From contig NZDS01000234.1 in assembly GCA_002690215.1 (NCBI GenBank), positions 1 through 33,304 on the forward strand: a stretch of DNA of 33,304 nucleotides. Direction: 5' to 3'. Made by a program: the position numbers and the translations under genes. The notes under the pieces are model-generated. The model worked only from the letters and a program-made list of their open reading frames with translations. It had not been told where the DNA came from and made no database searches. Below are positions 1-33,304 of the stretch, piece after piece; the first letter of the stretch is position 1; every line of letters begins with the position of its first letter. Origin of the DNA: Rhodospirillaceae bacterium (lineage in GTDB: Bacteria; Pseudomonadota; Alphaproteobacteria; UBA2966).

Positions 1-1
1 C

Positions 2-625
2 ATGCCAACCACTCCATCAACTCCTCAACATATTGATTCTTATAGCATAATCTCCATCTCAGGGCATCGATTAACGAGTTCATCTGGGAAATGGGGGTAC
101 AAGCGCTTTGGTGCCGACCTAACGATCCGGCACGGCCTGCAGCCGACGCCCTTCGGCGATGCCCTGGTGCTTTTGACCGAACGTGGCGTTTGTGGATTCG
201 AATTCGTCGACGGTAGCGACGGCGAGGCTCTGGATGCGGCCCGAGCGGAATGGCCGTTGAGCGAGTTCGTGGCCGATCAAGGCGAGACCGCCACCATCGT
301 CGCTCGGCTGTTTGCGCCTGATCAGGCGCGGCCGGCGCTATTGCTTCGTGGCAGCCGCTTCCAGACCAAGGTTTGGAGCGCGCTGTTGCAATTGCCGGAA
401 GGGCAGACCGTGAGCTATGGCGGGCTTGCCAGCGCCATCGGCGCACCTGGAGCGGCCCGGGCCGTGGGTCAGGCAGTGGCCCACAATCCCTTGGCTTTGC
501 TGGTGCCTTGCCATCGCGTGCTCAAGCAGAATGGTGCCATCGAAGGCTATCGCTGGGGCGACACGCGCAAGCGCGCCCTGCTGGCTTGGGAAGCGGTTCG
601 CAATGAGGAACGCCGCGCAGCCTAA
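2..625 (+). CDS. Methylated-DNA--protein-cysteine methyltransferase, C-terminal half of an Ada-like protein
   Basis: Repairs O6-alkylguanine by moving the alkyl group to an active-site cysteine. The active site PCHRV is clear, near residue 168, and is followed by a GYRWG motif typical of Ada/Ogt proteins. Similarity to the C-terminal half of Ada begins at about residue 33 (YKRFGADLTIRHG) and runs to an Ada-like EERR tail. The first 30 or so codons are visibly AT-richer than the rest and do not resemble Ada. The AraC-type helix-turn-helix that precedes this domain in AraC-Ada fusions is absent from what can be seen. The ATG at base 2 may be a new start, or the gene may continue off the window edge. 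Its stop overlaps the stop of the convergent response regulator by four bases. The methyltransferase call is firm; the start is not. Confidence 0.85.
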   Translation: MPTTPSTPQHIDSYSIISISGHRLTSSSGKWGYKRFGADLTIRHGLQPTPFGDALVLLTERGVCGFEFVDGSDGEALDAARAEWPLSEFVADQGETATIVARLFAPDQARPALLLRGSRFQTKVWSALLQLPEGQTVSYGGLASAIGAPGAARAVGQAVAHNPLALLVPCHRVLKQNGAIEGYRWGDTRKRALLAWEAVRNEERRAA

Positions 626-978
626 GCGACCAGGCGCTCGATCTCGGCGGCGAAAGTCTGGGGATCGACGGGCTTCTCCAGGTAGCCGGCGTCAAGTTCG
701 GCAGCTTGTTGCTTCCAGTGATCGGCGGTGCGGGCGGAAACCATGACAATCTTGACGTTTTCGGTTTCCTTGCGCTGACGCAACTCGCGGCAGAGCTCGA
801 GGCCGTCCACGGCCGCCATCATCAAATCCACCAGCACGCAGTCGGGCCGCTGGACGACAATCTCGGAAAGCGCCAATTCGCCCACCGTGTTTGACGACAC
901 CCGGTGCCCGGCAGCCAGCAGCAGCTTTGCCATCAGGTCGATGATCTGTTGGTCGTCGTCGACAATGTAGATCTTCAT
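622..978 (-). CDS. Single-domain response regulator (CheY/DivK-like)
   Basis: A stand-alone receiver domain of 118 residues with no output domain, expected to relay a phosphoryl signal from a histidine kinase to a partner protein. The key residues are present: the acidic cluster DDD at 7-9, phospho-acceptor D51 in VLVDLMM, the switch serine S81 and K102 in the EKP motif. The start at 978 was chosen because GGAGGGG lies five bases upstream of the ATG and the receiver fold begins immediately (MKIYIVDDD). An in-frame start further upstream would add only an unrelated leader. No histidine kinase is nearby, so the partner is unknown. It is divergent from the deacetylase gene, and the gap between them carries paired TGGCGCCA dyads. 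Confidence 0.88.
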   Translation of the reverse strand: MKIYIVDDDQQIIDLMAKLLLAAGHRVSSNTVGELALSEIVVQRPDCVLVDLMMAAVDGLELCRELRQRKETENVKIVMVSARTADHWKQQAAELDAGYLEKPVDPQTFAAEIERLVA

Positions 979-1020
979 GATATCCCCTCCGCCGAAATCG
1001 CCAGCAACCACTAACTATAT

Positions 1021-1071
1021 TGGCGCAATTTTGGCGCCAGGCAAAACGCCCGGCAATACGGCTGGCGCCAG
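1021..1071. promoter_or_regulatory. Repeated TGGCGC(CA) dyads in a divergent promoter gap
   Basis: The perfect palindrome TGGCGCCA occurs at 1032-1039 and again at 1063-1070, 31 bases apart or close to three helical turns. A half copy, TGGCGCAA, starts at 1021. The sites lie between the divergent response regulator (start 978) and deacetylase (start 1120). Spacing and position suggest a dimeric regulator, but no binding protein can be named from the sequence. Confidence 0.4.
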
Positions 1072-1119
1072 CCCCGGCGGCGGGGCTATCCTCGTGAGCG
1101 TCAAGGCAAGGAGAAAACC

Positions 1120-1944
1120 ATGCCACTGACTCCGCAAGGCTTCCCGGTCATGCTCAGCTTCGACCTCGACGCCGAGACCATGTGGACGGCCCGCGACGCC
1201 CAGAATGCCGAGCGCCCCATCGTCATGTCGCAGGGCGCCTATGGCTGGAAAACAGGCACGCCTCGGGTGCTCGACCTGCTCGATCGTTACGCCATCAAAT
1301 CCACCTTCTTCATCCCCGGCTTAGTCATCCAGGAACACCAGTCACTAGCCGAGGAGATCCTGGCGCGCGGCCACGAAATCGCCCACCACAGTTGGTCGCA
1401 CCGTTGGATCGTCAACCTCTCACCGGCCGAAGAGCGCGAGGAAATGGCGACGGGCTACGAGATCATCGAACGGGTGACGGGTCGGCCACCCGCCGGTTAC
1501 CGCTCGCCGGCCGCAGAATTCAGTCCCATCACCATGGGCTTGTTGCAAGAGTTCGGGTTTTCATATTCGTCGAACTATTTCGACTGCGATGAGCCTTATT
1601 TGCACGTCGTCGATGGCAAACAAACCGATCTTGTCGAATTTCCCTTCGCCTGGGTGCTCGACGATGCCCCTTTCTTCCAATACTCCATCACGCTACCCGG
1701 CCGCACCATGCAGGCACCCTCGGCGGTACTGGAGGCTTGGAAGGCGGAATTCGATATGATTTACGCCGAAGAAGGAGCCTTCAGCCTGGCCATGCACCCG
1801 CAAATCATCGGTCGGCCTTCGCGGTTGGTGGTTCTCGAGGCCCTGATCGAACACATTTCGGCACAACCCAACGTCTGGTTCGCGCGTTGCGACGAGGTGG
1901 CGGCGGCGGTGCGGCCGATACTGCGGGCCGGATCCGCAACGTGA
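1120..1944 (+). CDS. Polysaccharide deacetylase family protein (NodB homology domain)
   Basis: A 274-residue protein of the carbohydrate esterase 4 / NodB fold, whose members hydrolyse N-acyl or related amide bonds with a metal ion. Motif 1 is FDLDAE, with D15 and D17. Motif 2 is HHSWSH, where H90 and H94 would bind metal. An RSPAAEF segment near residue 128 matches motif 3. There is no signal peptide or membrane anchor, which fits the cytosolic members such as Helicobacter PgdA-like proteins and PuuE-type allantoinases better than secreted chitin or peptidoglycan deacetylases. AAGGAG lies six bases before the ATG. The substrate cannot be told from sequence. A short SDR fossil begins directly after its stop codon. 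Confidence 0.85.
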   Translation: MPLTPQGFPVMLSFDLDAETMWTARDAQNAERPIVMSQGAYGWKTGTPRVLDLLDRYAIKSTFFIPGLVIQEHQSLAEEILARGHEIAHHSWSHRWIVNLSPAEEREEMATGYEIIERVTGRPPAGYRSPAAEFSPITMGLLQEFGFSYSSNYFDCDEPYLHVVDGKQTDLVEFPFAWVLDDAPFFQYSITLPGRTMQAPSAVLEAWKAEFDMIYAEEGAFSLAMHPQIIGRPSRLVVLEALIEHISAQPNVWFARCDEVAAAVRPILRAGSAT

Positions 1945-1946
1945 GG

Positions 1947-2042
1947 CGGGCTGGTCTCCCTCCCCTGCCCGATCGTTCGGCCTATTGCGCCGCCAAGGTC
2001 TTGGCGCTCGAACTGGCAGCCGCAATCAGGGTAACACGATGA
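1947..2042 (+). pseudogene. Fossil of a short-chain dehydrogenase (active-site region only)
   Basis: In the frame starting at 1947 the translation gives AGLPPLPDRSAYCAAK, then VLALELAAAIRV, and stops at 2040-2042. In intact SDR enzymes the order is an AGLxGLPDRSAYCAAK segment with the catalytic YxxxK, a short helix, LALELA, and then IRVNAVAPG. The fossil has all three blocks, with the roughly ten residues after the lysine deleted and everything after IRV missing. No SDR sequence is seen upstream inside the deacetylase gene. The stop codon forms an ATGA overlap with the amidase start. This is read by eye from a 90-base stretch, so chance resemblance is possible but unlikely given three motifs in the right order. 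Confidence 0.5.
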
Positions 2043-3457
2043 ACGACCTGCTTTTTCGCTCCGTAACCGACCTTTGCGCCGCTATTCGTGGCAAGGAACT
2101 CTCGCCTGTCGAATTGATGGAAGCGGTGCTGACCAACCTTGAGGAAAGCCAATCCAGCATCAATGCCTTCATCACGGTAACCGAGACGGCAGCCCGTAGC
2201 GCCGCCGCAGCGGCCGAACAGGCGGTGATGGACGGGGCCGACCTGGGGCCACTGCATGGGGTGCCCTTCGCGGTCAAGGATCTGACCTACACCAAGGGTG
2301 TGCGCACCACCATGGGTTCCTACCTGCACGACACCTTCATTCCCACCGAGGACGCCGTACCGGTGGCCCGCCTCAAGGCTGCCGGGGCCATCCTCATCGG
2401 CAAGACGACGACGCCCGAATTCGGTCACAAGGCCATGACCGACGGGCCGCTGTTTGGCCGCACCCGCAACCCCTGGGACCGCGGCCGCACCTGTGGCGGC
2501 TCAAGCGGTGGCTCGGCGGCCGCTGTGGCGGCCGGCATCTCGCCGTTGGCGTTGGGCACCGACGGCGGTGGCTCGGTGCGCATTCCGGCCGCCTGTTGCG
2601 GCATCGTCGGGCTCAAGCCGACATTGGGCCGCATCCCCCATATCCACGCCCCCGACGCCTTCGGCAACAACTCCTACATCGGCCCCATGTGCCGCAACGT
2701 AACCGACACCCGCTTGACGTTCGACATTATCAGCGGCCCCGACCGGCGCGATCCCTATGCCCTTGCCGCGCCTCCCGAAAACCCGCCACTGGAAAGCCTG
2801 ACCGGCCAGCGCCTGGCCTGGCTGGCCCAGGCCGGCCCCGCCCTAGACCCCGAGGTAGCGGCGATGTGCCGGGAAACGATCGATATGCTGGCCGGAATGG
2901 GCGCCGAAGTGAGCGAGATCGAGGAGGACTTCGCCGCCCTCGAGGCGGATTACCTGACCGTCATGCGGGCCGGCTTCGCTGCCCGCCTGGGCCACCACCT
3001 ACCAGAGATGGAAGGCCGTCTGGATCGCTCGCTGGTCGATACCATCCGCCGCGGCCAAACCCTGAATGCCGCCGACCTGGCCGCCGCCCAAATCCGGCGT
3101 AGCGAGCTTTTTCGTCACATTCAGGAGCGATTCGCGACCTGTGACTTCATTTTGTCGCCAACCCTCAGCGCGCCAGCCTTGGCGATCGATCAGGATGCTC
3201 TGGGCGGCCTGACCATCGCCGGCATCGAAGTGGCCCCGGGCAGCATCCGCGCCGGCTGGTATCCCTATACCTACCCCTTCAACCTCAGCGGCCATCCGGC
3301 AATCAGCATTCCCTGCGGTTTCAGTACGAACGGTCTGCCAGTTGGCTTGCAGATCGTCGGTCCCTGGCATGCCGACCACCAAGTGCTGGAACTGGCGGCA
3401 TTGATCGAAACCGCCCGCCCCTGGGGCCATCGTCGCCCTGGAGAGACAATGCATTAA
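2039..3457 (+). CDS. Amidase (amidase signature family)
   Basis: A 472-residue amidase-signature enzyme that hydrolyses an amide bond with a Ser-cisSer-Lys triad. The catalytic lysine is K80 in FAVKD. The glycine/serine-rich block GGSSGGS at 153-159 supplies the bridging serine S155. The nucleophile is S179 in GTDGGGSVR, and the 24-residue spacing from S155 matches known family members. Relatives include GatA, but no gatB or gatC is nearby, so a free-standing amidase acting on small amides is more likely. The ATG at 2039 starts the typical N-terminal helix. An upstream in-frame TTG at 1985 would add 18 residues that read through the SDR fossil, so it was rejected. The ribosome binding site is weak. 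The substrate is unknown. Confidence 0.88.
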
Positions 3458-3514
3458 TATTGTAATATCAATAGATTATGTGTTATTTTTAAATATAAAC
3501 ATGAGCTGAACTCC

Positions 3515-4651
3515 ATGAACCTCGATAAACTCCCGACACCCTCGTTGATTCTCGATCGGAATTGCCTGCAACGTAACACCGAAGCCATGACGGCACGCCT
3601 GAAGAAGCACGATGTGGCGTTGCGACCGCACATGAAAACGGCCAAGTCGATCGAAGTGGCACGCCTGGCGTTGGCCGGCAATTTTGGCGGAATCACCGTC
3701 TCAACCCTCGAAGAGGCCCGGTATTTTGCCCGTAATGGCATCACCGACATCGTTTACGGCGTCGGCATCGTACCGGCAAAACTCGATTTTCTCGCCGAAA
3801 TTCAGGGTAAAGTCGGAGAAAATGCACTGTTTTCGGTGATTCTCGACAATCCCGGGGTAGCCCGAGATGTCGCCGCCCGAGCCCAGGCGCTGGGCAGCAG
3901 CTTCGAGGTGCTAATCGAACTTGATTGCGGCGGCGACCGGGCTGGTGTTCCGGTCGGCGATGCCGAACGCCTGCTGGCCGTGGCCGCCGGCCTGCAGCAA
4001 GGCGGCGGCGTTGCCCTGAAGGGCGTGATGACCCATGCCGGCCACAGCTACCACTGCCACGGTAAAGCCGAAATCGAAAGTGTAGCTGAACAGGAACGCG
4101 CCGGCCTGGTCTGGGCCGCCGATTGCCTGGGCGCGGCCGGCCTGCCCTGCGACGTGGTCAGCGGCGGCTCGACCCCCACCGCGGTATTTGCCAAGAACCT
4201 CGATGGCGTCAGCGAAATGCGGCCCGGCGTCTATATGTTCGGCGACGTCATGCAGCAAGAGATCGGCACCTGCAGCGGCGAAGACATCGTCGTCACCGTC
4301 TTGGCCAGCGTTATCGGCCGCGGCGGCCGCAGCGGTAACGAACACATTCTGCTCGATGCCGGGGCGCTGGCGCTCTCGAAGGACCGTGGCGCCGACGAAT
4401 TCAGTCCTATAGCCGGATTTGGCTTGGTTTTCGACGTCGAAAACCGGTCGTTCCAAGGCCTATCGGTGAGCGATGCCCATCAAGAGCATGGCCTCGCAAC
4501 GGGCCCCAGCCTGCCGGCCCTGGAGATCGGCGAGCGGGTGCGCATTCGACCCATCCACTCCTGCCTGACGACGGCTATGTACCAGCGCTATCACGTGGTC
4601 GAGGGCGGGCGACAGGTTGTCGCTGTCTGGGAGAGGACTGGCGGTTGGTAA
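3515..4651 (+). CDS. D-serine dehydratase-like / D-threonine aldolase family PLP enzyme
   Basis: A 378-residue fold-type III PLP enzyme with an alanine-racemase-like barrel. K41 in RPHMKTAKS is the expected PLP-binding lysine. Near the C-terminus H348-S-C350 matches the His/Cys zinc pair of eukaryotic-type D-serine dehydratase (DSD1), rather than the His/Asp pair of D-threonine aldolase. Likely activity is zinc-dependent removal of water and ammonia from a D-3-hydroxy amino acid such as D-serine or D-threo-3-hydroxyaspartate. The exact substrate is not decided by the sequence. It follows the amidase after a short AT-rich gap (3458-3514) with no strong ribosome binding site. A second, divergent member of the family lies at 31681-32781. 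An AT-rich hairpin with a T-run follows its stop. Confidence 0.82.
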   Translation: MNLDKLPTPSLILDRNCLQRNTEAMTARLKKHDVALRPHMKTAKSIEVARLALAGNFGGITVSTLEEARYFARNGITDIVYGVGIVPAKLDFLAEIQGKVGENALFSVILDNPGVARDVAARAQALGSSFEVLIELDCGGDRAGVPVGDAERLLAVAAGLQQGGGVALKGVMTHAGHSYHCHGKAEIESVAEQERAGLVWAADCLGAAGLPCDVVSGGSTPTAVFAKNLDGVSEMRPGVYMFGDVMQQEIGTCSGEDIVVTVLASVIGRGGRSGNEHILLDAGALALSKDRGADEFSPIAGFGLVFDVENRSFQGLSVSDAHQEHGLATGPSLPALEIGERVRIRPIHSCLTTAMYQRYHVVEGGRQVVAVWERTGGW

Positions 4652-4658
4652 TATTATC

Positions 4659-4889
4659 GAACGATCGACCGTAAATAACTGACAAATCAGGATATTTCTG
4701 TTTTTTTTCGACCGATCGGTCGTCCCCTATATGCAGGAAACTCACGAACGAGCGTTCAAGTCAAAGTCACATCCCCAGTGTTCAGGAAATATGCGAACGT
4801 ACGTTCAAGGAACGGTCGCAATAAGCGTGCGCCTCTGTCCCCAATTTTCAAAAAACTACGAACGAGCGTTCGAGTCACTATCACAGTGA
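4659..4889. promoter_or_regulatory. Array of 12-bp palindromic operator-like sites between two convergent genes
   Basis: Sites of form GANCG-NN-CGNTC occur at 4659-4670 (GAACGATCGACC, one arm changed), 4710-4721 (GACCGATCGGTC, perfect), 4746-4757 (GAACGAGCGTTC), 4795-4806 (GAACGTACGTTC, perfect) and 4860-4871 (GAACGAGCGTTC). A half copy sits at 4810-4821. The copies at 4746 and 4860 lie in a longer direct repeat of about 28 bases, starting at 4744 and 4858. A TCACT/AGTGA dyad at 4875-4889 overlaps the stop of the next gene. The sites resemble operators of TetR-family repressors. Both flanking genes end here, so no promoter is expected and no TetR gene is in the window. No credible gene is seen in 4652-4880. 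Confidence 0.55.
4673..4708 (+). terminator. Probable rho-independent terminator after the PLP enzyme gene
   Basis: Arms AAATA (4673-4677) and CTGA (4679-4682) pair with TCAG (4687-4690) and TATTT (4693-4697) around a CAAA loop. Eight Ts follow at 4701-4708. The stem is AT-rich and interrupted, so it may be weak. Confidence 0.45.
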
Positions 4890-5645
4890 CAGGCTCATGC
4901 CGTCGTCGACAAGAACAACACTACCGGTCATGTAATCCCCTGCCGCCGAAGCCATCAACAACAACATGCCGTCCAAATCCTGAGGCTTGCCCAACCGGCG
5001 ACGGGGAAAGCCCGCTACCATCTTCTGGCCGTGTTCGCTGGCAAAGAACTCGGTATTCATCTCGGTCTCGACGTAGCCCGGCGCGAGGGCGTTGACGCGA
5101 ATGCCGTAGCGCGCCCACTCCAGCGCCATGACCTTGGTCATATGGGCTACTGCGGCCTTCGAAATGCAGTAGGTCGACAGCCCCTTGAGGGGCCGGATCG
5201 CAGCCATCGAAGCGATGTTGATGATGGAACCGCCGCGGCCGTGCTTGATCATGCGCTTGGCACACTCCTGAGCCACCATGAAGACGCCCTTGGTGTTGGT
5301 GTCGAGCACCCGGTCGTAGTCCTCTTCAGTCATCTCGATGATCAACTTGGTAACCTCGACGCCGGCGTTGTTGACGACAACCGAAAGCGCCCCCAATTCG
5401 GTTTCCGCGGCATCGACCGTGGCATGCACGCTGGCGACGTCGGTGACATCGAGGGCGAAGGCCATGGCGCGACCGTCGAACTCCTCGATTTCCGCGACCA
5501 GCGCCGCCAGTTTGTCGGCGCGACGTGCACAAACCGCTACGCGGGCGCCGCTGCGCGCCAGAGTCAGCGCAAAATGCCGGCCCAGGCCGCTGGAAGCCCC
5601 GGTCACCAGGGCCGTTACGCCCTCGAGCGCAAAGGGTTCGGTCAC
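4881..5645 (-). CDS. Short-chain dehydrogenase/reductase (SDR)
   Basis: A 254-residue classical SDR, expected to be an NAD(P)-dependent oxidoreductase of an alcohol or ketone. It has the cofactor motif TGASSGLG (15-22), NNAG (92-95), and the catalytic residues N117, S146, Y159 and K163. The C-terminal half carries the usual PGYVETEMN and GSVVLVDDG segments. The start is a GTG at 5645 with a perfect GGAGGT ribosome binding site five bases upstream. It converges on the PLP enzyme gene across the palindrome array and is divergent from the REC-REC-GGDEF gene. The substrate is not predictable. Its 3' end is the nearest coding sequence to the operator-like array. Confidence 0.9.
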   Translation of the reverse strand: MTEPFALEGVTALVTGASSGLGRHFALTLARSGARVAVCARRADKLAALVAEIEEFDGRAMAFALDVTDVASVHATVDAAETELGALSVVVNNAGVEVTKLIIEMTEEDYDRVLDTNTKGVFMVAQECAKRMIKHGRGGSIINIASMAAIRPLKGLSTYCISKAAVAHMTKVMALEWARYGIRVNALAPGYVETEMNTEFFASEHGQKMVAGFPRRRLGKPQDLDGMLLLMASAAGDYMTGSVVLVDDGMSLSL

Positions 5646-5827
5646 TACAAACCTCCGTTATCTACTGGATCAGAGACCTTAGAGCATAATCCATGGCAAG
5701 GAAATCGGGCGTTGATGGGGTCAATAGGGGGTGAGAAGTCAGTTGACATGCGGGGCGGCAGCCGCAGATTATCGAATAGCGCAGGTGGCGAACACTTGGC
5801 GCGTCGAGCGCAAATTGCAGTGATTTC
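5646..5827. other. Divergent intergenic region, promoters for both neighbours expected
   Basis: This 182-base gap separates the SDR gene and the REC-REC-GGDEF gene, which point away from each other, so both promoters should lie here. Only the GGAGGT of the SDR can be pointed to. No clear operator or gene was seen. Confidence 0.4.
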
Positions 5828-7162
5828 ATGCCCAGCTATTCGGCCCGGGTTCTAGTCTACGATACCGATCCCGAACACCCTCATGATCTTCCCGCAAAGC
5901 TTGAACAGCAGAATTATTTTTGCATACAGGTGGAGAACGAAACGGACGCCGTCGACGCCGTCATCAACGCTCATCCCGACGTGGTCATCGTCAACACCGT
6001 GCCTGCCGACAGCGCCTGGAGCGAGCTCTCCGATGCCGTGCACACGACATGGCGCGACCGCCAGGCACCGGTAATTCTGATCGGCGATACAGCCGGAATC
6101 GAACAAAAGGTCGAGAGCTTCCGCAGCAAAGTGGCCGACTATTTGCCGGCCAATTTCCACGATACACAGCTTTTTGCCCGTCTCCAGGCCTTGTTGCGCA
6201 TCAACACCATGCACGAGGAACTGCTCAGACGCATCTTCACGGTCGAAAAATACGGCGTCAAGGACATCGAGGCGGTATCGCCCGAGGTCGAGGTCGACGA
6301 CGCCCGTGTGGTGCTGCTGGGCCGAGACGCGGCTGAGCTTGACACGCTGGAAGCGGCGCTGAGCGACGAGCGCGTGGTGGCCCGCCTCGACGACCCCTTC
6401 GCCGCGATGGAAGCGCTGACCGAGAAGAATGTCGACGGCCTGATCGTGGCCACCCGGGGCGACGACCAGGAATTCTTCGGCTTCTGCACCGATGTGCGCC
6501 ACAATTCGCGTCTCTTTAATTTGCCCATCCTGGTCATCGTCGACGAGGGCGTGTTCGAGGCCGACGAAATGCAGTTGGCCCGCGGCGCCACCGAACCGAT
6601 CCAGCGGCCGATCATGGCAGACGACCTCAAGACCCGGCTGGAGTTGCTGATCATCCAGCAGCGCTACCGCTTTGCCGTGCGCAAGGTCTTCATGCAGTCG
6701 CTTCGCCCGGTCAACAGCGACGGCCTCACCGGCCTCTATAGCCACGGCTTCCTGCACGAGCACTTGGCCAGCCAAGTCGCCGATGCCGAGCAATGGCAAA
6801 AGCATCTTGCCGTGGGATTTTTCGATATCGACCTCTTTGGCGACGTCAACGCCGAGTTCGGCTATGTGGCCGGCGATTTGCTACTGCGCCAGATCGGCAC
6901 GATGATTTCGGGTCTGTTACGGGCCGAAGATCTGTCGGCGCGCTACGCCGGCGGCTCCTTCGTGGTGGTGCTACCGGAAACGCCGCTGCAGGTGGCCGAA
7001 ATCGCCTTGCAGCGCATTGCTTCGGTGGTGCGCTTTACCGAATTGGCCATCGCCGATGCCGTGAAGCCTATCAGCGTGGGGCTTTCCGTGGGTGTCACCG
7101 CCTTCGAGGCCGGCGACGATGCCGAAAGCCTGATCGCCCGCGCCCGCGAGGCCATGCAGTAA
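5828..7162 (+). CDS. PleD/PopA-like REC-REC-GGDEF protein with degenerate catalytic and receiver sites
   Basis: A 444-residue protein with two receiver-like domains (about 7-125 and 159-275) and a C-terminal GGDEF-type domain (about 290-444), the PleD architecture. The cyclase signature GGDEF reads AGGSF at 374-378, so the catalytic acidic residue is gone. D333, D335, N341 and D350 of the fold remain. The inhibitory-site motif RxxD is kept (R365 to D368, five residues before the signature). The phospho-acceptor aspartate is N56 in the first receiver and A208 in the second, and the usual KP lysine of the first is lost (DYLP). It is therefore probably a c-di-GMP-binding scaffold rather than a cyclase, as described for Caulobacter PopA, although orthology is not shown. 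It is followed 23 bases later by the frnE-like gene. Confidence 0.85.
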   Translation: MPSYSARVLVYDTDPEHPHDLPAKLEQQNYFCIQVENETDAVDAVINAHPDVVIVNTVPADSAWSELSDAVHTTWRDRQAPVILIGDTAGIEQKVESFRSKVADYLPANFHDTQLFARLQALLRINTMHEELLRRIFTVEKYGVKDIEAVSPEVEVDDARVVLLGRDAAELDTLEAALSDERVVARLDDPFAAMEALTEKNVDGLIVATRGDDQEFFGFCTDVRHNSRLFNLPILVIVDEGVFEADEMQLARGATEPIQRPIMADDLKTRLELLIIQQRYRFAVRKVFMQSLRPVNSDGLTGLYSHGFLHEHLASQVADAEQWQKHLAVGFFDIDLFGDVNAEFGYVAGDLLLRQIGTMISGLLRAEDLSARYAGGSFVVVLPETPLQVAEIALQRIASVVRFTELAIADAVKPISVGLSVGVTAFEAGDDAESLIARAREAMQ

Positions 7163-7185
7163 GCGAGAAAGGTTCGGAGCCGACC

Positions 7186-7851
7186 ATGGAGCTACAGATA
7201 GACGTCGTCTCCGATACCGTCTGTCCCTGGTGCCTGATCGGCAAGCGGCGCTTCGAACGCGCCCTGAAGGCTCGGCCAGAGGTCAAAGTAACGCTCAACT
7301 GGCGTCCCTTTCAGCTCAACCCCGACATGCCGGAAGGCGGTCTTGAGCGCAAAGAATATGTCGAGCGCAAGTTCGGCGAACCCGACCAGGCCCAGGCGGT
7401 CTACGAGAATATCCGACAGGCCGGACTGGGCGAGGACATCGACTTCGCTTTCGAAGCCATCCAGCGTACCCCCAACACCATCGATTCCCATCGCCTGATC
7501 CGCTGGGCCGGTTCAGCCGGTTGCCAGGACGCCGTGGTCGAGGATCTTTTTGGCCGCTATTTCCTGGCCGGCGCCGACATCGGCGATCACGCCGTGCTGA
7601 CCGACATCGCCGAGACCGCGGGCATGGACGCCAAGCTGGTGGCTGAACTTCTGGAGCGCAGCGACGATCGCGACCTGGTGGCCCGCGAGGACGCCCAGGC
7701 CCGGCAGATGGGGGTCAATGCCGTGCCCTGCTTCATCGTTGCCCAGCGTTACGTGGTATTCGGCGCCCAGGAGCCGGAGACCTTCCTGCAGCTATTTGAA
7801 CTGTTGGCCCGCGAGGACGCCGAGGCAGCGGCTGAAACCGCATTGGTTTGA
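7186..7851 (+). CDS. DsbA-family thiol oxidoreductase, FrnE-like
   Basis: A 221-residue thioredoxin-fold protein of the DsbA/FrnE group. The redox motif CPWC is at 13-16, directly after the first strand (DVVSDTVCPWC). The long helical insertion typical of the family follows, and the cis-proline loop is NAVPCFIV near residue 183. There is no signal peptide, which matches the cytosolic FrnE-like members linked in other bacteria to oxidative stress and disulfide exchange. The start is preceded by AAAGG and CGGAG. It lies 23 bases downstream of the REC-REC-GGDEF gene, so the two may be cotranscribed, with no obvious functional link. A GC-rich hairpin follows its stop. Confidence 0.87.
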   Translation: MELQIDVVSDTVCPWCLIGKRRFERALKARPEVKVTLNWRPFQLNPDMPEGGLERKEYVERKFGEPDQAQAVYENIRQAGLGEDIDFAFEAIQRTPNTIDSHRLIRWAGSAGCQDAVVEDLFGRYFLAGADIGDHAVLTDIAETAGMDAKLVAELLERSDDRDLVAREDAQARQMGVNAVPCFIVAQRYVVFGAQEPETFLQLFELLAREDAEAAAETALV

Positions 7852-7878
7852 ACACCGACGAAAAACACCCCCGCCCTG

Positions 7879-7901
7879 CCCTCCCCCACGCAGGGGGAGG
7901 G
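7879..7901. terminator. GC-rich hairpin between convergent genes, possible two-way terminator or REP-like element
   Basis: Nine-base perfect arms CCCTCCCCC (7879-7887) and GGGGGAGGG (7893-7901) flank the loop ACGCA. It sits between the convergent frnE-like and mfd genes. There is no long T-run, so it may be a dispersed GC-rich palindromic repeat of a kind seen in alphaproteobacterial intergenic DNA rather than a strict terminator. Confidence 0.5.
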
Positions 7902-7925
7902 TGTGGGTGGGGGCGGCGACGGACT

Positions 7926-10900
7926 TTATTCCTGCGCAATCTCGGACAAATGAACCAATAAGCGTTGGGCCCCGGTCAGCCGCTCGTCGGCGTCGGGCCA
8001 GGAGCGCATGTAAACGAGCTTGTGGTCGGGCCTGAGCTTGACCGTACCGACCTGATTTTCGATGAAGGCCACCAGGCCGGCCGGGTTGGCGAATTCGTTG
8101 TCACGGAAGTTGAGCGTGGCACCGCGAGGCCCGGCCTCCAGCTTCTCAACACCGGCGGCACGGCAGAGCTGCTTGATGGCGACGATGCGCAGGAGATGTT
8201 CGACTTCCTCTGGCAGGTTGCCGAAACGGTCGATCAACTCGGCCGCGAAGGCGTCGATCTCGGCCCTCTCCTCTAGCCGTGAAAGGCGCCGGTAAAGTCC
8301 CAGCCGAACATCGAGATCAGCCACGTAGGCCTCGGGTATGAGCTCCGAGGTGCCGATGTTGATCTGCGGCGACCAGCGCTCTTCCTCACCCTCGGTGGCG
8401 CCGCCATCGTCGCGCGCCGCGGCCACCGCCTCCTCCAGCATCTCCTGGTAAAGCTCGAAGCCGACCTCGCGGATATGGCCCGATTGCTCCTGGCCCAAAA
8501 CGTTGCCGGCGCCGCGGATGTCGAGATCATGGCTGGCCAGGCTGAAGCCGGCACCCAGGCCATCCAGCGCCTGCATGACGGCCAGCCGTTTCTCCGCCGC
8601 CGGCGTCGGCAGGCGCCGCGCCGGTAGGGTCAGATAGGCATAGGCCCGCAGCTTCGAGCGCCCGATGCGGCCGCGCAACTGGTAAAGCTGGGACAAGCCG
8701 AACATGTCGGCGCGATGCACGATCATGGTGTTGGCGGTGGGGATATCGAGACCCGATTCGACGATGTTGGTAGCCACCAGGACGTCGAAGGCGCCTTCGT
8801 AGAAGGCATTCATGACGCGGTCGAGATCGTCCGCCTTTTGGCGGCCGTGGGCTATGGCGACACTAACCTCGGGCACTTGGCGCTTGAGGAAACCCACGAC
8901 CTCGTCGATGTCGCTGATGCGGGGGCAGATGTAGAAGGTCTGACCGCCACGGTAGTGCTCGCGCAGGATGGCTTCGCGCACCACCACGGGATCGAAAGGC
9001 AGCGTGAAAGTGCGGATGGCAAGTCGGTCGACCGGCGGCGTGGCGATGAGGCTGAGCTCACGCACCCCGGAAAGCGCTAAATGCAGCGTCCGCGGGATCG
9101 GCGTGGCGCTCAGCGTAAGCACGTGAACGTTGGTACGAAGCTCCTTCAGGCGCTCCTTGTGGGTAACCCCGAAATGCTGCTCCTCGTCCACGACAACCAG
9201 GCCCAAGTCTTTGAATTTTATGGTTTTTCCTAAAAGAGCATGGGTCCCGACGACGATGTCGATGCGGCCCGCCTCGAGGCCCTCACGGGTTTCCGCCGTC
9301 TCCTTGCCCTTGACCATGCGCGACAGCCGACCGACCTCGACGGGCCAGCCGGCGAAGCGCTCGCGGATGGTCTGGAAGTGTTGGCGGACCAGCAAGGTGG
9401 TAGGCGCCACGATGGCCACCTGGCGACCGCTCATGACGCTGATGAAGGCGGCCCGCAACGCCACCTCGGTCTTGCCGAAGCCGACGTCGCCGCAAACCAG
9501 CCGGTCCATGGGCCGGCCCGAGGCGAGATCTTCGAGCACATCGGCGATGGAGCGTTGCTGGTCCTCGGTTTCATGGTAGGGAAAACGGGCACAAAACTCG
9601 TCGTAGAGCCCGGCCGGTGGCTGCCAGGCCTCGACTTGGCGCAGCTGCCGGGCGGCAGCCATGGCGATCAACTGATCAGCGATGTCGCGGATGCGTTTCT
9701 TGGCTCGGGCTTTGCGGGCCTGCCAGGCGCTGCCGCCCAGGCGATCGAGCGCCACCTCGGCGCTTTCGGAGCCATAGCGCGAGATGACCTCGATATTGAC
9801 CACCGGGATGAACAGGCGGTCGCCGCCCTCGTAAATCAGCAGCAGGCAATCGTGGGGAGCGCCGGACACTTCGACGGCGTTCAGCCCCTCGAAGCGGCCG
9901 ATGCCGTGATCGACGTGAACGACGAAGTCGCCGGGCGTCAGGCTGGCCGCCTCGGTAATGAAATTCTCGGCCCGGCGGCTGCGCTTGGGCGGTCTGACCA
10001 GACGGTCGCCGAGCACGTCCTGCTCGCCGATGACGCACACCGCTTCGCTCTCGAAACCGTGCTCCAGCCCCAGTACCACCAGGCTCAACACGTTGGCCGG
10101 CAGGGCCTGGCAGCCGGCCCAATCATCGGCGGCCTGGCCATCGGATATGCCGTGATCGGCCAGCAGGCCGGCCAGGCGCTGGCGCGAGCCGTCGCTGAAA
10201 CTGGCCATGACAACGCGCCGGCCAGCCGTCTGCTGGGCGGCGATATGGTCCGCCAGCGCGTCAAACAGGTTGGCCGTCTGGCGCTGACGCTCGGGCGCGA
10301 AATCACGGCCGCGGCGGCCGCCGGCGGCGAAAACACGGGGTCCCTCGGGCACGTCGAAGGGTGACAACGTGAACACCCCGCGACCGGCCAGCAGGACCTG
10401 CCACTCTTCATCGCCCAGGTAGAGCGCTTCGGGCTCGAGTGGCCGGTAGACGACGCCCTCCTCGCCGTCGGTCCGCGCCGCTTGGCGCGCCTGGTAGTAA
10501 TCAGCGATGGTTTCCAGACGGCTCTGGCGCGCCTCGTCGGCCAAATGATCGAGGCTGACAAGGGCGCCGGGCAAGTAGTCGAAGAGCGTCTCCAGGCTTT
10601 CGTGGAACAGCGGCAGCCAGTGCTCCATACCGAGCTGCCGCCGGCCCGCCGTGACGGCCTGATAAAGCGGGTCGTTTTCGCCCACCGCAGCCCCGAAGCG
10701 GGCGCCGTAGCCGGCCCTGTAGCGGGCGATGGAGGCGTTATCGAGCAACACTTCCGAGACCGGTTCCAAGCGGAAATCCTCGACCCGGTCCTGGGTCAAC
10801 TGGCTCAACGGGTCAAACAGTCGCACGCCTTCGAGGGTGTCGCCGAAAAGGTCCAGCCTGACGGGCTCGCCCCGACCCGGCGGAAAGATGTCGATGATAC

Positions 10901-11408
10901 CGCCGCGAACGGCGAACTCACCCGGCTCGCGTACCGTGCCGGTACGGCCATAGCCATTGCGCGTCAGGTAGGCCAGCAACGCCTCGGTATCGATGTCGTC
11001 GCCGATGCGGGCGCTGAAAGTGGCGGCGCGCACGGTGTCGCGGGCCGGCAGGCGTTGGGTGGCGGCATTGACCGTGGTCAGCACCAATCCCGGCAGCGGG
11101 CCCTCGACCAAGCTGCAAAGCGCATCCATACGCCGGCTGGCCACCTCTGCGTTGGGCGACACGCGGTCGTAGGGCAAACAATCCCAGGCCGGGAGGATGC
11201 GCAGCACGAGATCGGGCGCGAAGAAGGCCAAGGCTTCAGCCAAGCCCGTCATGCGAGCCTCGTCTCGGGCGACATGAAGAAGGTTGGCGCCGAATGACTG
11301 GCGAGCCTCAAGGGCAAGTTCTGCCAGCACCTGGGCATCCCGGCCTTCGGGCGCACCGGCGATCGCGTTCCGCCCGGGTTCAAGCAGATTTTTTTCTTTG
11401 AATATCAA
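7926..11408 (-). CDS. mfd: Transcription-repair coupling factor
   Basis: Mfd removes RNA polymerase stalled at DNA damage and recruits the UvrA/UvrB repair machinery. The 1160-residue length is normal. The order is a UvrB-like N-terminal module, an RNA-polymerase-interaction region starting near GDFVVHVDHGIGRF (about 493-506), the translocase with Walker A GDVGFGKT (640-647), DEEQ (741-744), SATPIPRT (from about 767), the ESGLDIP and QLRGRIGR helicase motifs, and a C-terminal TRCF domain. The start is a TTG at 11408 whose bases overlap the stop of the upstream sdhE (TTGA), implying translational coupling. The sdhE-mfd pair divergent from recG is a grouping known in alphaproteobacteria. All helicase motifs look intact. 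Confidence 0.97.
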   Translation of the reverse strand: MIFKEKNLLEPGRNAIAGAPEGRDAQVLAELALEARQSFGANLLHVARDEARMTGLAEALAFFAPDLVLRILPAWDCLPYDRVSPNAEVASRRMDALCSLVEGPLPGLVLTTVNAATQRLPARDTVRAATFSARIGDDIDTEALLAYLTRNGYGRTGTVREPGEFAVRGGIIDIFPPGRGEPVRLDLFGDTLEGVRLFDPLSQLTQDRVEDFRLEPVSEVLLDNASIARYRAGYGARFGAAVGENDPLYQAVTAGRRQLGMEHWLPLFHESLETLFDYLPGALVSLDHLADEARQSRLETIADYYQARQAARTDGEEGVVYRPLEPEALYLGDEEWQVLLAGRGVFTLSPFDVPEGPRVFAAGGRRGRDFAPERQRQTANLFDALADHIAAQQTAGRRVVMASFSDGSRQRLAGLLADHGISDGQAADDWAGCQALPANVLSLVVLGLEHGFESEAVCVIGEQDVLGDRLVRPPKRSRRAENFITEAASLTPGDFVVHVDHGIGRFEGLNAVEVSGAPHDCLLLIYEGGDRLFIPVVNIEVISRYGSESAEVALDRLGGSAWQARKARAKKRIRDIADQLIAMAAARQLRQVEAWQPPAGLYDEFCARFPYHETEDQQRSIADVLEDLASGRPMDRLVCGDVGFGKTEVALRAAFISVMSGRQVAIVAPTTLLVRQHFQTIRERFAGWPVEVGRLSRMVKGKETAETREGLEAGRIDIVVGTHALLGKTIKFKDLGLVVVDEEQHFGVTHKERLKELRTNVHVLTLSATPIPRTLHLALSGVRELSLIATPPVDRLAIRTFTLPFDPVVVREAILREHYRGGQTFYICPRISDIDEVVGFLKRQVPEVSVAIAHGRQKADDLDRVMNAFYEGAFDVLVATNIVESGLDIPTANTMIVHRADMFGLSQLYQLRGRIGRSKLRAYAYLTLPARRLPTPAAEKRLAVMQALDGLGAGFSLASHDLDIRGAGNVLGQEQSGHIREVGFELYQEMLEEAVAAARDDGGATEGEEERWSPQINIGTSELIPEAYVADLDVRLGLYRRLSRLEERAEIDAFAAELIDRFGNLPEEVEHLLRIVAIKQLCRAAGVEKLEAGPRGATLNFRDNEFANPAGLVAFIENQVGTVKLRPDHKLVYMRSWPDADERLTGAQRLLVHLSEIAQE

Positions 11409-11692
11409 GATGTTATTTCATGAAACTTAAAGTTCAACAACAACGTCATAACGTCGCTCTCCAGATTCTCAGGTAGCTCATTCTTACCGCTCACCCAATC
11501 GAACAGATCGGCATCGTTCTGCTCCAGAAGAGCGGCATAACGCCTGAGCTGCCCGGCATCAAAATCGGCCAAATGGTGATTGGCGAAGCGACCCAGCATG
11601 AGATCTGTCTCGCGCCGGCCACGGTGCCAGCTCTGGTAGCGCAGGCGCTTGCGCAGGATCTCGATGTCAGGGCTGGGATCGGTATCGCTCAT
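11405..11692 (-). CDS. sdhE: FAD assembly factor SdhE (DUF339)
   Basis: A 95-residue small helical protein that promotes covalent attachment of FAD to the flavoprotein subunit of succinate dehydrogenase. The hallmark RGxxE motif is R24-G25-R26-R27-E28 in SWHRGRRETD. The later DLFDWVSGK segment is also typical of the family. The start ATG at 11692 gives the normal family length. No strong ribosome binding site is visible. Its stop overlaps the TTG start of mfd by four bases. It is divergent from recG across a gap of about 130 bases. The sdh structural genes are not in the window. Confidence 0.92.
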   Translation of the reverse strand: MSDTDPSPDIEILRKRLRYQSWHRGRRETDLMLGRFANHHLADFDAGQLRRYAALLEQNDADLFDWVSGKNELPENLESDVMTLLLNFKFHEITS

Positions 11693-11824
11693 GCCGGGCC
11701 GGAGGGGCGTTGAAACAGGGGCTTTGGGGAGGGCGACGGTATAGCCATTGGCGGTATCCTGTCGATGGGATAAAACGGCTCAACCCGGTGTGTCGTTTTG
11801 TGCGCCGCTTTAACCGACCTGATC

Positions 11825-13909
11825 ATGCGCCCGGAGATCTTGTTTCCGCTATTCCGCCCTCTGACCGCCCTGGCCGGCGTTGGGCCGCGCATTGCCAAGG
11901 CCTGCGCCCGCCTGGACCTCGAAAGACCGGTCGACCTGCTCTGGCATCTTCCCAGCGGGCTCTTGGACCGGCGCTTTTCACCGCCGCTCGACACAGCGCC
12001 CGACGGCGTCGTAGCAACCGTCGTGGTCGACGTCGGGCGCCACCTGCCGGCGTCCAACCGGCGCCTGCCCTACCGCGTGCCGTGCCACAACGAAAGCGGC
12101 GAGCTGACGCTGGTTTTTTTCCATGCCCGCCCCAACTACCTGCAAAGGGTACTGCCCGAAGGCAGCAGCCGCGTGGTCAGCGGCCGGCTCGAGCGCTTTC
12201 GCGGCGAGTTGCAGATGAGCCATCCCGACCACATCGGCGAGCCCGCCGAGCTGGCCCGCATCCAAACCCTGGAGCCGGTTTACCCGCTGACCGCCGGGCT
12301 CACCGCCAAAGCCCTGCAAAAAGCCACGAACGACGCCCTGAGCGAGCTGCCCGAAATGCCTGAATGGCTCGACCCGGCGCTGCAAAAGGCCGAAAACTGG
12401 CTGCCTTGGCAAGCCGCCGTACAGGCGGTCCACAGCCCGGCCGGGTTCGATGATTTGGATCCCTTGGCTACGGCCCGGGCTCGCCTGGCCTATGACGAGT
12501 TGTTGGCCAACCAGTTGGCCCTGGCCCTGATGCGCCGCAGCCTGCGCCGCCGTGCCGGCCGGACAACCCAGGCCGAGGGGCACTTGCGCCAACGCGTCAT
12601 CGCGGCGCTGGACTACCAGCTGACTGGTGCCCAGCAACGCACCTTGGGCGAAGTCGATGCCGACCTGGCGGCCGAGCACCGCATGCTGCGGCTGCTTCAG
12701 GGCGACGTCGGCAGCGGCAAGACCATCGTTGCGCTCCTGGCCATGCTGACGGCCGTCGAGGCCGGCGCCCAGGCCACCCTGATGGCGCCGACGGAGATCC
12801 TGGCACGGCAGCACTTCGCCACTATCGAGCCGCTGGCCCAGGTTGCCGGAGTGCGGCTTGGACTGCTGCTCGGCCGCGGCCGTCAAAAAGGCCGGGCCGC
12901 CACGTTGCGCGCCCTGGCAGCCGGCGAGATCGATATCCTGGTGGGCACACACGCGGTGTTCCAGCAAGAGGTCGAGTTTCGCGATCTGGCCTTCGCAGTG
13001 ATCGACGAGCAGCACCGTTTCGGCGTCCACCAGCGCCTGGCACTCAGCGCCAAGGGCGCCGGGCGCTGCGACCTGCTGGTGATGACGGCGACACCCATTC
13101 CGCGCACCCTGGCGCTGACCGCCTTCGGCGACATGGAGACCTCGCGCCTTGATGAAAAGCCGCCGGGCAGGCTGCCGGTGGAAACCCGGGCGCTGCCGCT
13201 GGAGCGCCTGGAAGAAGTGGTCAAAGCACTCGAACGCCATGTCGCCGACGGTGCCCGGGTCTATTGGGTGTGTCCGCTGGTGGCCGAATCGGAGATCAGC
13301 GATCTAGCCGCCGCCGAACAACGCCAGGCCCACCTGAGCCAGCACTTCGGCCAGCGCGTGGCGCTGGTGCACGGCCGTATGAAGGGCAGCCTCAAGGACG
13401 ACGCCATGGCCCGCTTCGCCAGCGGCGAGGTGGAGATACTGGTGGCTACCACGGTGATCGAGGTCGGCGTCGATGTGCCCGAGGCGACGGTCATGGTGAT
13501 CGAGCATGCCGAGCGTTTCGGCCTGGCCCAGTTGCACCAGTTGCGCGGCCGGGTGGGCCGCGGCACGGGCGCCTCGAGCTGTCTCATGCTCTACGCCCCA
13601 CCGCTGGGCGAGGTTGCCCGGCGGCGCCTGGAGATAATGCGCCAGACCGAGGACGGGTTTCGCATCGCCGAAGAGGACCTCAAGCTGCGCGGTGCCGGAG
13701 AGGTCCTGGGCACGCGCCAGAGCGGCCTGCCGGCCTTCCGCCTGGCCGACCTCGGCGCCCACGGCGAGTTGCTGGCCATGGCACGCGACGATGCGCGCCT
13801 GATCCTGGAGCGCGACAGCGATCTCGAAAGCCCCCGGGGCCAGGCACTCAGGGTACTGCTCTATCTCTTCGAACGCGACGCTGCGGTGGGCTATCTGGGT
13901 TCGGGTTAG
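11825..13909 (+). CDS. recG: ATP-dependent DNA helicase RecG
   Basis: RecG reverses stalled replication forks and processes branched DNA. The 694-residue protein starts with the family-like MRPEILFPLF segment followed by ALAGVGPRIAK. It contains the OB-fold wedge domain in its first 160 or so residues, Walker A GDVGSGKT (293-300), DEQH (394-397), TATPIPRTLAL, HGRMKG, VIEVGVDVP and QLRGRVGRG. The ATG at 11825 was preferred over an in-frame TTG at 11798 because the extra nine residues are not family-like and the homology begins at the ATG. No strong ribosome binding site is visible. Its stop overlaps the stop of the convergent DUF502 gene by four bases. Confidence 0.96.
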   Translation: MRPEILFPLFRPLTALAGVGPRIAKACARLDLERPVDLLWHLPSGLLDRRFSPPLDTAPDGVVATVVVDVGRHLPASNRRLPYRVPCHNESGELTLVFFHARPNYLQRVLPEGSSRVVSGRLERFRGELQMSHPDHIGEPAELARIQTLEPVYPLTAGLTAKALQKATNDALSELPEMPEWLDPALQKAENWLPWQAAVQAVHSPAGFDDLDPLATARARLAYDELLANQLALALMRRSLRRRAGRTTQAEGHLRQRVIAALDYQLTGAQQRTLGEVDADLAAEHRMLRLLQGDVGSGKTIVALLAMLTAVEAGAQATLMAPTEILARQHFATIEPLAQVAGVRLGLLLGRGRQKGRAATLRALAAGEIDILVGTHAVFQQEVEFRDLAFAVIDEQHRFGVHQRLALSAKGAGRCDLLVMTATPIPRTLALTAFGDMETSRLDEKPPGRLPVETRALPLERLEEVVKALERHVADGARVYWVCPLVAESEISDLAAAEQRQAHLSQHFGQRVALVHGRMKGSLKDDAMARFASGEVEILVATTVIEVGVDVPEATVMVIEHAERFGLAQLHQLRGRVGRGTGASSCLMLYAPPLGEVARRRLEIMRQTEDGFRIAEEDLKLRGAGEVLGTRQSGLPAFRLADLGAHGELLAMARDDARLILERDSDLESPRGQALRVLLYLFERDAAVGYLGSG

Positions 13910-14616
13910 TTGGTTTCCTCGTCAATCGCCACGAACAGTTTCTTGACCCCCTGATCCGCTTCCGGACGCGGGTCCGGAGGGGTCACGATGCCGCCCGAGA
14001 TGACCAGTTTGATACCCTCCTCCACCGACATTGCCAGCGCCACCACGTCGCGGCGCGGCACGAAGAGCAGAAACCCCGAGGTCGGGTTGGGCGTAGTCGG
14101 CAGGAAGATGTTGATCAGTTCATCGGCGCTGAGATCGGCGATTTCGCCCTCGGTCGTACTGGTGACGAAGGCCACCGCCCAAAGGCCGCGTCGGGGATAC
14201 TCGACCAGCACCACCTCGCGAAAGGAATCCGACGACTGGGCCAGCACGGTCTCGAAGATCTGCTTCAGCGCCCCGTAGATGGTACGCACCACCGGCATCC
14301 GGTCGACCAGTTGTTCGCCCAGGCCGACCAGGGTGCGGCCCAGAATACTGGCGGTCAGAAAACCGATCAGCGTGACGACGAGAAAGATGACCACCAGACC
14401 GAGCCCGGGAATGCTGAACGGCAGGTAGGTTTCCGGGTTGTAAGCAGGCGGTATCAGCGGTGTGATCTGGTCGTCGACGAAGGCAATGAACTCCCAGGCG
14501 ATCAGCACCGTGATGCCGATCGGCGCGCTGACGATGAAGCCGGCCAGGAAGTAATACCGCAGGCGGCGCAACAGGCCGCGCCGCGGAGGGCGTAGCAATC
14601 TCGGCTTTTGAGCCAT
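13906..14616 (-). CDS. DUF502 family inner-membrane protein
   Basis: A 236-residue membrane protein of the DUF502 family, whose biochemical role is not established. A basic N-terminus is followed by a membrane segment at about 21-45, which includes the family's SAPIGIT pattern. A second segment lies at about 72-94. A soluble region then carries the conserved-looking VDRMPVVRTIYGALKQ segment. The ATG at 14616 is preceded by GAGGCGGG. Its start region is divergent from the Sel1-repeat gene. It converges on recG with overlapping stops, an arrangement that gives no functional hint. Confidence 0.85.
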   Translation of the reverse strand: MAQKPRLLRPPRRGLLRRLRYYFLAGFIVSAPIGITVLIAWEFIAFVDDQITPLIPPAYNPETYLPFSIPGLGLVVIFLVVTLIGFLTASILGRTLVGLGEQLVDRMPVVRTIYGALKQIFETVLAQSSDSFREVVLVEYPRRGLWAVAFVTSTTEGEIADLSADELINIFLPTTPNPTSGFLLFVPRRDVVALAMSVEEGIKLVISGGIVTPPDPRPEADQGVKKLFVAIDEETN

Positions 14617-14783
14617 CCCGCCTCATTTTTCGACTATTTCGGAAATATCCTGAGAATATCTTAGCAGGTTTTTCCTAACCCCTTATTAACACAGGGAAAA
14701 GTACCCTAGCGACCAATATTCGGAGGGACCGGCATGGGATTTTTGCCGGGCATCGCCATTTGCAGTAAGGTCCGATAATCGTG

Positions 14784-15290
14784 ATGCGCAAAACGCTGTT
14801 CGCCCTCCTTCCCTGCCTGCTTCTGGCGCTGCCGTCAGCGGCTCGGGCCGACTACGAATCGGCGGTGCTGAGCTACGACAAAGGTCGCTACGACGTGGCG
14901 CTCAGGGACTTCCGGCCGCTCAGCGAAACCGGCCATTCCGGAGCCGAGTTCATGCTTGGCGCCATGTACTTTTACGGCCGCGGCGTGACACGCAACGACG
15001 GGCTGGCCGCCATCTGGTTCTTCAAGGCCGCCAACCAAGGCCATCCCGGCGCCCAGTTGGCCTTTGGTTCAATGCACATCCGCGGCATCGGCGTGCGCCA
15101 GGACCTGATCACGGCCTATACCTGGCTCAGCCTGACCATGCGTAGCGCCATCCCTACTTTAGTGCATCAGGCGACCTTGCTGCGCGACGAGGCGGCTCAG
15201 CTGATGACGCCCCAGGAAATCGAAGCGGCTCGCGCCAAGGCCGCCGACTGGAGCGCCACCCCCGCAGGACTGACGCGTTGGCGGCGTTAA
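14784..15290 (+). CDS. Secreted Sel1-repeat protein
   Basis: A 168-residue exported protein. The N-terminus is a signal peptide with a basic start, a hydrophobic core, and a likely cleavage after A22 in SAARA-D. The mature part has two Sel1-like tetratricopeptide-type repeats, beginning near GHSGAEFMLGAMY and GHPGAQLAFGSMH, each with the GRGV/GIGV signature, followed by a helical tail. Such proteins act as periplasmic scaffolds for protein contacts, but no partner is evident here. A GTG directly before the ATG could add one residue. AAGG lies upstream. A strong terminator overlaps its stop codon. It stands alone between divergent and convergent neighbours, so it is probably monocistronic. Confidence 0.78.
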   Translation: MRKTLFALLPCLLLALPSAARADYESAVLSYDKGRYDVALRDFRPLSETGHSGAEFMLGAMYFYGRGVTRNDGLAAIWFFKAANQGHPGAQLAFGSMHIRGIGVRQDLITAYTWLSLTMRSAIPTLVHQATLLRDEAAQLMTPQEIEAARAKAADWSATPAGLTRWRR

Positions 15291-15323
15291 GCAGATCCCA
15301 TCTGGGATCGGCTTAACGTTTTT
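15286..15323 (+). terminator. Strong rho-independent terminator of the Sel1-repeat gene
   Basis: Fifteen-base arms, 15286-15300 (GTTAAGCAGATCCCA) and 15303-15317 (TGGGATCGGCTTAAC), pair with a single mismatch around a two-base loop. A T-run follows at 15319-15323. The left arm includes the TAA stop codon of the gene. Confidence 0.85.
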
Positions 15324-15332
15324 GTCGCTCAC

Positions 15333-15546
15333 GGCGGCGGACCTGCGGTCCGCTGCCTGCGCGGGCGCGCCGCAGGTGCGGCGGGTCGCGGTCGCTCCCG
15401 TTGCACAAAAAAGACAAAGGAAAAAAACACTTGGTAGCTGCGACACTAAGCCGTCCCCGGGACGGGGGCGGAGGCCAAGGGCGCGGATGCGCCCGCCCGG
15501 TGAAGGGCTACAAAAAACCACGCCCGCCCGGCGAGGGTTTACAAAA
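15333..15546. repeat. Hairpin- and repeat-rich intergenic stretch
   Basis: An 11-base inverted repeat with one mismatch spans 15333-15343 / 15347-15357 around TGC. CCTGCG (15356-15361) can pair with CGCAGG (15371-15376). CCGTCC/GGACGG flank CCG at 15451-15465. Two 26-base imperfect direct repeats beginning CGCCCGCCCGG lie at 15490-15515 and 15521-15546, a 31-base period. The reading frames that cross it have no recognisable protein content. It looks like a cluster of palindromic extragenic repeats between the Sel1 and GT83 genes. Confidence 0.45.
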
Positions 15547-15549
15547 GTT

Positions 15550-17169
15550 CTAACGAAAAGCCACTGGGTCGGCGAGGACGTTTTCGCGGGTCCATATAGC
15601 CAGTTGCCGGCCGCGATAGGGCTGTACATAGAGCGGCAGACCGGCGCGTTCGGGCAATGACTTGAGGTGCAGCGTGACGACGTGACCGTCCGGGTGGGCC
15701 GCCAGCCAGCTCTCCAACTGCCGGCCCGGCACCACCGCCAGGGCCTTGCTCAAGCGACCGGGAAACTGCAATTGCCCTTGATATTTATTGACCACAGCCA
15801 CGGCATGGCCGCGCGCCAGGGCCTCACCGACATGGGCGGCGGCGCGCTGCAGGTCGAAGGCCGGCCTCAACGCCGGCACCAATGTGGCATGAACCAGCAG
15901 CACCAGCGCCAGTGACTGCAACGCCAGCGCCCGCACCCGGCCACCGACGGCGGTGCCGCGCCAGACCGCCAGCAAGGCGCCCAGCAAAATCATCGCGAAA
16001 CCCAATGGCTCGGCCGCCCTCAACCATTTGGGCAAGGCTGCCAAATGCCCCTCCGCCGGCCCCTGCCCCAGACCGCCGAGCACCACCAGCGCCAGCCCGG
16101 CCAGCACCACCAGCAGTGCCGGCACCACCAAGGACCATCGCCCGCCGGGGCTTTCGGGCAAGGCCCGAGCGGCGATCAGCATGAGCGGCGGGAACAGCGG
16201 CAGCATGTAATGCGGTTGCTTGCCACTGATCAGCGAGAATACCACGAAGGCCGGCAACACGGTGGTCAGGGCCAGGCGCGGGCCCGCCTCGCTCCATAAC
16301 CCGACGCGGCCCTGGCGCCAGATGCCGCGCCACAATGGAGGCCAGAAAACCCAGGGAAAGAGCAGCAGCGGCAGCAGCGGCAGGTACCACCAGAACGGCC
16401 GGTCATGGGCAAAGGATTCGCTCATGCGCCCCGCTGTCTGGCCCCACAGGATAGCATCGCCATAGATCGCACCGCCGGCCCGCGCCGCCGGTAGCGCCCA
16501 GGCCAACGCCAGCGCCGCGGCAACCACCAGCGCCACCGCCAAAGCAAGGTACCAGCGTCCCCAGGCCACCTGTAGAGACTTCCCCCACCAGGGCGCCAAC
16601 AGGGCCGGCGGCAGGAGATAGAGCGCGATCACCGGTCCCTTGGCCAATACCCCCAGCCCCAGCGCCAGCGCCAGGCCGGCGAAGCCCGGCACCAGCCGGC
16701 CGCGCCAGGCCACGACCAGGCTCAGCAACCCGGCGGTGCTGATGAGCGTCAGCAGCATGTCCAACATGGTGACGCTGGCAAATGCGGCCCAAAACAGGCT
16801 GCCGAGCAGTAGCCAAGGCACCAGGGCGGCGATTTCCGGGCGCTCCGGCCACAATCTCGCGGTCAGTGCCCGCGCCACGAACAGCGCCCCCAGCCCACAA
16901 AGCGGTGCCACCAGCCGGGCCCACCACTCGCTGACGCCGGTCAGCAGCCAACCCAGATTGATCAGCCAAAACAGCAGCGGCGGCTTGTGGCTGTAGGGCT
17001 CGCCATTGAGATGCGGCACCAGAAAATCACCACCGAGCCACATCTCCCAGGCCACCGCCAGATAGCGTGTCTCGTCGACCGGTGTCAGCGGCCGAGCCCA
17101 TAGCGCCAGGCCGATCAGCAGCAACCAGGCAGCCAGCCACGGCAGCGCCGAGATCAGGACGCGCCTCAT
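15550..17169 (-). CDS. ArnT-like membrane glycosyltransferase (GT83/GT39-type)
   Basis: A 539-residue integral membrane protein with about a dozen hydrophobic segments and a soluble C-terminal part. Members move a sugar from a polyprenyl-phosphate donor to an acceptor on the periplasmic side, as ArnT does with aminoarabinose on lipid A. The first periplasmic loop has the acidic catalytic pair in PVDETRY (D32, E33), followed by SHKPPLLFW (60-68) and AKGPV, all typical of the family. The sugar and acceptor are unknown; no arnA or arnB homologue is present. Its ATG overlaps the stop of the upstream TVP38 gene (ATGA), so it is the third gene of a coupled GT2-TVP38-GT83 set. Confidence 0.87.
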   Translation of the reverse strand: MRRVLISALPWLAAWLLLIGLALWARPLTPVDETRYLAVAWEMWLGGDFLVPHLNGEPYSHKPPLLFWLINLGWLLTGVSEWWARLVAPLCGLGALFVARALTARLWPERPEIAALVPWLLLGSLFWAAFASVTMLDMLLTLISTAGLLSLVVAWRGRLVPGFAGLALALGLGVLAKGPVIALYLLPPALLAPWWGKSLQVAWGRWYLALAVALVVAAALALAWALPAARAGGAIYGDAILWGQTAGRMSESFAHDRPFWWYLPLLPLLLFPWVFWPPLWRGIWRQGRVGLWSEAGPRLALTTVLPAFVVFSLISGKQPHYMLPLFPPLMLIAARALPESPGGRWSLVVPALLVVLAGLALVVLGGLGQGPAEGHLAALPKWLRAAEPLGFAMILLGALLAVWRGTAVGGRVRALALQSLALVLLVHATLVPALRPAFDLQRAAAHVGEALARGHAVAVVNKYQGQLQFPGRLSKALAVVPGRQLESWLAAHPDGHVVTLHLKSLPERAGLPLYVQPYRGRQLAIWTRENVLADPVAFR

Positions 17170-17879
17170 GGCTCGGCGCCGTTCTCGTCGGCCAAACCGC
17201 TTTGCCGCCCATAGCGCCGGTAGAGATGAACGCCCAGCCCCGCCGAGACGGCGAAAAGGCCGACGCTGATGGCGATCTGCAGCTCCGAAGCGACGCTGAC
17301 GCCCGAACCGACGAGCGCGAAGATGATGGTTTGGGGCAAGTATCCGAGCGCCGAGCCAAGCACGAAACCCAGCCCGCCGATGGCCGAAACTCCAGCCGCC
17401 AGGTTGGTCAGAAAATTGCTGCCTACCGGCAGCAGCCGGATCACCAGCGCCATGGCGAAGGGGCTCTGGGCCAGGAAGGCATCGATGCGGCGAATGCGCG
17501 CCGGCGCCCGGGCCAGCACCACTGCCCGGCCCAGCAGCCGGGCATAGGTAAAGGTTACGATGCAGCCGATGACGGTAGCCAAAAGCGCCAACGCCGTGCC
17601 GATGGCGACACCAAAGGCATAGCCGCCGAGGAAGCTGATGATCTGGCGGGGCAGCCCGAAAGTGGCGAAAAGTGCGGCGGCGGCTACGAATAGCGCCTCG
17701 CCGGCCAGTCCGCGGCCGCGCACCTGGCTGTCGATCCAGTCGGTGCTGAAGGCCGTCGTCAGGCCGCTTTCCTTGACGGCGAAACCAATGGCCAGCAGCG
17801 AAAGCAGCAACGCGCCGCCCCGCAACAAGGCCCGAAGATCTTTCTTAGCCGCCATTTTGCTGGCCATCCGGAGCGCCAT
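17166..17879 (-). CDS. TVP38/TMEM64 (VTT/DedA superfamily) membrane protein
   Basis: A 237-residue protein with several membrane segments, the first at about 21-36. The family core is visible: FGLPRQIISFLGGYAFG (about 74-90), then TFTYARLLGR, and RLLPVGSNFLTN further on. Proteins of the wider VTT/DedA superfamily include lipid scramblases and undecaprenyl-phosphate translocases, so a role in lipid movement is plausible but not shown for this one. The start at 17879 was chosen because GAGGA lies eight bases upstream. It overlaps the end of the GT2 gene by 35 bases. Later ATGs at 17867 and 17855 are possible. Its stop overlaps the start of the GT83 gene. Confidence 0.85.
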   Translation of the reverse strand: MALRMASKMAAKKDLRALLRGGALLLSLLAIGFAVKESGLTTAFSTDWIDSQVRGRGLAGEALFVAAAALFATFGLPRQIISFLGGYAFGVAIGTALALLATVIGCIVTFTYARLLGRAVVLARAPARIRRIDAFLAQSPFAMALVIRLLPVGSNFLTNLAAGVSAIGGLGFVLGSALGYLPQTIIFALVGSGVSVASELQIAISVGLFAVSAGLGVHLYRRYGRQSGLADENGAEP

Positions 17880-18654
17880 CACACAGTTCCTCAACGACCG
17901 GCAGGCGGCTGCGCCGGGCCAGCCACATGACGCCGCAAAGATCGACGATGCCGACCCACAAGCGGTCAGCGACGCCATAGTGCGAGCGGCCGCCGCGGCG
18001 TGGACGGTGATTGACCTCGACGGAGGTCACGCTGGCGCCGCGCAGCCGCACCAGGGCCGGCAGGAAGCGATGGAAGTGGTCGAAAAGCGGCAAGCTAAGA
18101 AAGAGTTGGCGCTCGAAAAGCTTGAGACCGCAGCCGGTATCCGGGGTGCCGTCACGCAACAGCCGGCGGCGCACGGCATTGGCCACCTTCGACGAGACCC
18201 TTTTCAGCCAGCCGTCGTGGCGGTGGCGGCGGTAGCCAGCGATGAGTAACGGGACCGGCGCCGGGGCCTGCAGATCGACAAGGGCCAGCAGCTTGGGCAG
18301 GTCGGCGGGATCGTTTTGGCCGTCACCGTCCAGGGTGGCGATCCAGCGCCCACGCGCCGCTTCGATGCCGCTGCGCAGCGCGGCGCTTTGACCGGCGTTG
18401 CTGCGGTGCCGGAGGCGCCTGAGCCAAGGTCGGGCGCTGGCCGCAGCAGCCAATACCGCAGCCGTGTCGTCGGCGCTGCAATCGTCGACCACGACAAGCT
18501 CGAAAGCCAGCAGACCTTCAAGAGCCGTCGCCACCTCGTCGATCAACGCGCCGATGTTGGCGGCTTCGTCATGCACCGGGATGACAACGGACAGCGGCAG
18601 ATCGTGCTGCTTTGCGGCCGCTGCAGCGGCGCTATCGATCGGATCGTGGCCCAT
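17845..18654 (-). CDS. Family 2 glycosyltransferase, polyprenyl-phosphate sugar synthase type (DPM1/ArnC-like)
   Basis: A 269-residue GT-A fold enzyme expected to attach a nucleotide-activated sugar to polyprenyl phosphate at the cytosolic face of the membrane. Motifs are LSVVIPVHDE (21-30), VVVDDCSADDT (54-64), and the metal-binding D109-G-D111 in ATLDGDGQNDP. A TGCGLKLF segment and a basic RPRRGGRSHYG segment match the DPM1/GtrB/ArnC group. The C-terminal stretch is partly hydrophobic, but no clear two-helix anchor of the GtrB type is seen. The frame is open up to 18744, but the ATG at 18654 puts the start just before homology. It is the first gene of the overlapping GT2-TVP38-GT83 unit. 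Confidence 0.86.
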   Translation of the reverse strand: MGHDPIDSAAAAAAKQHDLPLSVVIPVHDEAANIGALIDEVATALEGLLAFELVVVDDCSADDTAAVLAAAASARPWLRRLRHRSNAGQSAALRSGIEAARGRWIATLDGDGQNDPADLPKLLALVDLQAPAPVPLLIAGYRRHRHDGWLKRVSSKVANAVRRRLLRDGTPDTGCGLKLFERQLFLSLPLFDHFHRFLPALVRLRGASVTSVEVNHRPRRGGRSHYGVADRLWVGIVDLCGVMWLARRSRLPVVEELCDGAPDGQQNGG

Positions 18655-18765
18655 GCCGTATCGGATGCCGGTGGTAGTGCCGGAAAGGCTCGCGGCGCGA
18701 CCGCGAGCGTGCCCGAAGGTAATACCGCGGACCGGACCCCACAAGAAGAGTTTCGTAGTTGAAGT

Positions 18766-19518
18766 TCAGGCGACGGCCAGCAAAGTCGGTGCCTCGGCGT
18801 CAGGCTCACCGCCGTAAGCTGCGGCAGCGCTGCCGACGGCGCCGGGTTCGCTCTGACCGGCCGTCTCGGTCCTGGCTTCGACCGCTTCCTCGCGCCGTTG
18901 GGCCGCGGCCTCGGCCCGGGCCTTCGATTCCTCGGCCTGGGCCCGTGAAGCCACCGCACGATCCTGGCCCGAAGGTTCGGCCGGTGCCATAGCGGCGCGC
19001 TTGACTACCTCCATCTTGCGTATTGTCGCGTCGGGGTTGCCCGCTATCGGGCTGACGTCAATGGGCGTCGAGCCGCCGACGGCGTAGTTGCCGCCATCGG
19101 GACCGCGTTGGTAGCTGTAGCTGGGCTGACCGGAATACTGCCCGCCGGCATTGGCGTGGGCCTGTTCGTGGCGCCGCACCTCGGCATCGCGGGCCTTGAG
19201 CTCAGCCACCAGTTTCAGTTCGGCCTCGCTGAGGCCACTGGGATTTGTGGCAGACTTGGAGTCCCCGTTTCCGGCATTACCTGATTCCTGGGCCGCCCGC
19301 AGGTTGGCGAAATCGACCAGCGAGGCGCCTTGATGGCGGGCGTTGGGATTGCCCTGACCGTGGTGGGAATCGCCACGGGCGGTGCGCGCCGGGGCCGGCA
19401 CGGCAGCGACTGTTGCAGCACCCTCGCTGGCCGGGGCGTGAACAGACGTCGCCGGCGACGGCTTGCTGGCGCTGCCGAAATAGGTATTTGCCGCGGTGAC
19501 GGTATCAACGGTCGTCAC
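18766..19518 (-). CDS. SprA-related putative metalloprotease with HEQAH motif
   Basis: A 250-residue protein of the SprA-related / CJM1_0395-type family. The conserved core runs from about 95 to 190: a helical segment ending in EVRRHEQAH, where H117 and H121 form an HExxH-type zinc motif with E118, then GGQYSGQPSYSYQRGPDG, YAVGG, DATIRKM and PSGQDRAVA. The N-terminal 90 residues and C-terminal 60 are low complexity (Ala, Ser, Glu, Arg). There is no signal peptide. The family is listed as putative metalloproteases, but activity is unproven. The start is a GTG at 19518 with AGGGG upstream; the overlapping ATG two bases earlier hits a stop at once. It lies upstream of the glycosyltransferase unit on the same strand. 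Confidence 0.82.
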   Translation of the reverse strand: MTTVDTVTAANTYFGSASKPSPATSVHAPASEGAATVAAVPAPARTARGDSHHGQGNPNARHQGASLVDFANLRAAQESGNAGNGDSKSATNPSGLSEAELKLVAELKARDAEVRRHEQAHANAGGQYSGQPSYSYQRGPDGGNYAVGGSTPIDVSPIAGNPDATIRKMEVVKRAAMAPAEPSGQDRAVASRAQAEESKARAEAAAQRREEAVEARTETAGQSEPGAVGSAAAAYGGEPDAEAPTLLAVA

Positions 19519-19702
19519 ATCGTGACCCCTGATCGCCGTCCCTGAGAACGAATTTCTATCGCCTGTCGGGAGCTAAAGCGGGCCTTCTGGACCCGACCCT
19601 CATGCTAGCCCCTCGCCACTAACAAAGCGTAAACAGCAGAAGGGGCCTAAGGTGTTGATATTACAACAAACGCCTTCGAATTTCAAGCTGTTCAAAAGTG
19701 TG
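19519..19702. other. Intergenic region upstream of the SprA-related gene
   Basis: This 184-base gap lies between two minus-strand genes. It includes an AGGGG ribosome binding site for the GTG start of the SprA-related gene and a loose inverted repeat around GGCCTTCTG and CAGAAGGGGCC. No gene or clear terminator was recognised. Confidence 0.35.
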
Positions 19703-20431
19703 TTAGCTGGCTGTTGCCAGCTCGTGCAGACGCTGGCGGTCGAGGATCAACAGCGTCTTGTGGCGGCGTTTGACGACCTCGGCCTTGAGCAACTCGCCGA
19801 TGGCCCGGGCCACGGTCTCGGGCGTCGTGCCGGCCCACACCGCGATCTCCTTGTGCTGCGGCATGGAATTGATCTTCCAACGGCCGTCACCCTCGGGATC
19901 GGGTTCCGACATCTGCAACAGCTCGCCATAGACGCGCTGCACGCTGGACATCGAGGAGAGGCCGACGACGCGGGAATTGAGCCCCCGGATGGTGCTGACG
20001 AAATAGTGCATCAGGCGCAGGCCGACATCAGGGTGGCGGGCCAGGAAGTCGAGAAACGCAGCCGCCTCGACCTTGGCCAGCAAAGTATCTTCAGCAGCAA
20101 AGACGGTGGCCGAGCGGGGCTCCCCGTCGATGGCCGAAAGCTCGCCCAGGACGGTTCCGGCCTCGAGGTCGGAAAATGCCACTTCCTGGCCCGAAGCGGC
20201 ATGGTCGACCACCCGCACCGTGCCCTCGGCGATAAAAAAGACATCTGTATGATGGTCGCTGCGATCGAAGATCTGCACACCCTCGGGACACCAGTACCAC
20301 GTGCTTATGTTTTCGAGCTCAGCGATCGTGGCCGGCTGCGCGTCATGCAACAGCGCCAATCCACGGAGATTTCTCTCTTTGCCCTGTGGGATCTCCGTCT
20401 GCAAGCTATCGGGTACCCAATCCGCCGTCAT
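19703..20431 (-). CDS. Crp/Fnr-family transcription regulator
   Basis: A regulator of about 242 residues with an N-terminal cyclic-nucleotide-binding-type beta roll (about 25-140), a long dimer helix and a C-terminal winged helix. The recognition region reads HKEIAVWAGTTPETVARAIGELL. The N-terminal cysteine cluster of oxygen-sensing FNR is absent; only a single cysteine (WYWCPEG) is seen, so an iron-sulfur sensor is unlikely. The start is ambiguous: ATGs at 20443, 20437 and 20431 occur in a row, and 20431 was chosen because GGGG lies six bases upstream. The ligand and targets are unknown. No obvious FNR-type TTGAT-N4-ATCAA site was found nearby. Confidence 0.87.
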   Translation of the reverse strand: MTADWVPDSLQTEIPQGKERNLRGLALLHDAQPATIAELENISTWYWCPEGVQIFDRSDHHTDVFFIAEGTVRVVDHAASGQEVAFSDLEAGTVLGELSAIDGEPRSATVFAAEDTLLAKVEAAAFLDFLARHPDVGLRLMHYFVSTIRGLNSRVVGLSSMSSVQRVYGELLQMSEPDPEGDGRWKINSMPQHKEIAVWAGTTPETVARAIGELLKAEVVKRRHKTLLILDRQRLHELATAS

Positions 20432-20581
20432 GGTCATCCCCATCCCCAATATTGCGCACCCGTAATCCCCCGCCGGGTTGCGGCAATCGCCGGTCCTGTC
20501 CGATCTTGGCAGCCATGATAGCGGATTTGTCGGCCCGGTACAGGGGCCACAATAAGTAGCGAGACAATTCCTGGCTGGGCT

Positions 20582-21175
20582 CTACCAGTCCTCCTCCGCC
20601 ATGTCCCCGTCCTCATCCGGCGTCAAATCGATGGGCTCGGCCTTGGCCCATTCGCGTTTCTTTTCCTTGAGCACCAAATGGCGACGGAAGGCAAGCATCA
20701 GCATATAGATCGACATGATGCCGATCGGCGGGATGAATATGCCGGCAAAACCAACCGGACCGGGGAACATGGGGGGCGAAGCGACGTAGCCGCTGAAGGG
20801 CAACTTGGCCAGCGAACAACCGTAGCGTTTAGAGCTCTGGTTGTAGACCCGCAGCCAGCCCTGATCGCCGCGGGGCTGCTTTTCCATCCAGTTGAGGCAG
20901 TTGGAGCGGCGGTCGTAGAGCTCGAAAAAAGCGAAGCCGCCGGCCGCCACCACCCAGACCAGCGAGGCAATGATCAGGCCCTTGGCCAAGGTGGTCAGTT
21001 CTCCCCGGCGCTGGGCCGCTTTCGAGCCCTTGCGCCGCTTCCGGCGCTTATTCTTGGCTGCAGGCGGTTTGGCCGCAGAGGTTTTTTTCGCAGAGGATTT
21101 ATCCGCAGGGGATTTATCCGCAGAGGATTTGTCTGCCGGCGGCTTCTGTTCGCTGCCTTTTTCCTTGTCGGCCAT
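20582..21175 (-). CDS. Unknown membrane protein with a charged, repeat-rich N-terminus
   Basis: Not recognised as a named family. The 197-residue protein starts with a lysine/alanine-rich region (1-58) built on a five-residue ADKSS-like repeat and ending in a highly basic KNKRRKRRK patch. A membrane segment at about 66-86 follows, then a soluble loop with two cysteines (C93 and C120, a possible disulfide pair), a second membrane segment at about 140-162, and an acidic C-terminal tail. Both ends are probably cytosolic, with the cysteine loop in the periplasm. The ATG at 21175 starts MADKEKG; an upstream in-frame start at 21217 would add 14 unrelated residues. The ribosome binding site is weak. 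Neighbours give no clear role. Confidence 0.65.
   Translation of the reverse strand: MADKEKGSEQKPPADKSSADKSPADKSSAKKTSAAKPPAAKNKRRKRRKGSKAAQRRGELTTLAKGLIIASLVWVVAAGGFAFFELYDRRSNCLNWMEKQPRGDQGWLRVYNQSSKRYGCSLAKLPFSGYVASPPMFPGPVGFAGIFIPPIGIMSIYMLMLAFRRHLVLKEKKREWAKAEPIDLTPDEDGDMAEEDW
21090..21134. repeat. 15-bp tandem repeat inside the unknown membrane protein gene
   Basis: Three copies of a 15-base unit (GCAGAGGATTTATCC and close variants) lie at 21090-21104, 21105-21119 and 21120-21134, with a degraded copy before them. On the coding strand they give the ADKSS/ADKSP pentapeptide repeat. Such repeats can change copy number by slippage. Confidence 0.8.
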
Positions 21176-21329
21176 CGCACTTTTTCGCCGGCTGCACCGT
21201 GGCAGCCCCTGCGCCATTGCCTTGTGCCATCTTCGATTTCACCATCATCAATAGCACGAAATCGCACCTCGTTCAAAATGAACAAGCGCTAACCGTCAGG
21301 GAATGAAGGATTTTTCCTGCTACCGCATA

Positions 21330-21812
21330 CTAGTTTTGCTCCGCCCTTTCGCGCGCATAACGCAAGGGAACCGCGGTGCCGTCCTTGATCGTCTTGAGAA
21401 CCAGGCTGGTAGTGACCCGGTCGACGCCCGGCATGCGAATAAGATCGTTTTGCACGAAAACCTCGAAGGCCTGAATGTCGGCCACCATGATGTGCAGCAG
21501 GTAGTCGCGTTCGCCGGTAGTGGCATAGCCCTCCACCACCTCGTCACGTTGGCGGATTTCGCCTTCGAATTCCTGGGCTCGGTGCATGTCGATGGTAACG
21601 TTGACGAAGACGTCGAGGCCGATACCGAGCTGCTGGGGATCGAGCCGCGCCACGTAGCTCCGGATTACGCCTTCCTCTTGAAGGCGGCGCACCCGGCGCC
21701 AGCAGGGCGTCGTCGAGAGACCGATACGTTCGGCCAATTCGGCGATCGACAAACGACCGTCACGCTGCAGCTCGTCGAGGATGCGGCAATCCTGCGAATC
21801 CAAACGGTCCAT
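21330..21812 (-). CDS. Lrp/AsnC-family transcription regulator
   Basis: A 160-residue feast/famine regulator. The N-terminal helix-turn-helix is at about 7-50 (LSIAELAERIGLSTTPCWRRVRRL), and the ligand-binding RAM domain runs over about 65-145, with the GERDYLLHIMV segment that is typical of the family. It would bind DNA as a dimer or octamer and respond to an amino acid. The ATG at 21812 is preceded by GGAAAG. It is divergent from the indolepyruvate ferredoxin oxidoreductase gene. Lrp regulators often sit beside and control the amino acid catabolic gene they face, so this is its most likely target (inference). The shared promoter region is AT-rich. Confidence 0.93.
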   Translation of the reverse strand: MDRLDSQDCRILDELQRDGRLSIAELAERIGLSTTPCWRRVRRLQEEGVIRSYVARLDPQQLGIGLDVFVNVTIDMHRAQEFEGEIRQRDEVVEGYATTGERDYLLHIMVADIQAFEVFVQNDLIRMPGVDRVTTSLVLKTIKDGTAVPLRYARERAEQN

Positions 21813-21826
21813 AGGGTTTCTTTCCG

Positions 21827-21854
21827 ATATTTTATAATATTTTAGATGATATTT
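21827..21854. promoter_or_regulatory. Phased ATATTT repeats, candidate Lrp-type binding region
   Basis: ATATTT-type elements start at 21827, 21837 and 21849, close to one per helical turn, in the AT-rich part of the gap between the Lrp regulator and the indolepyruvate oxidoreductase gene. This fits the loose AT-rich sites wrapped by Lrp proteins. An AT-rich promoter would also look like this, so the assignment is tentative. Confidence 0.4.
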
Positions 21855-22000
21855 CTAAATTCCTATTATTTTGATGTCTAAATGGCAATGATTTTCTCAA
21901 AATCTTAGGTGTATCATCCACAGCAACGTAGCCGGAGCGCGCCTGGCGAAGTGGGCGTCCGCGCTCCAGACCCCGGGCTACGGGGCCAGGGAGATCCGGC

Positions 22001-25000
22001 ATGACGATCACTGATATCTCGTTGGACGACGTCTACAACGTCAGCGACGGCCGTATTTATCTCACCGGCGTCCAGGCCCTGGTGCGGCTGCCCATCGAAC
22101 AACGTCGCCGCGACCGGGCGGCGGGCCTCAAGACCGGCGGTTTCATCTCGGGCTACCGCGGCTCGCCGTTGGGCGGCTACGACCGGGCACTGTGGGGCGC
22201 CCAGACCTTGCTCGACGAACATGACATCCGCTTCCATCCCGGCCTCAACGAGGAACTGGCGGCAACGGCCGTGCTGGGCACGCAGCAGGCCTCGGTCTAT
22301 CCCGATTTCGAGTACGACGGTGTCTTCGCTATCTGGTACGGCAAGGGCCCCGGCCTCGACCGCGCCGGCGATGCCCTGAAGCACTGCAATTCCTACGGCT
22401 CTTCGCGCCACGGCGGTGCCCTGGTCGTGGTCGGCGACGATCACGGCGCCGTCTCGTCCAGCCTGGCCCACCAGTGCGAACAGGTCATGCAGTCGTGGAT
22501 GATGCCAGTCTTCAATCCGGCCAGCCTGCTGGAATACCTCGATCTCGGTCTGCTGGGATTTGCGCTCTCGCGCTTTTCGGGCTGCTTCGTCGGCTTCAAG
22601 GCGGTATCCGAGACGGTCGAATCGGCGGCTTCGATCCGGGTTTCGCCGGAGCTGCCAAAAATAATCCTACCTGAGGATTTCGAGATGCCGCCGGACGGCC
22701 TGCACATCCGCTGGCCCGATCCCCAATTGGTCCAGGAGGAACGGCTGCAATACCACCGCCTGCCCGCCGCCAAAGCCTTCGCCCGGGCCAACCGCCTGGA
22801 CCGTTGTGTCCTGGGACCGGAACGCGGCCGCCTGGGCATCATCAGCACCGGCAAATCCCACCTCGACCTCATGCAGGCGCTGTGGGACCTGGGCATCGAC
22901 GACAAGGAGGCGCATGGGCTGGGCCTCGGCATCTACAAAGTCGTCATGTCGTATCCGCTGGAGAGCGAAGGCGCCACGGCCTTCGCTGCCGGCTTCGACG
23001 AAGTGTTGGTGGTCGAAGAAAAACGCCCCTTCGTGGAAACCCAGCTCAAGGAAGCGCTCTACAACCTGGCTGCGGAGCGCCGCCCAAGGGTCAGCGGCAA
23101 GACCGACCCCGAGGGCCGGCCACTGCTGCCCAGCAACGGCGAGTTGGATGCCGATCTGTTGGCGCGGGCGGTGGTGGCACGTCTCGGCGACGCCGAGCTC
23201 GAGCGCCGCGCCGCCGCCAAGCTGCAGAGTCACCAGCAGCTACGCGGCCTCAGTCAGAGCCCCAGCGATACCGTGCGCACGCCCTTTTTCTGCTCCGGCT
23301 GCCCACATAACACCTCGACCCGCATACCCGAAGGCAGCCGCGCCTTGGCCGGCACCGGCTGCCACCTGATGGCGGCGCTGATGGACCGTGAGACCTCGAG
23401 CTTCCTGCACATGGGCGCCGAGGGCTGCAATTGGATCGGACACAGCCCCTACGTGACAGCGCCACATATTTTCCAAAACCTGGGCGACGGCACCTACAAC
23501 CATTCGGGCAGCCTGGCCATCCGCCAGGCCCTGGCCACTGACGTCAACATCACCTACAAGATTCTTTTCAACGACGCCGTTGCCATGACCGGCGGCCAGC
23601 CCTTCGAGGGCGACCTGACGGTGCCGCAGATCACCCAACAGGTCTATCACGAGGGCGTGCGCCGCATCGCCGTGGTCAGCGACGATGCCGACAAGTACCC
23701 CGCCGACGCCGGCTTCGCGCCCGGCACCAGTGTGCATCAGCGCGACGAACTCGAGGCGCTGCAGCACGAGATGCGTGAGCTGCCGGGTGTCTCCGTGATC
23801 GTCTACGACCAAGTCTGCGCCACCGAACTGAGACGCCGGCGCAAACGCGGTCAGGCCGCTCAGGCAACCCGGCGGGTTTTCATCAACAGCGCCGTCTGCG
23901 AGGGCTGCGGCGATTGTTCGGTGCAGTCCAACTGTATCTCAGTGGTGCCCCTCGAGACGCCCTTGGGACGCAAGCGGGCCATCGACCAGTCGACCTGCAA
24001 TATTGATCTTTCTTGTCTCGAAGGCTTCTGTCCCGCCTTGGTCACCCTGGAAGGTGCCGAGCCGCGGCGCCTGGCGGCGGCTGCAGCCAGCGCCGATTTC
24101 GCCGCTACGCTGCCGCCCCCTCCCCGCCCCCAAATCACGGAGCCCTACGGCGTCCTGGTCACCGGCATCGGCGGTACGGGCGTCATCACCACGGGCCAGA
24201 TCATCGGCATGGCTGCCCACATCGACGGCCGCGGCGTCTCGGTGATGGACTTCACCGGCCTGGCCCAACGCGGCGGCGGCGTGGTCACCCACGTGCGTCT
24301 GGCGCCCAAGCCGGACGACATCTACGGCGCCCGGGTGCCCTTCGGCGGCGCCGGCCTGTTGCTCGGCGGCGACCTGGTGGTCAGCACCGGCCCCGAAGTG
24401 CGCTCGCGCCTGAGTACCGCCAGCCGGGCCGTGGTCGACAGCGGCGTGGCCATGACCGCCGCCATGGTCATCGATCCGCGGGCAGAAATCGACGATAGCC
24501 TGTTGCGCCATCAGATCGAGGAAGCGGTGGGCCGCGACAATCTGGATGCCCTGCCGGCAACGCGCCTGGCCGAGCGGCTTTCGGGAAACAGCGTTGCCGC
24601 TAACATGGTGCTGCTGGGCCATGCACTGCAAAGCGGAGCGCTGCCGCTTTCGCTGGCCGCCGTCGAGCGCGCCATCGAACTCAACGGTGTCTCCATCGAG
24701 GACAACAAGCGTTGCCTGGCGCTGGGCCGCCTGGCGGCGCACGACCGGGCCGCCGCTCTGGCCCTGGTCGGGCTATCAGACGAAGCACCCAAGAGCGAAA
24801 CCTTGGAGGATTCGGTGGCCCGGCGCTCCGCCTTCCTCAGCGAATATCAGAACGTCGCCCTGGCCGAGCGCTTTCGGGCCATGCTGGCCCGCGTCGAGGC
24901 CGTCGAAGCAAGCTTCGGCAGTGAACGCCACCTCAGCGCCGCCGTGGCCGAGAGCTATTTCAAACTGCTGGCGGTGAAAGACGAGTGGGAGGTAGCCAGG

Positions 25001-25453
25001 CTTTACGTCGAGGGCGATTTCCAGGACCAACTGAAGGCCCGCTTCAGCGGCGACTATCGTCTGCGCTTCCACCTCTCGCCGCCCTGGTTGGCGCCGCGCG
25101 ACCGCTACAGCGGGGCCCGGCGCAAGACCAGCTTCGGCCCCTGGGTGCTGACGCTGTTTGGCCTGCTGGCCCGCCTGCGGGGTTTGCGTGGCGGACCGCT
25201 CGACGTTTTCGCCTGGCAGGCTGAACGGCGGCGCGAGCGCCAGTTGGTGTCGGAATTCGAAGCCACGCTCGAGGAACTGCTGGCCGGGCTCGGCGCCGCC
25301 AATCTAGCCCAGGCCGTCGACATCGCCCGTCTGCCGCTCGACATCAAGGGCTTCGGCCCGGTCAAGGAACGCGCCATTACCCGTTTCGAAATCGAGCACG
25401 AGAGCCTAATGGCAGCGTATCGCCTTGGCGACCGGGCAGCCGCCGCCGAATAG
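22001..25453 (+). CDS. Indolepyruvate ferredoxin oxidoreductase, fused single-chain form
   Basis: A 1150-residue enzyme that converts aryl- or branched-chain 2-oxo acids to acyl-CoA, reducing ferredoxin, with thiamine diphosphate. The N-terminal part (to about 400) is the pyrimidine-binding alpha-type domain. A thiamine-diphosphate domain follows, with GCNWIGH and GDGTYNHSG (about 495). An iron-sulfur binding block starts at about 633, with CEGCGDC and then CNIDLSCLEGFCP. The gamma domain begins near 723 with GIGGTGVITTGQ. A C-terminal region specific to the fused proteobacterial form ends the protein. AGGGAG lies eight bases upstream of the ATG. The gene faces an Lrp regulator and is followed 47 bases later by an aminotransferase that could supply its substrate. 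It looks intact. Confidence 0.93.
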   Translation: MTITDISLDDVYNVSDGRIYLTGVQALVRLPIEQRRRDRAAGLKTGGFISGYRGSPLGGYDRALWGAQTLLDEHDIRFHPGLNEELAATAVLGTQQASVYPDFEYDGVFAIWYGKGPGLDRAGDALKHCNSYGSSRHGGALVVVGDDHGAVSSSLAHQCEQVMQSWMMPVFNPASLLEYLDLGLLGFALSRFSGCFVGFKAVSETVESAASIRVSPELPKIILPEDFEMPPDGLHIRWPDPQLVQEERLQYHRLPAAKAFARANRLDRCVLGPERGRLGIISTGKSHLDLMQALWDLGIDDKEAHGLGLGIYKVVMSYPLESEGATAFAAGFDEVLVVEEKRPFVETQLKEALYNLAAERRPRVSGKTDPEGRPLLPSNGELDADLLARAVVARLGDAELERRAAAKLQSHQQLRGLSQSPSDTVRTPFFCSGCPHNTSTRIPEGSRALAGTGCHLMAALMDRETSSFLHMGAEGCNWIGHSPYVTAPHIFQNLGDGTYNHSGSLAIRQALATDVNITYKILFNDAVAMTGGQPFEGDLTVPQITQQVYHEGVRRIAVVSDDADKYPADAGFAPGTSVHQRDELEALQHEMRELPGVSVIVYDQVCATELRRRRKRGQAAQATRRVFINSAVCEGCGDCSVQSNCISVVPLETPLGRKRAIDQSTCNIDLSCLEGFCPALVTLEGAEPRRLAAAAASADFAATLPPPPRPQITEPYGVLVTGIGGTGVITTGQIIGMAAHIDGRGVSVMDFTGLAQRGGGVVTHVRLAPKPDDIYGARVPFGGAGLLLGGDLVVSTGPEVRSRLSTASRAVVDSGVAMTAAMVIDPRAEIDDSLLRHQIEEAVGRDNLDALPATRLAERLSGNSVAANMVLLGHALQSGALPLSLAAVERAIELNGVSIEDNKRCLALGRLAAHDRAAALALVGLSDEAPKSETLEDSVARRSAFLSEYQNVALAERFRAMLARVEAVEASFGSERHLSAAVAESYFKLLAVKDEWEVARLYVEGDFQDQLKARFSGDYRLRFHLSPPWLAPRDRYSGARRKTSFGPWVLTLFGLLARLRGLRGGPLDVFAWQAERRRERQLVSEFEATLEELLAGLGAANLAQAVDIARLPLDIKGFGPVKERAITRFEIEHESLMAAYRLGDRAAAAE

Positions 25454-25500
25454 ACAGTGTATAAGTAGCCGCTGGAAGGTGAAGCAGGCGAGGAACTCCC

Positions 25501-26592
25501 ATGACGGCACCGGAACCCCGAGAGGGGATCATGGAACTGCGCCCTTACAAGGGCGGTGATGCGGTGCTGGAGGGCTTTGCCGAGCCCATCCGGCTGGCCT
25601 CCAACGAAGGGGCCCTAGGCCCCAGTCCACTGGCCGTCGCGGCATTGGAAAGGCTGGGGCCGGAGCTGCATCGCTATCCCGACGGCGGCGCCACCGCCAT
25701 GCGCCAGGCCCTGGCCGAACACCACGGCTTGGAGGCCGAGCGCATCGTCTGCGGCACCGGCTCGGACGAGTTGCTGAGCCAGATCTGCCGCGCCTACGCC
25801 GGGCCCGGCGACGAGGTGGTTTACAGCGAACACGGCTTCATGTGGTACAAGATGACGGCGCGCTCGTGTGGCGCCACACCGGTGGCGGCGCCCGAGGTCG
25901 ACCTCACCGCCAACGTCGACAACCTGTTGGCAGCGGTCGGAGCAAAAACCCGCGTCGTCTTCCTGGCCAATCCCAACAACCCCACCGGTACGGCGATTTC
26001 GCGCCATGAGATCGAGCGCTTGCACGCAGGCTTGCCCGAAGACGTGCTGCTGGTGCTGGACGGCGCCTACGCCGAATACATCGAAGACGACTGGTATAGC
26101 GATGGCGCCGAACTCGTGGAGGCGGCGCAAAACGTGGTCATGACCCGGACCTTTTCGAAGCTCCATTCCCTGGCCCACATCAGGTTGGGCTGGGCCTATT
26201 GCCCCACCGCGGTGGCTGACGTGCTCGATCGCATTCGCGCGCCCTTCAATGTCGCCGGCCCAGCCATAGCGGCCGGTCTGGCTGCGCTCGCCGATCGCGA
26301 GCATGCCGTCCGGACCCGCGCCCATACCATCCAATGGCGTGACTGGCTGGCCGCCGAGGCCAGCAAGCTGGGTCTGGGCACCACGTCCAGCGTGGCCAAT
26401 TTCGTACTACTCCGCTTTCCCGACACGGCCGGCCGCACGGCCCACGATGCCGATACCTTCCTGCGCCAACGCGGCATCATCGTGCGCACTCAAGACCCGG
26501 TCGGGCTCTCCGACTGCCTGCGCATCAGCATCGGCAACGAGGACGAGATGCGGACCACCCTGGCAGCGTTGAGTGAGTTCATGCAGGACTGA
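25501..26592 (+). CDS. HisC-like class I/II aminotransferase (histidinol-phosphate or aromatic)
   Basis: A 363-residue fold-type I PLP aminotransferase. Motifs are LASNEGALGPSP near the N-terminus, NPNNPTG (157-163), LDGAYAEY, the PLP lysine K220 in RTFSKLHSLAHIRLGWAY, and RISIGNEDE near the end. The family covers histidinol-phosphate aminotransferase and HisC-type aromatic aminotransferases, and the sequence alone does not separate them. There are no other his genes in the window, and the gene follows the indolepyruvate oxidoreductase by 47 bases, so an aromatic aminotransferase that makes arylpyruvates is favoured (inference). GAGGAA lies just upstream of the start. Its stop directly abuts the start of the TPR gene (TGAATG). 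Confidence 0.87.
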   Translation: MTAPEPREGIMELRPYKGGDAVLEGFAEPIRLASNEGALGPSPLAVAALERLGPELHRYPDGGATAMRQALAEHHGLEAERIVCGTGSDELLSQICRAYAGPGDEVVYSEHGFMWYKMTARSCGATPVAAPEVDLTANVDNLLAAVGAKTRVVFLANPNNPTGTAISRHEIERLHAGLPEDVLLVLDGAYAEYIEDDWYSDGAELVEAAQNVVMTRTFSKLHSLAHIRLGWAYCPTAVADVLDRIRAPFNVAGPAIAAGLAALADREHAVRTRAHTIQWRDWLAAEASKLGLGTTSSVANFVLLRFPDTAGRTAHDADTFLRQRGIIVRTQDPVGLSDCLRISIGNEDEMRTTLAALSEFMQD

Positions 26593-28044
26593 ATGAGCGG
26601 CGACGCCACAACACCAACAGCACCTTCGGCCGACAAACTGGCCACCCAGGCCACGGAGATGATCGGCCGGCAGCGCTTCGGCGAAGCCGAAACCCTTGCC
26701 CAACAGGCTTTGGCGGTCGCGCCCGGCCACCTGGCTGCCGGTTTGGTGATGGCCGCCTGCGCCCGGCAACGCGGCGCCTTCGATGTGGCCGAACGCTGCC
26801 TCGAGACCGTGCTTGGCGAGCATCCCGGCAGCGCTGCCGGCCACAGCAGCCTGGGCATGGTGCGTTTCGAACAGGACCGCCTCGAAGACGCCGAGGCGCT
26901 GTTCGCACGCGCCGTCGGCCTTGACCGGGATAACGCCATCAACGCCTTCCGCTGGGGCGAATGCCTGCGCCGGCTGGGCCGCCTCGATGAATCAGAGACG
27001 GCCTTCGAGGAAGCTCTCCGGCGCCAGCCCGACCAGACCGACGCGCTCTTTCAATTGGCCAACGTGCTGGGCGAGAAGGGAGACAGCGAAACTGCCTGCC
27101 GGCTTCTCGAACGCCTGCTGGAAATCGCACCCGAGAACGCCGAGGCACGCTTCAATCTCGGATTTCACTATCTGCGAAGCGGCCTACTGTCAGAGGGCTG
27201 GCCGCTATACGAGGCACGCTGGCAGCACCCCGAGGCCCCGGCCCAGCGTTTTGCCGTGGCGCCCTGGGACGGCAGCGAACCCGAAGACAAGCACATCCTG
27301 GTACACGCCGAGCAAGGCTTCGGCGACGCCATCCAGTTCGTGCGTTTCGTGCCCCTGCTGGCCGCTCGGGCGGCCCGCGTAACGCTGCTCTGTCAAAAAC
27401 CGCTCCTGGCCCTCTTCCGCCGCTCTCTCGAGGTCGAAGTGCTGGGCTTTGAGAGCGCCTTGCCCAAGGTCCATGGCCACGTCTCGCTGCTCAGCCTGCC
27501 CGGCCACTTCGCCACGACCCTGGAGAACGTACCGGCACGAGAGTCCTATCTCAGGGCCCCATCGACGGTGGGCCATACCGGCCACCCTGCCATCGGCATT
27601 TGCTGGGCCGGCAATCCCGAATTCGTGAGCAACCGGCCACGCTCCTGCCCGGCGCCCCTGTTCGCCCGGCTGATGGAGGTCAGCGATGCCAGCTTCTTTG
27701 GCCTGAAAAAAGATGCCGCGGGGGAAGACTTGTCGCTTCTTACCGCCACGGGCCGATTTGTAAACCCGGCGGCTGACTGGCAGGATTTCGACGACAGCGC
27801 CGCCGCCATAGCCGGTCTCGACCTGGTGATAACCACCGACACCGTGATCGCGCATTTGGCCGGAGCGCTGGGCCGGCCGACTTGGCTGTTGCTGCACCAG
27901 GACCCGGACTGGCGCTGGCTGCTGGATCGCGAAACCTCGCCCTGGTATCCCACGCTGAAAATTTATCGCCAACACCGGCGCGGCGACTGGGAGGAACTGC
28001 TGGGGCGCGTCGGGGCAGACATTTCTCGCTTTTCCGAGACTTGA
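26593..28044 (+). CDS. TPR protein with a glycosyltransferase-9-like C-terminal domain
   Basis: A 483-residue protein in two parts. Residues of about 15-200 form five or more tetratricopeptide repeats (for example the units containing AGHSSLGMVRFEQDRLEDAEALF and DALFQLANVLGEKGD). Residues of about 230-480 resemble heptosyltransferase (GT9) folds, with HAEQGFGDAIQFVRF, GICWAGNPEF, and the DLVITTDTVIAHLAGALGRPTWLLL segment that in GT9 lines the nucleotide-sugar site. This fusion is common in alphaproteobacteria; its substrate is not known and activity is unproven. It starts directly after the aminotransferase stop, so translation is probably coupled, although no metabolic link is apparent. Confidence 0.82.
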   Translation: MSGDATTPTAPSADKLATQATEMIGRQRFGEAETLAQQALAVAPGHLAAGLVMAACARQRGAFDVAERCLETVLGEHPGSAAGHSSLGMVRFEQDRLEDAEALFARAVGLDRDNAINAFRWGECLRRLGRLDESETAFEEALRRQPDQTDALFQLANVLGEKGDSETACRLLERLLEIAPENAEARFNLGFHYLRSGLLSEGWPLYEARWQHPEAPAQRFAVAPWDGSEPEDKHILVHAEQGFGDAIQFVRFVPLLAARAARVTLLCQKPLLALFRRSLEVEVLGFESALPKVHGHVSLLSLPGHFATTLENVPARESYLRAPSTVGHTGHPAIGICWAGNPEFVSNRPRSCPAPLFARLMEVSDASFFGLKKDAAGEDLSLLTATGRFVNPAADWQDFDDSAAAIAGLDLVITTDTVIAHLAGALGRPTWLLLHQDPDWRWLLDRETSPWYPTLKIYRQHRRGDWEELLGRVGADISRFSET

Positions 28045-28075
28045 TTTTGCGCCTTCCGTCGGCAATGACTGGGGC

Positions 28076-28969
28076 ATGACAGAAATCCAAAGCAACGGCA
28101 TCCGGCTGCAGTACGATGACGCCGGACGCGCCACCGACCCCGCCATCGTCTTCATCATCGGCTTCGGCCTACAGCTTATCGCCTGGCCCCAGGATCTGAT
28201 CGACGGCCTGGTCGAGGCCGGTTTTCGGGTCATCCGTTTCGACAATCGCGACACCGGGCTCTCCCAACGCTTTCCCGATGCCGGCCTGCCCGACGTATCC
28301 TCGGTCTTCGCCGCCCGCACCGCCGGCCTGCCCTTCGACTACGCCTATGACGAAAACGACATGGCCGACGACGTGGCCGACCTAATCGCCGGGCTTGGCC
28401 TTTCTTCGGCCCACGTCGTGGGCATGTCCATGGGCGGACGCATCGCCCAGCGCGTGGCGCTCAGGCAGCCCAGGCGCGTGGCCAGTCTGACCGCCATGAT
28501 AACCTCTTCGGGCGATCCCAAGCTGCCGCCCGGCAATGCCAATGTGATGAAGACGCTGATGACGCCGCCCGAAGATCCCACCAGCCGGAAGAGCTACGTG
28601 GCCAATGGCATGAAGATCGCCCGGGCGCTGAAAAGCCCGGGTTTCAAATTCGACGCCAAGGCAGCGCGCCGGGGCCTCGAGGCTGCCTTCGACCGCAGCC
28701 CCGAAATCGATGGATACATGCGCAACATGGTGGCGATGATCGCCGCACCGCCCTTTCACTACACCCTGACCGAGATCACGGCACCGACGATGGTACTGCA
28801 CGGCGACGCCGATCCGGTGCTGCCGGTGGCCCACGCCGAAGACCTGGTGCGCCGCATTCGGGGTGCTAAACTTCACCTCATCGAGGGCTGGAGCCACGAG
28901 ATCCAGAGCCCCGACGTGATTCCCTTGCTGGTCACGGCCATTAGCGAACACTGCCGCGCCGCGGCCTAG
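28076..28969 (+). CDS. Alpha/beta hydrolase
   Basis: A 297-residue alpha/beta hydrolase-fold protein. The nucleophile elbow GMSMGG puts the catalytic serine at S118, the acid is D246 in HGDADPVLP, and the histidine is H274 in GWSHE. The pattern [11 protein letters not shown] (54-64) is typical of the esterase/haloperoxidase-like branch. No signal peptide is visible. The substrate cannot be assigned; an ester, lactone or similar bond is likely. It begins 31 bases after the TPR gene and ends 29 bases before ilvD on the same strand, so it may lie within a longer transcription unit. Confidence 0.88.
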
Positions 28970-28998
28970 CAGCCATTCTCGCAACCCCGAGGAACGCC

Positions 28999-30867
28999 AT
29001 GCCAGCCTATCGCTCCGATACCAACACATTGGGCCGCGGTAATGCCGCCCAGCGGGCGCTGTGGCGCGCCACCGGCACCCGCGAGGAGGACTTCGGCAAG
29101 CCGGTCATCGCGATAGCCAATTCCTTCACTCAGTTCGTGCCCGGCCACGTTCATTTGCGCGAGGTCGGCAAACTGGTGGCCGAGGCGGTCGAGGCGGCCG
29201 GCGGCATCGCTAAAGAATTCAACACCATCGCCATCGACGACGGTCTGGCGATGGGCCACGACGGCATGCTCTACAGCCTGCCGTCGCGCGATTTGATTGC
29301 CGATTCGGTAGAATACATGGCCAACGCCCACTGCGCCGACGGCCTGATCTGCATCACGAATTGCGACAAGATCACGCCCGGCATGCTGATGGCCATGCTC
29401 AGGCTCGACATCCCGGCAGTGATGGTTTCGGGCGGGCCGATGGAGGCCGGCATTCGGGTCGTTGACGGCGAAAGCACAACTTTCGACGCCGCCGACGCCC
29501 TGGTGGCAGGCAGCAACCCCAATATCAGCGACGAAGAAGTGCTGGAGTTGGAGCGTGGCGCCTGTCCCACCTGCGGCTCCTGCGCCGGCATGTTCACCGC
29601 CAATTCCATGAACTGCCTGGCCGAAGCGCTGGGCCTGGCACCGCCGGGCAACGGCTCGGTGGTGGCCACCCACGCCGAGCGCCACGGCCTCTTCCTGCAG
29701 GCCGCCGAGCTGGTGGTCGACCTGACCAAGCGCTTCTACGAGGGCGGCGACGACAGCCTGCGGCCCCGCCGCATCGCGACGCAAGGTGCCTTCGAAAACG
29801 CCATGGCCATGGACATCGCCATGGGCGGCTCGACCAACACCGTGCTGCACCTCTTGGCCGCAGCCCGCGAGGCCGAGGTCGAATTCGGCATGGCCGACAT
29901 CGACCGAATCTCCAAACAGGTGCCCAACCTCTGCAAGGTCTCGCCCAGTGTTCCGCACTACCACCTGGAGGACGTGCACCGAGCCGGCGGCGTCATGGGT
30001 ATCCTGGGTGAATTGGAGCGTGCCGGCCTGGTCGACGGCAAGGTGCCCGGCCTGGCCGGCCGGCCACTGGGCGAGCTGCTCGAGGAATGGGACATCCGGC
30101 GCAACCCCAGCGCCCGCGTCAGCGAATTCTACCTGGCAGCACCGGGGCGCCAGTTCAACATCGCCGGCTTCAACCAAGACGCCCGATTCGATGGCCCGGA
30201 TCTGGACCGCGAAGCCGGCTGCATCCGCGACGTCGCCCACGCCTACAGCGCCGACGGCGGCCTGGCCGTTTTGTTCGGCAACATTGCCGAGCGCGGCGCC
30301 ATCGTCAAAACCGCCGGTGTCGATCCCTCGATTCTCAAGTTTTCCGGCCCCGCCAGCGTCTTCGAAAGCGAAGGCGACGCCGCTCAGGGCATCCTGGGCG
30401 GCGCCGTCAAACCTGGCGACATCGTGGTCATCCGCTACGAGGGGCCGCGCGGCGGCCCGGGCATGCAGGAAATGTTGGGTCCGACCAGCATGATCAAGGC
30501 CATCGGGCTGGGCAAGGAATGCGCGCTGATCACCGACGGCCGTTTTTCGGGCGCCACCTCGGGACTTTCCATCGGCCACATCTCGCCGGAAGCCGCCGAG
30601 GGCGGCGCGCTGGCCCTGATCGAGGACGGCGACATCATTGCCATCGACGTGCCGGCGCGCAGCATGAACGTGGAACTCAGCGCGACCCAGCTCGAGGAAC
30701 GCCGCCAGGCCATGGGCAACCGCGGCGCACAGGCCTGGAAACCGCGTGATCGCCAACGGACCGTGTCGCGCGCTCTCAAGGCCTATGGCGCGCTTGCAAC
30801 CAGCGCCTCGGAGGGCGCGGTGCGCGACCCCGAAATTATCGAGCGCCTGGCGGCGGGGGGTGAATGA
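28999..30867 (+). CDS. ilvD: Dihydroxyacid dehydratase
   Basis: A 622-residue enzyme of the IlvD/EDD family that dehydrates 2,3-dihydroxy-3-methyl acids to 2-oxo acids in valine, isoleucine and pantothenate synthesis. Iron-sulfur ligand regions are visible: C122 in [10 protein letters not shown] and C195 in [18 protein letters not shown]. The segment [13 protein letters not shown] (78-90) and the late [19 protein letters not shown] are also family hallmarks. Length is close to E. coli IlvD (616). GAGGAA lies before the ATG. No other ilv genes are nearby. Its stop overlaps the start of the SDR gene (ATGA), so the pair is coupled. A sugar-acid dehydratase of the same superfamily is a less likely alternative, given the IlvD-like length and motifs. 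Confidence 0.94.
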
Positions 30868-31673
30868 ATCAGATATCACGCCGCTGCGCGCTGATCACCG
30901 GCGCCTCGGCCGGCATCGGCAAGGCCTTCGCCGAGCTCTTCGCGGCTGAGGGCTACGATCTGGTGCTGACGGCCCGCCGCCGCCAGCGGCTCGAAGACCT
31001 GGCCCGCGCGTGCCGCGAGCGCCACGGCGTCGAAGCCCGGGTGGTGGTCGCCGACTTGGCCGATGCCAAAGCCCCGCAGGCCATATTCGACGAATTGGCA
31101 GAGGCCGGCGTCGCCATCGACGCCCTGGTCAACAACGCCGGCTACGGCGTGCCGAACGCATACATGAGTACCACCTGGCAGCAACAAGCGGACTTCATTC
31201 AGGTGCTTGTCACTGCCGTAGCCGAACTCAGCCACCTTTTCCTGCCCGGCATGATTGAACGCGGCTGGGGCCGTATCATCAACGTCTCCTCCGTGGCCGG
31301 CCTGATACCTGGTTCGGCCGGGCACACGCTCTATGGCGGCGCCAAGGCCTTTCTCATCAAGATGACCGAAGCCCTTTCCCACGAGACCGTCGGCACCGGC
31401 GTGCAAGTCTCGGCGCTTTGCCCTGGTTTCACCTACAGCGAATTCCACGACGTAACCGGCACCCGCGAACTCGTCAACCAGATGCCCGAGCGAATGTGGT
31501 TGACGGCCGAAGAGGTGGCACGCCATGGGTATGACGCTGTGATGGCGGACGAACCGATCGCCATCACCGGCGGCATCTACAAATTCTATTGTTTGCTGGC
31601 GCGGTATCTGCCGACCGGCCTGGCGCGCGGCATGGTACGGCGACGGTCGGGCGAGTTTCATGCCCAAGGTTGA
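30864..31673 (+). CDS. Short-chain dehydrogenase/reductase (DltE-like)
   Basis: A 269-residue SDR of the DltE / YqjQ-like type. It has the cofactor motif TGASAGIG (12-19), NNAGYG (90-95), and the catalytic S143, Y157 and K161 in [24 protein letters not shown]. After the core, the [12 protein letters not shown] and [17 protein letters not shown] segments match this subgroup, whose physiological substrates are mostly unknown. The ATG overlaps the ilvD stop by four bases. The aldolase-like gene follows with a start seven bases after, or 14 bases before, this gene's stop. Coupled translation with ilvD suggests related expression, but no shared pathway is proven. Confidence 0.9.
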
Positions 31674-31680
31674 TCAAAAA

Positions 31681-32781
31681 ATGCCTCGGATCGACGAAAC
31701 CCCTACCCCCGCTCTGGTCCTTGACCTCGATATCCTCGAATCCAACATTGCCGCCATGACGGCCTGGGCCAAGCAGCATGGCATCGGGCTCAGGCCCCAC
31801 GCCAAGACCCACAAGTGCGCCACCATCAGCCAACGCCAGCTCGAGGCCGGAGCGCTCGGGCTCTGTTGCACCAAGGTAGGCGAAGCCGAAGCCCTGGCCG
31901 CCGCCGGCATCGCACGCATAGCCATCACCGCACCGGTGCTGACGCCGGCCCGCATCCGCCGGCTTATGGACCTAAACCGGCAGATCGAACTGACCGCCGT
32001 CGTTGATGAGATGGGCAACGCCGATGATCTCGCGGCCGCCGCCGAGGCGGCCGGGAAGCCTCTAAAGGTGCTGATCGACGTGGACGTCGGCACCCACCGC
32101 ACCGGTGTCACGTCGGCGGCCACAGCGGTGACCCTGGCCGCCCTGATCGACGGCCGTCAGGGACTGGAACTCGGTGGCCTACAGGGCTATGCCGGGCACG
32201 TCCAACACGTTCAAGACTACCGCATCCGTAAGATCCGCACCGAGCGCGATTTGCAAGTCCTGGCCGAGGCCCGCGACGCACTGCGCCAAGCCGGTTTTGA
32301 GGTCGCCGTGATCAGCGGCGGCGGCACCGGTTCGCACCGCATCGACGCCGGGATGGGATTGCTGACCGAGGTGCAGGTCGGATCGTATGTCTTTTGCGAC
32401 GTCGACTACGACGTCGTCGACCTGACGGGCGATGGCAGCCGGCCTTACCGGAATTCGCTGTTCGTCGACCTCACGGTAATCAGCGCCAACCACCCCGGCT
32501 TCGCCACCGTTGACGGCGGTTACAAGAATTTCGCCACTGACGGCCCGGTCCCGGAGGTGACGACCGGCGCCCCGGCGGGCACAAGTTACCGCTTTTTCGG
32601 CGACCACTTCGGCCGCCTGGAATTCGCCGATACGTACCATCAGGCGAATAGCGGCGAACGCGTGCGCTGTATTGTATCGCACTGCGACCCGACTATTAAT
32701 CTTTACGACAGCTACACATGCGTGCGCGGCGACGAGGTGGTCGAACACTGGCCCATCGAGGGCCGCGGCCGCGGCGACTGA
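31681..32781 (+). CDS. D-threonine aldolase family PLP enzyme
   Basis: A 366-residue fold-type III PLP enzyme. K42 in RPHAKTHK is the expected PLP lysine. The C-terminal H334-C-D336 matches the His/Asp metal pair of D-threonine aldolase (reported as H347 and D349 in the Alcaligenes enzyme). Expected activity is metal-dependent cleavage of a D-3-hydroxy amino acid to glycine and an aldehyde. 3-Hydroxyaspartate aldolase (BhcC-like) is an alternative, but no other bhc genes are present. An earlier in-frame ATG at 31660 would add seven residues and overlap the SDR gene. The ATG at 31681 is preferred because family homology begins directly after it and AAGG lies upstream, though the spacing is long. 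It is the third gene of the ilvD-SDR-aldolase run. Confidence 0.85.
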   Translation: MPRIDETPTPALVLDLDILESNIAAMTAWAKQHGIGLRPHAKTHKCATISQRQLEAGALGLCCTKVGEAEALAAAGIARIAITAPVLTPARIRRLMDLNRQIELTAVVDEMGNADDLAAAAEAAGKPLKVLIDVDVGTHRTGVTSAATAVTLAALIDGRQGLELGGLQGYAGHVQHVQDYRIRKIRTERDLQVLAEARDALRQAGFEVAVISGGGTGSHRIDAGMGLLTEVQVGSYVFCDVDYDVVDLTGDGSRPYRNSLFVDLTVISANHPGFATVDGGYKNFATDGPVPEVTTGAPAGTSYRFFGDHFGRLEFADTYHQANSGERVRCIVSHCDPTINLYDSYTCVRGDEVVEHWPIEGRGRGD

Positions 32782-32863
32782 CGAGGCCGGACCGAGGGAA
32801 ACCTTGACGCGAAGCGTCCGACGCCCAACCTCTTTGACAGGATCGTCGTTTGAGGGGGTAGCT

Positions 32864-33193
32864 ATGATCTATGAGGTGAAAGGCCGTCTCGTGGCCGAGC
32901 GAGCGCGGGAATTTCTCGACAAACTGAGCGATGGCAGCATCGAAGCCCAGCAGCCCGACGGCCGCGAGATCGTCGCCAGCATGTGGCGGGCGCGCATCGG
33001 ATACGACGGTATCGCGCGGTGGACCGAGACGTGCTTTTGTCCCACACCGCTGGCCCACGAGCGCGAAACCGTGCTGGAGCACTTTTTCAGCGAGCTCGAA
33101 ACGGTGGAAGCGGACCAACACCGCACGTATTCCGGCGCCCCGCTGATGGAACACCTGGCGTTCCTGAACGTCGACACACGAACGGTGGCTTAG
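32864..33193 (+). CDS. Small conserved-looking protein of unknown function
   Basis: A 109-residue protein that I cannot assign to a named family with confidence, though it looks like alphaproteobacterial hypothetical proteins. It starts at an ATG with GAGGGGG close upstream, a strong ribosome binding site that decides the start; the frame is open further upstream but overlaps the aldolase gene. The protein is mixed alpha/beta with no signal peptide or membrane segment. Notable features are TETCFCPTPLAHER (two cysteines close together) and many acidic residues in the last half. It lies 82 bases after the aldolase gene on the same strand. Codon use resembles its neighbours, so it is probably real. 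Confidence 0.72.
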   Translation: MIYEVKGRLVAERAREFLDKLSDGSIEAQQPDGREIVASMWRARIGYDGIARWTETCFCPTPLAHERETVLEHFFSELETVEADQHRTYSGAPLMEHLAFLNVDTRTVA

Positions 33194-33237
33194 AGCATGT
33201 CGCGACTAATCTGATCCATTTGACCGGCACACCAGGA

Positions 33238-33304
33238 CCCGTGGGTAGGCGCGGTTCGCAGGGCGTAGTGGGACTACGGCCAAGAACCGCAACGCCGCCA
33301 CGGG
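33238..33304. repeat. Long imperfect hairpin reaching the window edge
   Basis: The 67-base element starts CCCGTGG (33238-33244) and ends CCACGGG (33298-33304). Inside are GCGGTTC (33251-33257) with GAACCGC (33284-33290), and CGTAGT (33264-33269) with ACTACG (33273-33278) around a GGG loop. It lacks a T-run, so it looks like a palindromic extragenic repeat or the end of a mobile element rather than a plain terminator. The stretch before it (33194-33237) holds no gene. Confidence 0.6.

Follow-up and report, generated by a model that had tools for sequence, protein, structure and literature searches.

The gene at positions 5828 to 7162 of the stretch of DNA analysed here (the window, 33,304 nucleotides from a Rhodospirillaceae bacterium) quite probably encodes an orthologue of PopA that serves as a c-di-GMP receptor devoid of cyclase activity and acts as a scaffold. 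The gene and the parts of its product referred to below are the following.

5828 to 7162, plus strand: popA-like gene, 444 amino acids, two receiver domains (REC) followed by a degenerate GGDEF domain (Pfam, PleD structure, tree, AlphaFold2, Foldseek)
5843 to 6184, plus strand: receiver domain 1, residues 6-119, a pseudo-receiver (PleD alignment, Pfam, AlphaFold2 model)
5993 to 5995, plus strand: N56, at the position of the PleD phospho-acceptor D53 and of PopA D55 (alignment)
6302 to 6652, plus strand: receiver domain 2, residues 159-275, a pseudo-receiver (PleD alignment, AlphaFold2 model)
6713 to 7159, plus strand: degenerate GGDEF domain, residues 296-444 (Pfam, PleD alignment)
6920 to 6931, plus strand: inhibitory (I-) site motif RAED, residues 365-368 (PleD alignment)
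6947 to 6961, plus strand: AGGSF, residues 374-378, in place of GGEEF (PleD alignment; identical in the sister species)
7013 to 7015, plus strand: R396, equivalent to R390 of PleD and third residue of the inhibitory site (PleD alignment)

The REC-REC-GGDEF architecture was evident from Pfam, from the match to the PleD structure and from the structural model. Pfam matched the GGDEF domain at residues 296-444 (E 1.5e-28) and, below threshold, a receiver at residues 8-119. PleD was the best solved structure by sequence (residues 5-442, E 6e-35), and PleD chains were also the best PDB folds for the AlphaFold2 model (mean pLDDT 86.5; Foldseek E 1.9e-31). The protein nevertheless falls outside the PleD family, since it scored 218 bits against the curated cut-off of 474 of the PleD model NF007135 and lacks catalytic residues and the REC1 aspartate.

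In the alignment with PleD the inhibitory-site residues R359, D362 and R390 correspond to R365, D368 and R396, all three retained, while GGEEF at 368-372 of PleD corresponds to AGGSF, with five residues between D368 and A374. D10, D53, T83 and K105 of the first PleD receiver are replaced by T13, N56, G86 and A108, and position 202 of the second, an asparagine in PleD too, corresponds to A208. Lys332 is replaced by G338, and the C-terminus falls short of the phosphate-binding Lys442 and Arg446. PMC6629876 (following Wassmann 2007) lists seven catalytic residues, of which four are lost here, namely K332, E370, K442 and R446. The protein is like PleD in architecture, in its inhibitory site and in a second receiver without aspartate; PleD differs in its complete set of catalytic residues and in a first receiver that keeps the conserved ones. 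R178 and R313, which in PleD bridge to the neighbouring domain, are replaced by V183 and D319, and because of these replacements the protein may not form the same dimer as PleD.

These comparisons bear out most of a sequence-only reading of the gene, which had placed AGGSF in the position of GGDEF, RxxD five residues ahead of it, and N56 and A208 at the receiver aspartate positions; the replacement of Lys332 and the early C-terminus had escaped it. Its prediction of a dead cyclase with an intact inhibitory site agrees with the residues lost and with the retention of R365, D368 and R396, and N56 and A208 are likewise consistent with its proposal that phosphorylation input would be absent. The idea that the protein goes beyond PopA by having lost both aspartates finds no support, as the receiver-2 position is not an aspartate in PleD either.

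The pattern of conservation was assessed in sampled sets of 52 PopA-like alphaproteobacterial proteins and 22 PleD proteins. The arginine of RxxD (R359 in PleD numbering) and the equivalent of R390 were found in 52/52 PopA-like proteins and D362 in 51/52, while GG[DE]EF was intact in three of the 52, the REC1 aspartate was present in 23, and neither the receiver lysine K105 nor the pair K442 and R446 occurred in any. All 22 PleD proteins kept every residue tallied, including D53 and K105. Conservation in the clade reaches 98% or more at just 5 of the 151 positions of the GGDEF domain, and four of these are R359, E361, D362 and R390; the glutamate at position 361, third in RxxD, is found in 98% of the clade and is an isoleucine in C. 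vibrioides PleD. Since the inhibitory-site residues are near-invariant while those of the active site are lost, selection has retained the inhibitory pocket and released the cyclase site. A single clade member (L087) breaks the motif, with RAEY instead of RxxD.

One may ask whether the protein is an inactive scaffold that has lost c-di-GMP binding as well, with the I-site residues retained for the fold. The replacement of the R178 and R313 equivalents would fit such an account, but few positions in the clade are as strongly conserved as R359, D362 and R390, and the adjoining active-site loop varies freely. A purely structural role is not expected to single out these three residues, and we regard this explanation as very unlikely.

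Degeneration of both receivers and of the catalytic loop could also be read as the decay of a PleD copy confined to one genome. Against this, the orthologue of the sister species (L008, 89% identity) has the same degenerate features, as the sequence-only reading had proposed to look for, and dN/dS between the two genes is 0.13 (Nei-Gojobori), with 0.13 for REC1, 0.17 for REC2 and 0.10 for the GGDEF domain. Recent decay of the gene was rejected on this value. Orthologues from the next genus (L009 and L010, identical to L046 and L047 of the clade set) are 48-51% identical, and remoter ones occur across the class; L046 and L047 gave a dN/dS of 0.03, with synonymous sites near saturation. The gene is real, conserved and under purifying selection, and as the clade is old and its gene order conserved as well, decay in one genome is refuted and has practically no probability left. 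Orthologues with an intact GGDEF, taken beforehand as a pointer to such decay, were indeed found in L046 and L047, but these do not point to it because Lys332, Lys442 and Arg446 are missing there too. By the same losses L046 and L047 are probably dead cyclases, and an intact motif on a predicted dead cyclase is a trap for motif-based annotation.

The relationship to PopA was established by tree and gene order. Genomes of the C. vibrioides clade were located with PleD of PDB 1w25/2wb4 as query (99-100% PleD identity), and the second full-length REC-REC-GGDEF protein of these genomes carries RVED, with the arginine at residue 357, and an aspartate at residue 55. R357 and D55 are, we assume, the published PopA residues and identify this protein as PopA. 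A tree of 74 rows split the 52 PopA-like proteins from the 22 PleD proteins with an SH-aLRT of 100, and the PopA-like clade takes in 12 Caulobacteraceae PopA, including that of C. vibrioides, together with the protein of the window. Branches inside the clade are long and the position of individual rows is uncertain, and the outgroups (PleD, WspR-type and other GGDEF families) were sampled narrowly. Derivation of Caulobacter PopA from Caulobacter PleD was rejected (p-AU 0.0001), and the split in the tree has a bearing on the corresponding question for the window protein and the PleD of its own genome.

The genes following popA in the window are the following.

7186 to 7851, plus strand: gene of a DsbA-family oxidoreductase, downstream of popA, whose product is 52% identical to its C. 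vibrioides counterpart (L132 8191-8832)
7926 to 11408, minus strand: mfd, convergent with popA and dsbA, in the same arrangement in C. vibrioides

The order in C. vibrioides is that of the window, with a dsbA-type gene downstream of popA and mfd next, in convergent orientation. The dsbA gene comes immediately after popA in 29 of 36 regions, which suggests a functional or transcriptional link across the class. A convergent mfd lies no more than 3 kb away in 20 of the 36, C. vibrioides included, and several other regions end at a contig edge. An SDR gene lies upstream of popA in many members outside Caulobacter. By tree and gene order the gene of the window is a distant orthologue of Caulobacter PopA, as its PopA-like appearance had first indicated.

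A repeat was observed elsewhere in the window, at 4722-4885, where a GAACGNNCGTTC palindrome recurs in three units (4746, 4795 and 4860) at spacings of 49 and 65 bases. The palindromes sit between the convergent genes 3515-4651 and 4881-5645, with 0.02 expected by chance, and outside the window were seen at one other locus among those examined. The units may be operators bound by a repressor, although the location would be unusual.

Like PopA of C. vibrioides/crescentus (CC_1842, CCNA_01918), the protein has two receivers and a degenerate GGDEF domain, RxED and the equivalent of PleD R390; in both, the C-terminus stops before the Arg446 position, the receiver lysine is lost and the popA-dsbA-mfd order is kept. 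The two differ in that identity is about 25%, D55 of the first PopA receiver is N56 here, the active-site loop is ATEVF in PopA and AGGSF here, and Caulobacter has RcdA and CpdR, neither of which was detected in the order to which the window belongs. That Caulobacter PopA keeps a receiver aspartate, as stated in the sequence-only reading, is right with respect to D55, but its otherwise invariant receiver lysine is lost, as in all 52 members of the clade.

PMC8973945 describes an N-terminal part of Caulobacter PopA that binds RcdA, and CtrA bound in a c-di-GMP-dependent manner. None of the 15 genomes searched in the window's order, the window genome among them, yielded RcdA (PF07323), with a positive control in C. 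vibrioides, whereas the same Pfam model detected it in 51 of 76 alphaproteobacteria tested. A wider profile (20 RcdA sequences, E up to 5) gave nothing convincing in the order. CpdR was not detected in eight tested genomes of the order, where the listed places had at most 42% identity, compared with 68-73% in C. vibrioides, the Sneathiellales-like genome G015 and G281 with a joined CpdR/CtrA query. The CtrA query matched its C. vibrioides gene at 99% identity and the CpdR query, an approximate sequence, at 73%, which validates both as probes. CtrA was found at 70-77% identity in G001, G002, G004, G007, G015, G039 and G281, with orthologues at 72% in the sister genomes G001, G002 and G004, and four genomes of the window's order have CtrA although neither RcdA nor CpdR was detected. 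No CtrA match was obtained in the window genome, which is 92% complete, and an assembly gap may be the cause. Two nearly complete genomes of the window genome's family (G003 and G005) have no CtrA orthologue (best 33-34%) and no PopA; CtrA loss is unusual for an alphaproteobacterium. In a separate survey of genomes for PopA four candidates per genome were scored, and absence there is weak evidence.

Because RcdA and CpdR were not detected in the window's order, the Caulobacter mechanism is not simply transferable: as judged from these searches, PopA of this order cannot use the RcdA/CpdR route unless the genes have diverged beyond recognition. A full chain of the Caulobacter type, in which c-di-GMP-bound PopA links CtrA to RcdA and CpdR on ClpXP and both genes are diverged or hidden in gaps, would be in keeping with the CtrA orthologues of the three sister genomes and with RcdA being small and variable; in one genome (G382) it was missed by the Pfam model and gave a weak hit with the wider profile. 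It is nonetheless improbable in view of the 15 of 15 genomes negative with two profiles and of the low identity of the CpdR places. A bolder possibility, with less than even odds, is that PopA with bound c-di-GMP hands over CtrA or a different client alone or via another partner, and that the Caulobacter chain is a special wiring of an older receptor; it would cover the window's order and other PopA lineages in which RcdA was not detected, such as that of G015. The role in cell-cycle proteolysis proposed in the sequence-only reading is weakened by these absences, though CtrA proteolysis stays possible.

The window genome has its own divK-pleD pair with an intact GGEEF (G000:C28), which probably supplies the cell with c-di-GMP. 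We infer that the protein of the window binds c-di-GMP, catalyses nothing and is not phosphorylated. In the mechanism proposed here, c-di-GMP produced by PleD and the cell's other cyclases would bind at R365, D368 and R396 and alter the dimer state or partner contacts of a protein that would itself make no c-di-GMP and accept no phosphoryl group, and that would then serve as a scaffold. With no recognisable RcdA or CpdR in the lineage, it would probably make direct contact with ClpX or with a client, perhaps CtrA, or else act on another polar or flagellar target.

A PopA-like clade of dead cyclases is already in print (2023). Fig. 5a of PMC10333796 has an alphaproteobacterial PopA-like branch with RxxD kept and GGDEF lost, whose members are predicted receptors, and a Hyphomonas popA homologue of 25% identity appears in PMC7200025. 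The gene order, the common loss of Lys442 and Arg446, the GGDEF-bearing members and the genomes without RcdA and CpdR are absent from that part of the PMC10333796 text that was available. New with respect to the literature cited are the joint absence of RcdA and CpdR and the orthology by gene order far beyond Caulobacter.

True PopA orthologues are thereby placed in uncultured marine Alphaproteobacteria, Sneathiellales, Minwuiaceae and others. The clade suggests an order of events from cyclase to receptor, in which all members have lost the phosphate-binding tail and the receiver lysine, while the letters of GGDEF decay in a different way in each line. Lineages that have PopA without detectable RcdA or CpdR are a natural test of a separate role of PopA.
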